Shown here: in pieces, positions 1 through 64,000 of the stretch
How positions within the stretch are numbered: position 1 is the stretch's first letter
How the letters are laid out: each line of letters starts with the position of its first letter
Origin: Haloferula sp. BvORR071
Lineage (GTDB): Bacteria; Verrucomicrobiota; Verrucomicrobiia; Verrucomicrobiales; Akkermansiaceae
Length of the DNA: 64,000 bases
Assembly (NCBI RefSeq): GCF_000739615.1
Contig: NZ_BATP01000001.1
Coordinates: 62,001 to 126,000 of the forward strand
Reading direction: 5' to 3'
Notes under the pieces: model-generated
What the model was told of the DNA's origin: nothing
Databases searched by the model: none
Seen by the model: only the letters and a program-made list of their open reading frames with translations
Position numbers and translations under genes: made by a program

Positions 1-119
1 GCGGTCCTGCCACCCTACGCGATCGGCAGCGCCGCGATGTTCTGGGTCATAGAACGCAGCGCCGCCATGTGGTGAATCCACGCCTTTTCCATCAGCTCCG
101 TTTCAAGATCGTCCATGCC

Positions 120-2063
120 ATGAAAGCCACCGTATTTGCCAGCACCCTCGCGACCTCGCTCGCGATCAGCACCGCCGCCCTCGCCGCGGATGAAGCTCCC
201 GGCGGCGACGCCGGGACGCTCAACAAGGACAAGGCCGGAGAGGCCTTCAAGAAGCGCCCCTACTCGCCCTATGCCGACCGCAGTTTCCCGGCGCGGCCCT
301 TTTTCGGCGATACCCACCTGCACACCGGCTTCTCGATGGATGCCGGCGCCTTCGGCTGCCGCCTCAATCCGCGCGATGCCTATCGCTTTGCGCGCGGCGA
401 GCAGATAATCGCCTCCAGCGGCCAGCCGGCGAAGCTCTCGCGCCCGCTCGACTTCTTGGTCGTCGCCGATCACTCGGACAACATGGGATTCTTCCCGGAT
501 CTCTTCGCTGGCAAGCCCGAGGTCCTCTCGCCGCCGATGGGCCGCAAGTGGTACGACATGATCCAAGCGGGCAAGGGCGGTGAGGCGGCGCTCGATATCA
601 TCGGCCAGTTTTCCCAGGGAACCTTCCCGAAGGAGCTGATGTATATGCCCGGCACCCGCGCCTATCGCGGTGCTTGGCAGGAGACCGTGGCTGCCGCCGA
701 GCACTACAATGATCCGGGCCGCTTCACCGCCTTCATCGGCTACGAATGGACCTCGCTCGACAAGGGCAACAACCTGCACCGCAACGTCGTCTTCCGCGAC
801 AACGCCGACAAGGCGATGCAGGTCGAGCCCTTCACCTGCTACCCGCCGCTGGGCAGTACCAATCCGATCGAGCTGTGGAAGTGGATGGACGCCTACGAGA
901 AGAAGACCGGCGGCAGCGTGCTGGCGCTCGCCCACAACGGCAACCTCAGCAATGGCACCATGTTCCCGATCACTGAGGCCTTCGGCAAGGCGATTGACCG
1001 CGAGTATGTGGAAGCCCGCGCGAAGTGGGAGCGGCTCTACGAAGCCACGCAGATGAAGGGCGACGGCGAGTCTCACCCCTTCCTCTCGCCGAACGATGAA
1101 TTTGCCGACTACGAGCTGTGGGACAAGGGCAACCTCGACGGCAGCGAGGCGAAGAAGAAAGAGATGCTGGAGTTCGAGTACACCCGGTCCGCCCTCAAGA
1201 ATGGTCTCAAGCTGGAAGCCAAGCTCGGGACGAATCCCTACAAGTTCGGGCTGGTGGGCAGCAGCGACGCGCACACCGGCATCGCCTCCTTCGAGGAAGA
1301 CAACTTCTTCGGCAAGACCACGCCGCAGGAGCCGAGCGCGCACCGCATGACCGCCGCATTCATGGACAACCCGAAGACCGGCGTGAAGATCATGGACTGG
1401 GAAGTAGTATCCTCCGGCTACGCTGCGGTGTGGGCCCAGGAGAACACCCGGGCCTCAATCTTCGATGCGATGTACCGCAAGGAGACCTACGCCACCACGG
1501 GCTCGCGGATGACCGTGCGCTTCTTCGGCGGCTGGGATTTCGAGGCGGCCGATGCCAACTCGCGCGAGCCCGCCGTAATCGGCTACAGCAAGGGGGTGCC
1601 GATGGGCGGCGATCTCTACGAAGCTCCCGCAGGCAAGTCTCCGAGCTTCCTGGTGGGCGCGATGAAGGATCCGCTCAGCGGCAACCTCGACCGGATCCAA
1701 GTCATTAAAGGCTGGCTCGATGCCAAGGGCGATGTGCAGGAGAAAGTCTATGACGTCGCTTGGAGCGGCGACCGCAAGCCTGGAGCGGACGCCAAGGTGC
1801 CGAGCGTCGGCAGCACGGTGGATGTTGCGAACGCGACCTGGTCCAACACAATCGGCGCGCCGGAGCTGATCACGGTCTGGAAGGACCCGGAATTCGACGC
1901 CAAGCAGCGCGCCTTCTACTACGTCCGGGTCATCGAGATCCCGACCCCGCGCTGGACCGCCTACGACGCGAAGCGATTCGGCGTGAAGCCGCTCCCTGGC
2001 ACCCGCATGACCACGACCGAGAGGGCCTATACCTCGCCGATCTGGTTTAACCCGGCGAAGTAG
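120..2063 (+). CDS. DUF3604 domain protein, exported
   Basis: The 647-residue product matches the DUF3604 family, exported proteins with a PHP-like metal-binding fold and no settled function. Metal-ligand-type motifs are visible: FFGDTHLHTGFS near residue 70, VVADHSDNMG near residue 120, and GSSDAHTG near residue 383. The ATG at 120 is preferred over the one at 69 because it is followed directly by a signal peptide (basic start, Ala/Ser/Leu core, cleavage after ALAA). Length is normal for the family and the frame is intact. The next gene follows within 40 bases on the same strand. A hydrolase role is inferred from the PHP resemblance only. Confidence 0.85.
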   Translation: MKATVFASTLATSLAISTAALAADEAPGGDAGTLNKDKAGEAFKKRPYSPYADRSFPARPFFGDTHLHTGFSMDAGAFGCRLNPRDAYRFARGEQIIASSGQPAKLSRPLDFLVVADHSDNMGFFPDLFAGKPEVLSPPMGRKWYDMIQAGKGGEAALDIIGQFSQGTFPKELMYMPGTRAYRGAWQETVAAAEHYNDPGRFTAFIGYEWTSLDKGNNLHRNVVFRDNADKAMQVEPFTCYPPLGSTNPIELWKWMDAYEKKTGGSVLALAHNGNLSNGTMFPITEAFGKAIDREYVEARAKWERLYEATQMKGDGESHPFLSPNDEFADYELWDKGNLDGSEAKKKEMLEFEYTRSALKNGLKLEAKLGTNPYKFGLVGSSDAHTGIASFEEDNFFGKTTPQEPSAHRMTAAFMDNPKTGVKIMDWEVVSSGYAAVWAQENTRASIFDAMYRKETYATTGSRMTVRFFGGWDFEAADANSREPAVIGYSKGVPMGGDLYEAPAGKSPSFLVGAMKDPLSGNLDRIQVIKGWLDAKGDVQEKVYDVAWSGDRKPGADAKVPSVGSTVDVANATWSNTIGAPELITVWKDPEFDAKQRAFYYVRVIEIPTPRWTAYDAKRFGVKPLPGTRMTTTERAYTSPIWFNPAK

Positions 2064-2099
2064 GACCCTGTCTTGTTCGCCGCTTGCGACATTCGCCAA

Positions 2100-2573
2100 G
2101 TGACAGCCTCACCTACCAGATCTTGGCGGATATCGCCGTATCGGGTGCTCCTCCTCGGCTTCGAGGTCTGCGGCACCTTCATGATCCTGTGGTGGTGCGT
2201 CCCGTTCTACCGGGTATTGCTGGCCGGAAACTTCTACGGTGTCCCCTCGCACGTCAAATGGGGTATCGTCGTAGCGGTCATCCTGATCCAGATCTGCTAT
2301 TGGCTGCGCTACCTTCATGCGGCACCGGCGGTCCTGCCGCGGTGCGTCTTCCTCGGTCATCTCGCGCTGTTCCTCTCCCGCCTGAACTTCATCTTCAGCG
2401 GCGGGGTCTTCTCGGCCATCTTCTTCGCCCGCTATGAGGAGGTGGCCTTCTCCGCGATCGGGTTCGCCCTGCTCTTCGGCATCCTGTTCTCCATGTTTTG
2501 CGTGACCCGCGACTTCGAACGCATCGGTAACGCGCTCATCGAGGGCGAGATCTCATCCACTCCATCCAAATGA
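2100..2573 (+). CDS. small integral membrane protein, unknown function
   Basis: This is a hydrophobic protein of about 157 residues with four likely membrane segments (around VLLLGFEVCGTFMILWW, IVVAVILIQICYWL, LGHLALFLSRLNFIF and FSAIGFALLFGILFSMF). I do not recognise a family. The GTG at 2100 is the suggested start; a TTG at 2073 would add nine residues. Its stop overlaps the start of the next gene in an ATGA, so the two are probably translationally coupled. The segment order and spacing suggest co-transcription with the DUF3604 gene upstream. Confidence 0.55.
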   Translation: MTASPTRSWRISPYRVLLLGFEVCGTFMILWWCVPFYRVLLAGNFYGVPSHVKWGIVVAVILIQICYWLRYLHAAPAVLPRCVFLGHLALFLSRLNFIFSGGVFSAIFFARYEEVAFSAIGFALLFGILFSMFCVTRDFERIGNALIEGEISSTPSK

Positions 2574-5026
2574 AACCGCATCTCCAGATGACACGTATTC
2601 ACGCCTTTGCGGCTTTCGCCGCGCTTAGCCTTTCGCCATCGCTCCGGGCTGCCGGGGAAGACGCGCTTGATCCCGAATCCTGGCCCCGCTCGTACAAGGT
2701 CGGTGGGGCCGAGGTCGCCATTTACATGCCGCAGATCCTGGAGTGGTCGGAGTTCCGCCATCTCAAGGCGAATGCGGCGATCGGCGTCAAGCTGGAGGGC
2801 AGTGCCGAGGCCAGCTTCGGCGCCGCCGCCTTCGAAGCCGATACGGTCACCGACTTTGACCGCGGCAGCGTCAGCGTCGGCAAGCGCACGGTCAGCGGCT
2901 TCCGCTTCCCCGAGATGGACGCCGCCACCGCGGCAAAAACCGAGGCGCTTGTCCGCTCGGTGCTCACCCCGGACAGCCCGCTGGAGCTGCCGCTCGATTC
3001 GATGACCGCCGCTGTCGATCGCGCGGATGCCAGCACCGCGGACACGCCGGTGAGCTTCGAACCGCCGCCGATCTTCTTCAGCGATTCGCCCGCCGTGATG
3101 GTCGTCTTCATCGGCGAGCCGAAGCTGGAGCCGGTGAAGGGCGACGATCCCTCGCTGATGTTCGCCGCAAACACGAATTGGGACCTGCTGATGACGGGCG
3201 GCGAATACTACCTGCTTGCGGGCAACCAATGGCTCGTGGCCAAGGATCTGGCCAACGGCTCATGGGCTCTGGCCACGACGGTGCCTGATGCCTTCAAGAA
3301 GCTGCCCGATGACGGCAACTGGTCCGAGGTGAAGTCCAAGCTCTTCGTGCTGCCCCGTGCTAGCACCGCGCCGAAGGTCTTCATCTCCAATCGGCCCTCT
3401 GAGATCGTTCTGACCGAAGGCAAGCCTCAGTTCGCGCCAATCTCAGGCACCTCTCTGATGTATGTCGCCAATAGCGAGAGTGACCTTTTCCTCGATACCA
3501 CCAGTAAGACCTACTACCTGTTGACCTCTGGCCGCTGGTTCGGCGCAAGCTCACTCGAAGGACCGTGGGCCGCGGCTACCGATACGCTGCCCGAAGACTT
3601 CGCCAAGATTCCCGAGGATCATCCGAAGGCGGACGTGCTCGTCTCGGTGAAGGGCACTCCGGAGGCCGATGAAGCGGTGATCCTGGCCTCGATCCCGCAG
3701 ACCGCTACGGTCACTCGCGCGAATACGACCATCCAGGTGGCCTACGAGGGCGAGCCGAAATTCAAAGCGGTGCCCGGCACCGAGGGTGTCGAGTTCGCAA
3801 TCAATACCGACAGCGATGTTTTCCGCGTGGCCAAACTCTACTACTGCTGCGAGAAGGGCATCTGGTTCCAGGCTCCCGCCGCTACCGGTGCGTGGGCGGT
3901 CTGCGACAAGGTCCCCGAGCCGATCTACACGATCCCGCCGGAGAGCCCGAAATATAATGTGACCCACGTGCACGTGTATGACTCCACGCCGGAGACGGTG
4001 CAGGTCGGCAGCACCTCCGGTTACTCCGGAGCCTACGTCGCGAATGGCCTGGTGGTCTTCGGTCTCGGCATGTGGCTGGGTCACGAGCTGGCCGATGACG
4101 ACGACTGGCACGGCCACTATTACCCGAAGCCCCACTGGTATGGCTACGGCTGCGGCGCGGCCTATCATCCGGGCACCGGCTACTACCGGAAGGGGGCGCA
4201 TTGCTACGGCCCCTATGGGGGTGCGGGCTACGGTGCAGCTTACAATCCCGCGACCGGGACCTATGCCCGCGGTGCTTATGCCTACGGACCGAACGGCGCG
4301 GTCGGCGCAAAGGCCGCCTACAATCCGTGGACCAATACTGCCGCAGGTCGCGTCGGAGCTAGCACGCCTTACGGCTCATGGGGGCGTTCGGCGGTCGTCC
4401 GTGACGACGAATGGATCCGTGGTGGCCATCGCTCGAATGCCAAGGGCACGGTCGCGGGCGTTGAGACCTCGCGTGGCGGTGCCGCGGTGGGAGTGGACCG
4501 TAAATACGGCTCGGATGGTTTCGTCGGCAAGACTGGAAGCGGCGACGTCTATGTCGGCAAGGATGGCAACCTCTACAAAAAGGAAGATGGTGGCGACTGG
4601 CAGAAGCGTCAGAACGGCGGCTGGCAAGGCGCACCCGAGGTGCCGGCGACGAAACCGAACGCCGCGCGAACCAGCACCAATCCGAAACCCGCTCAACCCG
4701 CCAGCCGTGCCAGTGATCCCGCCCCACGGCCGAATCAACCGACCACCCGGCCCAACGAACCGACCGCACGGCCCAATCAGCCCACGACTCGTCCCAACGA
4801 GTCCACCACGCGACCCAATCCACCGACCGACCGGACCACCCAGCAACCCGCCACACGACCCAAGCCGGTCAACGAGAACCGCGGCGGCTACACCAACAAG
4901 CAGCCTACCCCGTCTCAGCTCAACAGGGACGCAGACTCTCGCCAGCGCTCCGGCCAACAAGGTCGCTCCGGTGCTGGACGCCAAGGTGGGGGAGGAGGAG
5001 GTGGTGGAGCTGAACGCCGCCGCTGA
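2570..5026 (+). CDS. secreted triple-repeat protein with Gly/Tyr-rich and Pro/Arg-rich tail
   Basis: The 818-residue exported protein has a signal peptide ending near SLRAAG. A second ATG at 2588 would also give a signal peptide. Residues about 160-465 hold three copies of a roughly 100-residue repeat, each with GxPxFxxxxGT, a strand with YYLL or YYCC, GxWFxA, GPW or GAW, and a PxxFxxIP turn. A Gly/Tyr-rich stretch (AYHPGTGYY, AYNPATGTY) follows, then a low-complexity tail of repeated RPNxPTTRPN units and a Gly run ending in GAERRR. Related proteins are common in Verrucomicrobia and Acidobacteria and are labelled carbohydrate-binding family V/XII-like. Function is unknown; a cell-surface or matrix role is inferred from composition. 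Confidence 0.75.
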   Translation: MKPHLQMTRIHAFAAFAALSLSPSLRAAGEDALDPESWPRSYKVGGAEVAIYMPQILEWSEFRHLKANAAIGVKLEGSAEASFGAAAFEADTVTDFDRGSVSVGKRTVSGFRFPEMDAATAAKTEALVRSVLTPDSPLELPLDSMTAAVDRADASTADTPVSFEPPPIFFSDSPAVMVVFIGEPKLEPVKGDDPSLMFAANTNWDLLMTGGEYYLLAGNQWLVAKDLANGSWALATTVPDAFKKLPDDGNWSEVKSKLFVLPRASTAPKVFISNRPSEIVLTEGKPQFAPISGTSLMYVANSESDLFLDTTSKTYYLLTSGRWFGASSLEGPWAAATDTLPEDFAKIPEDHPKADVLVSVKGTPEADEAVILASIPQTATVTRANTTIQVAYEGEPKFKAVPGTEGVEFAINTDSDVFRVAKLYYCCEKGIWFQAPAATGAWAVCDKVPEPIYTIPPESPKYNVTHVHVYDSTPETVQVGSTSGYSGAYVANGLVVFGLGMWLGHELADDDDWHGHYYPKPHWYGYGCGAAYHPGTGYYRKGAHCYGPYGGAGYGAAYNPATGTYARGAYAYGPNGAVGAKAAYNPWTNTAAGRVGASTPYGSWGRSAVVRDDEWIRGGHRSNAKGTVAGVETSRGGAAVGVDRKYGSDGFVGKTGSGDVYVGKDGNLYKKEDGGDWQKRQNGGWQGAPEVPATKPNAARTSTNPKPAQPASRASDPAPRPNQPTTRPNEPTARPNQPTTRPNESTTRPNPPTDRTTQQPATRPKPVNENRGGYTNKQPTPSQLNRDADSRQRSGQQGRSGAGRQGGGGGGGGAERRR

Positions 5027-5057
5027 TCCACCCCGCAGGCCACCACCTTCACCGCAA

Positions 5058-5081
5058 ACCCCGAAACGTGGGTTCGCGGGG
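5058..5081 (-). terminator. hairpin between convergent genes
   Basis: On the minus strand CCCCGCGAA pairs imperfectly with TTTCGGGG around a CCCACG loop and is followed by TTTG. It lies between the end of the repeat protein and the end of the converging transporter-like gene, so it could stop transcription from the minus strand. The stem is imperfect and the T tract is short. Confidence 0.4.
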
Positions 5082-5179
5082 ATGATGGCGGCTTTGTGGC
5101 CGCACCAACCGCAGAGTGATCTTCCGCCTCGGAGCCAAGCTCTACGGTCCTGGCCTCCCCCGGGAAGCCGGGCGCGGCC

Positions 5180-6130
5180 TCACCAAGTCACCGGGATCCC
5201 GACACTGAAGGTATCGGTGTCGGCGCCGGTGTCCTGCTGCGTTCGGGTGCCGATGTAGGCGAGCTTGATGCCGATGGTGCGGCTGAGCGGGATGCCCATG
5301 CTCAGGCCCCAGCCCAGATTACCCTTCAGATCGTTGGAGGCGATCCCATTGACGGTGGATTCCCCGCCGTAGCCATAGCCGGTGCCTGCCGTGATCCACC
5401 GCCCGGGACGGAAGGTATAAGTGACGTGTCCCTGCCCGACGAAATAGACTTCTTCCTCCAGCGTGTTGCCATTGAAGAATTCGTCGTTTTCGGTGGCGAA
5501 GCTCGCCGCGGCCGAAAGTTCCGTCGATCACGGGCCTTGATTGTGCACCCAGCCGAGCTGCGGTGTGAAGGTGCAGCGGTTGGATCCCAGATTGATCAGC
5601 TTGTCTTCCAGATACTCGCCGGTGGGCAGCCGCACCAGCAGTCCAAGGCCTACGATGTTCTCGCACTCCTTAGCGGCATCGTAGGCTTCGAACTCCTTGC
5701 CCGCGAGCGGCGGCGCCCCGTGGAGATTCACCGCGAAGCGCAGCACGGTGTCCGCGAAGCCCTCGCGGTCGACGCTGGTGGGAACGCCATTGAGCAGGCC
5801 GCTCCAGGTTCCGCTCTGATAAGCTTGGGTCAAATCGAAGCGAGCGGACTTTCCCAACAATTCGAAAGAGCGGATGTATTGGATTCCCGCGGTCCGGAGA
5901 TCGAACTTTCCGTCCTCGATCCGCAGCACCGGGTTTAAGCTGATGTCGCCACTGCTATACGCGTAGGCAGCCCCGACGAAGTTTGCCCCGATCGGCAAGT
6001 GACTCCAGCGGCGCGGTTCGATGTCCTGAGCAAGGCATGGCATGGCGAGGACAAGGCTGCCGATTCCCAATGGCAAGCCGCTGTGCCACTTTCGCGACCA
6101 AGCTTTCAAGAACCTTGAGGATGATAGCAT
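5180..6130 (-). pseudogene. outer-membrane transporter (Phenol_MetA_deg/PF13557-type) split by an in-frame TGA
   Basis: Reading from ATG at 6130 gives a signal peptide (LGIGSLVLAMPCLAQ) and a beta-barrel-type protein containing AYAYSSGDISLNP and LPTGEYLEDKLINLGSNR, which are typical of the PF13557 transporter family. Translation stops at TGA 5530-5528 after GWVHNQGP. The same frame then continues without gaps with STELSAAASFATENDEF, TYTFRPGRWITAGTGYGYGG and LAYIGTRTQQDTGADTDTF to the natural end at 5180. In the family this position is Trp (GxWSxEL), so TGG to TGA explains the break. It could be a true nonsense mutation or a base-calling error. Intact, the protein would be about 316 residues. 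Confidence 0.7.
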
Positions 6131-6223
6131 CGTTTTCGAGCTTAGCCGGAATCCCCGGTGTCGGCCATTGAACCAAGGTCCAATAGCCGAGGATGCGGGG
6201 TTTTTGCCAAGATCCCTAGTGCC

Positions 6224-6622
6224 ATGGCTACGGGGCAGTCCACCATCTACATCATCGATGATGACGCCAGTGTGCGGCGTGCCTTGATGCGGGTGATGAC
6301 CCAGGCTGGCCTTCCGTGTAAAGCCTTTGAATCGTCGGAGGCCTTCCTCGCGGTCGCGGCGCAAGGCGATAAGGGCTGCATAGTGGCGGACATGACGATG
6401 CCCGGCATTAGTGGCTTGGAACTTAAAACGCTGCTAGATTCCGGAGGATTTCAACTTTCGCTTGTTTTGCTCACCGCGCAGGACACTGACGCGACGCGTA
6501 CCGCGGCCCGCAATGCCGGTGCCGCTGCTTATTTCCGCAAGCCCGTCGATATCCAAGCGCTGCTCGATGCGGTCCGCTGGGCCTGCTGTCCGACCAGTGC
6601 GGAACCGGGGGCATTCACCTAA
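6224..6622 (+). CDS. single-domain response regulator (FixJ-type receiver)
   Basis: The 132-residue protein consists only of a receiver domain. It has the acidic pocket IYIIDDDASVRRAL, phosphoacceptor Asp56 in VADMTMPG, the switch Thr in LLTAQD and the conserved Lys in YFRKPVD. No output domain follows, so it would act by protein contact or phosphotransfer. The ATG at 6224 (MATGQST) fits the receiver edge better than the upstream start at 6158. No cognate kinase is adjacent. It diverges from the transporter-like gene on the other strand. Confidence 0.85.
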   Translation: MATGQSTIYIIDDDASVRRALMRVMTQAGLPCKAFESSEAFLAVAAQGDKGCIVADMTMPGISGLELKTLLDSGGFQLSLVLLTAQDTDATRTAARNAGAAAYFRKPVDIQALLDAVRWACCPTSAEPGAFT

Positions 6623-6664
6623 GCTCGTCAGTCCCGGACTTCTGCCCCGGCCCGCATGGCGAGA

Positions 6665-6907
6665 TTAGCGGTGGTCAAGTCGGCTGCTTGGTGCGGGCGT
6701 AAGGAACACGATCGGGAACGTCGAAGCGGTACGACACAGCCGATCGGAGACGTCAAGTCCGCGGATCTCGGCGAAGCGGTAGAAGTGCTATCCGTCGTAC
6801 CAGGCAACGAGCACCAGCGCACAAGTCTTCGGGGCTTGAAGCAGCGCGTGAGGTTCAACCTCGACTTCAACCTCTCCTCCCTTCCACCAGCACCGGACTA
6901 CGCGCAT
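6665..6907 (-). pseudogene. small-protein family A, copy 1 (in-frame TAG)
   Basis: From ATG 6907 the frame reads MRVVRCWWKGGE, then EVEVEPHALLQAPKTCALVL, then VAWYDG, stop (TAG 6790-6788), HFYRFAEIRGLDVSDRL, to a TAA at 6665. It aligns along its length with the frame at 8208-8486 (IEADPYAILNAQKTGALVLV, AWVPSRHEWGFYRYAEIRG). The TAG falls where copy 2 has Trp in EWGFYRY, so one G-to-A change explains it. I do not recognise the family. Confidence 0.55.
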
Positions 6908-7041
6908 GCTGGCGCCGGCGGCGCGGAGGGTTGCTAGGCAGGCCGGCGGCGGCAGGTGCATGGAAAAAATCGCGCTTACTCAAGCGCACGACGGACGATC
7001 AAGGCAGGAATGCGGCAAGCTGCATCCGGCCAAAGTCGGAT

Positions 7042-7086
7042 GCGGAACATCTTGGTTGTCACGAAAACGGTGGTAATACTGCGCAG
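7042..7086 (+). promoter_or_regulatory. conserved promoter-like flank of the TTG-start small gene
   Basis: The 45 bases before the gene are nearly identical to those before its paralogue at 52108. They contain TTGGTT, 16 bases, then TGGTAATACTG (an extended -10-like element) only seven bases before the TTG start. The three differences between copies would all change amino acids if the stretch were coding, and copy 2 has a stop just upstream. It is therefore more likely regulatory than coding. Confidence 0.45.
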
Positions 7087-7332
7087 TTGAAAGAACCCTC
7101 CCCGAAGCTGCACGGCAGCGTCAGTATCGTCGACGGCCCACTTCAAGGGGAGCACGGAGTCGCGATCGACGATGCCCTCTTGAACGGCGATCACGTGTAT
7201 CTAATCCTCGTAGCTGGCAACGAGCTTTGGATGCCGGCGGCGTGGGTCGTAGACGCCGGCGCAGCACCGGCCCTCAATGAACCATCACCCGAGGTCAGCG
7301 ACCACTCGCTCGACGGCGAATCTGCCGTTTAG
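7087..7332 (+). CDS. small KOW/SH3-like protein, paralogue of 52108-52431
   Basis: The 81-residue protein contains LHGSVSIVDGPLQGEHGVAI, then DDALLNGDHVYLILVAGNEL and WMPAAWV. The pattern of strand, GPLxGxxG turn and strand resembles KOW/SH3-like barrels; that fold call is an inference. The paralogue at 52108-52431 shares most of these residues. No ATG or GTG is available; TTG at 7087 is the only start common to both copies. The -10-like element lies so close that the transcript may begin at or near the start codon. Confidence 0.55.
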   Translation: MKEPSPKLHGSVSIVDGPLQGEHGVAIDDALLNGDHVYLILVAGNELWMPAAWVVDAGAAPALNEPSPEVSDHSLDGESAV

Positions 7333-7364
7333 CCTGCCGATCACCCCGACAGTGGCCCGAGCTT

Positions 7365-7682
7365 TCACCGCCCATATCGCTTCAAGATCATCTCCGCCCT
7401 CCGCCTGAACTCCTCCGAGTAACCGGCGGCCCGGCGGTTCAAGGATGCCTCAAGCCGCTTCAGTATTCGCGGGTCGGACTCCGCCACCCAGCGCCCGCCG
7501 ACGTAGAACTCGAAGCCACAATCGACCAGCCAGTGTGCCACAGTCCAGCGCCTGTCCTGCGTGTCCTCGACCTCGATATCCTGCGATCCCGGCGGCCATG
7601 CCACAATCACCACCTCGCACGGGTCTGCCATGCCTTCCGGCAGCTTGTACCGCCCACCCATGGACTCCACGGTCCCCTTCAT
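7365..7682 (-). CDS. hypothetical protein
   Basis: The 105-residue protein begins MKGTVESMGGRYKLPEGM; an alternative ATG at 7709 adds nine residues. It has a predicted beta-rich first half (CEVVIVAWPPGSQDIEVED, RRWTVAHWLVDCGFEFYVGG) and a charged helical end (DPRILKRLEASLNRRAAGYS, EEFRRRAEMILKRYGR). The composition is that of a real soluble protein and the frame is intact. I do not recognise a family. Neighbouring small genes suggest an accessory region. Confidence 0.5.
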   Translation of the reverse strand: MKGTVESMGGRYKLPEGMADPCEVVIVAWPPGSQDIEVEDTQDRRWTVAHWLVDCGFEFYVGGRWVAESDPRILKRLEASLNRRAAGYSEEFRRRAEMILKRYGR

Positions 7683-7742
7683 GCCCGGTTTCTTCTCTAC
7701 CGCTCGCACGGGGGAAGGGTAGTGGATGGGTCAAGGGCAACG

Positions 7743-7786
7743 AAAAGCCCGCCGCCTCCTGGCTGGGAAGGACGACGGGCCTTTTT
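7743..7786 (-). terminator. Rho-independent terminator
   Basis: On the minus strand GGCCCGTCG pairs with CGGCGGGC (one mismatch) and is followed by TTTTCG; on the plus strand the same stem is followed by CTTTTTCG. It lies just past the stop of the small gene at 7847-8023 and probably ends that transcript. Confidence 0.6.
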
Positions 7787-7846
7787 CGTTTGGGAGGCTG
7801 GATGAACAGCTAGGGCATCCTTGGGACAAGCTTTCGAATGAGCCGA

Positions 7847-8023
7847 TCAATCGTTTACCGCTTCGAGGTGGTGTTCCTCGACCCACGAGGTTGCACCACC
7901 CATGCTTACGAGATAGAGCACGACTCCGCCGCTAAGAGCGCAATCGACAACAGTCCCAACTGAGCCCGCATTGATACCGCTCGTGATACGCACAACGTCG
8001 GTGTCTTGATATTTTGGTTTCAT
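7847..8023 (-). CDS. 58-residue KOW-like small protein
   Basis: The protein starts MKPKYQDTDVVRI and continues TSGINAGSVGTVVDC and GGVVLYLVSMGGATSWVEEH. The order DVVRI-xG-GxxGTVV is the core of a KOW-type motif, as in small ribosome- or NusG-like barrels. It resembles the fold pattern of the TTG-start gene at 7087, although direct similarity is weak. An upstream start at 8125 is possible, but the residues added look like noise. A terminator follows at 7743-7786. Confidence 0.55.
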   Translation of the reverse strand: MKPKYQDTDVVRITSGINAGSVGTVVDCALSGGVVLYLVSMGGATSWVEEHHLEAVND

Positions 8024-8207
8024 TCTTGAGGGGGCAGGCCCACCTGCTTGGCGCGCCGGGAGTTCTCCCCAGACCTCGCCGGACGCGTTGCAGGCTGGTC
8101 TTGGCGCAACGCGTGGAGCGCTCATTCCAAGGGCCGCGCGACACTAGTGGCAGCCCATGGGCCCGCAATGGGTGATTGCGGCGCACAATCGCGGCTTCGG
8201 GTCGCAG

Positions 8208-8486
8208 CTATCCCTCCGCCGTGTCGCGCTTCCTCCTGGTGCCCGTTGGTACCACGGCCGACACATCGGGACGCGGCTCGAAGGATCGTGGAAGAAAAAT
8301 CAGCCCGCGGATTTCCGCGTAACGATAGAACCCCCACTCATGCCGGGAGGGCACCCATGCCACGAGGACCAGAGCTCCGGTCTTCTGGGCATTGAGGATG
8401 GCGTAGGGATCGGCTTCGATTTCATTTCATTGCCAGTAGAAGGAAACCGCCCGGCGGGACTTAATGGCGATCTTAAGGACCACCAT
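8208..8486 (-). pseudogene. small-protein family A, copy 2 (in-frame TGA)
   Basis: From ATG 8486 the frame reads MVVLKIAIKSRRAVSFYWQ, stop (TGA 8429-8427), NEIEADPYAILNAQ, KTGALVLVAWVPSRHEW, GFYRYAEIRGLIFLPRS, ending at TAG 8210-8208. The part after the stop aligns with copy 1 at 6665-6907 (ALVLVAW, F/Y-RxAEIRG). The break lies where copy 1 has the KGGE stretch. No good start follows the TGA, so the gene is probably inactive unless the stop is a sequencing error. Confidence 0.5.
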
Positions 8487-8973
8487 ACTGGTGGGCGGAG
8501 GGAGCGAACTCATCTATGCAGCGGGTTGTCAGGTAGTGAACCACCGCCAGAAACAGCCGCCTTGTATGGACGAAGATCAGAGGAAGAGGAGCAGGACGTG
8601 CTGATTAAGAAAGAAAGGCATCCTGCAGTTCCTGTGGCTGGGGGGCAAGATCCCTCGCTCCGCATTATTGGAACCGCTCGGGCGAAAGTTGCCGAAGCGG
8701 CACCACAGGGTCTATCTTCTGCGACGATGTTCACGCGGCTTCGGATCGCCTGCCTCCTTTTGGCTTTTGGCGCGTAAGGTGGCGACGTGGACACCTACCT
8801 CGAGGCCCGCAGAAAGGCGCCGTCCATGAATGGAATCAGAAGGCATCCTCTACACCGCCCAGCCCCATTCGCGTGATCCCTGAGTGAAGTGCGGAACCGG
8901 GGGCAAATCCCTGAGCCACGAGACTCTTTGGGCCCCGGCCCGCGGATAGACCGTAGCAGAAGGGTCAAGGCAT
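8487..8973. other. intergenic stretch, no supported gene
   Basis: Open frames here look like composition noise: no family resemblance, no ribosome-binding site and no conserved pairing with the copies elsewhere in the window. It may hold fully decayed accessory sequence. Confidence 0.4.
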
Positions 8974-9162
8974 TCAGCGCGACACCTCGTTAGCCGTGGC
9001 GTTCCGTAGTTCCCGGTCGTTCGCCATCTTTGATTTCCGGATGAACGAAACGGCCGCCGCCTCGAACTCCTCGTCGTTGCGGAACTCCTCGGCTTGAAGC
9101 ACAGACCGCTTCGTCACTTCGAGTCCCTCCACCTCGCTTAGAACCTCAATCGTCACCCTCAT
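8974..9162 (-). CDS. small acidic protein, unknown function
   Basis: The 62-residue protein begins MRVTIEVLSEVEGLEVTKRS and is followed by an acidic helix (QAEEFRNDEEFEAAAVSFIR) and a polar end. The reading is uninterrupted and looks like a real soluble protein. A longer start at 9198 is less likely because the extra residues are Arg/Pro-rich. I do not recognise a family. Confidence 0.45.
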   Translation of the reverse strand: MRVTIEVLSEVEGLEVTKRSVLQAEEFRNDEEFEAAAVSFIRKSKMANDRELRNATANEVSR

Positions 9163-9248
9163 GGTTGGCAACGGTCGCCCTGCAACGCGGGATTGCAAGC
9201 GACTAGCGACCGCCGTTTTGGGTCAACACCGGAAGTGATTTCCCTCTT

Positions 9249-9458
9249 TCAGTTCACCCGCCTCCAGACCCATATGTCGCCTGCGGGGTCCGGGTAAAGC
9301 ACGAGGGCGAAATCCCACAAGGCTTGGCCCGACCATCTGATTGGCCCCGAGACTATGAAGTCGGGCTTCGGTCCTTCTTCCTTGGAAAGAACCCAATCTC
9401 CCTTCTCGCATTCAGAGAAGGTAGCTCGCTGCTGACCGAATGGAAGAGACCCGACCAT
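9249..9458 (-). CDS. small-protein family B, copy 1
   Basis: The 69-residue protein starts MVGSLPFGQQRATFSECEKG and continues DWVLSKEEGPKPDFIVSGPI and WDFALVLYPDPAGDIWVWRR. It aligns with the broken frame at 15410-15640 (PLPFGEQREHPVDCQHGDWV, then VLQATSAGEEVVWKRV). The shared PFGxQR, GDW and xVWxRV positions show a small gene family. Function is unknown. This copy is intact. Confidence 0.5.
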   Translation of the reverse strand: MVGSLPFGQQRATFSECEKGDWVLSKEEGPKPDFIVSGPIRWSGQALWDFALVLYPDPAGDIWVWRRVN

Positions 9459-9694
9459 CCCGCAATTTCGCGCATACTGTGCCGGAGGCCAAGCCCATTC
9501 CGGCCGGTCAACGCCGGATGTTTTCTTCCGCTACCAGAAGGTCCGCTGGTCGGACATGGACAGCAGTAGTAAGCGACCAAACCCAAGGCAATGCCTCCAA
9601 TCAGGAACCAGCCAGCGGCCAGTATGGCTGCGGCCTGACCAGCACGTCCCACTCGGGCCTGCCTCGCTCGCGATTCCAGTCCCTGACGAGGCAC
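9353..9694 (-). CDS. possible small membrane protein
   Basis: An open frame of 113 residues has one clear hydrophobic segment (AAILAAGWFLIGGIALGLVA) followed by YYCCPCPTSGPSG. Its 3' part overlaps the family B gene at 9249-9458 in another frame, so either the true end is earlier or one of the two is spurious. It is reported because the membrane segment is convincing and the neighbours run in the same direction. Confidence 0.25.
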   Translation of the reverse strand: MPRQGLESRARQARVGRAGQAAAILAAGWFLIGGIALGLVAYYCCPCPTSGPSGSGRKHPALTGRNGLGLRHSMREIAGWSGLFHSVSSELPSLNARREIGFFPRKKDRSPTS

Positions 9695-9796
9695 TGGGCG
9701 GGAGCGTCCCGGGCAATACCGCTATGGAAGTTCATGGGGAGGCTGTGGGAACCACTGCACCCTTGGAACCGCAGCCTCAAAAGTCACGCCCGCCAG

Positions 9797-10326
9797 TCAG
9801 GGGCTCGCCCCCGCAAACGGTAACTCGCCCGGCTCCCTATCGGCGGCTGACCGCCCAAGCTGCTGGCCGACTGCTGGAGCCGGGCTATGTTGACTTGGCT
9901 CTTTCCAGTGTTTGAGCGTGGCGGGCTGTGCGCTGGACCCGTCACGGACCAGTGACCACAAGACCGAGCCGACAATACCGAGCGTGAGGATCAGGATGCC
10001 CAGTTCCACCTGAAATACCTTGAGGTGGCGGGCAATTCCTTCCCTCAGGTTCATCACCACCACTTCGCACGGCGGGAGGGGCAGGTACACCCGAAGATCC
10101 CATCTGGGGCCCGCCCTGCTGACCATGGGTCTTGGCGGGTCTTCCAGATAACGGCCCCCCAGTTGCAAGGACAGGAGGTGGAGATGCTTCAGGAATGCTG
10201 CCGGCAGCGCGGGTGGTTTTGGTTTTACCTTGGGGACATCGCCGGGCTGAACGACGTTGCTCATAAGTTCGGGCGCCGCGAAAGCGGCTGTTGGAATCAG
10301 GGCAAAAGCAATTTCAACCGGTTCAT
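9797..10326 (-). pseudogene. exported single-TM protein, frameshifted in its signal peptide
   Basis: The upstream gene ends in TGATG, giving an ATG at 10326 that starts MNRLKLLLP and then hits TGA. One extra C in the CCC run (10302-10300) would continue it as LIPTAAFAAPELMSN, completing a proper signal peptide. The rest of the frame is VQPGDVPKVKPKPPALPAAF, LREGIARHLKVFQVELG, a membrane segment (ILILTLGIVGSVLWSLV) and a Pro/Gln/Arg-rich tail. The family is not recognised. A one-base deletion, real or artefactual, is the simplest explanation. Confidence 0.5.
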
Positions 10327-10634
10327 CAATGCCGGCTATTCCGTGGCGCTGGGGGCTGCCTTCCGGCGCTCCCCGCGGTGAGTTGTTGGTGTTTCGCCAC
10401 GCGTGCCAGGCGCAGTCGTTCTGCTGCCTCCAGAATGGCTTCCTGGCGCTTCGGATCGGACTGGCCCGTAATCTCCCGCATCGCCTGGTCATAGTCGGAT
10501 TTTGAGATCTGGTGGGCATATCGTCCGGCAGTCAGCGCGAGCTGGCGGGTTCTGGCGTAGACCCGGTCCCGGCTTGGGGGCAGCGGCGGGCAGCTATCAC
10601 CTTCCGGCGGGGCTCCCGGTGCGGTGTTGTACAT
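10326..10634 (-). CDS. hypothetical soluble protein
   Basis: The 102-residue protein has a helical core, DRVYARTRQLALTAGRYAHQ, SKSDYDQAMREITGQSDPKR and QEAILEAAERLRLARVAKHQ, framed by Pro-rich ends. I do not recognise the family. Its stop overlaps the start of the exported protein downstream (TGATG), which argues for coupled expression of the two. Confidence 0.5.
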   Translation of the reverse strand: MYNTAPGAPPEGDSCPPLPPSRDRVYARTRQLALTAGRYAHQISKSDYDQAMREITGQSDPKRQEAILEAAERLRLARVAKHQQLTAGSAGRQPPAPRNSRH

Positions 10635-10746
10635 GAGATCTTAAGGATGGAGTGGCCCGATCGACGACGCTCCGAGGAGGCTTGGCAGGAGTTCAAGAAC
10701 GCGGTCGATCGGGCAGAAGGTGGGTTCAGGGAATGAACTCGTTTCT

Positions 10747-11451
10747 TCAGGAATGAAGTGCTGCGGCCTTCGCCCCGAGGTGAGCCCCCTTCCGCTGGAT
10801 GTCCCATTTGGCCATTTCCAGGAAGACTTTCGACTCGTCGTGGTCAATGCGTGTCACCGCGGAGGCAGGCAGCAGGATCTGTTTGCCGTCATACCAGTGA
10901 CCGGTTTCGATCACCCATTCGCCGATGATCCATGTTTGATCATCGACCATGAAGCTGCTGACCGAGCCGATCGATCCGTCGCTGGCCTGGACATCGTAGC
11001 CGGCGATGCCGTGGGTGCTGAAGAGCCGGACATACTCGTGGCGATGGCGCTGGGGCGGCGCTTCTTCCGCGACGACTTTGTCGGGGATCTTGGCCGGTGA
11101 AGCGGTGTCGCCACCGACATCGGCATCTTCCCAGTAGGGTGGCCAGCCGTAGTGGCGGTAGTAGTCTTTCTCGAAGCTGCGGGAGACCGGGCGGTGCGAT
11201 TGAATGCTTGGACTTTCCTCGATTTGCTTCCGCGTGAGTTTTACGGCCAGGACCTTCTCGCTGCGCGGCACCTTTTCAAAGGCATGGGGGGAGAGCAGTA
11301 CCAGCCGCTTCATCAGCCAGAGGCCGGTGTCGACGACCATGTAGCGGATGGCCCCGGTTTGTTCCTCAAAGTAGAAGTCCTTGACGTGGCCGATGTCGCC
11401 GTCGGAGGCGACAAGCTTTTGGCCGTAGGCCGATTTGATGTTGTAGAGCAT
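10747..11451 (-). CDS. two-domain PRC-barrel protein
   Basis: The 234-residue cytoplasmic protein has two PRC-barrel domains, about residues 5-85 (GQKLVASDGDIGHVKDFYFE, IRYMVVDTGLWL) and 140-225 (YDVQASDGSIGSVSSFMVDD, WIIGEWVIETGHWYDGKQIL). They are joined by a charged linker. PRC barrels bind RNA, protein or membranes in different contexts. Stand-alone double-PRC proteins of this kind occur in many soil bacteria, often near stress genes, with no defined reaction. The frame is intact and the start is supported by immediate entry into the first domain. Confidence 0.8.
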   Translation of the reverse strand: MLYNIKSAYGQKLVASDGDIGHVKDFYFEEQTGAIRYMVVDTGLWLMKRLVLLSPHAFEKVPRSEKVLAVKLTRKQIEESPSIQSHRPVSRSFEKDYYRHYGWPPYWEDADVGGDTASPAKIPDKVVAEEAPPQRHRHEYVRLFSTHGIAGYDVQASDGSIGSVSSFMVDDQTWIIGEWVIETGHWYDGKQILLPASAVTRIDHDESKVFLEMAKWDIQRKGAHLGAKAAALHS

Positions 11452-11543
11452 GAGCTGGGCGGATCGCTGAATTCTGCCGGCATGGGAGAGCGAGGAGCCT
11501 CTGGCATCACCGTGGAGTCATCCTAGCGCAGACCGTGCGAATC

Positions 11544-11700
11544 CCCCATGGGGTGTAGTTCTACTTTCATTCCCCGAAGCTTCGCTGAGGGAGACGGTCC
11601 TCATCGCCGAAGCAGTCACCCGGAAGATCCCTTCGCAGCGATGTAGTGGTGGTATCGGGGGTTCGCCTCCTATGGGGCGAGTAGGGTTACACCCCATAGG
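11544..11700. promoter_or_regulatory. inverted ATGGGGTGTA repeats upstream of the NarL-type kinase
   Basis: CCCCATGGGG followed by TGTAGTTCTAC occurs at 11544-11564. A 9-bp perfect inverted repeat, CCTATGGGG ... CCCCATAGG, occurs at 11669-11700, and its right arm read on the minus strand gives CCTATGGGGTGTAACCCTAC. The shared core ATGGGGTGTA appears in opposite orientations. A related palindrome is found after the regulator gene at 13687-13702. These are candidate binding sites for the adjacent LuxR-type regulator. No other gene lies in 11452-11822. Confidence 0.4.
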
Positions 11701-11822
11701 ATTGGCGGCGGTCGTGAGCGACATTCTCCCGCTGCCGCTCCGCAAAAGAGTTCGCCAAGCGTCTCCTTGCGGCGGAAGCTGGGGATTGCTCGGGACGTTC
11801 GCCCGCGGTTCCTGATACAATT

Positions 11823-12953
11823 ATGAAAATGCAAGCTCCGCCGATCCTCCATGGCTATCTCGCGGCCTTGCGGCGGCATATCGAACATGCTTCTGGCAGA
11901 GGGCGCCAAGCGGCGCAGAAGCTCGGGTTGCTCGCCCTCAAGCGCGGGCTCAGCACCCCCGGCGTTGCCCAGGTTCACCAGCGCTCGCTGGTGAGCTTGG
12001 GACTCATTCGTTACCCGGAGGACATCGCAGCAGGCGTGATCCAGCGAGCTGCGGATTTTTTCACCGCCACGGTGACGCCTATCGAGGAGGCCCAGTATGG
12101 GCTGGTAGAGGCCAACGCGCGCTTGCAGGCGGCGGTGGAAACCCTCAGCCAGCGCAGCGATGAACTGCGGGCTGCGAACGAAGAGCTGCGGCAGGAGATT
12201 GCCCGACGCAAGGAAGTCGAAAGCTCCTTGCGGACCAGCGAGCTCACCTCCAGCCAGTTGCTGGCGAAGTCGCGGGAAATGCAGGAAGAACTCCGCTACC
12301 TGTCGCGCCGGTTGATTGCCGCCCAAGAGGAGGAGCGCAAGCGGATCAGCCGGGAACTGCACGATGTGATCGCGCAGACTCTGACCGGCATCAATGTGCG
12401 GCTCTCCACCTTGAAGCTGCAGACAACTGCCAACGCGAAGGACTTCCAGAAGAAGATCGCATTCACCCAGCGCCTGCTCGAGAAGTCGATGGGGGTGGTG
12501 CACCGCTTCGCTTTCGATTTGCGGCCGACCGTGCTTGACGATCTCGGGCTGGTTCCCGCGCTGCGCTCCTACATCAAGGCCTTCATCTCGCGCACCGGCA
12601 TTCATGTCGACTTCACCGCAGCCACGGGGGTCGAGAAGTTGGCGAATGCGGAGCTCACGGTGCTCTACCGCATCGCTCAGGAAGGCCTCGCCAATATCGC
12701 CCGCCACGCGCGGGCGAGCCGGGCAGAGATCGCAATCTCAATCCACGCTGGAGGAGTGCGTATGGAGATCACGGACAATGAGCGGGGCTTCCGCTTGGAC
12801 AGCACGGCGAAGTCCGGGCGCCGCGAGCGCCTGGGAATTCTCGGTATGCGGGAGCGCGTGGAGATGATCGGCGGCAGCTTCCATGTCGAATCGGCGGTGA
12901 CAAAGGGGACGATGCTCCGCGTCGATCTCCCGCAAGCGGCCGGCGCGAAGTGA
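11823..12953 (+). CDS. NarL-type sensor histidine kinase
   Basis: The 376-residue protein has no membrane segment. Residues 100-170 form a coiled coil, then the HisKA_3 dimerisation helix with phosphoacceptor His180 in ERKRISRELHDVIAQ. The ATPase domain follows with N-box QEGLANIARHARA and G-boxes DNERGF and LGILGMRERVEMIGG. The usual DNGxGF is DNERGF here, a small deviation. It is followed after 21 bases by a LuxR-type response regulator, so the two form a two-component system with a cytoplasmic signal input. The first 90 residues match no domain I recognise. Confidence 0.88.
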   Translation: MKMQAPPILHGYLAALRRHIEHASGRGRQAAQKLGLLALKRGLSTPGVAQVHQRSLVSLGLIRYPEDIAAGVIQRAADFFTATVTPIEEAQYGLVEANARLQAAVETLSQRSDELRAANEELRQEIARRKEVESSLRTSELTSSQLLAKSREMQEELRYLSRRLIAAQEEERKRISRELHDVIAQTLTGINVRLSTLKLQTTANAKDFQKKIAFTQRLLEKSMGVVHRFAFDLRPTVLDDLGLVPALRSYIKAFISRTGIHVDFTAATGVEKLANAELTVLYRIAQEGLANIARHARASRAEIAISIHAGGVRMEITDNERGFRLDSTAKSGRRERLGILGMRERVEMIGGSFHVESAVTKGTMLRVDLPQAAGAK

Positions 12954-12974
12954 GGCACCTCGAAAGACCCTGAT

Positions 12975-13679
12975 ATGCCCTTGAAAGCCATCACCGTCCT
13001 CCTGGTCGAGGATCACACGATTGTCCGCGAGGGTCTGCGCGCCTTGCTGAAGCTGGAGACTGGTATACAGATCGTGGGTGAAGCGGAGAACGGCCGCCAG
13101 GCCGTCGCGCTCACGCGCAAGCTTCGGCCCGCGGTGGTAGTGATGGACGTCGCGATGCCCCTTCTCAACGGTATGGAAGCCACCCGCCAGATCCTGGCGG
13201 CTCATCCCAAGACCAAGATCCTGATCCTCTCCGCCCACAGCGACGATGCCTACGTGGAAAGGGCCTTGGCGCTGGGTGCCTCCGGATATCTCGTCAAGCA
13301 AACCTCCGCGCACATCCTTGGCGAGGCCATTCGCAAGGTGTGGCTCGGGATGAGGTTCTTCAGTCCCACGATCTCACGGCGCCTCGATCATGAGCAACTG
13401 CAAGAGCGGGGCAAAGCGGAAGGGAAGAAGGATCCCGCGCGCCTGACCCCGCGGGAAATGGAAGTCCTCCAGTTGATTGCAGAAGGAAAAGCCAACAAGC
13501 AAACCGCGGTGGAACTTCACATCAGTATCAAGACCGTCGAGAAGCACCGTCAGAGCATGATGAACAAGCTAGACATCCATGATACCGCTGGGCTCACTCG
13601 CCATGCGATTGCTGTCGGCATCATCGAAAGCAGCGTGCAGGGAACCATCGCTCCGCCTGCTGACAGTCCGCGGCGCTGA
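12975..13679 (+). CDS. NarL/LuxR-family response regulator
   Basis: The 234-residue DNA-binding regulator has a receiver with acidic pocket LLVEDHTIVREG, phosphoacceptor Asp58 (VVVMDVAMP), the switch Ser in ILILSAHSDD and Lys in GYLVKQT. A LuxR-type helix-turn-helix follows (LTPREMEVLQLIAEGKANKQ, LHISIKTVEKHRQSMMNKLD). It is paired with the kinase 21 bases upstream. The ATGGGGTGTA-type inverted repeats before the kinase gene are candidate targets, which would make the pair autoregulated. Confidence 0.92.
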   Translation: MPLKAITVLLVEDHTIVREGLRALLKLETGIQIVGEAENGRQAVALTRKLRPAVVVMDVAMPLLNGMEATRQILAAHPKTKILILSAHSDDAYVERALALGASGYLVKQTSAHILGEAIRKVWLGMRFFSPTISRRLDHEQLQERGKAEGKKDPARLTPREMEVLQLIAEGKANKQTAVELHISIKTVEKHRQSMMNKLDIHDTAGLTRHAIAVGIIESSVQGTIAPPADSPRR

Positions 13680-13694
13680 CCCCAGTTTGGGGTC
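13678..13694 (+). terminator. GACCCCA/TGGGGTC hairpin at regulator end
   Basis: A perfect 7-bp stem with a 3-base loop begins in the stop codon of the response regulator. It overlaps a second palindrome (GGGGTCTAGACCCC, 13689-13702). No T tract follows, so it could be a terminator helper or a protein-binding site. Confidence 0.35.
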
Positions 13695-13929
13695 TAGACC
13701 CCATGGCGCTTCGGGAGGTGCTCGCGTACTTGTTTACCTTGAATCGACCCGCGCTCGCCATACGCCAATCCTGGCCACGGCACCTGACCATGGGCGAGGG
13801 GCGGATCAACCGGGATGATGCATGCGTGGCAAGGGATGTCCCCCCACTCCCCGGCCGCAAGTCATGCATCGTCCCGGAAACCGGCCCGTGGGAGGCAAGC
13901 AAGCGGACGGGACAACTCGTGCAGATCAC

Positions 13930-14442
13930 ATGAAAAATCTCAATCGACTCTTCCTGACCGAACTAGGGATTTGTTTCAGCTCTGAGGCCCGACTCGGCCC
14001 AGCCTTGTTCAGGATGGCGGAGACCACTGCTTCGCTTGGCTTAAAAAGGTTGATTCGCCTCCACGGACAAGAGTCCGAGTGGAATGTAAAGCACCTTGAA
14101 GGCATCTTCGAAGCCTGTGGCGAAAAGGCTCGCGGCAAAAGGTGCGAGGCGATTGCCGGGATACTGGCAGACGGTGAGAAGTTGACCGCCGGACTTGGCC
14201 GTTCGCCGATATTCGACGCTGCGTTGATCGCGATCGCGCGCAAGATCGGTCACTGGCAGATTGCCTCCTATGCGTCCCTGGGCGAATGGGCGGACCTGCT
14301 GGCGTACGGAGAGGTTGCCGAGGTGCTAAACGGCATCCTCGACAAAAAGAAAGCCATGGGAAAATCGTTGGCCGCTATCGCCCGGAGCCAGGGCCATCCC
14401 GAAGGGCCTGAAAAGCCGCGGGTGAAGAAAGTTGCCGGCTGA
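13930..14442 (+). CDS. DUF892 (YciE/YciF-type ferritin-like) protein
   Basis: The 170-residue protein starts MKNLNRLFLTELGICFSSEA. It has the long amphipathic helices and the RLIRLHGQESEWNVKHLEGI and IARKIGHWQIASYASLGEWA segments of the DUF892 ferritin-like family, induced under stress in several bacteria. The usual metal-ligand pattern (E in the first helix, ExxH-type in the second) is only partly clear. The ATG at 13930 is chosen over upstream starts because it begins exactly at the family's first helix. The C-terminus is Lys/Pro-rich. Confidence 0.75.
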   Translation: MKNLNRLFLTELGICFSSEARLGPALFRMAETTASLGLKRLIRLHGQESEWNVKHLEGIFEACGEKARGKRCEAIAGILADGEKLTAGLGRSPIFDAALIAIARKIGHWQIASYASLGEWADLLAYGEVAEVLNGILDKKKAMGKSLAAIARSQGHPEGPEKPRVKKVAG

Positions 14443-14528
14443 AGATCCGTGGATCGTGCCGGGTGGGCCGAAACCTTGGCGCAGTTGGGCCATTGCTACT
14501 TTTCATTGCGCGCGGACAATCTTCCCCG

Positions 14529-14765
14529 ATGAGTGAACCTTTCGTTAGTGACCGACCCCCGGGTGAGGGGTGGTTCTGGTGGAGACAGGACGAGTATGGG
14601 CCTTGGACTCCCGTGGAGGTCCACGAAGACAAAGGGGAGCTCTACAGCCGCAGCGATGATGACCGGGAGTATCAGTGCGAGGATAATCCTCAGACCCCGT
14701 TCCGGGGACACTGGTGGTCCGCCCGTTTGGTTCCCCCGCAAGACAAGAGGCCGGATGACGACTAG
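14529..14765 (+). CDS. small Trp-rich hypothetical protein
   Basis: The 78-residue protein has the pattern PPGEGWFWWRQDEYGPWTPV, then acidic RSDDDREYQCEDNPQTPFRG and HWWSARLVPP. Such short Trp/acid-rich proteins are often phage- or island-borne with unknown roles. The ATG at 14529 is preceded by TTCCCCG and no clear ribosome-binding site. The frame is intact and looks coding. Confidence 0.45.
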   Translation: MSEPFVSDRPPGEGWFWWRQDEYGPWTPVEVHEDKGELYSRSDDDREYQCEDNPQTPFRGHWWSARLVPPQDKRPDDD

Positions 14766-15096
14766 GGGAGCTTGGCTAGGAGTGGTGATGGGCACCACCC
14801 CCGCGCCACTCGCCGGAATGTCACGCCAGCCACAGCATTGGGTAGAGAGCTCCCGAAGGTGAGATACTGGTTTCCCGTAAGAACGGCTTCTCAACCATGT
14901 CTTCGGCTCGCCGGGCGATTGCCACCGATATGCAAGAAATGGGAGCCGTGGTCCTCCATAACCGAGTTCTCATCTTTCCCGATCGGCCAAGGCGGAAGAA
15001 GCCTGCCGACTCACTTACCTTTGTGTGCCAGGGAAACTGTCACCGCACCGGGAGGCACGGCGTGATCCTCCAACTAGCTTTCGCGCGAGGGGTCGG
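14766..15096. other. intergenic stretch, no supported gene
   Basis: One open frame from 14897 starts plausibly (DMQEMGAVVLHNRVLIFPDR) but soon becomes Arg/Ser-rich noise and lies over the kinase remnant on the other strand. I see no RNA gene or repeat. Confidence 0.35.
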
Positions 15097-15299
15097 ACCC
15101 TCGCCTGTAGCTTTCCCGCGCTGTTCGGAAGGACTCCGGGGACTTCGCAGATCCTTGATGACGGCAAGAAGCATCTCATCGGCGCGGTCGCGAAGCAGCC
15201 GGGGCCTTGGTCTCCCGCAGGCCAGATTTTCCGCGCGAACTACTCCCATTCCCGAACAATCTGATCAATGTTGTCCGAAATGAACCGGTAAAGCCGCAT
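15097..15299 (-). pseudogene. remnant of a sensor-kinase N-terminal domain (RsbRD-like)
   Basis: From ATG 15299 the frame reads MRLYRFISDNIDQIVREWE, stop (TAG 15242-15240), FARKIWPAG. The sequence resumes in another frame as RPRLLRDRADEMLLAVIKDL, RSPRSPSEQRGKATGEG. This order is the usual start of RsbRD-N-type sensor kinases (RLYxFIxxNxxxIxxEWExFAR, then LRDxxxxxLxxIxxDL). The gene has therefore lost its kinase part and carries both a stop and a frameshift. It is a clear relic of a larger gene. Confidence 0.55.
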
Positions 15300-15409
15300 T
15301 CCCGCCGTTCATCCGCTTCGGGCAAGGTATTCGAGGAGATTCCGCTGCAAACGTCGCGAGCTTCGCAAGATGCACGCGTAAGCATCAAGGAGCGGCACTA
15401 CTCGGCTGT

Positions 15410-15640
15410 TCAGAGTACTCGCTTCCACACCACCTCTTCTCCAGCCGAGGTCGCCTGAAGCACTGGTAAAAAGATTCAAGCCCGAGAGCGGCGGCTGGCA
15501 CCCGGGGGACGAAACGCTTGGGTTTCCTTACGACCGGTCCAACGTGGGACAGCCTCTTTCGTAACCCAATCGCCATGCTGGCAATCCACGGGATGTTCGC
15601 GTTGTTCGCCGAAAGGCAGCGGTGTAAGGGAATTTGGCAT
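15410..15640 (-). pseudogene. small-protein family B, copy 2 (in-frame TGA)
   Basis: From ATG 15640 the frame reads MPNSLTPLPFGEQREHPVDC, QHGDWVTKEAVP, then SRRSRA, stop (TGA 15478-15476), IFLPVLQATSAGEEVVWKRV, ending at TGA 15412-15410. The part after the stop still aligns with the intact copy at 9249-9458 (FALVLYPDPAGDIWVWRRV). The TGA falls where that copy has Trp (ALWDF). One G-to-A change would restore the frame. Confidence 0.5.
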
Positions 15641-15729
15641 TATGGAAGGCTTGCCGCGTTTTTTCCCGCGATGCGCGAGCAAGGCGACAGACAGTCGAGA
15701 AACTGTAGGTAGCAGAACTTGGAATTCCG

Positions 15730-17643
15730 CTATGTAATGCGAGGGACTGATCCGAGAACCTCTGAGTCAGCGAGCAAAGACAAGAGTTCGTCCAGCTTCA
15801 CAGGTTTCACGAGATGATGAGTAAAACCTGCCTCTTGCGATCGGCTTCGGTCCTGACCACCACCCCATCCCGAGACCGCAATGAACGTTGTTTGAGGAGA
15901 TTGTTCCAAGACCCTCCGCGCAACTTCGTAGCCATCGATTCCTGGCAGGCCTATATCGCAGATGCAGAACCGAGGGCGAAATTCGATGGCTTTAGAAACC
16001 GCGGTTAAGCCGTCGGAGGCGGTTATAACGCTGATGCCACGTGCTTCCAATGCAGTCTTGAGCAGTTCGGCGGCGTCCAGATTGTCATCGACCACAAGGA
16101 CCGTCCCGGCGATGAACACTGGAGGTTCCACTGGAACGTCGGGGGGCTGCAAGACAGGAAGATAAGAATCTGCCCTGGGGAGTCTGATTGTGAATTTGCT
16201 GCCTAACCCGAGGCCGGCACTTTCGGCACTGACGCTGCCGCCGTGCAATTCTGTAAGGGATTTCACAACTGCTAACCCAATCCCAAGTCCGTTGTCGGAT
16301 CCCGACCCCTGCGAGAAAAGTTCAAAAATGGAATCAAGTTCTTCCGACCTCAAACCTGCGCCCGTGTCGGCGACAGTCAGCTCGACGGACTCATCGCGGG
16401 CGTGAAGGAAGATCTCGATCTCTTCGTCCGGGGAAGTGAACTTGAAGGCATTCAAAAGCAGGTTCACCACGCATTGTTCCAAGCGCACCACGTCGCCCTG
16501 GACCCATATGGGTTCTGCGGGTAGATGGACGGGAATCTCCCGACGCCTCTGATCGGCTGTATTCTGGCAAGCCGCAACCGCTGAACGGACTACCTCGCTG
16601 AGATCCACGCGTTCTGCTTTTAAAACGATCTTTCCTTGAGTGATCCTGGACACTTCCAAAAGGTCGTCGATCAAGTGCACCATCGTGTTCATTTGGCCCT
16701 CCATGATGCCGAGGACCCTTTTTCGAACCTCCTCAGGAGTGTCTGGGCGATTGAGAAGTTCAATCCCTGTCCGGATTGGGGCCAAGGGGTTGCGAAGTTC
16801 GTGCGCGAGCGTCGCGATAAATTCATTCTTGCGGCGATCGGTTTCGCTCAGTGCGTCCTCCATCAGTTTTCGCGAAGTGAGATCTCTCGCGATCTTCACG
16901 AATTTTACAGGCCTGCTTCCCTTGACAGGGGAGACGGTGCCACTCGCGAAAAAGCGGGTGCCGTCTTTTTTCAGGTGCCACCGTTCATCGGAAGAACGTC
17001 CATCCCTCGCGGCGGCTACCAGTTCACGACCCGGAATCTCCGCAGCCCGATCTTCCGGAGTGAAGAGGATTTCAAAGCTTTGGCCGACGATTTCATCCTC
17101 ATGATAGCCGAAGATCCGCTCCGCCCCGGCTGACCAGGACACTACCTTTAGCTCTTCGCAAATCGTGAAGATCGCAAAATCAACTGCACTTTCGATCAGT
17201 TCACGCTCGAAATCCGAGTCGCTGGGCGGCCGCTGCTTATTCTGGTCATCTTCGAGGATGACCGCGGTACCAAAGAATCCCTCTGGACCGTTCAAGGAGG
17301 GAAGCGGCACCACATGATTCGAGATTCTCCGGTAAATTCCCTCCTTATCGCGAAGCGGGTGTTCAATGTAAAACGAGACGCCGCGCTCGAACGCCGTTCG
17401 AAATTTGTGAAGACACGCAACTTTGTCATCGGGAGGCAGTCCTGAGGTCCAGCCATCGTTCAGCTCTTCCGAAGGGTCACGTCCGGAAATTCCCGACCAG
17501 GCCTTGTTGAACCAGATCCTGTTGCCCTCTCTATCGGCGATCCAAGCGCCGGTCTCCCACTCATCAGCCAGCTCACGAAGCGCCGGAGAAAATCCTGCGT
17601 TGAGATCGGCCGCGTTACCGGAGAGGGGATTGTCTTGGGCCAT
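15730..17643 (-). CDS. PAS-PAS hybrid histidine kinase with C-terminal receiver
   Basis: The 637-residue soluble kinase has PAS domain 1 at about 25-135 and PAS domain 2 at about 150-265 (VVSWSAGAERIFGYHEDEIV). HisKA has phosphoacceptor His281 in FIATLAHELRNPLAPI. HATPase has VVNLLLNAFKF, DTGAGL and GLGIGLAVVKSL. The C-terminal receiver (VLVVDDNLDAAELL) has Asp in FCICDIGLPGIDG and Lys in HLVKPVK. The ATG at 17643 is chosen because AGAGGGAG lies nine bases upstream; the GTG at 17664 lies in that site. There is no adjacent regulator, so output is probably by phosphotransfer. Confidence 0.9.
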   Translation of the reverse strand: MAQDNPLSGNAADLNAGFSPALRELADEWETGAWIADREGNRIWFNKAWSGISGRDPSEELNDGWTSGLPPDDKVACLHKFRTAFERGVSFYIEHPLRDKEGIYRRISNHVVPLPSLNGPEGFFGTAVILEDDQNKQRPPSDSDFERELIESAVDFAIFTICEELKVVSWSAGAERIFGYHEDEIVGQSFEILFTPEDRAAEIPGRELVAAARDGRSSDERWHLKKDGTRFFASGTVSPVKGSRPVKFVKIARDLTSRKLMEDALSETDRRKNEFIATLAHELRNPLAPIRTGIELLNRPDTPEEVRKRVLGIMEGQMNTMVHLIDDLLEVSRITQGKIVLKAERVDLSEVVRSAVAACQNTADQRRREIPVHLPAEPIWVQGDVVRLEQCVVNLLLNAFKFTSPDEEIEIFLHARDESVELTVADTGAGLRSEELDSIFELFSQGSGSDNGLGIGLAVVKSLTELHGGSVSAESAGLGLGSKFTIRLPRADSYLPVLQPPDVPVEPPVFIAGTVLVVDDNLDAAELLKTALEARGISVITASDGLTAVSKAIEFRPRFCICDIGLPGIDGYEVARRVLEQSPQTTFIAVSGWGGGQDRSRSQEAGFTHHLVKPVKLDELLSLLADSEVLGSVPRIT

Positions 17644-17841
17644 GGGTTGATACTCCCTCTGCACAAAATAAGCCTACATCAACCAGTTATTCTCATATTC
17701 CTATTTTTCAGCGACTTGTGACAGCGTCAGGTCTCAAATTTCAAAAGTCTTGAATCAAGAGGCTAGAACGCGATGTGCGACGCAACCCTGTAGAAGTAGG
17801 TATAAGGGCAGTTTGCATGAGTCGATCGTGCACAGGATGGG

Positions 17842-18129
17842 CTAGTCGTCCTTGACAAGTTCTTCGTTCGCTTGCCTCAGCTCGAACCGCGCCTCTGCGA
17901 TATAGTGTGAGGCTGGAAGGTGCCTCGTCAATTCTCCGGGAACGATGGCATAGAGCGCCTCCCCGCGAAATTTTCGCAGCTTTTCCGCCGGGTATGCAGG
18001 AATCTCGAAGCTTTCTTCGAGGACTCGCGTAACCGCGTCGATCGCGGCAAATGCCTTCAGGCTCTCGACCTGATCGATTGGATTAATCTAGTCCAAGAAG
18101 GCCTCAAGGGCAGCAAACTGATGCTTCAT
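17842..18129 (-). pseudogene. small helical protein family C, copy 1 (in-frame TAG)
   Basis: The frame from ATG 18129 reads MKHQFAALEAFLD, stop (TAG 18090-18088), INPIDQVESLKAFAAIDAVT, ..., EKLRKFRGEALYAIVPGELT, RHLPASHYIAEARFELRQAN, EELVKDD. It is closely similar to the intact gene at 54046-54333 (TPIDQVENLKTFAAIDSITR, RHLPQSHYIAEARFALRQAA). Similarity extends upstream of the start (CACTAGCGAT). The stop replaces a Thr codon in the other copy, which needs more than one change. Confidence 0.6.
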
Positions 18130-18561
18130 GTCCGCACCGTGATGGCACTCCACCCCACTAGCGATTTAATAACACTCACCGGGGCCGATTTACACTTTTA
18201 GATCGGTCCCAAGGCCGCGAGCGAAAAGATCATTCCATGGGTGCTTGTGACGGGCGTCAATCGGCTAAAAGCGACCGCCGGGAGCGCTTCTGAAGATCGA
18301 GCCTCGATGATCGCGAACTGGGCACCAATAGCCCCCTCCGCCGGAGCAGTCCCTCTTGATTCCATCCAAGTTTTGCGGCCCATCTCATGTCCTTCTCAAT
18401 TGCGCTACAACGAAGTAATTCTCTGGTCCTTACCGCCTATTTGCCGGCTGACTTAGCCATTCATGCTGATGCCCTCAACTTTTATGAGAAGTAGCAAAGG
18501 GGCCACCAAAGTGGTAGCATTCCCGCTCTGCACCTCGTAGAAATGCCACCTTATCATCACC
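18130..18561. other. intergenic region before the uvrA-like gene
   Basis: No convincing gene. The end nearest the UvrA gene holds the short inverted repeat GCCACCAAAGTGGTAGC followed later by ATGCCACCTTATC, possibly an operator. No clear promoter boxes were identified. Confidence 0.35.
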
Positions 18562-21225
18562 ATGCCGCTGGAACCCCGTCCTGACGGTCGGAAAGACATC
18601 CCTCCCTGCGTTCATGTTCGTGGCGCGCGGGAGAACAATCTGAAGAACGTGGATGTCGATATTCCGCGCGATGCGTTTGTAGTCTTCACCGGCGTTTCCG
18701 GTTCAGGGAAATCGTCGCTCGCCTTTGGCACGCTGTTCGCAGAAGCACAGCGACGCTATCTGGAGTCAGTCTCGCCCTACGCCCGCCGCTTGATCGACCA
18801 GGCAGGCGTTCCGGAGGTGGATTCCATCAGCGGGCTGCCTCCGGCGGTGGCCTTGCAGCAGCAGCGCGGCGCAACCAACACCCGCTCCTCGGTGGGCAGC
18901 GTGACGGCAATCTCCAGCCTGGTGCGCATGCTGTATTCCCGTGTCGGTGAATATCCGCCGGATCAACCGATGCTTTACGCCGAGGATTTTTCTCCCAACA
19001 CGGTGGAGGGTGCCTGCCCGACCTGCCATGGGCTGGGGCGCGTCTATGAGGCCACCGAAAAGACCATGGTCCCTGATGATTCGCTAACGATCCGCGAGCG
19101 TGCCATCGCCGCTTGGCCCCCAGCGTGGCACGGGCAGAACCTCCGCGACATCCTCGTCTCTCTTGGGTACGACATCGACACACCCTGGCGCAAGCTGTCG
19201 AAGAAGGTGCGCGACTGGATACTCTTCACAGACGAACAGCCCACCGTCCCGGTCTATGCGGGCCTCACCCCGGAACAGACCCATGTCGCCCGCAAGCGGG
19301 GCACCGAGCCCAGCTACCAGGGAACGTTCACCGGGGCGCGCCGCTATGTGCTGGAGACCTTTGCTAACACCAAAAGCGCCCTCATGAAGAAGCGGGTGTC
19401 GCGCTATCTCATCGGCCGGGACTGCCCGGATTGCGCCGGCAAGCGGTTGAAGAAAGAGGCGTTGTCGGTGAAGTTCTGCGGGCTGGACGTTGCCGGGTTT
19501 GGTGAACTTTCCTTCGAGGGACTCGTGGCTCTGCTGACACCGATAGTGCGGGGCGATCTGTCTCATATCAAAGACCTCTCCAGCGACCACACCCTCGACA
19601 AGCAGACTTGCGTCGCTGCCTCGGATCGGCGCGTCGCAGCTGGCGGTTCCGCCCACAAGGGCGCGCCTGACGTTCGCCGGACCTCGTCGGTTTCCGAGGA
19701 AAAGCGCCTTACCGCCCAGCGCCTGTGCTCAGAGCTGCTGGAGCGGTTGCATCCGTTGATCGACCTTGGGTTGGGCTACCTCTCCCTGGACCGCAGCACG
19801 CCCACGCTGTCCTCAGGCGAACTGCAACGCCTCCGGTTGGCCACCCAGGTGTTCTCCCAGCTCTTCGGCGTGATCTACGTGCTGGACGAACCGTCGGCGG
19901 GATTACACCCGGCGGATGGCGAGGCGTTGTTAACAGTCCTGCGCGGCCTGCTATCCGCGGGAAATTCACTCTTCATCGTCGAACACGATCTCGACATCAT
20001 CCGCCAGGCAGAGTGGTTGGTTGACGTGGGGCCGGGCGCGGGGAGCGAGGGCGGGCGGGTGATCTATAGCGGGCCTCCCGACGGGCTCGGAAAAATCGAG
20101 GCTTCGATCACCCGGCGGTATCTCTTCGACCTGCAACCGCCGGAAGCCCGTACCCCTCGAACGGCACGGGACTGGCTCCGGCTGGAAGGAATCGCCCGCA
20201 ACAATCTGCACGGCCTCGACATCGCCATTCCCATCGGCTGCTTCACCGCGGTGACCGGAGTGTCCGGCTCGGGAAAATCCAGCCTGATCAGCCAGGCATT
20301 ACCGGAACTGATCCAGGAACAGCTCGGTGCCGATCCGCCTGAATCCGAAGACGAGGAACTCGACCCGCTACTGGAAATTGCACAGGAAAAGACCTCTGGT
20401 CGCATTGTGAGCGGCATAGAGCACATCCGGAGGCTCGTGACGGTGGATCAGAAGCCCATAGGCCGCACCCCGCGATCGAACCTCGCCACCTACAGCGGCC
20501 TTTTCGACCACGTCCGCCGACTCTTAGCCGCGACACCGGCCGCGCGACGCCGTCGTTACGGCCCCGGCCGATTCTCCTTCAACGTGGCGGAGGGCCGCTG
20601 CCCTACCTGCGAAGGGGAGGGCTTTGTCATGGTCGAACTACTGTTCCTCCCCAGCGTTTACGCACCCTGCTCCTCCTGCCAGGGTTCCCGGTACAACGCC
20701 CAGACGCTTGAGATCGAGTGGCGGGGAAAGAACGTTGCCCAAGTGCTGGCCATGACAGTCGGAGAGGCATGCGAGTTCTTCGCGGGGGAAGAAAACGTCA
20801 TGCGCTCCCTCTCGGTGCTCCGCGAGATCGGAGTCGGCTACCTGCGCCTCGGCCAGCCGGCCACGGAACTCTCCGGCGGCGAAGCCCAGCGAATCAAACT
20901 GGCCACCGAACTGCAAAGGGCGCAACGCGGCAATACCCTCTACATCCTCGACGAGCCGACCTCGGGCCTGCATCCCGCCGACGCCGACCGCCTGATGCGT
21001 CAGCTCCAGGGCCTCGTGGATGCGGGAAACACCGTCATAGTCGTCGAACACGACATACGCTCCATCGCCCAGACCGACTGGGTGATCGATCTTGGTCCCG
21101 GCGCTGGTGAGAATGGGGGGCGCATCATCGCCAGCGGCACTCCCGTCGAGGTCTCCAAGGCAAAAAACAGTCGCACCGCGCCCTATCTCCGGGCGCTCTT
21201 CAATAAGGTCGTGGCAGCCAAGTAA
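18562..21225 (+). CDS. uvrA2: class II UvrA-type ABC ATPase (UvrA2)
   Basis: The 887-residue protein has two ABC ATPase modules. Walker A is GVSGSGKSS near residue 45 and again near 570. There are paired signature motifs ([16 protein letters not shown] and [16 protein letters not shown]) and Walker B segments ([32 protein letters not shown]). Zinc CxxC pairs occur at [24 protein letters not shown] and CSSCQG. It is shorter than housekeeping UvrA and lacks a normal UvrB-binding region, as in the UvrA2 class linked to damage tolerance or drug resistance. It converges on a DsbA/peroxiredoxin pair. Confidence 0.9.
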
Positions 21226-21310
21226 GCTGCGGGCTTTGGAAATACGGTCGTCCGCAGCGGGCATGTTCCCACGTTGAGGAAGAAAGACGAGTCCAAGTGT
21301 GCGGCTCCTA

Positions 21311-21850
21311 CTACCCGCCTGAATAGGTGAGCGCTGCCACCATTGGCTCGACCGCGCGGGGTCCGTCGTAGCGCACGCCGTTGATGAAGAAGGTTGGCGT
21401 TCCATTCACCCCGCTCCTCAGCCCACTGCTGAAATCTTCGCGCACGCGGCCGGCATAGGCATTGGCCCTGATTTCCATGATCAGGCGGGAAGCGTCGAGT
21501 TCCAAGATCGCCGCATATTCGGCGAGGTCGTCATAATCGAGGGCATCCTGGTTTTCGAACAGGACGTCGTGCATTTCCCAGAAGGCGCCTTGAGCGCCGG
21601 CCGCTTCGGCAGCTTCCGCGGCGCTCTCCGCGTGCGGGTGCGCGTTGCTCAGTGGGAAATGGCGGAAGGCGAAACAGATCCGATCGCCCACGCTCTCCAG
21701 AATGGCTTTGACCAGCATGTGCGCGGCCCCACAGAAGGGACACTCGTAGTCGCCATACTCGAGGAGAGTGGCGGATGCATTTTCCGGTCCTAGAATGTGA
21801 TCGCGTTTGCCCATTGGGACGGTCAGGCGTTCGACAAGTTCGTGTTTCAT
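21311..21850 (-). CDS. DsbA-family thiol oxidoreductase
   Basis: The 179-residue thioredoxin-fold protein has active site CPFC in YGDYECPFCGAAHMLV. The helical insert contains FRHFPLSNAHPHAESAAEAA and the cis-Pro loop is NGTPTFFINGVRYDGPRA. No signal peptide is visible, so it is probably cytoplasmic, like the FrnE/DsbA-like proteins of stress operons. Its start overlaps the stop of the peroxiredoxin gene upstream (ATGA), which means coupled translation. A role in reducing or repairing thiols with that peroxiredoxin is an inference. Confidence 0.88.
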   Translation of the reverse strand: MKHELVERLTVPMGKRDHILGPENASATLLEYGDYECPFCGAAHMLVKAILESVGDRICFAFRHFPLSNAHPHAESAAEAAEAAGAQGAFWEMHDVLFENQDALDYDDLAEYAAILELDASRLIMEIRANAYAGRVREDFSSGLRSGVNGTPTFFINGVRYDGPRAVEPMVAALTYSGG

Positions 21851-22380
21851 GATACTGCTGCTGCCTCCTTTTTAGTTTGGAGTTCTTCGAGCGCGGAAAG
21901 AATGCCTGCGGCCCCAGGATTCACGCCGACCGGCGAGACGTGGCTCCAATGTATGAAGCCGTCGGCATCGATCACAAACAGCGCCCGCTCGCTGACGCCA
22001 TCCTTTTCACGATAGACGCCGTAGGAACGCGCCACCGCACCTTTCGGTTCAAAGTCGGCGAGCAGCGGAAAGTGTAGCTTGCGATCCTTCGCGAAAGCCG
22101 CGTGGCACCAGGTGCCATCCACCGAGATGCCCACGAGCGCCGCGCCAAGCTTCTGAAACTCGGGAAGAATCTCATTGTAGAGCGCCATCTGGTCGCCACA
22201 GACCGGACTCCAATCCGCCGGATAAAACGCCACAATCACCGGCTGTCCGCGGAATTCGCTCAAGGTCACCCATTGGTCCGGCGTGCTGCGCAGACTAAAG
22301 TCGGGAGCTTCGCCCCCCGCCGGCAACGCCGTGCGGGGGCTCTTTGAATACATTTGCTCGTAGTTGGCTTGGTTGCTCAT
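21847..22380 (-). CDS. AhpC/TSA-family peroxiredoxin
   Basis: The 177-residue peroxidase has the fold GGEAPDFSLRSTPDQWVTLS, FRGQPVIVAFYPADWSPVCG with the peroxidatic Cys in SPVC, and DGFIHWSHVSPVGVNPGA near the end. A second Cys in VDGTWCHAAFAKD may act as the resolving residue. There is no signal peptide. It is the first gene of a two-gene operon with the DsbA-like gene. The Thr of the usual PxxxTxxC motif is Ser here, a common variant. Confidence 0.88.
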   Translation of the reverse strand: MSNQANYEQMYSKSPRTALPAGGEAPDFSLRSTPDQWVTLSEFRGQPVIVAFYPADWSPVCGDQMALYNEILPEFQKLGAALVGISVDGTWCHAAFAKDRKLHFPLLADFEPKGAVARSYGVYREKDGVSERALFVIDADGFIHWSHVSPVGVNPGAAGILSALEELQTKKEAAAVS

Positions 22381-23236
22381 GGTCGTGCTTCTTTCTGGTT
22401 GGCCGACAGCCTTTTGATCGTCGGGATCAAGGCACCAGCGAGACGCCGGGCTAAATCAGCGCCCCGCTCTCCTTTCCGCCACTACGGTGGTCTGCTTTTC
22501 AGACGGTGGCTGCTTGCTCTCCGACTGCCGCTTGGCCGCTAGGAATCTATTGCTGACGGGAGGCCGCTGAAAAAACCCATCGGGTATGCCTCAAACCGGA
22601 GGGCGGGAAAAATGTGGCTTCGGGAAAAATCGAAACGCTGGAAACCGCAACGCTGGAAAAAATGCCCGGCGAAAGCCGCGATGTCGCGGGGTCGGGATGT
22701 CAAAGAGGAAGACTCACCCCAAGTCCGCCCGTCGTCCAATCGAATCTCGGCTGGCCGGATCAATGTTCGCTGCCAAGCTCATTAGGCTGCCAGTCCACAT
22801 TCAGCTCATGCAGCAAAGGTAAGCCCATTCCCCAACACGATGAGCGTTGTCCCGGCCGTGGAAATGAGGGAAATGCCTTCAAGCGTGGAATTGCAGGCAC
22901 CGCGGAAGAGTGATCTTTTGCCTGCCCAAGGCCAGATCCGTTGATGATGTCACTCTTTCTCTGGGTCAGATGTGCCAGAGTGCCGATCTGTGCATCAATC
23001 TATCCTGGCAGCAAGCCATCTGGCGGATGCCGCCGAAAAGCCAAGAGACTGGCTATGGCAATTCCGCAAAACGCCATAGCAAACGACTGTGCGAAACTTC
23101 GGAGTTTTACGTATCTCCTTCCGGGTAAGTCCTTTCTGAATTCGGTTGATATCTAATTTAACTCGACAGGGTTTGATTCCCTGCTCGGGTGCGAGCCGGC
23201 GCGGCACTACTGCGGTGACCTTGGTTTGATTGCACT
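22381..23236. other. long non-coding stretch, no supported gene
   Basis: The 850 bases between the peroxiredoxin start and the GAF-PAS kinase hold only short frames without family resemblance. A tRNA T-arm-like segment (CAGGGTTTGATTCCCTG, 23167-23183) is present without the rest of a tRNA. The promoters of both divergent genes must lie here but could not be placed with confidence. Confidence 0.4.
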
Positions 23237-26200
23237 ATGGATCTAAATTCTCCGGACCCCGAGCCCGCCCGAGTGGGCGCTATTACGCGCTATGATCTCA
23301 GGGGGAGTCAGCATGAGGGTGATTTGGACGATTTTACCCGCTTAGCCACACAATTCTGCGAAGCTCCTATCGGAACCATTACTCTGGTAGATCGCGACTA
23401 CCAGCACTTCAAGTCGGTGATTGGGCTGGAGATGCGGGGATCGGATCTGGACGCCTCCATCTCGGAGCATGCGATCCGGCAGAAGGGACTCTTTGTGGTG
23501 CCAGACCTCGCGCTTGATCCACGTTTTGAGAACAATCGATATGTTGCCGGGCCGCCGTATCTGCGCTTCTACGCGGGAGCCCGCTTGATGTCAGGAGAAG
23601 GCGTGCCGATCGGCACCCTTTGCGTTCTCGACCACACGCCCCGGCAACTATCAAAGGCACAGGGCGAAGCGCTTTCCATCCTGGCGCGGCAGGTCATGAC
23701 GACGTTGGAACTACGGTTATCGCAAAAGCGCCTGCAGAGCACTATCGAGAGCATTAGTGATGCCTTTGTGACCCTTGATCACGAGTTCCGGGTCTTGTCT
23801 ATGAACGACCGCGCGGAGCAACTCCTGGGGCAGTGCAACAAGGTGCTTCGCCACGCAATCTGGGAAGCTTGGGAATCGGGAGCCGATAGCAGCTTCGTCC
23901 AGCACCTCCGCCATGTCGCGACGGAGCTGGTCCCTGTCTGCTTCGAGACCTACAGCTCACGCAGCGACGCTTGGTTCGAAGTACGCGCGTTTCCGGCGCC
24001 CGATGGGCTCACGGTGACCCTTAGCGACATCACCCGCCGCCGCGAAAAGGAGGAGCAATTGCGGACTTTGGAGACCTGCGTCTCGCGCCTCAACGACATA
24101 GTCATCATCACCGGGACGGAGCTGCTGGAGGAACCGGGACCGCGGATACTCTTTGTGAATGACGCCTTCCTGAAGCTGACAGGCTACACCCGCGAGGAAG
24201 CCGTTGGTCGAAGCCCACGTTTTCTGGCGTCCACCGATACTCCAGGGCCCGCGGAATGTCGCATTGAGGCCGCGCTTAAAGCCCGCAGGCCGGTGCGCGA
24301 GGAATTTGTCAGCCGCACCAAGACCGGTGAGAAGCTCTGGCTTGATCTAGAGATTGCGCCGATTTCGGATACCCGAGGCCGTTTAACGAATCTGGTATTC
24401 ATCGGGCGGGATATCACCGAGCGGAAGCTGGCCGAGGAACGGCTCGGCGAGACCCAAGCGCGCTGGCGTGACATTCTGGATTCGATGATTGCTTTCGTAG
24501 GACTGTTTTCCACCGATGGCGTCGTTCTAGAAGTCAACCGGGCACCGCTGGAAGCGGCGGGCCTTCACAGGGAGGATGTGCTCGGAAAGCCCTTTGCCGA
24601 CTCCTACTGGTGGAAGCACTCCCCCTCTGCCAGAGAGGAGTTAAGGGCGGTACTGCTGCGCGTGGCGGATGGAGAGACGGTTCGCGGGGAATTTAAGGTG
24701 CAAGTGGCGGGGGGCCGACTGATCACCCTTGACGCGATCTTTTGTCCGCTGCGCGATGCGACTGGAAAGGTCACCCACCTCGCCGGGTCCGCTGTCGACA
24801 TCACGAAGCGGAAAGGGGCGGAAGAGGCGCGGAGAGAGTCCGAGTTGAAATTCCGCCAGCTTGCAGAGAATATTAGTGAGGTCTTCTGGGTCGCGGATCC
24901 GGCTGAGCAGCGCGTGCTTTATGTCAGTCCCGCCTTTGAGGCCATCTGGGGGCGAGAGCCAAAGAGCCTCTATTCCTCCCCGTACGCGTGGTTGGAGTCG
25001 ATCCACCCGGAGGATCAGGGACGCGTGCGCGACGCGTTCATGGCAGGCCGGGCCGACGGAAGCTATGATGAGGAATATCGAATCGTTCGACCCGACGGGA
25101 CCCTGCGATGGATTCACGATCGCGCTTTCCCGGTAAAGGATTCAAGCGGCGAGTACTACCGGCTGGTGGGCGTGGCCGAAGACATTTCCAAGCGCAAGCA
25201 GGCCGAGGAGCGCCTCCGCGAGCAGGCCACGCTGCTGGACAAGGCACACGATGCCATCGTAGTGTGCGATCTTGAGCAGAGGATCATTTTCTGGAACCGT
25301 GGGGCGGAGCGCCTCTATGGCTGGCCTGCGGAAGAGGCACTCGGGAAAATGGTCGCGGACCTCATGTTCCCGGATCTGTCGGTATTCCAAGGGGCGACCA
25401 GGTCGACTCTCGCCAACGGCGAGTGGGCGGGCGAACTCGAGCAGCAAACAAGGGATGGCAGCACCGTCACCGTCGAAGGACGCTGGACCGCGGTTCGTGA
25501 CGAGCACGGCAATACCAAGTCGATCCTCACCATCAATACCGACATCACCGAGCGCAAGAAGCTGGAGGAGCAGTTCTTCCGTGCCCAGCGGATGGAAAGT
25601 ATCGGCACTTTAGCCGGAGGCATTGCTCACGATCTCAACAACGTCCTCGCCCCGATCATGATGTCGATCGATCTGCTCAAAAGCTATAGTCCGGAGCCGA
25701 GGGCACAGCAGGTTTTGGAGATGATCGGGGTTAGTACCCGTCGCGGCGCGGACATGGTGGACCAAGTGCTGACCTTCGCTCGGGGTGTCGAGGGGCGGCG
25801 AACCAAGGTGGACCTCGGATTGGTAGCGCTGGAGGTCGTGAAGATCGCCGAAGAGACCTTTCCGAAAAACATCAACATCGAGATTGATGCCAATACCGAC
25901 CTCGAGCCTCTGCGGGCGGATTCAACCCAACTGCACCAGGTGCTACTCAACTTGCTTGTCAATGCGAGGGACGCCATGCGCGAGGGCGGGCGCCTCGCCG
26001 TGCGTGTGACAAACATCCGGGGTGACGGGAATCCGGAGATCCCGATCATGGATGCACACCCCCGCGCCTATGTATGCATCGAAGTGGAGGATAACGGGAG
26101 CGGCATGTCGAAGGACACCGTCGAGAAGATCTTCGAGCCGTTTTTCACGACCAAGGAGGTGGGCAGCGGGACCGGCCTCGGTCTCTCCACGTCGCTCGCA

Positions 26201-26818
26201 ATCGTGAAAAGCTATGGGGGCTTCATCAAGGTTCATAGCGAGGAGGGCAGAGGCTCTCGTTTCAGCGTCTTCCTGCCAGCCGCGGAAGGGGCACCGGACG
26301 ACTCGTCATGGTGGATGGCTCCCGGTCTCCCGCGTGGCAAAGGGGAGACCGTTCTTGTGGTCGACGACGAGGAGACGATCCGTGAGATCACCCAACGAAC
26401 CCTTGAGGCATTTGGCTACACGGTGCTTCCGGCCGCAGATGGGGAGGAAGCGGTAGCCCTCTACGCCCGTTCAAGCGGTACCATTGACGTCGTGATCGCG
26501 GACATGATGATGCCGCGCATGGATGGGCCGGCTTTGGTCCAGTTCCTGAGGTTGGTGAGCCCTAATGCGCGGATCATCGGTGTCAGCGGGGCTCCAAACC
26601 AGCACCTGATGGCTCGATGTACAGAGGCGGGTATGAAGCATTTCCTCCGCAAGCCCTTTACCACCGGAGAAATCCTCAGGGCCCTTCAGGAGGTGCTGGC
26701 CCTAGTCCAGCAGCCGGTCCAGAGGCCCGGCTGTAAAATCCGGCTGTACGGTTCCGAACAGAATTCACCTATCGAGCAGCTTCCTCCGCACGACGGACGG
26801 ACCCAAGATCACCACTGA
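23237..26818 (+). CDS. GAF-multi-PAS hybrid histidine kinase
   Basis: The 1193-residue soluble sensor has a GAF domain at about 15-160 ([38 protein letters not shown]). About five PAS/PAC units follow ([60 protein letters not shown]), each ending in a DITERK-type tail. HisKA has His798 in [17 protein letters not shown]. HATPase has [15 protein letters not shown] and GTGLGLST. The C-terminal receiver has Asp1089 in [13 protein letters not shown] and Lys in HFLRKPF. It is typical of large environmental sensors in soil bacteria. No regulator is adjacent. The last 45 residues are a low-complexity extension. Confidence 0.92.
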
Positions 26819-27286
26819 CCGCGATAAAGCACTCACTCGTTTTCAGAGCTTTCAATCCCGGACGTCATATGCAATTGGAGTCTTCTTGAACCTGCCCGCA
26901 TTTCACTAAGGCGGGGTATGCGCCTCTACACGTTAATTTCGGCGCGAATGACGACCATTCTCCGTGTGTGCGGAGAATTCGCACGGTCGTTCTTGGCCGG
27001 GTGGAGAACCGGGCGTTCGGGCCCAAGCCCTCAGATCCTCTTGCGATAGCACGACAAATTTTTCGGTCAGAGCACGCCCCCGTTTGTGGGCGGCACCGGC
27101 TTACATCGCACATCGGGGACGGTGGTGGTGGGGATCGGGGGAGGTGGTGGGTGTGCGAGTGAGCTGTTGATAGCTAGGTACCGCCGGGACCTTAAAGATC
27201 AAACACGACCGCAGTAGGCGCGTGTCGGGGGTCAGAATAGATCGTCATGGCTGCGGTAGTCGGCTGCTTCGGCAGGTCGGGCTTCT
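26819..27286. other. intergenic stretch with one perfect hairpin
   Basis: No supported gene. A perfect 8-bp inverted repeat, ATTCTCCG-TGTGTG-CGGAGAAT, lies at 26957-26978 without a T tract. A G-rich stretch at 27115-27155 (GGGGACGGTGGTGGTGGGGA) is notable but unexplained. Confidence 0.35.
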
Positions 27287-27589
27287 TTATTCAGGCAGCT
27301 TCGCTGCGAGGACGTCGATCTTTTCGATAACGGGGGGGCTGGAGAATAGTTCTTCGGTCTTCGACATCAAGGCCGCCGCTACTTTTCCGGAGAGATGCGC
27401 TTGGCGACCGGTGTCATCAGGAAACGCATCGAAGATGCCAAACGTGCTGGGTCCGAGACGAATCCCAAACCACGCAGTGGTGGCGGGCTCATCCATAACA
27501 AGGGGAAGACCTCCCTTCAGGAAGGTCTCAACGTCTTCTTCTTTTCCGGGCTTTGCTTCTAACCGGACGAACAGTGCTACTTTTACCAT
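27287..27589 (-). CDS. ABM-domain (antibiotic biosynthesis monooxygenase-like) protein
   Basis: The 100-residue protein has the ferredoxin-like ABM pattern: VKVALFVRLEAKPGKEEDVE, FLKGGLPLVMDEPATTAWFG, FGIFDAFPDDTGRQAHLSGK. Small ABM proteins include quinol monooxygenases (YgiN type) and heme-degrading enzymes. The substrate cannot be read from sequence. The ATG at 27589 (MVKVALF) matches the first strand; the 14 residues added by the start at 27631 are not family-like. Confidence 0.8.
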   Translation of the reverse strand: MVKVALFVRLEAKPGKEEDVETFLKGGLPLVMDEPATTAWFGIRLGPSTFGIFDAFPDDTGRQAHLSGKVAAALMSKTEELFSSPPVIEKIDVLAAKLPE

Positions 27590-28120
27590 GGTAGATGACA
27601 CCCTATCCTCATCGCGCCGATAAAAAAGCAATTAGCTCAAAAATCTCGATCATTGCCCAATGTCTAACAGCACCGAACCCCTTTCCTTGTCCGCAGCATC
27701 GACTGTGGATTGAGGTTGGAGTAGCGCTTAGGGGAGAGACAGCTATCCATCGGCGATCGATTCTCGAGTTCCTAAAGCGCGCAAGCTCCCTGCGGATTCC
27801 AAAGTCGCTGACCTCGAATTCAACACCCTCCGGGGAACCATCTTTCATCAAACGCGTATGAGCTACTGAGGGCCGGAGCTATGGAGGAATAAGCCGCCAC
27901 GGTTTGATTTCATGCTGCCCATCTCCCCAAAGGAAATCCCTGCGGCTAAGGCTTCGCTTGCCGGGGATAGCGCGGAGAGGCAGACAAACGGCTTGTCGTC
28001 AGCGCATTGGATCAATTCGGCGTTGCTGTGGATTCTAAGGTGATACCACGCATGAACGGATCACGGTGATGGAACCGCGTCTCCAAGGGCGAAGAAGGCA
28101 GCTTGGAGACGCAGAGGCCT
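27590..28120. other. intergenic stretch, no supported gene
   Basis: A short minus-strand frame (27609-27851) has a few coding-like residues but no recognisable domain or ribosome-binding site. Nothing else is visible. Confidence 0.35.
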
Positions 28121-29536
28121 TCATTGAATGGAAGCTTCGGCGGCCGAGCGGCGGGCAGCGAGCGCGCGTTCAATTTCATCAACGCGGCGTTGGTCAAGCG
28201 GGTAGAGAAGCAGCGTGATACCCTTCAGCAAGGCGATCGCTCCCGGAACAAGGGTGAAGGCCAGCGTGATCCCGAGCATCGCCTGCTCGGATTGCGAGGC
28301 GTTCCGCACGAAGCCGAATTGATCGAGGAACAAGGGCAGGAGAAAGCCGCCGACTAGGATCCCGGATTTGATCGAGAACAGGGAGGCCGAGTAAACGAGG
28401 CCGGTCGAGCGCCGTCCGAACTTCCATTCACCGTAGTCCGCGACATCGCCGTAGAGTGCCCAGGTGAGGGCGGAGGTCGGGCCGGCGCAAAACTGTGCGA
28501 TGAGGTTGAGGGCGATCTGGAGGCCGAAGGCATGCGACGGGACCAAGTAGAAGGCGGCGAAGCACAGGCCGGTGATCATGCTCAGCCCCGCGGCATAGTA
28601 CTTCTTGTCGACACGCCGAGCGATCGGGCTGAGGCAGGCGGTGCCTAGTAAAAGCCCGAGGGCCCCCGCGGTGAGGAAGATCGTGCTGCGGTCGAGGCCC
28701 CACAGCAGCGACGAGCCGTCATCCCCGGCGACATACTTGAAATAGAACAAGGTGCTGCCGGAACGCAGCGCGATGAAGGCGGTCGAAAGGATCGAGGCGA
28801 GGAGCAGGATCAGCCATGGCCGGTTGCGGAGCAGTTCGCGGATCTCCCCCAGGGCATGGCTCTCCTGGCCCGGTGGTGGCGTGACGCGCTCGCGGGTGCT
28901 GGCGAAGGTGATCAGGAACATGATCACCGACAGAGTGGCGAAGATCGCCATGGTGAACTTGAATCCCTGGATCTCGTCATCGCCACCGAGCGCACGCACG
29001 AGAGGCCGCACCAAGAGCGAGATCAGCAAGGCGCCGGCGAAGGCCCCGATGAAGCGGAAGGTTGCGGCCTGGGTGCGGGTCCGCGAGGAGGGACTGATGA
29101 CTCCGAGCAGTGAGGAGTAGGGGACGTTGATCACCGTGTAGCTCAGCATCATCAGGCCGTAGGTGATGTAGGCGTAGATCACCTTGCCTTGCTCGCCGAA
29201 GTCCGGCGCGGCGAACATCAGGTATCCGCAGAGGCCATAGGGAATCGCGCCCCACAAGAGGTAAGGGCGGAACTTTCCCCAGCGCGTCTGAGTGCGGTCG
29301 GCGAGCAGTCCCATGCCCACGTCGGCGATCGCATCGGCGCCGCGGATGAGCGGCAGCATCCACAGCAGCACGGCGGCGGGGATGCCCCAGACATCCACGT
29401 AGTAGTAGGTAAGGAAGATGTTGAAGGTCTGGAAGAAGAAGTTCGATGCCGTGTCGCCGAGTGCATAGCCCGCATACTCGCGGGTGCTCAGGCGGTCGTT
29501 GCCGGAGGATGATTCAGCGGCAGGGGAGGGATTCAT
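28121..29536 (-). CDS. GPH-family sugar/cation symporter
   Basis: The 471-residue inner-membrane transporter has 12 likely membrane segments and belongs to the glycoside-pentoside-hexuronide family (MelB/XynB/UidB type). Signature segments are YALGDTASNFFFQTFNIF, LIRGADAIADVGMGLLADRT and WGKFRPYLLWGAIPYG. The later RRSTGLVYSASLFSIKSG is also typical. A second member lies at 37375-38889. Position beside xylonate dehydratase and FAH genes suggests uptake of xylose, xylo-oligosaccharides or sugar acids, but specificity is inferred. It is transcribed divergently from the FAH gene. Confidence 0.92.
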   Translation of the reverse strand: MNPSPAAESSSGNDRLSTREYAGYALGDTASNFFFQTFNIFLTYYYVDVWGIPAAVLLWMLPLIRGADAIADVGMGLLADRTQTRWGKFRPYLLWGAIPYGLCGYLMFAAPDFGEQGKVIYAYITYGLMMLSYTVINVPYSSLLGVISPSSRTRTQAATFRFIGAFAGALLISLLVRPLVRALGGDDEIQGFKFTMAIFATLSVIMFLITFASTRERVTPPPGQESHALGEIRELLRNRPWLILLLASILSTAFIALRSGSTLFYFKYVAGDDGSSLLWGLDRSTIFLTAGALGLLLGTACLSPIARRVDKKYYAAGLSMITGLCFAAFYLVPSHAFGLQIALNLIAQFCAGPTSALTWALYGDVADYGEWKFGRRSTGLVYSASLFSIKSGILVGGFLLPLFLDQFGFVRNASQSEQAMLGITLAFTLVPGAIALLKGITLLLYPLDQRRVDEIERALAARRSAAEASIQ

Positions 29537-29631
29537 GTTTTGGAAATACGATGAACGTAGGAGTTCGGCGCTGATTCCTTGTCATCTGCCACAAGGATGG
29601 CTGGACAAGTCGATGCCATCGTCCATTGCTG

Positions 29632-30468
29632 ATGGAACTTATGATCCGCGTTTATTGCGATTCCATCGGGCTGGTGCTGGAGTCTGCCGGCACGGTTCGC
29701 CGCGCTGCCGGCGATCTTGGCATGGATGATCTCTTCACTTCCAGCGATCCTCTTGCGCTGATCCGCAAGGCCTGGGATGCGGGCGAAGCGGGCACGCTTC
29801 CCGCTCAAGCGCTGGCGCCGATCGGCAGCCAGGAGATCTGGGCGGCAGGTGTGACTTACCTGCGGAGCCGCACCGCACGCATGGAGGAATCCAAGGATGC
29901 GGGCGGCGGCACCTTCTACGACAAGGTTTACAACGCCGAGCGGCCGGAACTGTTCTTCAAGGGCACCCCGCACCGCGTTGCAGGTCCGGGCATGGATGTG
30001 CGCATCCGTGGCGACTCGAAGTGGAATGTCCCCGAGCCGGAGCTGACCCTGGCGATCAACCGCGAGGGCAAGATCTTCGGCTACACGGTGGGCAATGACA
30101 TGAGCTCGCGCGACATCGAGGGCGAGAACCCGCTCTACCTGCCGCAGGCAAAGGTCTACGACCGCTCCACCGGCTTGGGCCCCTGCCTCCTCGTATGCGA
30201 TGAAATCCTGGTACCGGAGACAGCCATCGAGCTGGAGATCCGCCGCGATGGCGCGGCCGTATTCTCCGGCGCCACCAGTGTGAGCCAGATCAAGCGGACC
30301 TTTCCCGAACTCGCCGGCTTCCTCTTCCGTGACAACAGCTTTCCGCATGGTGCCTATCTGCTGACCGGCACCGGCATCGTGCCGCCGGACTCTTTCACCT
30401 TGCAGTCGGGTGATGAGGTTCGCATCACCATCGCTCCGATCGGCACCCTGGTGAACAAGGTCGCGTGA
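29632..30468 (+). CDS. FAH-family 2-keto-3-deoxy-pentonate dehydratase (XylX-like)
   Basis: The 278-residue protein has the fumarylacetoacetase C-terminal fold. Metal-site motifs are [40 protein letters not shown] and [12 protein letters not shown]. Family members next to YjhG/YagF-type dehydratases convert 2-keto-3-deoxy-xylonate or -arabinonate to alpha-ketoglutarate semialdehyde, the second dehydration of the Weimberg pathway. The gene for that dehydratase starts 21 bases downstream, which supports the assignment. The start may be ATG 29632 or 29641; neither has a strong ribosome-binding site. Confidence 0.78.
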
Positions 30469-30489
30469 GTCTTCAATCTGCATGCGACG

Positions 30490-32421
30490 ATGAACCCGAT
30501 CTTCGATTCCGGCGATGAGGCGATTTACACGCTGCGGACCACCGCCCCCGGTCCTTCCGGCAGCCTGCCGCTCGACGCGGAACGCCTGCGCGGGATGTCG
30601 AGCGGTGAGCTCTTCGGCTGGACCCAGAATGCCGGCATGGGCTGGTCGCCCGCAGCGATGCTCGGCAAGCAATTCCTGATCCTCAGCACGCAGGGCGGCA
30701 TCCGTGCTGCCGATGGCAGGCCGGTGGCGCTGGGTTACCACACCGGGCACTGGGAAGTCGGCTTGCTGATGGAGGAGGCGGCCCGTGAGTTTGCCACGGC
30801 CAAGGCGATTCCCTTTGCCGGTTACGTCAGTGATCCCTGCGACGGCCGCACCAATGGCACCCATGGCATGCTCGATAGCCTGCCCTATCGCAACGATGCT
30901 GCTATCGTGTTGCGCCGTCTGATCCGCTCGCTGCCCACCCGGCGCGGGGTGCTGGGCGTGGCCACTTGTGACAAGGGCTTGCCCGCGATGCTGATGGCGC
31001 TTGCTGGCAGTCCGGATCTGCCCGTGGTGCTGGTGCCGGGCGGTGTCACCTTGTTGGCCGAGGAAGCCGAGGACACCGCGAAGGTCCAGACCCTCGCGGC
31101 ACGCTTTGCCCGTGGCGAGATCGCCCTCGACCATGCCGCGGAAATGGGCTGCAAGGCCTGCGGTTCGCCCGGCGGTGGTTGCCAATTCATGGGCACAGCC
31201 GCCACGAGCCAAGTCGTGGCGGAAGCACTCGGCCTCGCCTTGCCGCATGCCGCGCTGGCTCCTTCTGGTTCCGCGATCTGGCGCGATGTCGCCCGCCGCT
31301 CGGCCCGCGCCCTCATGGCGCTGGATGCCGCGGGCACGAGAGGTCGCGAGATCCTCACCGCTGATTCGATCCACAATGCGATGGTCTGCCATGCGGCCTT
31401 CGGTGGGTCCACCAATCTCGTGCTGCATGTCCCGGCCATTGCACATGCCGCTGGCTTGCCACGGCCGACGGTGGACGATTGGGCGCGCATCAATCGGAGC
31501 GTTCCGCGCCTGGTCGATTCGCTGCCGAACGGCCCACGCCACTTCGCCACCGTGCAAGTCTATCTGGCCGGTGGTGTCCCGGAAGCGATGCTCCACCTGC
31601 GCGACTTGGGCTTGCTGAAGCTCGATGCCCGAAGTGTGACTGGAATGACTCTGGGCGAGAACCTGGAGTGGTGGGAGAAGAGCGAGCGCCGTGTCCGCTT
31701 GAAGGAAAAGCTGCGGATCCTCGATGGCATCGACCGGGGGGATGTGATCATGTCCGCCGCTTGCGCCCGTGATCGCGGGCTGAGCAGCACGGTAACTTTC
31801 CTGCGTGGCAACCTTGCTCCGGAAGGTGCGCTGGTGAAGAGCACCGCTATAGCCCCGGATCTGATCGGGGCGGATGGGGTCTTCCTTCACGAGGGACCGG
31901 CCCGGGTCTTTACCAGCGAAAGCGGGGCGATTGAGGCTATCAAGGCGGGACTTTTGAACCCGGGTGAGGTCATGGTCTTGGCCGGGATTGGCCCGGGTTG
32001 CGGCATGCCGGAGACCTATCAGGTCACCTCCGCGCTCAAGCATGTGAAGGATGGCCAGAGGATCGCACTGATCACGGATGGCCGCTTCTCCGGGGTCTCT
32101 ACCGGTGCCTGCATCGGTCATGTCAGTCCCGAGGCGTGGGCCGGCGGGCCGATCGGCAAACTGCGCGACGGCGACCGGATCCGCCTGAGGATCGATACCA
32201 AGACGCTTGAGGGTTCGGTCGATGTGGTCTCGCTCACGGCGGAGGAGCTGGCTTCCCGGAGAATCCATCCCGAGCTCCAGCCGCATCCCCACTTGCCGGC
32301 GGACACCCGCTTGTGGTCCGCACTGCAGAACGCCAGCGGCGGCAGCTGGGCCGGCTGTGTCTATGATGTGGATCGGATCGCGCATCTGCTGGAGCTCGGC
32401 CTAACAGCCGAATCGCGGTGA
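30490..32421 (+). CDS. YjhG/YagF-type D-xylonate dehydratase (IlvD/Edd family)
   Basis: The 643-residue enzyme has IlvD/Edd hallmarks. Iron-sulfur ligand candidates are the Cys in [12 protein letters not shown] and in [20 protein letters not shown], with [36 protein letters not shown] and [20 protein letters not shown]. Length and the N-terminal [20 protein letters not shown] place it with the YjhG/YagF branch (about 650 residues) rather than IlvD (about 560-615). That branch dehydrates D-xylonate to 2-keto-3-deoxy-xylonate. It forms an operon with the FAH gene. It ends six bases before the converging oxidoreductase gene. Confidence 0.88.
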
Positions 32422-32427
32422 AGGGAA

Positions 32428-33714
32428 TCAGCCTTGGAAAGGATGCTTCCACGGGGCGCGATACTCGCGCTTCAGTAGCTTGGAGGCTTCGGGATTGCCG
32501 CTGATCTGTTCGCTCTTGGCATCCCAGGCGATGCGGGAGCCGGTATCGTAGGAGATCATAGCCAGCTTCACGGCGGTGGTGGAGAGGAAGCCCTCTTCGA
32601 TCCGGCAGGCGGGCTGGCGGCGCTCGCGCACGGCCAGCAGGAAGTCCGCGAGGTGATCCGCGCTGGAGTCGTTCATGCTCTCCTGGACCTGCGGCTTGGG
32701 ATCGCGGCCGCGCGGCATGACAATCCATTTATTGTCGGTGCAGAAGACGGTTTCCTTCTCGCCGTAGAGGAAGATGCCGTTCGAGGTGGAGGGATCGAAG
32801 TCCTGGGCGCCCCAGATGCGCTGATGCCAGGTGAGCGGGAAGTTATCGAACTCGAAATGGACTGTTAGAAGATCCGGCGTTGTGATCTTGCCCTTGAGGT
32901 GATGGAGGCCGCCGGCAGCAGTGACGGCGCTGGGCGCGCCCAAGCCGAGGATCCAGCGGGCATTGTCGATGAGGTGCACCCCCCAGTCGACGAGGTGACC
33001 TTGGCCGGTGGTCTTCTCCAGGCGCCAGTTCATGTGGCCCACTGCGGGGCTGTAGGGGATCAGCGGCGCGGGGCCGCACCACTGGTTCCAGTCGAGGCTG
33101 GCCGGCGGATCGACGGGCGAGGGATCGGGGGTTGCCGGGGTATAGTGGATCTGTGCCTCGGCGGAGATGATGCGTCCGGCTTTGCCTTCCTGGATGTACT
33201 TGCGGGCATTGGCGAAACCGGTGGCGTGGCGGCGCTGGAAGCCGATTTGCACGATGTTGCCAGCCTTGCGCGCGGCATCGACCATCGCGCGGCCTTCGCG
33301 GATATCGTAGGCCAGCGGCTTCTCGCAGTAGATGTCGAGGCCCTTGCTGCAGGCGGCGATGAAGGGCAGGGCATGCCACTGTGGCGGGGTGGCGATGATC
33401 ACGGCTTTCAAGCCTTCGGCATCGAGCAATTCCTCGTAGGCCTTGAAGATTTTAGGGCGGCTGCCCTGAAGCTTGTCGATTTCATCCGCGGCCTTCGCGA
33501 GGTGATCGCTGTCGACATCGCAGAGCGCGATGATCTCCACGCCGCCGGCTTTCAATGCCGCGCGAGCGTCGATCAAACCCCACCAGCCGCAGCCGATGAG
33601 ACCCAACTTCAGAGGCGGTGCGGCGGGTGAATCGGCGGCTTGGGAGCGCAGTGCGGTGAAGGCGGCCGCGGCAGCGGTGGTGCCGAGGAAGGAGCGGCGT
33701 TGGAGCGTGGTCAT
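32428..33714 (-). CDS. Gfo/Idh/MocA oxidoreductase with Tat signal
   Basis: The 428-residue protein starts MTTLQRRSFLGTTAAAAAFT, a twin-arginine export signal. The Rossmann segment LKLGLIGCGWWGLIDARAAL and the catalytic-type EKP motif (GLDIYCEKPLAYDIREGRAM) follow. The C-terminal half has the family's beta sheet (HLVDWGVHLIDNARWILGLG). Exported members are abundant in Verrucomicrobia and Planctomycetes and act on sugars by NAD(P)-linked oxidation, reduction or C-O cleavage with tightly bound cofactor. It diverges from the ThuA/PVC fusion gene and shares an operator-like palindrome with it. It is one candidate for sugar oxidation here. Confidence 0.88.
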   Translation of the reverse strand: MTTLQRRSFLGTTAAAAAFTALRSQAADSPAAPPLKLGLIGCGWWGLIDARAALKAGGVEIIALCDVDSDHLAKAADEIDKLQGSRPKIFKAYEELLDAEGLKAVIIATPPQWHALPFIAACSKGLDIYCEKPLAYDIREGRAMVDAARKAGNIVQIGFQRRHATGFANARKYIQEGKAGRIISAEAQIHYTPATPDPSPVDPPASLDWNQWCGPAPLIPYSPAVGHMNWRLEKTTGQGHLVDWGVHLIDNARWILGLGAPSAVTAAGGLHHLKGKITTPDLLTVHFEFDNFPLTWHQRIWGAQDFDPSTSNGIFLYGEKETVFCTDNKWIVMPRGRDPKPQVQESMNDSSADHLADFLLAVRERRQPACRIEEGFLSTTAVKLAMISYDTGSRIAWDAKSEQISGNPEASKLLKREYRAPWKHPFQG

Positions 33715-33763
33715 AGCGGTAGGGCTACAACTTGGGCGAAGGGTGACGTCGAAGACGAGCGGA

Positions 33764-33781
33764 AAATTAACCGATTAATTT
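33764..33781. promoter_or_regulatory. LacI-type operator candidate
   Basis: AAATTAACCGATTAATTT is an 18-bp palindrome with one mismatched pair beside the central CG. It lies between divergent genes (Gfo/Idh/MocA and the ThuA/PVC fusion). Its 14-bp core ATTAACCGATTAAT recurs exactly at 44412-44425, upstream of the esterase/xylanase operon. The central CG and AT-rich arms fit LacI-family operators; the LacI gene at 39048 is the obvious candidate regulator. Confidence 0.6.
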
Positions 33782-33870
33782 AAACTTGCATCCGGACGTC
33801 CGGACGGGCAGCAAATGTCGCCAGCCCGGCGCAAGTGTCGTGCCGGCAAAACCCTTTGCGAATCGCTCCT

Positions 33871-36800
33871 ATGCGCGCCATCCGTCTCATCTCCCTCCTG
33901 CCACTGGCCGTCCTTGGGGCGCTGTTGGCCCAACCGATGGTCACTCCCAAGCCCGAGGCTCGCCGCCTTGAGGTGCTGTTCTTCGGAGCTCCCACGGCGA
34001 ATGGGCCGGGTCATGATCCGGTGACCCGTTACCGCGTGATCAAGCGTTACCTCGGCACCGAGGGAATCGATTTCTCCTACAGCGAGAATCCTGCTGAGGC
34101 ACTGAATGCAGACACGCTCGCGAAGTACGACGCGGTGCTCATGTACGGGAACTGGGCGCAGGGCGGACCGATGCCTGCGGAGCAGCTCAAGGCGCTTGAA
34201 GACTACGTCGAGAAGGGCGGTGCCTTCCTGCCGATCCACTGCGCATCGGCCTGCTACGGTGGCTCGCCGGACTTCATCAAGTTGGTCGGCGGGCGCTTCA
34301 AGAGCCATGGCGGCGGTGTCTTCCGCGTTTCGAACGAGAGCCCGGAGCATGAGATTATGCGCGGCTACGGTGGCTTCGAGGCATGGGATGAAAGCTATGT
34401 TCACGACCAGCAGGGCGACGACCGCACGATCCTGGAGAAGCGCGAGGGCGAGCCGTGGACCTGGATCCGCCAGCAGGGGAAGGGGAGGGTGTTCTACACC
34501 GCCGCGGGCCATGACCATCGGGTCTGGGATCAGCCCGCCTTCCGTGAACTGATCAAGCGCGCGATCCTGTGGAGTGTGGGATCGGAAAAGCAGCAAGTGC
34601 TCCAGGCGCTCCAGTTGCCCAAGCTGGAAGAGCAGGAGGTGAAGCTTCCCGGCTATGTAAAGCGCGAGCTCATCACCAAGGCGCAGAAGCCGCTGTCCGC
34701 AGAGGACTCGATGAAGCTGGCGCAGGTGCCCGCGGGCTTCGAGCTCTCACTGTTCGCGGCCGAGCCGGACATCGTGAACCCGATCTTCGTAAACTGGGAT
34801 CACAAGGGCCGCGCCTTCATCATCCAGACCGTCGACTATCCGAACAACCTGCACGCGGGGAACCTGGGCAACGACAAGATTATCATCGCCGAGGACAGCG
34901 ACAAGGACTGCCGCGCCGACAAGTTCACGACCTTCGTGGACAAGCTTTCAATCCCGACCTCGCTGGTTTTCGCGAATGGCGGGGTGATCTGCACCAACGG
35001 CAGCGAGATGCTCTTCCTCAAGGACACGGATGGCGACGACAAGGCCGATGTGCGCACGGTGCTGTTCAGCGGCTTCGGTATGGGGGATACGCACGCGGGC
35101 GTCTCGAACCTGCGCTATGGCCACGATGGCTGGATCTACGCCACCGTAGGCTACTCCGGCTTCCGCGGCAGTGTCGGCGGCAAGCAGTACCAGTTCAGCC
35201 AAGGCGTGTTCCGCTTCAAGCCGGACGGCTCCGAACTCGAATACCTCCAACCGACGACGAACAACACTTGGGGACTCGGGATGACCTCGGACTTCGACAT
35301 CATGGGCTCCACGGCGAATGGCAATCCGTCCTTCTACCTGACGCATCCGGAAGCAGCCTATGCGGCCGCCGGGCGACGTGCCCCGCGCACCCCACGGGCG
35401 GACGATAATCCGATCTTCAACCCAAGCTCCGCCGACATCCGGCAGGTGGATCAACACGAGCGCTACACCGCCGGGGCCGGCCATGCCTTCTACACCGCGG
35501 GGCGCTTCCCAGAAGCCTGGCGCGAGAAGACGGCCTTTGTCACGGAGGCCACCGGCAAGCTGGTGGGGACCTTTGATGTGACGCGCACGGGATCCGGCTA
35601 CAAGGCAGCCCAGCGTTTCAACAACCTCTACAACAGCGCCGACGCTTGGTCGGGTCCGGTCTGTGCCGAAGTCGGTCCGGATGGTGCGATGTGGATCTGC
35701 GACTGGTACAACCTGATCATCCAGCACAACCCGACGCCAAATGTAAGCTCCTCCGGAATGGATGCGAAAACAGGCAAGGGCAACGCCTACGAGACGCCGC
35801 TGCGCGACACCCAGTATGGCCGCGTTTACCGGATCTATCCCAAGGGCAGCTATGATGACGCGAACCCCGGCCTGGATGCCGAGCATCCGGAGACGCTTAT
35901 AGCTGCCCTGGATCATCCGAATCTCCTGTGGCGTCTCCACGCGCAGCGACTGATCGTCGAAGGTGGCAAGAAGGAACTGGCTGAGAAGCTCAAGGGCCTG
36001 GCTGCTGCCGGTAGCCGTGGCTCGGCCCATGCGGTGTATGCACTTGCCGGACTCGCCGTGATCGAGCCGGCCACGGTGGCCGCGGCTTTGAAGTCGGATG
36101 TCCGGGCGGTGCAGCGAGCCGGGATCAAGGTTGCGACGCCGCCGCAGCTCAAGGAGGCCTATGTGAGCGGCGGCACGGTGAAGGTCGCGGGTGACCGAGA
36201 ACTGGCGGAGGTGCTGGTGTCGCTTTCGCGGCTGCCCTTGGACAAGGAACTTGGCGAGGCCTTGTTCCAGCTCATTACCAAGGAGGAGTCGCGCATCACC
36301 GATGAGGTTGTGCTCAAGGACGCCTGGCAGATCGCCGCGAACCGGCATGCCGCCAGCGTGACCGCGGCGACCAAGGCGGCCGGTTACACCGGTGAGGCGA
36401 GCGAGCAGCGGGAGATGCCGAACCTGATGCCGAATCCGGGCTTCAACGAGGTTTCCGAAGGCAAGCCGACCGGCTGGGGCGAAGTGCGAGTCTATGGCGA
36501 TGGCACGCCCTTCGAGGTGGCCAGCACGCCGGAGGGCCGCAATGGCACGCCGGGGTTGGTGCTTTCCTCTAACAAGGTCGTCGACGGCGGGGCTGTAGTG
36601 AACCTGCGGGTCAAGCTGGCCACGCGCTATCGTCTCTCCGCCTGGGTGAAGACGGTGAACCTCAAGCCGGTCGGGGAAGGTCTGGGGACCATGCTCTTTG
36701 TCGAAGGCGGCGACCGCAGCAACTACGTGAAGGGCGACTCGGATTGGACCAATGTCTCTACCGAGCTCGAGACGGGAGACCGCACGCGATTGCTGGTCCA

Positions 36801-37341
36801 CTGCCTGATTGGGGCCTTCGGCGGGGCCAGCGGCACGGTGATTTACGATGACATTTCGCTCACCGAGATCCCCGGTGCCAGTGGCGCAAAGGGCCTCCTT
36901 TCCGAGTTGGCCGCAAAGGCGGATAGCGCCGGGACCGCCGCTTCCAAGAAGAAGTTCGCGCCCGATCCCGAGGTCCACAAGCGCGGCGGGGAGATCTATG
37001 GCATGACCTGCGTGGCCTGCCACCAGCCGACCGGTGCAGGCTTGGAAGGCGCCTTCCCACCGCTCGATGGTTCGGACTGGGCCACGGGCGATCCCTCGCT
37101 GCCGATCCGGATCGTCACCGGCGGCTTGCAAGGGCCAGTGAAGGTGCTGGGCCATGATTTCAACGGCGTGATGCCCGCCCACACCGACCTGGACGACCAG
37201 AAGGTCGCGGACGTGCTGACTTATGTCCGCCAAAGCTGGTCGAACGACGCGGCTGCGGTGACGCCGGCTCAGGTGAAGGAAGTCCGGGACAAGCACAAGG
37301 ATCGCAGTGCGCCTTGGACGGCCGGCGAGCTGGGCCGTTGA
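33871..37341 (+). CDS. ThuA - PVC heme-binding dehydrogenase - cytochrome c fusion
   Basis: The 1156-residue exported protein has a signal peptide (SLLPLAVLGALLAQ). Residues about 30-225 form a ThuA-like domain (VLMYGNWAQGGPMPAEQLKA, FLPIHCASACYGGSPDF). About 285-650 is the PVC-type beta-propeller dehydrogenase domain (VPAGFELSLFAAEPDIVNPI, DGAMWICDWYNLIIQHNP). A carbohydrate-binding-like jelly roll lies at about 850-1000 (MPNPGFNEVSEGKPTGWGEV). The C-terminal class I cytochrome c has CVACH near 1047-1051 and an axial Met candidate in GVMPAH. PVC dehydrogenases are thought to oxidise sugars in the periplasm. Context suggests xylose or xylo-oligosaccharide. The ATG at 33871 begins the signal peptide. 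Confidence 0.85.
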   Translation: MRAIRLISLLPLAVLGALLAQPMVTPKPEARRLEVLFFGAPTANGPGHDPVTRYRVIKRYLGTEGIDFSYSENPAEALNADTLAKYDAVLMYGNWAQGGPMPAEQLKALEDYVEKGGAFLPIHCASACYGGSPDFIKLVGGRFKSHGGGVFRVSNESPEHEIMRGYGGFEAWDESYVHDQQGDDRTILEKREGEPWTWIRQQGKGRVFYTAAGHDHRVWDQPAFRELIKRAILWSVGSEKQQVLQALQLPKLEEQEVKLPGYVKRELITKAQKPLSAEDSMKLAQVPAGFELSLFAAEPDIVNPIFVNWDHKGRAFIIQTVDYPNNLHAGNLGNDKIIIAEDSDKDCRADKFTTFVDKLSIPTSLVFANGGVICTNGSEMLFLKDTDGDDKADVRTVLFSGFGMGDTHAGVSNLRYGHDGWIYATVGYSGFRGSVGGKQYQFSQGVFRFKPDGSELEYLQPTTNNTWGLGMTSDFDIMGSTANGNPSFYLTHPEAAYAAAGRRAPRTPRADDNPIFNPSSADIRQVDQHERYTAGAGHAFYTAGRFPEAWREKTAFVTEATGKLVGTFDVTRTGSGYKAAQRFNNLYNSADAWSGPVCAEVGPDGAMWICDWYNLIIQHNPTPNVSSSGMDAKTGKGNAYETPLRDTQYGRVYRIYPKGSYDDANPGLDAEHPETLIAALDHPNLLWRLHAQRLIVEGGKKELAEKLKGLAAAGSRGSAHAVYALAGLAVIEPATVAAALKSDVRAVQRAGIKVATPPQLKEAYVSGGTVKVAGDRELAEVLVSLSRLPLDKELGEALFQLITKEESRITDEVVLKDAWQIAANRHAASVTAATKAAGYTGEASEQREMPNLMPNPGFNEVSEGKPTGWGEVRVYGDGTPFEVASTPEGRNGTPGLVLSSNKVVDGGAVVNLRVKLATRYRLSAWVKTVNLKPVGEGLGTMLFVEGGDRSNYVKGDSDWTNVSTELETGDRTRLLVHCLIGAFGGASGTVIYDDISLTEIPGASGAKGLLSELAAKADSAGTAASKKKFAPDPEVHKRGGEIYGMTCVACHQPTGAGLEGAFPPLDGSDWATGDPSLPIRIVTGGLQGPVKVLGHDFNGVMPAHTDLDDQKVADVLTYVRQSWSNDAAAVTPAQVKEVRDKHKDRSAPWTAGELGR

Positions 37342-37374
37342 TACGGGATCAACCTTCACCGCGGACCTCTGCCC

Positions 37375-38889
37375 ATGTCCTCGCAATCCAGCGGCAAGCT
37401 CAGCTTCAGGGAGAAGGCCGGCTACAGTTTTGGCGATGCTTCGGCGAACTTCGTGTTCCAGATCTTCATCGCCTTCCCCACGGCGTTCTACATTGATGTG
37501 ATGGGCATCAGCGCGGCGGCCATGGGCACCATGCTGCTGCTCGTGCGCTTCAGCGATGCCATCATCGATCCGATCGTGGGTGCGATCGCCGATCGCACGA
37601 ATCACCGCTGGGGGAAGTTCCGTCCCTGGCTGCTGTGGTCGGCCATTCCCTTTGCCTTGCTGTTCTGGGCGGCCTTCACGGTGCCCTCTGGAATGGGTGC
37701 ATCGGGGCGCTACGCGTATGCCTTCCTCACCTATGCGCTGCTGATGGTGGTTTATAGCGTCAATAATGTACCTTACTCCGCGCTGAACGGCGTGATGACC
37801 GGCGATGGGATGGAGCGCACCAGCCTCTCGTCCTACCGCTTCTTCGCGGCGATGTGCGCGGCCTTCATCGTGCAGGGCTTCACCTTGCCGCTGGTTGCGA
37901 AGTTCGGTGGCGGTGATCCCGCGCGGGGATGGTCGGTCACGGTCGGCATCTTCGCGGCGGTCTCGCTGGTCTTCTTCGTGATCACCTTCCTGAGCGTGAA
38001 GGAGCGGGTGCATCCGCCGCCGGACCAGAAGCCGGACTTGGTGCGCGACTTCCGTGACATCGCCGGCAACCGCCCCTGGCTGGCGATGTTCGGGATGACC
38101 TTGTTCGTCTTCATCACCCTAGCCCTGCGCGGGAATGCGAGTTACCTGCACGTGAAGTACTACATGGATCCGGAGGCCCTGCGTAGCTTCCTCGAAGGTG
38201 CGGGGCTCTTCGCCACGCCGGCAGCGCTGGCTCAGCCAAGCTGGGGCTTCAAGATCCTCGATACCTTCGGGCTGATCCTCAAGCCGGGTGATGCGCCGAC
38301 GGCGATCGGCATCAGCTTGTTCAACATGACCGGCTCGCTTGTGAACATCGCCGGGGTAGTGGCAGCCAAGCCCTTGGCGCGAACCTTCGGCAAGAAGCTG
38401 GTCTTTGTCGGGGGGCTCGCCGGCGCGGCCGTATTCCAGGGCATGGTCTATTTCTTGGCGCCGCAGGATGTGCCGCTGATGTTTCTGCTGACGGTGCTGA
38501 CCAGCATGTGCTACGGGCCGACCATCCCACTACTGTGGGCGATGATTGCCGACACCGCCGACTGGAGCGAGTGGAAGAACCACCGGCGCTCCACGGGTTT
38601 CGTGTTTGCCGGGATGGTATTCGCGCTGAAGGCCGGTCTGGGGATCGGTGGGGCGCTGGCGGGCTGGCTGCTGGCCTTCTACGGCTACGCGCCGGAGAGC
38701 GCCCACCTGCCGGAGGTCCAGCACGGCATCCGTCTGCTGGTGGGGATTTACTCCGGAGCCTTCTTCGGCGTCGGGGTGATCTGCATGCTGTTTTATCCTA
38801 TCTCGAAGGCCGTGGAGCAGCGGATGGCAGCAGAACTTGAAGCCCGCCGGGCTACGGACGTCGGACCCGGTCTGGAGGAGGCCGCGTGA
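37375..38889 (+). CDS. GPH-family sugar/cation symporter, second copy
   Basis: The 504-residue transporter has 12 likely membrane segments and GPH signatures: KAGYSFGDASANFVFQIFIA, VRFSDAIIDPIVGAIADRTN, WGKFRPWLLWSAIPFA. It is longer than the copy at 28121-29536 because of a 40-residue insert near the middle (SFLEGAGLFATPAALAQPSW). It starts 33 bases after the dehydrogenase fusion, so the two are probably co-transcribed. The LacI gene follows with an overlapping upstream frame. A role in importing xylose or xylo-oligosaccharides is inferred from context. Confidence 0.92.
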   Translation: MSSQSSGKLSFREKAGYSFGDASANFVFQIFIAFPTAFYIDVMGISAAAMGTMLLLVRFSDAIIDPIVGAIADRTNHRWGKFRPWLLWSAIPFALLFWAAFTVPSGMGASGRYAYAFLTYALLMVVYSVNNVPYSALNGVMTGDGMERTSLSSYRFFAAMCAAFIVQGFTLPLVAKFGGGDPARGWSVTVGIFAAVSLVFFVITFLSVKERVHPPPDQKPDLVRDFRDIAGNRPWLAMFGMTLFVFITLALRGNASYLHVKYYMDPEALRSFLEGAGLFATPAALAQPSWGFKILDTFGLILKPGDAPTAIGISLFNMTGSLVNIAGVVAAKPLARTFGKKLVFVGGLAGAAVFQGMVYFLAPQDVPLMFLLTVLTSMCYGPTIPLLWAMIADTADWSEWKNHRRSTGFVFAGMVFALKAGLGIGGALAGWLLAFYGYAPESAHLPEVQHGIRLLVGIYSGAFFGVGVICMLFYPISKAVEQRMAAELEARRATDVGPGLEEAA

Positions 38890-39047
38890 TGATGCCTGTC
38901 TTGAAATCGCGCGCGATGGACTCCTTCCCGTCGAAAGCGTCCTTGATTCCGGGACGAGTGCTGGACCTGTTGGGCTTCCGCCGGTATTTTCCGCTGCGTC
39001 GCGCCGAGTTATCCGGCCCTGCCGCCCGCGGCGCGAGAACGAGACCG

Positions 39048-40091
39048 ATGAGCCTGCCCCGACGAGCCACGATCAAGGACATTGCCCATGCCGCGGGCCT
39101 GAGCACGGCCGCGGTATCTCAGGCGCTGAGGCCGCATCCGACGTCGAACATCAAGCTCCAGAAGGAGACGATCGACAAGGTCAAGCGCATCGCCGGTGAA
39201 CTAAACTACCAGCCGCATGCGGGCGCGCGCTCGATCCGCTCCAACAGCTTTGACACGATCGGCTACTTCACGGCGAAGACCGGGCTCTTCGCCAACTCGC
39301 CGACCGGCTACCTGGCCGGGGTTCACGACATTGCGGAGGGCCAAGGCTCGCGGATTACCCTGATCCGGCTGCCGGTCAGCATTGATGACATTTCCAAGGC
39401 AATGCCGACGGTTTTCAGCGAGCGCAACCTCGATGCGCTTGTGATCGAGAGCTATAGCAACCTGGCACGACAGATCTATGAGCGGGTGGTGGCGGCGCGT
39501 CTGCCGGTGATCTTCCTCAACGACCGCCACGAGACGAATTCGGTTTACGTGGAGGACCAGTGGGCGGGCGCGGAATTGACCCGCCATCTGCTTGGGAAAG
39601 GCTATCGCAAGATCTGCTTCCTGCACCGCCAGCTCGAAGGCGGGGCTCCGATCAAAAAGATGCACCACAGTGCTGCCGACCGCGAAGCCGGCTACCGTAA
39701 GGAGATGCGCAAGGCCAAGCTTGAGCCCACGATCCTGGCGGTCGTCACGAAGGCGGTCATTGGCGCCGACGTGGAACTCACGGCGGAGGTCTGGAAAGAG
39801 ATCCGCCGCCACGATGCGGTGATCGCCTACGATGACGATCTGGCGAACATGGTGGGACGCGCCGCTTACAATCACCGTGTGCGGGTGCCGCGCGATCTTG
39901 CGATCGCCGGCTTCAACGGCGACTATGCTTCGTTGTCTGCCTGGCAGCAGCTGACGACCATGCAGATTCCCTCCTACGAGATGGGCAAAAAGGCCGGTGA
40001 GATGGCATTCAAGCTGGTAAAGGGTGGTCCCGAGACGGTGCTGCCTTCCGTGGCCTATCGGCCCACCTTGATCCTCGGTAAGACGACCTGA
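39048..40091 (+). CDS. LacI-family transcriptional regulator
   Basis: The 347-residue regulator begins MSLPRRATIKDIAHAAGLST. Its helix-turn-helix ends AAVSQALRPHPTSNIKLQKE and the hinge region is LNYQPHAGARSIRSNSFDTI. The periplasmic-binding-protein-like sensor domain follows (HLLGKGYRKICFLHRQLEGG, VPRDLAIAGFNGDYASLSAW). The frame stays open upstream to a GTG at 38886 overlapping the transporter stop, but the family start is at 39048. It lies 41 bases before the GH43 gene and its operator-like palindrome. Control of the xylan locus with a xylose-type inducer is the natural inference. Confidence 0.9.
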   Translation: MSLPRRATIKDIAHAAGLSTAAVSQALRPHPTSNIKLQKETIDKVKRIAGELNYQPHAGARSIRSNSFDTIGYFTAKTGLFANSPTGYLAGVHDIAEGQGSRITLIRLPVSIDDISKAMPTVFSERNLDALVIESYSNLARQIYERVVAARLPVIFLNDRHETNSVYVEDQWAGAELTRHLLGKGYRKICFLHRQLEGGAPIKKMHHSAADREAGYRKEMRKAKLEPTILAVVTKAVIGADVELTAEVWKEIRRHDAVIAYDDDLANMVGRAAYNHRVRVPRDLAIAGFNGDYASLSAWQQLTTMQIPSYEMGKKAGEMAFKLVKGGPETVLPSVAYRPTLILGKTT

Positions 40092-40111
40092 GCCCTTCTT
40101 TTTGAGCTGAA

Positions 40112-40125
40112 ATAAAACGTTTTAT
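40112..40125. promoter_or_regulatory. perfect palindrome before the GH43 gene
   Basis: ATAAAACGTTTTAT is a perfect 14-bp palindrome with central CG, a LacI/CcpA-like operator shape, only seven bases before the GH43 start and 20 bases after the LacI stop. It differs from the ATTAA-CG-TTAAT sites in its arms but has the same size and centre. Confidence 0.6.
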
Positions 40126-40132
40126 CGATTTC

Positions 40133-41734
40133 ATGGCTACGCCGCTTTCATCCACCGCCACGATCCGGAATCCCGTGCTCAAGGGCTTCAATCCCGATCC
40201 TTCGATCCTGAGGGTGGGGGAGGATTTCTACATTGCTACCTCGACCTTCGAGTGGTTTCCCGGGGTTCAGATCCATCACTCGCGGGATCTGGTGAACTGG
40301 CGGCTGCTGACCCGTCCGCTGGACCGGGTGAGCCAGCTCGACATGCTGGGTAATCCGGACTCCGGAGGGATCTGGGCCCCTTGCCTCAGCCATGCGGACG
40401 GGCTCTTTTACCTGATCTATACCGATGTGAAGTACTGGAAGCGGGTGCCCTACAAGATCGCCCGCAACTACCTGGTGACCGCAGAGTCGATTGAAGGGCC
40501 TTGGTCCGAACCGGTATTCCTGAACAGCAGCGGCTTCGATCCTTCGCTCTATCACGATGAGGATGGTCGCAAGTGGCTGGTCAACATGCTGTGGGATCAC
40601 CGCAAGCAGAACAACCGCTTCGCCGGCATCTTGCTCCAAGAGTTCTGCCCGCGGACTCAGTCGCTGATCGGGCCGGTGAGGAACATCTTCAAGGGCACCG
40701 AACGCGGTCTGGTGGAAGGCCCGCATCTCTACAAGCGCAACGGCTGGTATTACCTGCTGACCGCGGAGGGCGGCACCCAGTATGCGCATGCGGCCACGCT
40801 CGCACGCTCACGGGCGATCGATGGGCCCTATGAGCTGCATCCTCACACGCACCTCCTCGATGCTTCCCAGGATCCGCGGGTGGAGCTGCAGAAGGCCGGC
40901 CACGCTTCGCTGGTGGAGACGCCGATGGGCGAGTGGTACCTGGCCCACCTCTGCGGTCGGCCCATCGACGGGAAGCACTGCACGCTGGGCCGCGAGACCG
41001 CGATCCAGAAGTGCGTGTGGGGCGTGGACGACTGGCTCTACCTCGAACAGGGAGGAACGGTGCCCAGCATGAGCGTGAAGGGGCCTGCTGGCATGCCCGA
41101 GCTGAAGCTGGAGACGCCGGAGTGGAGCGGGCTTTTCGATCATCCGCAACTCGACCTCAACTTCCAGAGCCTCCGTCAGGCTATTACTCCGGACTGGTGC
41201 AGTCTTGGCGAGCGGCCGGGTTACCTGCGGCTGAAGGGCATGGAGCCGACGGTCAGCACATTCCGGCAGAGCTTGATCGCGCGCCGGGTGCAATCTTTCG
41301 ACGTCACAGCGGAAACCGTGGTGGAATTCGATCCGCTCAACTTCCAACAGATGGCAGGCTTGATCGCCTACTACGATACGGAGAATCACTACTATCTCCG
41401 GCTCAGCCTCGACGAGGAGCTGGGACGCACGCTCAACATCATCGCGACCGATGACGCGAGCAGCAGCGAAGTTTTACCAGAGGATGTACCGGTGCCTGCG
41501 ACAGGACCGATCGGCATGCGCCTCACGCTGCGGGGCGCGGCGCTGCAGTTTGAATTCTCGGCGGGGGATACGGGATGGGAGAAGATCGGTCCCGTGCTGA
41601 ACGCTGCGATCCTCTCCGATGACTATGCGCATCTCGGCTTCACCGGGGCCTTTGTCGGCATGTGCTGCCAGGACATCAGCGGGAGCTGCCATCCGGCGGA
41701 CTTCTCCTGTTTCCTCTACCGGGAGCATGCTTGA
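40133..41734 (+). CDS. GH43-family beta-xylosidase/arabinofuranosidase
   Basis: The 533-residue protein has the five-bladed propeller of GH43. The general base is Asp22 in LKGFNPDPSILRVGEDFYI, the pKa modulator is Asp136 in GFDPSLYHDEDG, and the acid is Glu195 in GLVEGPHLYKRNGWYYLLTA. The C-terminal beta-sandwich (about 330-533, with QMAGLIAYYDTENHYYLRLS) is the GH43_C2/DUF1349-like domain typical of beta-xylosidases of subfamily 11. There is no signal peptide, so it acts on imported xylo-oligosaccharides in the cytoplasm. It is preceded by a perfect operator-like palindrome. Confidence 0.9.
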   Translation: MATPLSSTATIRNPVLKGFNPDPSILRVGEDFYIATSTFEWFPGVQIHHSRDLVNWRLLTRPLDRVSQLDMLGNPDSGGIWAPCLSHADGLFYLIYTDVKYWKRVPYKIARNYLVTAESIEGPWSEPVFLNSSGFDPSLYHDEDGRKWLVNMLWDHRKQNNRFAGILLQEFCPRTQSLIGPVRNIFKGTERGLVEGPHLYKRNGWYYLLTAEGGTQYAHAATLARSRAIDGPYELHPHTHLLDASQDPRVELQKAGHASLVETPMGEWYLAHLCGRPIDGKHCTLGRETAIQKCVWGVDDWLYLEQGGTVPSMSVKGPAGMPELKLETPEWSGLFDHPQLDLNFQSLRQAITPDWCSLGERPGYLRLKGMEPTVSTFRQSLIARRVQSFDVTAETVVEFDPLNFQQMAGLIAYYDTENHYYLRLSLDEELGRTLNIIATDDASSSEVLPEDVPVPATGPIGMRLTLRGAALQFEFSAGDTGWEKIGPVLNAAILSDDYAHLGFTGAFVGMCCQDISGSCHPADFSCFLYREHA

Positions 41735-41770
41735 GAGGGGGCTGATGCACTGCCGCCTGGGAGGACGCGT

Positions 41771-41818
41771 GGTCGCCGCGGGAACCCGTTGTAAACCGCA
41801 GCGACCACTCGCTTTTTC
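41771..41818 (+). terminator. Rho-independent terminator after GH43
   Basis: GGTCGCCGCGG pairs with CCGCAGCGACC (one mismatch) around a 14-base loop and is followed by ACTCGCTTTTTCC. It lies 37 bases after the GH43 stop. Confidence 0.6.
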
Positions 41819-41916
41819 CTGCAGGGATGGACGCTCACTTGAATGAGCACCCGGATCCAGAACCACCCGGATCAGTGTTGAATTCATAGCATGTCGCGCG
41901 TTGCAGCAAGGGGAAA

Positions 41917-41930
41917 TTAAACGATTTATT
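41917..41930. promoter_or_regulatory. operator-like sequence between convergent genes
   Basis: ATTAAACGATTTAT resembles the ATTAA-CG-TTAAT sites of this locus but sits between two converging genes (GH43 and GH10), where a promoter operator is not expected. It may be an auxiliary looping site or chance. Confidence 0.3.
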
Positions 41931-41963
41931 AACAACAGGTGGGGACAGTATTTGCCGGGACGA

Positions 41964-43103
41964 TCAGGGTGTGCGCTTCTCGCTGCCTTTCTTGATCAGC
42001 GCCTCGAAGGCCGGCTTTGGCTTGAGCTCGCGGTCGAAGAGCAGGGGATAATTGGTGCGACCGCGGATCGGGAAGCCGTTGAGCCAGGTCTGCCCATCGC
42101 TGAGACCCCAAAAGGTCACGCGTGTGATGGCCTTCCGATGGCGCAGATAGACGTCGAAGATCTCGGCATAGCGCTCCGCCAGCTTCTTCTGCATATCCTC
42201 CGGGAGACCGGCGGTGTAGGGATTGAGAGTGGCGTCGCCCTGTTCGCGGCGGTTCACATCGGCATTCCCGAAGTTGCCGCGTCCGGGCAGCACGTCGACA
42301 TCAAGCTCGGTGACCATCACCTTCAGGCCCAGTGCTGAGAAGTCCTTGATGGTCTTCTCAATATCCGCGACCGGCGGTTGATTCAGGTGGAAGTGGGACT
42401 GGGTGCCCACGCCGGTGATCGGGACGCCTCGGTCCAGCAGGCCCTTCAGCAGCTTCACACTGTTGGCGCGCTTGCGTTCGCTCTCGAGGCCGTAGTCGTT
42501 GTAGTAGAGTTCGGCCTTGGGGTCGGCCTCGTGAGCGTAGCGGAAGGCGAGGTCGATGAAGTCATCGCCGATGATCTTCCGCCAAGGCGAGTCGCGCAGG
42601 AGTTCGGGGCCGCCGTCGGAGAGGGCTTCGTTGACCACGTCCCAGTCTTTGACCTTGCCCTTGTAGCGGCCAACCACGGTCTGGATGTGATCGTGCATGC
42701 GCTTGAGCAGCACTTCGCGGGTGGGCGGCTTGCCATCCTCACCCTGGAAGACCCAGCCCGGGGTCTGGCTGTGCCAGACCAGGGTGTGGCCGATGAGCTC
42801 CATCTTGTGCTCCTTGGCGAAGCTGACGTAGGCATCGGCGGATTCGAAGCGATACTGGTCCGGCTGGGGATGGATGGACTGCCACTTGGTCTCGTTCTCC
42901 GGCGTGATGGCGGAGAATTGCGTGGCGGCGAGTTCGGCGGCCTTCGGATTGCGGCCGGTGATCGTTCCGGAACTCAGGGCGACGCCGACCAGGAAGTCCT
43001 TTTCGAAGACGCCGCGGAGAGTGGGTTCCGCGGCGTGCGCGGGGTGGGGGAGGCTGGTGGCGGCGGCGAGTAGAAGCAGCGCCGTGTGGGATCGAAAGTT
43101 CAT
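41964..43103 (-). CDS. GH10 endo-beta-1,4-xylanase, exported
   Basis: The 379-residue enzyme has a signal peptide (LLLAAATSLPHPAHAA) and a complete GH10 barrel. The acid/base is Glu159 in VKDWDVVNEALSDGG and the nucleophile is Glu266 in KVMVTELDVDVLPG. Other conserved parts are TPENETKWQSIHP, GHTLVWHSQTPGWV, THSHF-type GTQSHFHL and FWGLSDGQTWLN. It cleaves xylan chains outside the cytoplasm. It starts 13 bases after the esterase gene, in one operon with it. The ATG at 43103 is chosen because the signal peptide starts there; the frame extends to 43187. Confidence 0.94.
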   Translation of the reverse strand: MNFRSHTALLLLAAATSLPHPAHAAEPTLRGVFEKDFLVGVALSSGTITGRNPKAAELAATQFSAITPENETKWQSIHPQPDQYRFESADAYVSFAKEHKMELIGHTLVWHSQTPGWVFQGEDGKPPTREVLLKRMHDHIQTVVGRYKGKVKDWDVVNEALSDGGPELLRDSPWRKIIGDDFIDLAFRYAHEADPKAELYYNDYGLESERKRANSVKLLKGLLDRGVPITGVGTQSHFHLNQPPVADIEKTIKDFSALGLKVMVTELDVDVLPGRGNFGNADVNRREQGDATLNPYTAGLPEDMQKKLAERYAEIFDVYLRHRKAITRVTFWGLSDGQTWLNGFPIRGRTNYPLLFDRELKPKPAFEALIKKGSEKRTP

Positions 43104-43116
43104 GGTTCGGAGCGGT

Positions 43117-44425
<1,309 letters not shown>

Positions 44426-44777
44426 ATTCGCAAGGTTGCGCTCCGGTCTTTCGGGCGAATGCGGCATCACCCTTACTTCTGTTAGCCGGCGGCGACAACG
44501 GGCGATCCAAGACGGCGAGGAGGAGAATTCCAGCGGACGAGGTACGGAGAAACCAACCTTTTTGTGATGAAATCCAGCCTTGTGGTGGCCTGTCATACAA
44601 TTTGTCGATTTGTTCTAGACAGCGGGAATGTGGATACATTAAACGTCGAATTAATCGAACCCTCCTGATGGGATGGCGGGTGCCTAAACCTTGGCAAACC
44701 TGAGCATCCTCTCTTGCCCTCCATTGGTGGAGGGCCTCTGGCTCCTGTCTCATCCAAGCGAAATTCCCTCCACTTAA

Positions 44778-44791
44778 TTAAACGTATAATT
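44778..44791. promoter_or_regulatory. operator-like palindrome before the large exported protein
   Basis: ATTAAACGTATAAT is a palindrome with one mismatched pair and the central CG of the other locus sites. It lies 96 bases upstream of the ATG at 44887 and would place that gene under the same regulator. Confidence 0.5.
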
Positions 44792-44886
44792 ATCCTCTCC
44801 GGCCCCTGCCCGCCGATTCCGATCAAGCAAACCCAATGAAGCGAAAATACCTCCTGGCGAGAATTTCAACCGCAAACCCGCAACCC

Positions 44887-47800
44887 ATGAAGATCCGACC
44901 GCGAACCGTCGCCACGGCCTTGTCCTTGGCACTTGCCTCCTCCCTCACGGCCCAAGTCACGGTCAATGGGACCGGGAGCGTGATTACCAATAGTAACGCC
45001 ACCAATCCCGGCACCTCGAACTACACCTATACCTTGGCAAACCCATCGAGCGCCAAGGTGCTAGTGGTGGGATACTACAGCGACAACGGAACGGCCGCCT
45101 CCGGCGTCACCTTCGCCGGGACTGCCGCCACCAAGTTCGCTGTGAATGGCCGGACCTCCACCGCCTGCTACATCCTGCCCCAGCCCGCGCCATCGTCCGT
45201 GGCCATCACCTGCACGATTGGTGGGGCCGGAGCACCCGCCGCGGGGATCTTCGTGTATGAACTGGGTGGCGTCGATACGAGCGGTGGTGCCGCCGCGATC
45301 GATTCCGGCACGGGTGCCTCCATCACGACCACCGGGGCGGACAAGTTCGTTCTCAACTTCAAGGGCATCAACAACAGCAACGGCGCGGGTACGATCCCCG
45401 CCGGAACATCGATCATCTCCTCCGCGAATGCCGCGATCTTCGACATCAACGGGGGCATTGGTGGCGGTGCCTTGTGCCGCGGCTATGGCTTCTCCGGTCC
45501 TGCCGGAGCCAAGGCACTGGGCTGGTCCGCCGGGGCCGATGGGGAAGTCGCGCTGGCCTTCTCCCAATTCGGCGATCCGGATCTGGATGACGACGGGCTT
45601 ACCGATGTCTGGGAGCTCGGCTGGGATGCAATCACCACTTTGAACCAGTTGAACGGCTTGATCACCAGCCCGACTGGCTCCGGCAATGGATCGGGCGACT
45701 GGGATGGCGACGGCCGCAGCGACTTCGCCGAGTTCAACGGCGGCGTGAACAGCTCGGATCCCACCAACCCCGCCTCGGTGCCGGGCGATGTCGATGGTGA
45801 CGGCTTCTCGGACGCCATCGAGATGGCCAACTTCGGCAACCTCAGCCAGACCCCGGGCGGTGACTACGACGGCGACTACGCCACCAACCAAGCCGAGATC
45901 ACGGCTGGCACCTCGCCTACCAGTTCAAGCAGCTGGCCCGATACCGACCATGACTTGATGTGCGACGCTTGGGAGAGCGCCAAGGGCTTGGTCGTCGGCA
46001 GTGATGACTCGGCCGCGAATCCCGATGCGGACGGTTACACCAACCTCCAGGAATTCCGGGCCGGAACGGATCCTCGGAATGCGGCATGGTCCCCTGGCAA
46101 GTCGGCCTTGGCTCATCGCTGGAGCTTTACGGGCAATCTAAGCGATTCGGTGGGAGGCAGCACCGCGCAGGTCGCCAATGACGCCCCGGCAAACGCCGGA
46201 CTCTCGTCCACCCAGGATCTCACCAGCGTTCATCTGACGGGAGGAGCCAAGGCCTCGAGCGACTACTTGGTGCTTGGCGCGAATCTTCTAAGCGGTCTGC
46301 AGTCGGGAGGAGTGATGCCGGTCACGATCGAACTGTGGGCAACCCAAGATGCCGTCCAGAGCTGGAGCCGCATCTTTGACTTCGGGGTCAACGACAATAC
46401 GAATCCCGGTCCGAATGAGTCCCTGCGCATGACCTGGAGCCAAGGGACGACCATTGGTCTCGATCAAGTGGGCTGGGAGCCTGCTGCTTCGTTTGCGCCC
46501 GCCAATTCGCCGTATGTCGCGGGCGTGCCCTTTCATATCGTGATGACCATCGTCCCGGCGGTCTTCACCAATGGCGCGATCACCACGGGTGCGCAAGTCA
46601 CCTGGTACTCGGCACCTGCCAGTGGCAGCCAAGCGACCGGCCACCCGCTCTACGGGGCCAAGGGGACCTTCAATACGGGCGCTGGCACGGATTTGAGGGC
46701 GCTGATCGATACGGCCTGCACCTTGGGTCGTTCCTTGTATGCGGATGCCACGGCCTCCGCTACCTACGACGAGGTGCGCATCTGGAAAGGCGCGCTGGGT
46801 GAGACCGAGCGCGAGCTCTTCCAACTGCTCGGCCCGGACAACACCGACCGTGCGGACAGCGATGCCGATGGCTTCCCCGACGCATGGGAAATGGCCCGCT
46901 TCAACAATCTGACCACCGCAGCCGTGGGAGCGGACAAAGACGGTGACGGAGAAACCGACGACCTGGAGTTGGCCAACGAGACCAATCCGAATGACGCGCT
47001 TTCGACCGCCGCGGATAGCGACAAGGACCAGCTCGCCGATGCGTGGGAGCGGCAGTACTTCAACAACCTGCTTCAGACCGGCACGGACGATCCCGACAAT
47101 GACTTCGCCGACAACGAATCCGAGGAAGTCTATGGCACCAATCCCAGCAACCGGAATTCCAGTCCCGACACCGATGGCGACGGCATCTCCGATGGATGGG
47201 AGATCGATTGGTTCACCAACCTCACGACCGCGGACTCGACCTTGCGGCCGGGTGGCGTGAATTCCAATGCTGACGGCGACTTCGACAACGACCTCCAGGA
47301 GTTCCAGGGTGGCTTTAGTCCCATCGACGAATTCTCTGGCCGCGATACGGAGAACAGCGGCGCGGGTGACGGGCTGCCGGACTACTGGGAGTTCCACTAC
47401 TTCCAGCCGCTGGTGGGCGCGAACTATCTGAACATCGTGGTCCCATCCCAGGACTACGAGCCGGACGGCGCCACCAATGCGGAGGAATTTGCGGATGGCA
47501 CCAGCCCGGTGGATGGCAATGACTTCAAGGACGTCAACGACGACAACTTCTACGATGGCGTCCTGCTCGCAGCTACGGACGGCTTTGGCGCTACCTCTTT
47601 CAACGCCGGCACCAACTGGCCGGGAGCCTTGGCCCCGGTGGCCGGGAAGAGCTATCTGGTCACCACCGGCCTGACACTCCGCACGCCGAACGTGGCGAAC
47701 CAGACCACCGTGTTTGCGGGGGCTCGCCTGGCACTTGCCGAAAGCCAGTTCCTGCTGAAGGGCGGGAATAGCATCGCGCAAGCGAACTACATCTTCGACG

Positions 47801-48807
47801 GGGTGACGGTTCGCAATGGCGAGGATGCAGGACAGCCCATCACCATGGCCGGCACGATCCTGACGGTCGATCCGTCCACGCTGTTTGCCGACAATGGAGA
47901 CCTCATCGTGGCCGCCAAGTTCTCGGGCAGCGGCGATCTGACCCTGAATGGCAATGCCACCGTAGTCCATCAGGTCCGCTTCAACAATGCGGCCAACGAC
48001 TGGACCGGCGATCTCACGCTGAACCCGACCGCGAGCCTGATCGTGAACGGGGCACTCAGTCCCGGGACGGCCAGCGTCTATAATCTGCGTCCCAGTGCGA
48101 CTGGAGTGAGCAACTCGATCGGTGGCACTGGCACTCTGAACCTGGCGGGAACGCTGAAGATCGATCTCAGTGCGGTGGTCCCATCGACAGGGGCCGCATG
48201 GAATCTCCTCACCATTGTCCCGACCTATCAATCCGGTTTCACCGTGGTTGATTCGGCCGCGGTCGCCGGGGGCTTCACGGCGGGTGCGGGAGCGCCAGGA
48301 TCGCGGCACTGGACCAGCGGCGATGGCAACTACGTGTTCGACGAATCCACCGGGGTTCTCAGCTTCACCGGAACCATCGTCGGCTATGCGGCATGGGTGT
48401 CTTCAGCGGGGTTGAGCACCGGGGTGAACGACGGGGCGGAAGCCAATCCGGACAGCGATGCCTACAACAATGTCCTGGAGTATCAGTTGCATGGCAATCC
48501 GCTGACGTCGAACGGCAGTCTGGTGAGTCTTACCCAGGATGCCACCAACCTGATCTTCACCTTCGAGCGCTATGATCTCTCCGAGACTGATTCGACCTTG
48601 AGTTTCCGCTGGGGGACAAATCTAGCCTCTTGGAACGTCGTGTCGATCGGCCCAGTGAGCTCGGGCCCAAATGCAAACGGTGTGATTGTGACCGTGACTG
48701 AAGACGGAGGAAGCACTACCGACTACGACTTGATCAAGGTTCAGTTGCCCAAGTCGAATGCGGTCGGTCGCAAGCTTTTCGGGCAGCTAACGGGAACAAG
48801 GCCCTGA
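44887..48807 (+). CDS. large exported protein with calcium-binding Asp repeats and LamG domain
   Basis: The 1306-residue protein has a signal peptide (ATALSLALASSLTAQ). Many thrombospondin type 3/EF-like Asp loops follow (DLDDDGLTDVWELGW, DVDGDGFSDAIEMANFGN, DTDGDGISDGWEIDWFTN, DSDADGFPDAWEMARFNN). A LamG/concanavalin-type domain lies at about 410-640 (ALAHRWSFTGNLSDSVGG, ATYDEVRIWKGALG). The last 350 residues resemble autotransporter-associated beta strands (GSGDLTLNGNATVVHQVRFN). No sorting motif is obvious. The operator-like site and position suggest a surface xylan-binding role; this is inferred. An upstream ATG at 44836 is less likely. Confidence 0.8.
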   Translation: MKIRPRTVATALSLALASSLTAQVTVNGTGSVITNSNATNPGTSNYTYTLANPSSAKVLVVGYYSDNGTAASGVTFAGTAATKFAVNGRTSTACYILPQPAPSSVAITCTIGGAGAPAAGIFVYELGGVDTSGGAAAIDSGTGASITTTGADKFVLNFKGINNSNGAGTIPAGTSIISSANAAIFDINGGIGGGALCRGYGFSGPAGAKALGWSAGADGEVALAFSQFGDPDLDDDGLTDVWELGWDAITTLNQLNGLITSPTGSGNGSGDWDGDGRSDFAEFNGGVNSSDPTNPASVPGDVDGDGFSDAIEMANFGNLSQTPGGDYDGDYATNQAEITAGTSPTSSSSWPDTDHDLMCDAWESAKGLVVGSDDSAANPDADGYTNLQEFRAGTDPRNAAWSPGKSALAHRWSFTGNLSDSVGGSTAQVANDAPANAGLSSTQDLTSVHLTGGAKASSDYLVLGANLLSGLQSGGVMPVTIELWATQDAVQSWSRIFDFGVNDNTNPGPNESLRMTWSQGTTIGLDQVGWEPAASFAPANSPYVAGVPFHIVMTIVPAVFTNGAITTGAQVTWYSAPASGSQATGHPLYGAKGTFNTGAGTDLRALIDTACTLGRSLYADATASATYDEVRIWKGALGETERELFQLLGPDNTDRADSDADGFPDAWEMARFNNLTTAAVGADKDGDGETDDLELANETNPNDALSTAADSDKDQLADAWERQYFNNLLQTGTDDPDNDFADNESEEVYGTNPSNRNSSPDTDGDGISDGWEIDWFTNLTTADSTLRPGGVNSNADGDFDNDLQEFQGGFSPIDEFSGRDTENSGAGDGLPDYWEFHYFQPLVGANYLNIVVPSQDYEPDGATNAEEFADGTSPVDGNDFKDVNDDNFYDGVLLAATDGFGATSFNAGTNWPGALAPVAGKSYLVTTGLTLRTPNVANQTTVFAGARLALAESQFLLKGGNSIAQANYIFDGVTVRNGEDAGQPITMAGTILTVDPSTLFADNGDLIVAAKFSGSGDLTLNGNATVVHQVRFNNAANDWTGDLTLNPTASLIVNGALSPGTASVYNLRPSATGVSNSIGGTGTLNLAGTLKIDLSAVVPSTGAAWNLLTIVPTYQSGFTVVDSAAVAGGFTAGAGAPGSRHWTSGDGNYVFDESTGVLSFTGTIVGYAAWVSSAGLSTGVNDGAEANPDSDAYNNVLEYQLHGNPLTSNGSLVSLTQDATNLIFTFERYDLSETDSTLSFRWGTNLASWNVVSIGPVSSGPNANGVIVTVTEDGGSTTDYDLIKVQLPKSNAVGRKLFGQLTGTRP

Positions 48808-48880
48808 ACCACTCCAAATGATTAGAGAAGGCCACGATGAAATTTGAACCAGCAGCGCCGCGACGCTGAAATATCCACAT

Positions 48881-48907
48881 GCGGGTCCGGAGTCTGTCCG
48901 GACCCGC
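48881..48907 (+). terminator. strong hairpin terminator
   Basis: GCGGGTCCGGA-GTCTG-TCCGGACCCGC is a perfect 11-bp stem, followed by ACTCTTCCTTCCC. It separates the large exported protein from the esterase gene downstream. Confidence 0.65.
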
Positions 48908-48948
48908 ACTCTTCCTTCCCGCAGCTTAGAGCCGCAATTCCATCAACC

Positions 48949-49842
48949 ATGAGATCGCTTTTAGCTTTGCTTCTTTACGCGCCCGGCGTGGTGCTCGCCC
49001 AAGCTAGCCCCAACGGTCGCTTTCAGACGCCCGATCCTGGGAATCCTGTGCCCATCCTGCCCGCCCTTGCCGGGCCGGACGACTCCTCCTTCTATGCAGA
49101 AAAGGACGTCCCTCACGGAAAGGTGGAGGTCGTCCACTACAAGAACCCGGACGGCGTGGAGAAGCGCATGCACCTCTATCTGCCGCCGGACTACGACGCA
49201 AATAGCATGCTCCGATATCCGGTGCTCTACCTCAACCATGGCGGCGGAGAGAACGACAGCCACTGGATCGAGAGCGGCTTCGCCCATCGTATTCTCGACA
49301 ATCTCATCGCGGAAGGAAGGGCGCGCCCGATGATCATCGCCATGCCAGACACCGGTAAGTTGGTGAGCGGCACGCCGCCGAAGCCGGGAGAAGACGATGC
49401 CTGCACGAGAGAGTATCTTGAGAGCATCCTTCCCTTCGTGGATGGCCACTACCGGACCCGTCCAGAGCGGGAGGCCCGGGCAGTTGCCGGTCTATCCATG
49501 GGCGGCTTTGTAACACTCAATACCGGTCTTACTCACCTTGACACCTTCGGGGAGCTTTACGTTTTCAGCTCGGGCTATTGGCCGGAAATGCTGCCTGCCT
49601 TCAAGCAGAACATCAGCCCCTTGCTTTCCGATCCTGCAAGCAGCCGACGTTTCCGCATGCCGGTCTATTTCGGTGTTGGAGAGACTGACATCGCTTACCT
49701 CAATAGCATGAAAACCCTGGCTGTTTTCAACGAACACGGCATTCGTACCTTCTCCACTCTCAGTTCCGACGGTCACGAGTGGCGGAACTGGCGGCGCTAC
49801 CTTCACCAGACCGCACAGATCATGTTTCCTGAGAACCGCTGA
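48949..49842 (+). CDS. CE1-like esterase, exported
   Basis: The 297-residue protein has a signal peptide (LLALLLYAPGVVLAQ). The hydrolase domain has DVPHGKVEVVHYKNPDGVEK, YPVLYLNHGGGENDSHWIES and the nucleophile Ser183 in VAGLSMGGFVTLNTG. The acidic residue is probably in GVGETDIAY and the His in SSDGHEWRNWRRYL. It is the same family as the esterase at 43117 but without the N-terminal sandwich. It is followed after nine bases by a double hydrolase. The ATG at 48949 directly precedes the signal peptide. Confidence 0.85.
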   Translation: MRSLLALLLYAPGVVLAQASPNGRFQTPDPGNPVPILPALAGPDDSSFYAEKDVPHGKVEVVHYKNPDGVEKRMHLYLPPDYDANSMLRYPVLYLNHGGGENDSHWIESGFAHRILDNLIAEGRARPMIIAMPDTGKLVSGTPPKPGEDDACTREYLESILPFVDGHYRTRPEREARAVAGLSMGGFVTLNTGLTHLDTFGELYVFSSGYWPEMLPAFKQNISPLLSDPASSRRFRMPVYFGVGETDIAYLNSMKTLAVFNEHGIRTFSTLSSDGHEWRNWRRYLHQTAQIMFPENR

Positions 49843-49851
49843 ACCAACCCC

Positions 49852-51660
49852 ATGAAATCCCGACTCTTTCCCATCCTTACTGTGATCCTCGCTTTCGCCG
49901 GCATTGTCCGTGCGGCGGAGAAGAACACCTTCGTCCTTGTCCACGGTGCCACCGCTGGCGCTTGGGAATGGAAGAAGACCGGCAAATTCCTATCCGATGA
50001 CGGTAACGAGGTCTACCGCGCGACCCTCACCGGTCTTGGCGAGCGGATGCACCTCAACAGCCCCGACATCGACTTGCAGACCCATATCAATGACGTGGTC
50101 AACCTCATCCTGTTCGAGGACCTCCACGATATTGTGCTTACCGGCCACAGCTACGGAGGGATGGTCATCACCGGCGTGATGGACCGTGTGCCCGAGCGCA
50201 TTCGCCATGTCGTCTTTCTCGATGCCGCTGTGCCGGATGACGGGATGTCCATTTGGGATCTCTTCGGAGGAGCGGGGCCGCAGGATCCCTCGCGATTCAA
50301 GGATGGCTTCATGCAGGTGCCGTGGGTCACGCCCGACACGAAGCCGCCGCACAACGTGAAGCAGTCCATCAAGTGTTTCAGCCAGCCGGTTTCCTACAAG
50401 AATCCCGCGGCCAAGACGCTGGACGTCACCTACGTCGCATTCGTGCCGAAGGACAAGTCCGCCGAGGAACGCGCCAAGACCGACAAGAGCTGGCAGCGCG
50501 CGGTTTCCCGTGGCTGGACCATCCGCACCTTTCCCGGTGGACATGTCGCCCAGCAAGAGGACCCACGCGGCGTGGCGACGCTAATCGAGGAGTCGGTCGG
50601 CGATAAGAACGAAACGGTGCCTGCCGCGAGCCCGCGACCCGCGCCGCTCCAGTCGCCCGAGGTGCATCCGGATGGAAAGGTGAGCTTCCGCTTCCAAGCG
50701 CCTGACGCGAGGAAGGTCGAATTGAGCGGCCAGTTCCTCAAGGACAGGCAGCCGATGGAGAAGAACGAAGCCGGTCTCTGGACCCTCACCGTGGGCCCGG
50801 TGGATCCCAACCTGTATCCCTACAATTTTGTGGTCGACGGCACGAGCGTGTCCGACCCGTCGAACCCCGATGTATTTCCCAACGAGCGGTTCAAGCCCAG
50901 TCTGGTGGACGTGCCTGCCAATCCGCCGCTGCTGCATGCGGTTCGAGATGTTCCGCATGGTGAGCTGACTACCTGTTACTACCAGTCGAAGACTTTGAAC
51001 CGCACCCGCCCGTTGATTGTTTACACGCCGCCGAACTATCGCGCTGGCACCGACAATTATCCAGTGCTCTACCTCGTTAGCGGAACAACGGACACCGAGG
51101 AGACTTGGTCCAAGGCAGGGCGGGTGAACGTCATCCTCGACAATCTCATCGCCGAGCATAGAGCCGTCCCAATGATCGTGACCATGCCCTACGGCAACAT
51201 GATGGGTGAAACGCCGATGCCCTCCTCGCCGCAGTCAGGCGAAATGTACCTGGTCTTCAGCGACGAACTGACGGGCAACGTCCTGCCCTACGTCGAGGCG
51301 AATTACCGCGTGCGGGTTGACCGGGAGGGACGTGCCATCGCCGGCTTTTCACGCGGTGGAGGGCAGTCTCTTTTCACCGCCTTTCGAAACCCCGATAAAT
51401 TCGCATGGATCGCTTCCTACGCCGCTTACCTGACTCCTGAGGTCTGCGAACGATACCTTCCTGATCTCGCTGCCAGCAAGCCAAGCTTGCTGTGGCTCGG
51501 CGTTGGCAAGGACGACTTCCTCTATCAGCCGACCATCACCTTCGAGAGCTACCTCAAAGAACGGAAGGTCGATCACCGTTCGCTCATCACCGAGGGAGGG
51601 CACACATGGATGAACGCCCGCCAGTATCTTGGTGAGACGCTCCAGCTCTTCTTCAAATGA
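49852..51660 (+). CDS. fused alpha/beta hydrolase and CE1-like esterase
   Basis: The 602-residue exported protein has two catalytic domains. Residues 24-250 are a compact alpha/beta hydrolase of the plant-methylesterase/EstC type (TFVLVHGATAGAWEWKKTG, Ser100 in VLTGHSYGGMVIT, His in FPGGHVAQQEDP). About 265-355 is a CBM48/E-set-like sandwich (VSFRFQAPDARKVELSG, YPYNFVVDGTSVSDPSNPDV). About 360-602 is a CE1-like esterase with Ser500 in IAGFSRGGGQSLF and His in TEGGHTWMNARQYL. Both halves keep their nucleophiles. It probably works outside the cytoplasm on xylan side groups together with the esterase just upstream. The fusion is unbroken in one frame. Confidence 0.85.
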   Translation: MKSRLFPILTVILAFAGIVRAAEKNTFVLVHGATAGAWEWKKTGKFLSDDGNEVYRATLTGLGERMHLNSPDIDLQTHINDVVNLILFEDLHDIVLTGHSYGGMVITGVMDRVPERIRHVVFLDAAVPDDGMSIWDLFGGAGPQDPSRFKDGFMQVPWVTPDTKPPHNVKQSIKCFSQPVSYKNPAAKTLDVTYVAFVPKDKSAEERAKTDKSWQRAVSRGWTIRTFPGGHVAQQEDPRGVATLIEESVGDKNETVPAASPRPAPLQSPEVHPDGKVSFRFQAPDARKVELSGQFLKDRQPMEKNEAGLWTLTVGPVDPNLYPYNFVVDGTSVSDPSNPDVFPNERFKPSLVDVPANPPLLHAVRDVPHGELTTCYYQSKTLNRTRPLIVYTPPNYRAGTDNYPVLYLVSGTTDTEETWSKAGRVNVILDNLIAEHRAVPMIVTMPYGNMMGETPMPSSPQSGEMYLVFSDELTGNVLPYVEANYRVRVDREGRAIAGFSRGGGQSLFTAFRNPDKFAWIASYAAYLTPEVCERYLPDLAASKPSLLWLGVGKDDFLYQPTITFESYLKERKVDHRSLITEGGHTWMNARQYLGETLQLFFK

Positions 51661-51705
51661 TCTAGTCCCCCGGGGGCGCTGCGTCCGTTGTTTTATCTTC
51701 GATGG

Positions 51706-52033
51706 GATGAGGAACGGAAGCTATGGATCGACAAGGTCACGAAGCGGGACGCCGAGATTTCCGCTCTGAAACGCCGCCGACGTGTTGGGTCGCAGGATCT
51801 TCGGCAAAAGCGGCGAGCAGCCCGACTCCGCGCTGCTTGAACTCATCGCCCCTTCGAAAAAGGCGTCAACCGCAGACGCCGGAAACCCCGGAAACCCCGG
51901 ACCGGCGGCTGAAGAGCCCAAAGTCTGGCGGGGGCGACGCGATAAATCCCGTGCGCCGCGCATTCCGGCACGCCCCCCGCGTCGAGAACGGCTAGAAGGC
52001 CTGCTGCGCTACTACCACCGCGAAGCCGCATGA
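51706..52033 (+). pseudogene. IS66-type TnpC N-terminal remnant
   Basis: One frame reads DEERKLWIDKVTKRDAEISA, LKRR. After a +1 shift near 51770-51782 another reads VLGRRIFGKSGEQPDSALLE, LIAPSKK, later PRIPARPPRRERLEGLLRYY. The order coiled coil, then FGxxSEQxxxxxxxLxL, then Pro-rich linker and a (L)PR-type segment is that of IS66 TnpC. Only the first ~110 residues remain and they are frameshifted. It marks an old insertion at the edge of the xylan locus. Confidence 0.4.
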
Positions 52034-52058
52034 AGATCAGAATTCGAGTTTCTTGACA

Positions 52059-52107
52059 GTACGCGGAACATCTTGGTTGTCAGGAAAAGGGTGATAATAC
52101 TGCGCAG
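52059..52107 (+). promoter_or_regulatory. conserved promoter-like flank, copy 2
   Basis: This matches the 49 bases before the gene at 7087: GCGGAACATCTTGGTTGTCA, then TGATAATACTGCGCAG up to the TTG. A stop codon three codons before the conserved block shows it is not part of the protein here. Confidence 0.45.
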
Positions 52108-52431
52108 TTGAAAGAAACCTCCCCCAAGCTGCACGGCAGCGTCAGTATCGTAGACGGCCCACTACTAGGGGAACACGGCGTGGTGATCGACGATGCCCTT
52201 TTGAACGGCGATCACGTGTATTTAGTCCTCGTAGCTGGGAACGAGATTTGGATGCCGGCGGCGTGGATCAAAGCTGCTGAGACTGGTCGGAGCCCGGACG
52301 GTCCCCCATCGGAGATCAGCGATCGATCGCTCGACCACGCAAGCGCCCAGGTAGAGACGTGTGAGTCGGAGGCAAAGCCCCCGTTGAGTCCCGCGACTTT
52401 CGAGAACCTCCGACCCGCGGACGGAGAGTAG
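52108..52431 (+). CDS. small KOW/SH3-like protein, paralogue of 7087-7332
   Basis: The 107-residue protein shares KLHGSVSIVDGPLLGEHGVV, IDDALLNGDHVYLVLVAGNE and IWMPAAWI with the copy at 7087. It has a longer C-terminal tail (SPATFENLRPADGE). TTG is the only possible start after the upstream stop. The protein is small, soluble and of unknown function; a KOW/SH3-like barrel is inferred from the strand-GPLxGxxG-strand pattern. Confidence 0.55.
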   Translation: MKETSPKLHGSVSIVDGPLLGEHGVVIDDALLNGDHVYLVLVAGNEIWMPAAWIKAAETGRSPDGPPSEISDRSLDHASAQVETCESEAKPPLSPATFENLRPADGE

Positions 52432-52602
52432 CGGGAGGGTTAAGAGGATGGGTGCCGGCCGTCGCGCACTTGACGACCGCCGGACGGCGCAAGCGTAGGC
52501 GGCTACTACCGGACCCGAGCCGGAAACTCGACCCGGAACAACTTCACGTCGCAAGGAAACCGGAACTCCTACACCGGGAAGAAGGGGTATCGGGAGCACA
52601 TG

Positions 52603-52627
52603 AAAAAGGCCGCCAGTGAAGGCGGCC
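52603..52627 (-). terminator. Rho-independent terminator
   Basis: On the minus strand GGCCGCC-TTCACT-GGCGGCC is a perfect 7-bp stem directly followed by TTTTT. It ends the gene at 52636-52929. Confidence 0.8.
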
Positions 52628-52635
52628 TCGCATAG

Positions 52636-52929
52636 CTAACGTTCTCGTGCCACTAAGAAGGGCACGGGCGCGGCTTGCGGCGGAGGACTGAAGCTCTCGT
52701 CCAGAATCTCCAGCTCGCGGATCTTCCAATAGTGGAAATCCATCCACAGTCCGGAGGCATGGGGGCCTTCCCGAACCCAGCCGGTAAGCTGCATGGATCC
52801 ACGTTCAGAGCGGCCCAGTTCGCTGGGCTCCACGACATACTTTTCCCCATCGCAGGTAAAGCGGATCACGCGAAAACCACGGATCGCTTCCTTGAGGGCG
52901 GATAGCGGTGCATGTTTTTGGTTAGCCAT
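52636..52929 (-). CDS. small WYL-like domain protein
   Basis: The 97-residue protein starts MANQKHAPLSALKEAIRGFR and continues VIRFTCDGEKYVVEPSELGR, MQLTGWVREG, MDFHYWKIRELEILDESF. The order A-I-xx-RxIRF, YxVEP, (Q)LxGW, F-xxxxI-xxLxxL is that of a stand-alone WYL domain, which binds ligands or nucleic acid in regulators. The WYL triplet itself is not conserved (QLTGW), so the call is tentative. It is followed by a clear terminator. Confidence 0.5.
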   Translation of the reverse strand: MANQKHAPLSALKEAIRGFRVIRFTCDGEKYVVEPSELGRSERGSMQLTGWVREGPHASGLWMDFHYWKIRELEILDESFSPPPQAAPVPFLVARER

Positions 52930-52967
52930 AGTCGAATTTCGGTTTGTTAAAGGAACAGCCACCTTTG

Positions 52968-53288
52968 TCAGGCGGCCTCTGCATCGATTGCCGCGACGAA
53001 GAAGGATTCCTCCAAGACGAACTGCAGTGCTAGGACACCGTCCGTGCGGGTGGCCCTAAGGCCGCCGTGGCAATACTCGCAATTCGGGGCGAGGTCGTCG
53101 TCCCACGCCTTTTCCAGAAGTTCCCTGGCGATGTCCTTGATTTGTTCGACGGACAGAGGTTCGCGGACGCCGGGACGCTGATCCCACCTCATCGAGAAGG
53201 TAGCGGCGGCTTTTTGGACTTTGCCAAAATCGAACTGGGAAATCGTCATGTCGATCGCCCTCTGACGAAGTACGTAGTCAGGTTCCAT
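52968..53288 (-). CDS. hypothetical protein with CxxCH motif
   Basis: The 106-residue protein starts MEPDYVLRQRAIDMTISQFD. A helical middle follows (REPLSVEQIKDIARELLEKA), then WDDDLAPNCEYCHGGLRATR and a beta-like end. CEYCHG could be a zinc knuckle or a heme site, but there is no signal peptide, so zinc is more likely. I do not recognise the family. Its end lies 38 bases before the WYL-like gene in the same direction. Confidence 0.5.
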   Translation of the reverse strand: MEPDYVLRQRAIDMTISQFDFGKVQKAAATFSMRWDQRPGVREPLSVEQIKDIARELLEKAWDDDLAPNCEYCHGGLRATRTDGVLALQFVLEESFFVAAIDAEAA

Positions 53289-53358
53289 AATAACGGGAGA
53301 AGTGGGGAGGAGTCTTACCCCAGCCATAGCGAAAGACCCCTCCCCTTTGCCTTGGAAG

Positions 53359-53811
53359 TTACTCGGACTTGATCTGGATCGTGCGCGGCTTCGCGCTTTC
53401 GTGCTTCGCCACGTGGATCTCTAGCACACCGTTGCGGATACGGGCTTCGATGCTGTTGGGGTCCACGTTCGCGGACAGCTTGAATGCGCGCGCGAAGGTC
53501 CCTGAGGCGCGTTCCACCAACCGGTGATGGACACCCTCCCCCTCCTCAAGTTTGCGCTCGCCGGTCACGGTGAGCAGCCGATCCGTGACCATCACCGAGA
53601 TCTCATCCTCCCGCACACCGGGAACCTCGATCTTTAGCAGGTAGCCGGTCTCGTTCTCGGCGATGTCCGCCACCGGCATCCAGTCCGGGCTCGGGCTGGA
53701 TGCTTCCTGTTTGCTTGTTCCGCTTTTCAGGGAATGACCGAGTATGCTGGAGAGACTCCCATGCACATCGGCCAGATCCCGGATCGGGCTCCAACGAATG
53801 ATCGCATTCAT
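53359..53811 (-). CDS. Hsp20/alpha-crystallin small heat-shock protein
   Basis: The 150-residue chaperone has the N-terminal IIRWSPIRDLADVHGSLSSI. The alpha-crystallin domain is at about 45-140 (PVADIAENETGYLLKIEVPG, VREDEISVMVTDRLLTVTGE, FARAFKLSANVDPNSIEARI, NGVLEIHVAK). The usual GVLxIxxPK is GVLEIHVAK here. It holds unfolding proteins under stress. No heat-shock promoter element was recognised upstream. Confidence 0.92.
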   Translation of the reverse strand: MNAIIRWSPIRDLADVHGSLSSILGHSLKSGTSKQEASSPSPDWMPVADIAENETGYLLKIEVPGVREDEISVMVTDRLLTVTGERKLEEGEGVHHRLVERASGTFARAFKLSANVDPNSIEARIRNGVLEIHVAKHESAKPRTIQIKSE

Positions 53812-54045
53812 GTTTCTTCAGTATGGATGAGGCGGGTAGATCTATCCTCCGGCCCGCTCGCCCCGCCGGTTCGCGTGCGAGCCGGTTCATCCTGTGAAGC
53901 CCTCCAGGAAGGGCCCACGAGCGGAAAAAATATCCAAATTTCGCAGACGTCAAGACGGCCACGAAAAATTTTTCGTTAGGCCTGTGAACGCGCTCCGGCC
54001 CCCCCGCCGTCTACGGAATCCATGAGCGCTGGTCGGCCGACGGGC

Positions 54046-54333
54046 CTAGTCGTCCTTCTCCATTTCTTCCGCTGCCTGCCGGAGGGCAAACCGCGCCTCG
54101 GCGATGTAATGGGACTGTGGCAGGTGCCTAGTGCTCTCGCCCGGAACAATCGCGTAGAGCGCTTCCCAGCGGAATTTCCGTAGCTTCTCGACCGAGCGGG
54201 CTGCGATGTCCACGCTTTGCTCGATCGTTCTCGTGATCGAGTCGATTGCGGCGAAAGTCTTCAGGTTTTCGACCTGATCGATCGGAGTGATTGTGTCGAG
54301 GAGGTCATTGAGGGCCGCAAAAAAGTGCTTCAT
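54046..54333 (-). CDS. small helical protein family C, intact copy
   Basis: The 95-residue protein reads MKHFFAALNDLLDTITPIDQ, VENLKTFAAIDSITRTIEQS, then EKLRKFRWEALYAIVPGEST, RHLPQSHYIAEARFALRQAA, EEMEKDD. It is an all-helical soluble protein. It is closely similar to the broken copy at 17842-18129, including CACTAGCGAT upstream of the start. I do not recognise the family. A start at 54363 is possible but adds residues not conserved in the other copy. Confidence 0.6.
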   Translation of the reverse strand: MKHFFAALNDLLDTITPIDQVENLKTFAAIDSITRTIEQSVDIAARSVEKLRKFRWEALYAIVPGESTRHLPQSHYIAEARFALRQAAEEMEKDD

Positions 54334-54475
54334 CCCCTCCACCGTGGGTGCGCGCAATGGCACTAGCGATGTAAATCGATTTTCCGCGGCCCATACGCGC
54401 CGGTCACGGGCTCCAAGCGATCCTCCTCACCTCCCTTACCCGTCTTCTGCCGCGGCCGGAGCAAGAGGCAAACAA

Positions 54476-57400
54476 TCTCAGGCCACGGACGCAGACGGGG
54501 TGGTTGTGAGCTATACCTATGATTCGGAGGGGCATGTCTCCTATAAGACTGAGACCATGCCGAACTCCGCCGGAAGTCGGACAACTGCATTCAATCATGG
54601 CTCTACAGCCGACGGCACCCTCGGTCCTTGCTACTCGGTCGAGACGCAAGTCAACGGCACGAGTATTTCGACCAGTTTAACCGCGGCCAATGGTCTCGGC
54701 AGCGGAACGATTACCCTCGGTGGCACGACCCGCTCAGTCGCCGTGCTGGGCGGGCCGACTACGACTTGGACAGCGGGCAGCTGGACCGAGATTACCACCC
54801 ACCCGGATGGAACTCGCCTGCGCCGAGAATATGTCGACGGTCGCCTCGACGCGGAAGAACAACGCGACAGCACGGGGGCTACGGGGGTGGTTATCGCCAG
54901 CACGACATACGGCTACGACGATTTGGGGCGTGTGGACTCCACTACAGACTCCAGAACGGGAACTGTAGACCAAGGTCCCTATACCGAGTCAGGCAATCTC
55001 CTGAGCCAAGCGGATTCAGCAGCCCGCACGACCGCGTGGAAGTACGACAAGATGGGGCGCGTGACTGAAGTTGATGGAGAGAATACCTTGGACGCATCGT
55101 CCAACACGGTCTACAACAAGAGCTACACCTCCTACTTCTACGACGGCAGCGTTTCTGCCAATTGGGGTGATCAAGGTTATGCGCTCTCCTACGCTTACGA
55201 CGAGCAGGGCCGACCGAAGGAGATGCGAACCTATCGGGCGCTCGATCACAACGAGGATCCTCTCAATCAAGTGGGCACTCCCGATGCGGGAGATCCAACC
55301 GCCTGGATCTACGACGTCGAGCGCGGCTGGCTGACGGATAAGGACGACGCGGCCTCGAAGGGTGCCCACTACTCTTATACCGCGGCGGGGAGGCTCAAGA
55401 CCCGCACGTGGGCTCGTGGTGCCCACACGCTGTACAGCTACGATCAGGGATTACTGTCGGCGGTGGATTATTTTACGAGCTCCGCGGCGACCACTGTGGA
55501 TTCACTTACCCCCCTCTGGATTACATTTACGATGCGATGGGCCGATTGAGCTCGGTGACGCGCGGCGGTAACACTCACTTCACCTACACCTATTCGTCGA
55601 CTGATCTCGACCTTTTGACGGAGACTCAGAACGACGCCATCGTTCAGCAACGGGTATTGACGCGAAAGCGCGATGCTTACCTGCGGCCCACCGGGTATAA
55701 GCTTGGCACGACCTCACTCAACAACGCAATCAGTGAGGTCACTTATACCTACGATACCGCGGGCCGATTTTCCAGCCTCACTTACCAGCGCATTCCAGCA
55801 GCAACAATGCCGCCGCCGCCGCCGTCGCAGACCTTCACTTACGATTACGAATACGAAGTGGCGAGCGCTAGCCATGTAAGGCACGGGAGCGGCACAGCAA
55901 AGCAATCCCTCATGCCCTTTGGCATGGATGGTCCGCAGCATTCCGTCACCAAAATGTATCATGCGACTCGGGACGCCCTACAGTCGATTTCCAACCTTTC
56001 AGGTGTCAACAATCCATCAACCTTCGACTATAACTATAATGCCATTGGCCAGCGAGAAGGCGTGGGCTTGTCCAGCGGCTTTGGTGCCACTTCCGAATGG
56101 ATCAGCTGGGGATACGATGCAAAAGGCCAAGTTGTCTCGGCGGATTCAGACGCTGGGACGGCCGGTACAAGTGATGACCGCTTTTATTCCTACGACCAAA
56201 TTGGGAATCGCATTCAGTCGCGCGTCGGCACGGCAACTTCCACCGGTGGAACGGCAACTACAAACTACTACGCCGACGCAGGGGCGACCTCGTCTGGAGG
56301 CAGCGCCCTCAACCAGTATGGTTCAATCGTCACGGGGGTGAATGCTGCTGACCCGGTTCACGACGATGATGGAAATCTCGTGGACGACGGGGCTGGGTGG
56401 GATTATGCTTGGGACGGAGAAAATCGCATGATTTCAGCCACTCCCAAGGTGCCCACGAGTGGGACGAAGGTCGGGTATGTCTACGACTACCTTGGTCGCC
56501 TTTGTGCGCGTCGGTTCTTCAATTGGAACGTGGGAACCTCGTCGTGGAACGCTAGTGAAAATTACCGCTACGTGTATGATGGATGGAACCGTATCGAGTC
56601 TTACTTGGACTGGAATCTACTCCAGGACGAATACGTCTGGGGTTTAGACCTCAGTGGTACCCTCCAAGGTGCTGGCGGGGTGGGGGGAATGCTGCAATGG
56701 GTCACGTCCTACAACTCCGGTAGTAGCTGGAACAACTATTACCCTCTCTACGATGGCAATGGGAACGTGACCGAATTGCTCAACGATGCTGGTGCGGTCA
56801 AGGGGCATTGGGATTATGATCCCTTCGGCAATACCCTACGCAGTATGTCGGTGACGAACTGGTATGACCCGGGCAATTTGTTTGAGTTTAGGTTCTCAAC
56901 TAAGCCCGAAGACCGTCGCACTGGGCTATATTACTACGGCTATCGATACTATGATCCGGTAAATGGGAGGTGGTCGAGTAGGGACCCTAAGGGGGAAGAA
57001 GTGATTTCCAATCTTTACAGTTTCATTGATAATGATGGAGTTAATGTGTGGGATATTCTCGGCTTGCAGGGTGCAATGCCTGGATATGCGGAGGCAATGG
57101 AGGATTGTAAAGCGAAGGAGCAAAGGATAGCAGAAGAGCAGTACGATAAAAGAGAGTTGAGAGAGAAGGATTTGGCGATTAGAAGACTACTGGACGAGGG
57201 AGGTTGCAATGAACAGATGAGAGCGAGAGGTAAGGAAAAATTAGTCGCTCAATACGAAAATCGCCGCAACATGTATCGGGCAACAGGGGTAAACCGGAAG
57301 CTATTTCTTCCCTACTTTAGGGATGGAGAAGCTAGCTGCTACAATCAAAATGCTGATTTTCTTGCAGGCATCGTTGTTCCGCCCTGCTGGGAGTGTCATC

Positions 57401-57561
57401 TAGAAAATGGCAGGACGCCAATGGATAAGCCTCTAAAAAAATCAGGGGATCACTGGTGGGTGATATGTCGCTCGTATAGCGGGGAGGAAATTATGTTTGA
57501 TGCTTACTTTGATATGCATGGGGCTCAGCCGCCATATAAAACAGAGATAAATATACCGTAA
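54476..57561 (+). pseudogene. RHS-repeat protein, 5'-truncated and frameshifted
   Basis: RHS/YD repeats begin abruptly (SYTYDSEGHVSYKTETMP) with no signal peptide or N-terminal domain. They run with YDxxGRxxx units to 55508, where a six-C run (55509-55514) shifts the frame. Seven Cs would give DSLTPPLDYIYDAMGRLSSV. After the shift the RHS core continues and ends with the hallmark YYYGYRYYDPVNGRWSSRDP, then NLYSFIDNDGVNVWDILGL. An AT-rich C-terminal domain follows. RHS proteins encapsulate and deliver polymorphic toxins. Loss of the N-terminus suggests an orphan module, although the poly-C break alone could be a sequencing error or phase switch. Confidence 0.7.
57055..57561 (+). other. RHS C-terminal toxin-like domain (papain-like candidate)
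   Basis: The 168 residues after the RHS core boundary (DILGL) differ in base composition: the DNA is visibly richer in A and T than its surroundings. A helical linker (CKAKEQRIAEEQYDKRELRE) precedes a globular part with FRDGEASCYNQNADFLAGIV, then GDHWWVICRSYSGEEIMFDA. The order Cys (SCYNQN), His (DHWWV), Asp (FDAYF) fits a papain-like catalytic triad, as in known RHS-linked peptidase or amidase toxins. The fold call is an inference from these three positions only. Confidence 0.4.
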
Positions 57562-57720
57562 ATATCCCGGTGTCGGATGAGGATTACAATAAGAATTTTC
57601 CTCCCCATGAAGTTCTTCATCCGCTTCCGTCACACCGTGTCCCCGCCAAAAAATCAATCACAACTGACAAATATGGACGCCCGCCAAGAACAGATGGCCC
57701 AAGCTACGTTAGGTAAGATT

Positions 57721-58044
57721 ATGAGGTTATTCCTCATCGCGCTGATTTTTTTGGGAGGCTGCAGAAGCAATCGTAAGACCACGGAGTACGGAACTAGAAA
57801 CCGTGAGGCAACTCGTATAGCAATTTCAATTGAACAATATGTTCACGCTGAAGGAAAGATGCCCGTTCGGTTGGAAGATGTTGTACAAGAGGTTGATGAA
57901 ATTGACGTGAGCGCTTGGCAGATTTTCGATGTCAACCAAGATATTGCCAAGACGAGGAAGCCCTTTCGAATGGGGAAGTGTATAGTTGATATGATTGTGT
58001 CCAAAGACTTTAAGACCAGGGTTGAAATTGTGAAAAGGCTTTAA
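57721..58044 (+). CDS. lipoprotein, candidate immunity protein
   Basis: The 107-residue protein starts MRLFLIALIFLGGCRSNRKT, a lipoprotein signal with lipobox FLGGC. A polar globular part follows (TRIAISIEQYVHAEGKMPVR, LEDVVQEVDEIDVSAWQIFD). It shares the AT-rich composition of the preceding toxin-like domain and lies 160 bases after it, the usual place of an immunity gene. A membrane-anchored periplasmic inhibitor would fit a toxin acting on the cell envelope. The frame is open upstream to 57577, but the lipobox decides the start. Alternatively it is a small pseudopilin-like lipoprotein. Confidence 0.5.
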   Translation: MRLFLIALIFLGGCRSNRKTTEYGTRNREATRIAISIEQYVHAEGKMPVRLEDVVQEVDEIDVSAWQIFDVNQDIAKTRKPFRMGKCIVDMIVSKDFKTRVEIVKRL

Positions 58045-58604
58045 GATGTTGTAAGAAGGCAGGGAGATCTCCAAGGGATTTGAAAATTGTAGGGCGTGAG
58101 TTTGGAGAGTTCTTGAAGCTTGAGAAGGCGACTCGCCCATGGGTGGGATAAAAAGTGCCAATTGAAGCGGATGGCTCGGCCAAAGTGATTTGAATTTCCA
58201 GGAGCGCGTAAGCTGGTCGGAAGCGCAGTATGGTTTCCGTTGTCGGTTTCTGGGCGCCTTGCCGGGGTCGCCCGCGCGGTCCCGGCTGGAGTTAGTGGAA
58301 GTTGAAGCCCGGGCAGCGTAAGCGTAAGCGTGGTTCGAGCGGCCGTGTGATTTCTCTTGGCGGCTTTGGGGCTCAGGCCGCTTTCCAAACCGGCTTGCCT
58401 TGCGGGGCCCGCAGCCAGTTCGCCGGGGTTAGCGTGGCTGTTTCGCTCCTTTCATGACCGGCAAGCGGGTCAGGACGTCCTCCGGATACTCTCAGGGCAT
58501 CAATACCCAGCCGCCGCCAGTTCTCGAAATTCGTGTAGAAGACCGTAAGCGCTTCACCGAGCACCTCTTCCCGGACCTACGAGAAAGGTGATAGATAGGC
58601 ATGA
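58045..58604. other. non-coding accessory stretch
   Basis: No supported gene. A minus-strand frame (58373-58564, ending LTPANWLRAPQGKPVWKAA) looks weakly coding but has no recognisable domain. Confidence 0.35.
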
Positions 58605-58748
58605 ATGACCTCTATCGTAGATCCTGCCGGGGAAGCGGCCCGGCTGATCCGCTCCGACACCCAGGGCCGCGTGCTGGAGGCGGCCGACCAACGTGACGCG
58701 CTCTTGGACGCACCGTCTGTCCCTCTGCTAGCTTCATGCCGCCCGTAG
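58605..58748 (+). pseudogene. possible IS66 TnpA/orf1 5' fragment
   Basis: The 47-residue frame reads MTSIVDPAGEAARLIRSDTQ, GRVLEAADQRDALLDA and then diverges. The start resembles the small IS66 accessory proteins (xxxAAELIRxDxRGRVxxxxxxRxxLLDExE). The rest, including the helix-turn-helix, is missing. Together with the TnpC remnant at 51706 this suggests IS66 activity at both sides of the RHS region. Confidence 0.3.
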
Positions 58749-59428
58749 CCCCAAAGCGAATCCCTGCGGGCGTGGATTCTATGATGAATTGAAGAGGGAG
58801 GTAAAAAAAGGGAATTGGGCGTGGTCTCAAGCTTTGGAAGACGGGCGGCGATCCTTCATGGCAAGGCCTATTGCGGCGGGGTGGCAAGGCTGTCGAAGGT
58901 TCACGCCAACCGCCTTATCTGGACGGCCGGTGTTGGACATATGCTCGGTGGGGTGGAACCAAATGGTTCCACCCCTGGATTGCTGGCTCCGCATGGTGAA
59001 TAGAAGCTTCGTCCGCAATTCCGCCTTCCCGATCCCATCTTGCAGCGGCCGGCGAGGGAGGCAGCGGCGGAACGGGCCGGAGGCTAACCGACACGCACTT
59101 CGGTAGGTGCCGTGGTTTGCAAGATGATCGCAATTCCAGAGACCGATGCTTCCCGTGCAGTAAAGCAGGTAGGCAAACCGCTGTCGGCTGGTCGGGCTTC
59201 GTGAACTCTTGGAGCAAAGGGCGTCGCCCGAGTAGCTCACCAAGCTCCTAGACGAACCGGGGCTATTGCTGCGAGGCGCTCTGCGGTCCTTAACACTACC
59301 GTAATACATCACAATAATCTGCGCATGCCCCTTCGTCGAAACTGTCGAAAAGAGAGACGATATCACCGGGTTGTATTCCTCTCGGCATCGCTGCGCGTGC
59401 AATCCATCACAACCATTCCGGTCGAGTT
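58749..59428. other. non-coding stretch after the IS remnant
   Basis: Several long frames overlap here on both strands, but none has family resemblance or a ribosome-binding site. It separates the RHS region from the Ycf46-like cassette. Confidence 0.35.
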
Positions 59429-60959
59429 TCAGTTCATGGATTGCACCCGTCGAGACGGTCGCGAAGTGGCATCTGCGAGGGACGTTGCCGTATTTGCATC
59501 CCGCGCCCGTCCCTTGGCCCATTTCCGCAACGCCTCGATCCGTTCCTTCATCAGCTTCGCCACCGGGGTGGTGGCGGCGATGGCGGTGTGGATGTCGTCT
59601 GGAGTCGGTTCGCGGCCTTCTGCAAATGCCTCATGCAGCGCTTCACGATAAGCACCTTCGATCTCCGCCCCGGTGAACCCCTCGGTCTCCTTGGACAGCG
59701 CGGTAAGGTCGCAGGATCTCGGGTCACGATGGTGCCCGGCGATGACGATTTCCCAGATGGAGGTGCGTTCCTTGGCGTCGGGCAGATCAACGAAGAACAT
59801 GGAGTCGAACCTGCCAGTCCTGAGGAGTTCTGGCGGAAGCTGGCTCACGTCATTGGCGGTAGCAACCACGAAGACAGGCTTAATCTTCTCCTGCATCCAG
59901 CTCAGCAGGGAGCCGAAGACCCTGGATGAAGTCCCACCGTCCGAACCTCCGCTTCCCGCCATACCTGAGCATGCTTTGTCCAGCTCATCCACCCACAGCA
60001 CGCATGGCGCGACGGCCTCAGCGGTGCGGATCACCGAGCGAAGGTTCGCCTCACTCTGACCGACGATCCCGCCGAACACCCTCCCCATATCGAGACGCAG
60101 GAGAGGCAGTTGCAGTACGCTGGCGGTGGCCTTGGCGATGAGGCTCTTGCCAGTGCCGGGAATACCGACGATGAGCAGGCCTTTCGGCACCGGTAGCCCA
60201 TAGTCGCGGGCGGCGGCACCGAAGGCGGGTCGGCGCTGGGACAGCCAACGCTTGAGGCATTCCAGACCACCGATGTCGTCGAGGTTCGGCTTCGCCTCGA
60301 TCACTTCGACCAGACCGCCACGCTTCAAGGTCCCGGCGTTTTTCCCGCGCCACCAGATCCGGGTCAACCCGCCCGGCTTTCACCAGTGACAGGGCGAACG
60401 CGTTCTCGGCTTCCACGGTGGTGAGTCCGAGGGCCGCGTGGAGGATCCGCTCGCGAAGACCTTCGTCCGGCTCAGGCTGATCCGCGGATCGTAGGATGCC
60501 GTCTAGGACTTCACCCAGGCGCGGTGTGCCGGGCAGGTCGAGGTCGATGGCAGCAACCTCGTGTTCGAGTTCGGGAGGCAGCTTGTGGCGGCAACCGGTG
60601 ATGACCAGCGCGTGGCCGGAAACCTTGGCGAGGCGAAGTAGATCCTTCAGGCGGCGGATGAGTAGCGGGTCGTTCTGGTCAAGGTGAAGCTGGAGGTCGC
60701 GCAGCATGACGATGTGGCGTTCGCCTTCCTGACGAAAGAGGGCATCGACGTGCATCAGAGCTTCCAGCGGGTCTGGGCACGGGGTGGAGCGTCCCGCTTG
60801 GACATCCACGAGGCCGTCGGTGGACGACCAGGCGTGAAGGTGGCGTTGGAGTTCGGTGCACGCTGCGGACAACTCCGCTTCAGCGCGCGCTTCTTCCGGC
60901 GTGACGAGGACAAGGCCGGGGTAGCCGGCACGGAGGTAGGTGGTGATTGGAGTATTCAT
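59429..60959 (-). pseudogene. Ycf46-like AAA+ ATPase, frameshifted in a 5-A run
   Basis: From ATG 60959 the frame gives the Ycf46-type N-terminal part (YLRAGYPGLVLVTPEEARAE, VMLRDLQLHLDQNDPLLIRR, LKDLLRLAKVSGHALVITG). It ends out of frame after GRVDPDLVARE. Removing one A from the run at 60343-60339 joins it to NAGTLKRGGLVEVIEAKPNL and the AAA+ module. That module has GLLIVGIPGTGKSLIAKATA (Walker A), CVLWVDELDKACSG (Walker B), ATANDVSQLPPELLRTGRFD (sensor 1, Arg fingers) and FTGAEIEGAYREAL (sensor 2). The joined protein is about 509 residues, normal for Ycf46. It is a member of the cassette at 59.4-64 kb. A sequencing error is likely because both halves are otherwise intact. Confidence 0.72.
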
Positions 60960-60978
60960 GATGATTGGGATGGATGTG

Positions 60979-61012
60979 AAAAGGCCCCGGTCTCCACGTG
61001 GGAGCCGGGGCC
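60979..61012 (-). terminator. Rho-independent terminator before the AAA+ gene
   Basis: On the minus strand GGCCCCGG ... CCGGGGCC form a stem with further pairing inside, followed by TTTTCAC. It ends the upstream small-gene transcript about 20 bases before the AAA+ start, so the AAA+ gene either has its own promoter or depends on readthrough. Confidence 0.7.
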
Positions 61013-61072
61013 ATCGGGTAGGGAGTGGGGTATGGGTCAGTGGAGACTAATGGGGACACCGACGAGGCCAAT

Positions 61073-61542
61073 TCATCGAGGGACCCTGGTAAGCAGGAAG
61101 GTTCCCCGCTCAGGCTCCCGAATTTGGTTTGCTGTCGACAGGATACCGAGGTTCCCGGTTTTCAAATCGTAGTAGTCGACGGCGATCGGTATCCATTGGG
61201 CATCGTCATTGTCTGGTGCGGCATCGACGTAAGCATGGAATTCGAGATCGTCGATGAGCCCCGAAGCACTAAGGGGAGATCCTCGTCGTGCATAAGGTTG
61301 AGGCCCCTCTTTTGCGTGTACTGATTGAGGGTGCGATTGATCTTCGCAGGACCGTTCTGCATCAGCTTCGGAGCACTGGCGTGCCAAGATTGTCGGGCAT
61401 CCTTTTCCTCGGACGTAGCAGCGGAAGTGATCTCCGGGGATGCGGTGCCACTTTGAGGGGATCCCTTGAATTTCACGACGAAGACCAACCCGACCACCGC
61501 CGCAAGTCCCAGAACCAAGGTGATGATCTCACGGGATTTCAT
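61073..61542 (-). pseudogene. membrane-anchored small protein, frameshifted in a C run
   Basis: From ATG 61542 the protein starts MKSREIITLVLGLAAVVGLV, one membrane segment. It continues SWHASAPKLMQNGPAKINRT, LNQYTQKRGLNLMHDEDLP and then leaves frame. One extra C in the CCCC run (61276-61273) restores SASGLIDDLEFHAYVDAAPD, NDDAQWIPIAVDYYDLKTGN up to the stop at 61073. The family is not recognised. It is anchored in the inner membrane with a soluble part outside or inside. Confidence 0.5.
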
Positions 61543-61567
61543 TGTTCTATGGATGCTTGGGTTAGGG

Positions 61568-61927
61568 TCAGTCGAGTTTCTTGAGAATCTCAATGCGGCG
61601 CTTGGAGAGAACCTCGAAGCGTTTCCGGATCTGATCGAGCGAGTAGCTGGCGGCGCTGGCCTGGTTGGAGGCGTCGTAGGCTGTGCTCGCGCCGTCATTG
61701 GCCAGGTCGTAGTCGCCGGAGACGGCTCCGTAACCTGCAGCGAATGAACCGATGAAGGCGTCGAATTCCGCGCTGCTCATCTGGGCCTGGTGCTGCCGGG
61801 CGGCGATACTGAGTTGTGCAATCTCGGTCTGGATGGAGCGGAGTTCGGCTCTGAGTTCGGATTTATTGGGGCCACAGGCTGCCAAGAGCAGGATGATGGC
61901 GAGGGGGAGGCAATGTGGTTTCTTCAT
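61568..61927 (-). CDS. small lipoprotein of the cassette
   Basis: The 119-residue protein starts MKKPHCLPLAIILLLAACGP, with lipobox LLAAC. A coiled-coil helix follows (KSELRAELRSIQTEIAQLSI, AARQHQAQMSSAEFDAFIGS), then a Gly/Ala/Ser segment and a basic helix (DQIRKRFEVLSKRRIEILKK). It is anchored at a membrane from the outside. It diverges from the XRE gene across a 30-bp palindrome and precedes the membrane protein at 61542 by 25 bases. Confidence 0.7.
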   Translation of the reverse strand: MKKPHCLPLAIILLLAACGPNKSELRAELRSIQTEIAQLSIAARQHQAQMSSAEFDAFIGSFAAGYGAVSGDYDLANDGASTAYDASNQASAASYSLDQIRKRFEVLSKRRIEILKKLD

Positions 61928-61957
61928 GGATGGAGGTGTTGGAGGAGTGGCAGGAAC

Positions 61958-61987
61958 CGGATTGCTCCGATATTGGAGCAATCCGGC
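61958..61987. promoter_or_regulatory. 30-bp palindromic operator between lipoprotein and XRE genes
   Basis: CCGGATTGCTCC-GATATT-GGAGCAATCCGG has 12-bp perfect arms. A further half-site, GGAGCAATGG, at 62020-62029 covers the XRE start codon. Two sites of this kind are typical of autoregulating XRE proteins; the divergent lipoprotein gene would be controlled by the same palindrome. Confidence 0.65.
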
Positions 61988-62026
61988 ATCTTTGCCGGGA
62001 TAGGGTCAAGCTCCGACTTCGGAGCA

Positions 62027-62305
62027 ATGGCGGCTGGAAAACAGAATCTGGTGGGTGGTCGCGTTCGCAAGCTCCGGACGACGGCCGGACTGTCCCAGGA
62101 GTCGCTTGCGGCGAGATGCGGGGCGGCAGGCTGGGACGTGAGCCGCGGAACCTTCGCCAAGATCGAAGCAGGCCTGCGCCGGGTGAACGACGCGGAATTG
62201 CTTATCCTGGCGAAGGCCTTGCGCTGCACGGTCGGAGACCTGCTGGAAGGGTTTCCGGCCAAGGCCATCGCCGACGTGTTGCGTCAGGGCGAGGCCGGTG
62301 GCTGA
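62027..62305 (+). CDS. XRE-family helix-turn-helix regulator
   Basis: The 92-residue protein starts MAAGKQNLVGGRVRKLRTTA. The HTH runs GLSQESLAARCGAAGWDVSR, GTFAKIEAGLRRVNDAELLI, ILAKALRCTVGDLLEGFP. It is a single DNA-binding domain, probably a dimer. The start at 62027 is decided by the domain and overlaps a GGAGCAAT half-site of the upstream palindrome, which suggests self-repression. It is the only plus-strand gene in the cassette, and its end overlaps the end of the converging small gene by 22 bases. Confidence 0.82.
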   Translation: MAAGKQNLVGGRVRKLRTTAGLSQESLAARCGAAGWDVSRGTFAKIEAGLRRVNDAELLILAKALRCTVGDLLEGFPAKAIADVLRQGEAGG

Positions 62306-62541
62306 GCGAAACCCGGTTGCAGGTTGGCTTGCTCCCACTCGAGGCAGGCCTCGCGCGAGGGATTGGAATGGAGGAGTTGCAGGGTATCCGCGCAGCGGAC
62401 CTCCCAGCATTGCTCCTCCGGGTTGAAGTCGATCGCAGTGGCCCGGACGACATGGAGCCGTCCGAGTTGCCTGAGATCGATCGCTTCCGTGTAGATGCAG
62501 TCGACGGCCCCTCTGGGATCGAAACGCAGTGTCGTTTTCAT
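62284..62541 (-). CDS. hypothetical protein of the DUF1257/DUF2997 operon
   Basis: The 85-residue protein reads MKTTLRFDPRGAVDCIYTEA, IDLRQLGRLHVVRATAIDFN, PEEQCWEVRCADTLQLLHSN, then PSREACLEWEQANLQPGF. It is a beta-rich soluble protein ending in a helix. Its start overlaps the DUF2997 stop (ATGA), so it is coupled to that gene. I recall similar small proteins beside DUF2997 genes but no named family. Confidence 0.6.
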   Translation of the reverse strand: MKTTLRFDPRGAVDCIYTEAIDLRQLGRLHVVRATAIDFNPEEQCWEVRCADTLQLLHSNPSREACLEWEQANLQPGFAQPPASP

Positions 62542-62738
62542 GATCCTCCGAGGGATTGCTGTTGCTGGACGTTGACGCCGCCCTGCCGGTGCTCCGGCTT
62601 GAGCGTGCGCCCGGTGGGCTTGCCAAGGGCCTGCTCGATACTCTGCGTGGCGGCCTCGCAGCCCTTGCCCTGGAAGCCCTCAGCCTCCACTTGAATGTCA
62701 CCGGTCGGCGACACCCGAACGAGGATGCGACGGCTCAA
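62538..62738 (-). CDS. DUF2997 protein
   Basis: The 66-residue protein starts at TTG 62738 and reads LSRRILVRVSPTGDIQVEAE, GFQGKGCEAATQSIEQALGK, then PTGRTLKPEHRQ. The pattern IxVxISPxGxIxVEAxGFxGxxC, xxATxxxExALG is DUF2997. The TTG start is decided by AAGGAGGT just upstream and by its overlap (TTGA) with the DUF1257 stop. The family has no known function; it regularly sits beside Ycf35/DUF1257 and Ycf46-like genes in cyanobacteria and other bacteria. Confidence 0.82.
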   Translation of the reverse strand: MSRRILVRVSPTGDIQVEAEGFQGKGCEAATQSIEQALGKPTGRTLKPEHRQGGVNVQQQQSLGGS

Positions 62739-63121
62739 AGCACACCTCCTTCCAACGTGACTAGCACGGAGCCATCGGCTTCGAGCCGGCGGTTGAAGCG
62801 CAGGCCTCGGGTCCGGGCTTCCCGGATCGTCTTTTGAACGCCGTAGTTCTGCAGGAGTCGGCCGAAGCCGGCACCCACTTCGCGTTCGACATGACCGTTC
62901 CACCAGTCGGTGGTCAGGGAATAACGTCCGCCGTCCTCGGAAGGATCGACAGCGATGTCATAGGGGCCTTTCAACCGGACTACCCGGTGGGCTGTCCGGT
63001 TGATGCCAGCGTAGCCGCGGCACATGATCCCGGATTCCAGCACGAGGTCGAGTTCGGTGCAGGCGTCGCGAAGTGCTTCGAGGTCACGGACCTCAGTCTT
63101 GATGGTTGTGAAGTGAGACAT
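62735..63121 (-). CDS. DUF1257 (Ycf35-like) protein
   Basis: The 128-residue protein starts MSHFTTIKTEVRDLEALRDA and continues CTELDLVLESGIMCRGYAGI, KGPYDIAVDPSEDGGRYSLT, DWWNGHVEREVGAGFGRLLQ, NYGVQKTIREARTRGLRFNR. This is the DUF1257/Ycf35 pattern, known from red-algal plastids, cyanobacteria and phages, with no reaction assigned. It is first in the translationally coupled set DUF1257-DUF2997-small protein. The start at 63121 matches the family; the frame is open to 63166. Confidence 0.85.
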   Translation of the reverse strand: MSHFTTIKTEVRDLEALRDACTELDLVLESGIMCRGYAGINRTAHRVVRLKGPYDIAVDPSEDGGRYSLTTDWWNGHVEREVGAGFGRLLQNYGVQKTIREARTRGLRFNRRLEADGSVLVTLEGGVL

Positions 63122-63160
63122 GGGAAATTGCGAATGATCGTTGAATTGAAGGTTAGTTAC

Positions 63161-63199
63161 GCGCAAAGGGCGGCCCCGCGATGGAGCCGCCCTTTGCGC
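63161..63199 (-). promoter_or_regulatory. 14-bp perfect hairpin upstream of the DUF1257 gene
   Basis: GCGCAAAGGGCGGC ... GCCGCCCTTTGCGC is a perfect 14-bp stem with an 11-base loop, 40 bases upstream of the DUF1257 start. It could be a terminator of the HELGH gene transcript, an attenuator or a leader structure. No long T tract follows on either strand. Confidence 0.5.
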
Positions 63200-63350
63200 G
63201 CGTTAGTTGGGCGATCTTTGGCTAGTCAGGTAGTGGAGGTGGTTTCTTTGGCAGGAGTCGTGGTGGTTGGAAAAGATGGAGAGTTGGGATGGAGTCAGGG
63301 GTGTCGGGTGATGGATGGCAGCACGGTGGGAAAGGTATGCCGGTACGCGC

Positions 63351-63381
63351 CGATGCCCGCGCGGAGACAACGCGGGCATCG
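63351..63381 (-). terminator. hairpin after the HELGH protein gene
   Basis: CGATGCCCGCG-CGGAGACAA-CGCGGGCATCG is a perfect 11-bp stem 26 bases past the stop at 63408. It probably ends that gene's transcript, although no T tract is visible. Confidence 0.5.
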
Positions 63382-63407
63382 GCGGCAGCTATGCTATGGA
63401 GAAGGGT

Positions 63408-63962
63408 TCAGGTCATCCGGGAGAGCCCGTGATCCCAGCAGGTTTGCCAAAGTCCACGGAGGTCCGTGGGAGGAGGCTCGGCGAAATCTTCGCTGGCATA
63501 CATGAGCGCGATCAGCTCGCAGAACCGCTCTTGGCCTCCAGCTCGTGCCCCGTACCAAGAAGGCTCACCTGGCGGCCGATGCGGTCCAGGTAGCCACGAC
63601 AGTCGGCCGGACGCCGCCGTCTTCCATGACTCGGTCCTGTAGAGTTCAAGGTAGTCCGCCGGTGCCGGTTCGCCGAATGCTTCCCGAAACTTTTTCCAGT
63701 GCAGGGGACGGTATTCGTTCCAGAGGACATGTCCGAGTTCATGCATGGCGAACCAGTTTCTCAGGAAGGAGGTCGGGTAGCGTCCCATGTTCAACCGGGA
63801 GGTCGTGCCGTTGAAGACAACCTCCGAGCCGCCGAGTGGAAGATCCCATTTCGTGGTGATCGTGAAGCGAGGCACGCGGATACCACAGGAGAGGAGATAG
63901 GCAGCCGCCTGTTGGACCGCGTCGCGGGCGAGCTGTTGGCTCTTTGTGGGTGGTGTCTTCAT
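63408..63962 (-). CDS. HELGH zinc-metallopeptidase-like protein
   Basis: The 184-residue soluble protein starts MKTPPTKSQQLARDAVQQAA. It carries the zincin motif in FAMHELGHVLWNEYRP, preceded by SRLNMGRYPTSFLRNW. A later acidic segment, RFCELIALMYASEDFAEPP, could hold the third metal ligand (E in ERFCE or SEDFAE), as in gluzincin-type toxins and regulators. There is no signal peptide, so it acts in the cytoplasm. It lies upstream of the DUF1257 gene on the same strand, separated by two hairpins. Confidence 0.65.
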   Translation of the reverse strand: MKTPPTKSQQLARDAVQQAAAYLLSCGIRVPRFTITTKWDLPLGGSEVVFNGTTSRLNMGRYPTSFLRNWFAMHELGHVLWNEYRPLHWKKFREAFGEPAPADYLELYRTESWKTAASGRLSWLPGPHRPPGEPSWYGARAGGQERFCELIALMYASEDFAEPPPTDLRGLWQTCWDHGLSRMT

Positions 63963-64000
63963 TGGTTGGAGAAATGACCATCCACCCCGCAGGACGCAAG

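Follow-up and report, generated by a model that had tools for sequence, protein, structure and literature searches.

A Ycf46-type AAA+ machine with DUF1257 and DUF2997 partners in a putative DNA-processing module of a verrucomicrobial integrative element

At 59429..63962 of the window, by which we mean the whole analysed stretch of 64,000 nucleotides from Haloferula sp. BvORR071, lie a Ycf46-type AAA+ ATPase, DUF1257 (Ycf35) and DUF2997 proteins and an XRE-family regulator, all of which had been predicted from the sequence and are borne out by Pfam matches. The lipoprotein, the membrane protein, the small third protein and the HELGH motif of the same prediction are likewise in place. The description as a cassette with its own XRE gene holds for the genes, although the XRE gene is on the strand opposite to the rest:

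59429..60343, minus strand: Ycf46-type AAA+ ATPase, C-terminal part (AAA domain, lid and C-terminal tail), in a frame different from that of the N-terminal part
60345..60959, minus strand: Ycf46-type AAA+ ATPase, N-terminal part (phrog_8638, 65 bits)
61162..61542, minus strand: membrane-anchored protein, a local extra (tblastn match in 1 of 16 close loci)
61568..61927, minus strand: lipoprotein, a local extra (lipobox LAAC read in the sequence)
61957..61986, no strand: 30-bp palindrome, likely XRE operator (arms 93% complementary)
62010..62028, no strand: second operator-like element (the pair recurs in locus L024)
62027..62305, plus strand: XRE-family regulator (HTH_31, 2.1e-9, Pfam)
62284..62541, minus strand: small3, fourth core protein (phrog_38408, 8.7e-8)
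62538..62738, minus strand: DUF2997 protein (PF11211, 4.7e-15)
62735..63121, minus strand: DUF1257 (Ycf35) protein, starting MSHF (PF06868, 9.4e-8)
63408..63962, minus strand: HELGH zincin-motif protein, a local extra (motif within the 63411-63962 frame)

The DUF1257 protein scores 32.7 bits (Pfam cut-off 22.2) and the DUF2997 protein 55.6 bits (cut-off 24.1), and the DUF1257 family comprises 1253 proteins at an E value of 0.001, the window's own counted in. The predicted tight coupling of these genes is confirmed at both junctions, where the sequence TTGA (62735-62738) combines the stop codon of DUF1257 with the TTG start of DUF2997, and ATGA (62538-62541) the stop codon of DUF2997 with the small3 ATG. 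Small3, whose gene is overlapped by the 3' end of the XRE gene on the opposite strand, is found with these two proteins in 14/16 close loci.

The C-terminal half of the AAA+ protein holds a classical AAA domain (PF00004, 7e-30, 104.6 bits) together with AAA_lid_3 and matches phrog_8638 at 363.8 bits; its N-terminal half has no Pfam match, and no AAA match in particular. The model of a relative's AAA+ has its best BFVD matches in phage proteins named ycf46 and aligns with p97 D1-D2, but it was aligned as a whole rather than by halves and the D2 domain alone scores almost as high, so that the D1-like half is weakly tested. The coding sequence lacks an intact reading frame in the window, being split over two frames near 60344 (N-terminal part from 60959 to about 60345, C-terminal part from about 60343 to 59429). 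In 12 relatives (L017-L022, L024-L029) a single frame runs through both halves, and the window's N-terminal part shares 48-84% identity with their N-terminal halves. We found no second Ycf46-type copy in the genome, where the next three matches are 30-31% identical and cover part of the query. With its only AAA+ copy frame-broken, the window's module may have lost its activity; alternatively, the break may be an assembly error. An assignment to the IetAS defence system was rejected: the C-terminal part reaches 94.4 bits where the NCBIfam IetA cut-off is 510, there is no subtilase domain among 10 window proteins (Pfam), and none of 10 proteins from the relative L022 matches IetS.

The extent originally given to the cassette turned out to be the downstream part alone of a conserved gene set extending beyond position 64000. 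Its order is N175 - PD-(D/E)XK exonuclease (PF12705 family) - DUF3150 - DUF1257 - DUF2997 - small3 - Ycf46 AAA+, frequently with the addition of a sliding-clamp-like protein or a WGR DNA ligase. DUF3150, exonuclease and N175 lie directly upstream of the predicted region and were missed because they stand beyond the end of the window, DUF3150 just outside it (G000:C66:126373-126993, 83.2 bits, above cut-off). We followed the set through a wider collection, the best 80 of 101 DUF1257 loci, which may omit records nearest to the window's genome and from which the close loci L016, L020, L021 and L023 are absent. Where at least 4 kb of downstream sequence is available, DUF2997 is present in 45/45 loci, small3 in 44/45 and the AAA+ in 43/45 (the exceptions being L077 and L114); with at least 3 kb upstream, DUF3150 is present in 53/55 (exceptions L057 and L111), and with at least 7 kb upstream the exonuclease in 30/41 and N175 in 29/41. 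A clamp-like protein or ligase occurs in 17 of the 22 loci with 8 kb on each side; over all 80, 33 have a clamp-like protein and 13 a RadC-like protein (Pfam on one member). Independently of DUF1257, at profile cut-offs 288 genomes of the phylum contain DUF3150 in 13 cases, DUF2997 in 14 and both in 8 (Fisher 3.3e-9), and 9 of 10 such pairs lie within 3 kb. The predicted association of DUF1257, DUF2997 and Ycf46 AAA+ outside cyanobacteria is supported, with small3 as its fourth member. N175 has no Pfam match above cut-off. An integrase-like gene, its match below the Pfam cut-off, lies upstream of the site, which belongs to an integrative element.

The palindrome, which had been noted as a 30-bp element, and its companion at 62010-62028 form a pair that is found again, likewise spaced 30 nt apart, next to the XRE gene of Haloferula luteola (L024), a counterpart that occupies the same place. 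XRE-like genes are found on the opposite strand in 10/80 wider loci; one stands in front of the gene set in 6/80 and at the window's position in 1/80 (L048, on the same contig as L024). These observations support the XRE control suggested earlier, and, judged from sequence, this candidate operator pair is probably the means by which the XRE gene controls its surroundings.

The three local extras have a different distribution. The HELGH gene is found in 4/16 close and 2/80 wider loci, the latter both contigs of the same close relatives, the lipoprotein gene in 7/16 and 4/80 (all contigs of close relatives), and the membrane protein gene in 0/80 wider loci. Because they occur in 2, 4 and 0 of the 80 wider loci, these proteins are local accessories and not parts of the conserved system, and neither the peptidase effector nor the system roles for the lipoprotein and membrane protein in the original prediction are supported. 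The HELGH family numbers 86 proteins at an E value of 0.001 with the window's own included, one of them named IrrE N-terminal-like in UniRef; the window's protein has no Pfam match at an E value of 0.1, Peptidase_M78 included. NCBIfam lipoprotein matches of the lipoprotein are weak and below cut-off, and profile searches with the membrane protein gave nothing above a curated cut-off. By eye, membrane proteins with a similar N-terminus are seen at the same place in L024.

DUF3150 is also found with another ATPase. Five regions of conjugative plasmids, which amount to four lineages because L123 and L140 are near repeats, have the order RecT/Bet-Exo-MoxR-DUF3150-VWA, with SSB annotated in 4/5 and RadC in 3/5. 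Two genomes of the same phylum (G261 and G171) carry N175-MoxR-DUF3150-VWA, and the MoxR/VWA form sits at L165 and L166, in genomes other than the window's. MoxR and VWA genes are described as conserved among pCAR1, R478, Rts1, SXT and R391 in an excerpt of PMC2642839. At our locus there is no MoxR AAA+ or VWA beside DUF3150, and Ycf46, DUF1257 and DUF2997 are there instead; on a Nitrospirota plasmid, AAA+, a protein of 50 residues, DUF1257, DUF2997 and DUF3150 stand in a row. Since MoxR and VWA adjoin DUF3150 elsewhere, including in the same phylum, the Ycf46 machine appears from gene context to replace them. DUF3150 is not a universal client, because Ycf46, DUF1257 and DUF2997 also occur without it nearby, on IncC, Paenibacillus, Rhodococcus and cyanobacterial plasmids and in phages, where an annotated DnaB lies downstream of the copy in four of the five phages read.

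A further link between DUF3150 and the AAA+ is a common C-terminus. Counted as R[RK][ILVFM] within the final 10 residues, a definition picked once the data had been seen, and over family members that are not independent, the basic-hydrophobic motif is present in 73/75 DUF3150 and 50/61 AAA+ proteins, and a stricter one in 73/75 and 35/61; these counts, like those over 54 loci below, leave out 8 loci repeating L018, L022 and L024-L029, truncated C-termini and AAA matches below 250 bits. The motif occurs in 3/44 exonucleases, 3/39 N175 proteins and none of five other families, and at internal control positions in 0/366 for the AAA+ and 0.4% of 449 for DUF3150. It is found in 52/54 Ycf46-linked DUF3150 proteins versus 0/7 MoxR-linked ones (leaving out L140, a repeat of L123, and L167, the second locus of G171). 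Of all tails in a locus, that of the AAA+ is most similar to the DUF3150 tail in 32/54 loci and ties with another in 2, which leaves 20 where it is not; the exonuclease comes closest in 9. Outside Verrucomicrobia the sequences give weak indications of the pattern: the motif is not at the end of the Nitrospirota DUF3150 (190 residues) or of the AAA+ proteins read from four cyanobacterial plasmids, and in 12 other Ycf46 regions the strict motif ends 4/12 AAA+ proteins and 10/100 neighbours within five genes versus 6/115 farther away (p=0.14), the loose motif 3/12 and 11/100 versus 4/115 (p=0.029). The common tail could be a docking signal for one shared receptor. That it is instead a ClpX-type degron or a sliding-clamp-binding motif seems to us rather doubtful; many tails end in LAA or IAA or contain KLxL, which we take to resemble ssrA, MuA or clamp-binding peptides, and clamp-like proteins are frequent in these loci (33/80), but the tail is also present where no clamp gene is in reach, and MoxR-linked and Ycf46-linked DUF3150 tails differ.

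We lean towards reading this site as an AAA+ machine of a recombination or replication module on an integrative element, and not as a peptidase-effector defence system; its biochemical role we infer. The window would hold the downstream end of a DNA-processing module in the integrative mobile element of a Luteolibacter-type verrucomicrobium. Ycf46 would assemble into a hexamer of tandem AAA rings resembling p97, its first ring degenerate and its second active, for which DUF1257, DUF2997 and small3 may serve as adaptor. Such a machine could remodel or load DUF3150 on DNA ends while the element recombines or replicates and, via DUF3150, might act on the exonuclease and annealing proteins too.

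The conflict or stress cassette first proposed, with the HELGH peptidase as effector and a complex of DUF1257, DUF2997 and small3 remodelled by the AAA+, draws on the tight gene coupling, the operator pair with its opposite-strand XRE-like genes, the mobile-element setting and the HELGH gene beside the core in some close loci. We regard it as very improbable, given that the HELGH and lipoprotein genes are confined in the wider set to contigs of close relatives, that the recurring neighbours are DNA-processing genes, and that PADLOC on 10 proteins of L022 returned Cas4-like matches for the exonuclease and IetA-like ones for the ATPase domain, besides three weak hits scoring 12-14 bits. An assembly chaperone for element-encoded structures such as a virion or transfer apparatus, with the small proteins as partners of the AAA+, is unlikely: the recurring neighbours in the 80 loci are exonuclease, clamp-like protein, ligase and RadC-like protein, and four of five phage copies stand just before DnaB, even though the cassette is present in tailed phages, is separated by a few genes from the type IV secretion genes of an IncC plasmid and adjoins baseplate-like genes in Treponema. 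A comparable assembly role has been proposed for MoxR-vWA in jumbo phages (PMC7824862, in excerpt). We give similarly little credence to an Fe-S or redox-linked machine for cofactor or protein modification, whose mobile copies would do the same job on an element protein. It would fit the adjacent duf2997 and ycf35 in cluster g of Synechocystis, duf2997-ycf35-fed7 (excerpt of PMC4284462), the 4Fe-4S proteins that adjoin the AAA+ or lie within about 4 kb of it on Paenibacillus, Rhodococcus, Paenarthrobacter, Treponema and Bacillus plasmids, and the CxxxCxxC protein next to it in L030 and L031; in DUF3150-type loci, however, no such gene stood out, though without a targeted search for Fe-S families.

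The setting of exonuclease, clamp-like protein, ligase and DUF3150 offers the Ycf46 families a testable molecular function; open-licence PMC literature yielded none for Ycf46, Ycf35 or DUF2997, nothing on phage Ycf46 ATPases or on DUF3150, and no biochemistry of DUF3150 or N175. The exchange with MoxR-VWA suggests that two unrelated AAA+ machines carry out a single job. More tentatively, and with some doubt, Ycf46-Ycf35-DUF2997 may work quite generally as an AAA+ machine on plasmids, in phages and in integrative elements, choosing its clients by a tail common with the ATPase. Ycf46 and the unrelated MoxR-VWA would then both serve DUF3150, by different tail codes, and the genes of cyanobacteria and plastids would be relatives of this mobile-element machine. 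If the tail does act as such a code, sequence could serve to predict substrates across many mobile elements, and perhaps those of plastids as well.

A protein-remodelling ATPase and partners known mainly from algal plastids and cyanobacteria are thus found here in a mobile-element DNA-handling set of Verrucomicrobia. Ycf46 reportedly has a role in regulating CO2 use in Synechocystis. The families are the same as in cyanobacteria and red algal plastids, DUF1257 and DUF2997 being above their Pfam cut-offs here, but the window has no ferredoxin that we saw, adds small3, is preceded by DUF3150, exonuclease and N175, and lies on an integrative element. An SGI1 antitoxin ATPase has been related to the SpoVK/Ycf46/Vps4 superfamily (PMC10954446, in excerpt). 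Compared with the tandem AAA protein p97/Cdc48, the first half of the window's AAA+ is without a Pfam AAA match, and the p97 N domain falls outside the aligned range of the Ycf46-type model. Samunavirus SM1, Rhizobium phage RHph_I4 and relatives share AAA+, DUF1257 and DUF2997 in order, with small3 matched in the SM1 and RHph_I4 cassettes, but differ by a protein of 202-244 residues after the AAA+ and by the lack of a DUF3150 match. The module of MOBH and related plasmids and SXT/R391-type elements likewise sets DUF3150 amid an exonuclease, an AAA+ machine and further partners, RadC (3/5 regions read) having its RadC-like parallel here (13/80 loci); where that module has MoxR, VWA, a lambda-exonuclease family member and RecT/Bet, ours has Ycf46, DUF1257/DUF2997/small3, a PF12705 exonuclease and N175.

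Sequence and position support reading this locus as a Ycf46-based variant of a DUF3150 DNA module on integrative elements, one in which, judging from its place in the locus, the AAA+ machine would remodel DUF3150. All named genes of the cassette were found in the window sequence, and the tight coupling of the original prediction is borne out by TTGA and ATGA overlaps joining DUF1257 (Ycf35), DUF2997 and small3, which together with the Ycf46-type AAA+ form the core. The window AAA+ is split into two overlapping frames with a break near 60344; it occupies one unbroken frame in 12 relatives, and a search of the window's genome for a second copy found none. The XRE gene lies on the opposite strand, its 3' end overlapping small3, and the palindrome beside it is genuine and is paired with a second element, the two keeping identical spacing in the close locus L024; the predicted XRE control is supported.

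Several details of individual proteins were noted. In L024 (11101-13100), two membrane proteins between the lipoprotein and the AAA+ have N-termini much like that of the window membrane protein by eye, a likeness that tblastn did not link. In L020, L021 and L026, small3 and the lipoprotein share one open frame with no stop between them, so the two may be naturally fused or joined by read-through. DUF1257 starts with an invariant Met-Ser-His in 39 aligned proteins, and with ISH in phage RcTiptonus (L013:8730-9149) and MSF in Paenibacillus (L124:9001-9375); this N-terminus may have a function.

The locus continues past the window, which covers bases 62001-126000 of contig C66 (177.8 kb, in a genome of 7.8 Mb); the upstream genes take their family names from homologues in other loci. 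All the genes listed lie upstream of HELGH, the zincin-motif protein, and outside the window.

Genes on contig C66 (contig coordinates)
126028-127047, DUF3150
127480-128310, exonuclease
about 128343-128837, N175 (no Pfam match above cut-off)
129521-129787, second XRE gene
between the second XRE gene and the integrase-like protein, three long proteins that belong to no Pfam family
139198-140559, integrase-like protein (PF00589, E 3.7e-4, below cut-off)

The homologues in question include the exonuclease (PF12705, 5e-31) and DUF3150 (PF11348, 1.1e-25) of L022; a clamp-like protein occurs in L017 (phrog_947, 2.6e-25) and a ligase in L021 (PF01068, 4e-10, with WGR, 9.8e-8). A histone H1-like, lysine-rich HC2 protein (L032:1741-3201; PF07382, 3.4e-6, below cut-off) adjoins an integrase-like gene. 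Adjoining the cassette is an Rhs core protein (window 55408-57561, + strand, TIGR03696, 1.4e-17), where the GC content is lower (49.6% in 56001-58000).

Among 16 close loci, found via DUF2997 in 13 of 57 genomes, DUF1257, DUF2997 and small3 occur together in 14, the AAA+ in 15 (it is absent from L023), all four core genes in 13 and DUF3150 in 13, and the predicted tight complex with an AAA+ is supported. HELGH is present in four of these loci, the lipoprotein in seven, an XRE gene at the window's position in two and the membrane protein in one (tblastn); the proposed defence role and the reading of HELGH as its effector peptidase are not supported. A recognisable DUF1257 is absent from L030 and L031, where a CxxxCxxC, radical-SAM-like protein (by eye; L030:6791-7669, L031:1411-2271) adjoins a divergent Ycf46 and DUF2997. 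On plasmids of Paenibacillus, Rhodococcus, Paenarthrobacter, Treponema and Bacillus, genes for 4Fe-4S proteins likewise occur close to the trio or to its AAA+.

Independently of these searches, among 288 genomes taken from the phylum, 13 have DUF3150 above its cut-off (E 0.001 gives 15), 14 have DUF2997 and eight have both (Fisher 3.3e-9); nine of ten pairs lie within 3 kb of each other, the remaining one (G193, C6) 18.6 kb apart.

A DUF1257 profile search found 101 loci, and the 80 best make up the wider set; 74 of these 80 are in records labelled Verrucomicrobia, Akkermansia(ceae), Prosthecobacter, Luteolibacter-like genera, Pedosphaera, Lentisphaerae, Victivallales or Kiritimatiellae, and some genomes hold several copies. 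On contigs that are often short, these 80 loci include DUF2997 in 75, small3 in 73, the AAA+ in 61, DUF3150 in 70, the exonuclease in 39, N175 in 34, the clamp-like protein in 33, S72 in 25 and the ligase in 20. Given enough flank, the proportions are 45/45 for DUF2997, 44/45 for small3, 43/45 for the AAA+, 53/55 for DUF3150, 30/41 for the exonuclease and 29/41 for N175. The lipoprotein was found in four of the 80, HELGH in two and the membrane protein in none; opposite-strand XRE-like genes occur in ten, six of them before the gene set. Gene clusters resembling RadC (13 loci), integrase (six), SSB (four) and primase (four) accompany them; Pfam confirmed one member of each of the first two, and the others were read by eye. 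Another HExxH protein, HEWAH (L057:155-610; Peptidase_Mx, 19 bits, below cut-off), forms a cluster in six of the 80, and L057 has no HELGH match.

Plasmids and phages also carry the genes. At E 1e-20, a full-length AAA+ relative matches 711 of 72,556 plasmid records (623 with more than 80% query coverage, 593 conjugative), and the trio is on all four cyanobacterial plasmids read. At E 1e-10, the C part of the window AAA+ matches 117 of 50,697 phage records, a number that includes general AAA proteins. AAA+, DUF1257 and DUF2997 follow in order in phages SM1, RHph_I4 and HJ05 (tblastn), some cassette members were read by eye in JP1 and RcTiptonus, and an annotated DnaB lies downstream in four of these five. 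A first IMG/VR scan matched all four core genes in 5/5 loci, one being SM1 itself; a second added L121, without a small3 match.

A basic-hydrophobic tail (R[RK][ILVFM] in the last 10 residues), a motif picked after looking at the data, ends DUF3150 in 73/75 and the AAA+ in 50/61 (35/61 in a stricter form) of Verrucomicrobia-dominated loci, with 3/44 for the exonuclease and 3/39 for N175. It was found in no clamp-like protein (0/32), ligase (0/22), small3 (0/76), DUF2997 (0/83) or DUF1257 (0/86), nor in control internal AAA+ windows (0/366). Outside these loci, counter-examples are Nitrospirota DUF3150 and the AAA+ of cyanobacterial plasmids, and a comparison of near with far neighbours is weak (p 0.14 for the strict motif, 0.029 for the loose one). 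There are also examples: the IncC plasmid AAA+ ends SRRKLAIED; on IncC plasmid L122, otherwise different proteins of 394 and 187 residues (16541-17725 and 18502-19065) both end KRKIILD.

DUF3150 also occurs in a MoxR/VWA form, for which the Ycf46 form appears to be a swap. DUF3150 matches 911 of the 72,556 plasmid records, 847 of them conjugative, and five plasmid regions read have the order RecT or Bet, exonuclease, MoxR, DUF3150, VWA, sometimes with unnamed genes intervening; in a sixth, pAt1, MoxR adjoins DUF3150, with VWA on the opposite strand. Two genomes of the same phylum (G261 and G171; L165, L166) have the order N175, MoxR, DUF3150, VWA. None of seven MoxR-linked DUF3150 proteins has the basic-hydrophobic tail; on MoxR-linked plasmids, exonuclease and DUF3150 end alike by eye within each plasmid (SSFYF, NSFYF; PSFYF, RSFFF; DGVMIF, DGVFLF; ALLLF, GIMLF). 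All four VWA proteins checked contain HEAAH or HEAGH, and MoxR with a vWA-metallopeptidase is a proposed chaperone pair of jumbo phages (PMC7824862).
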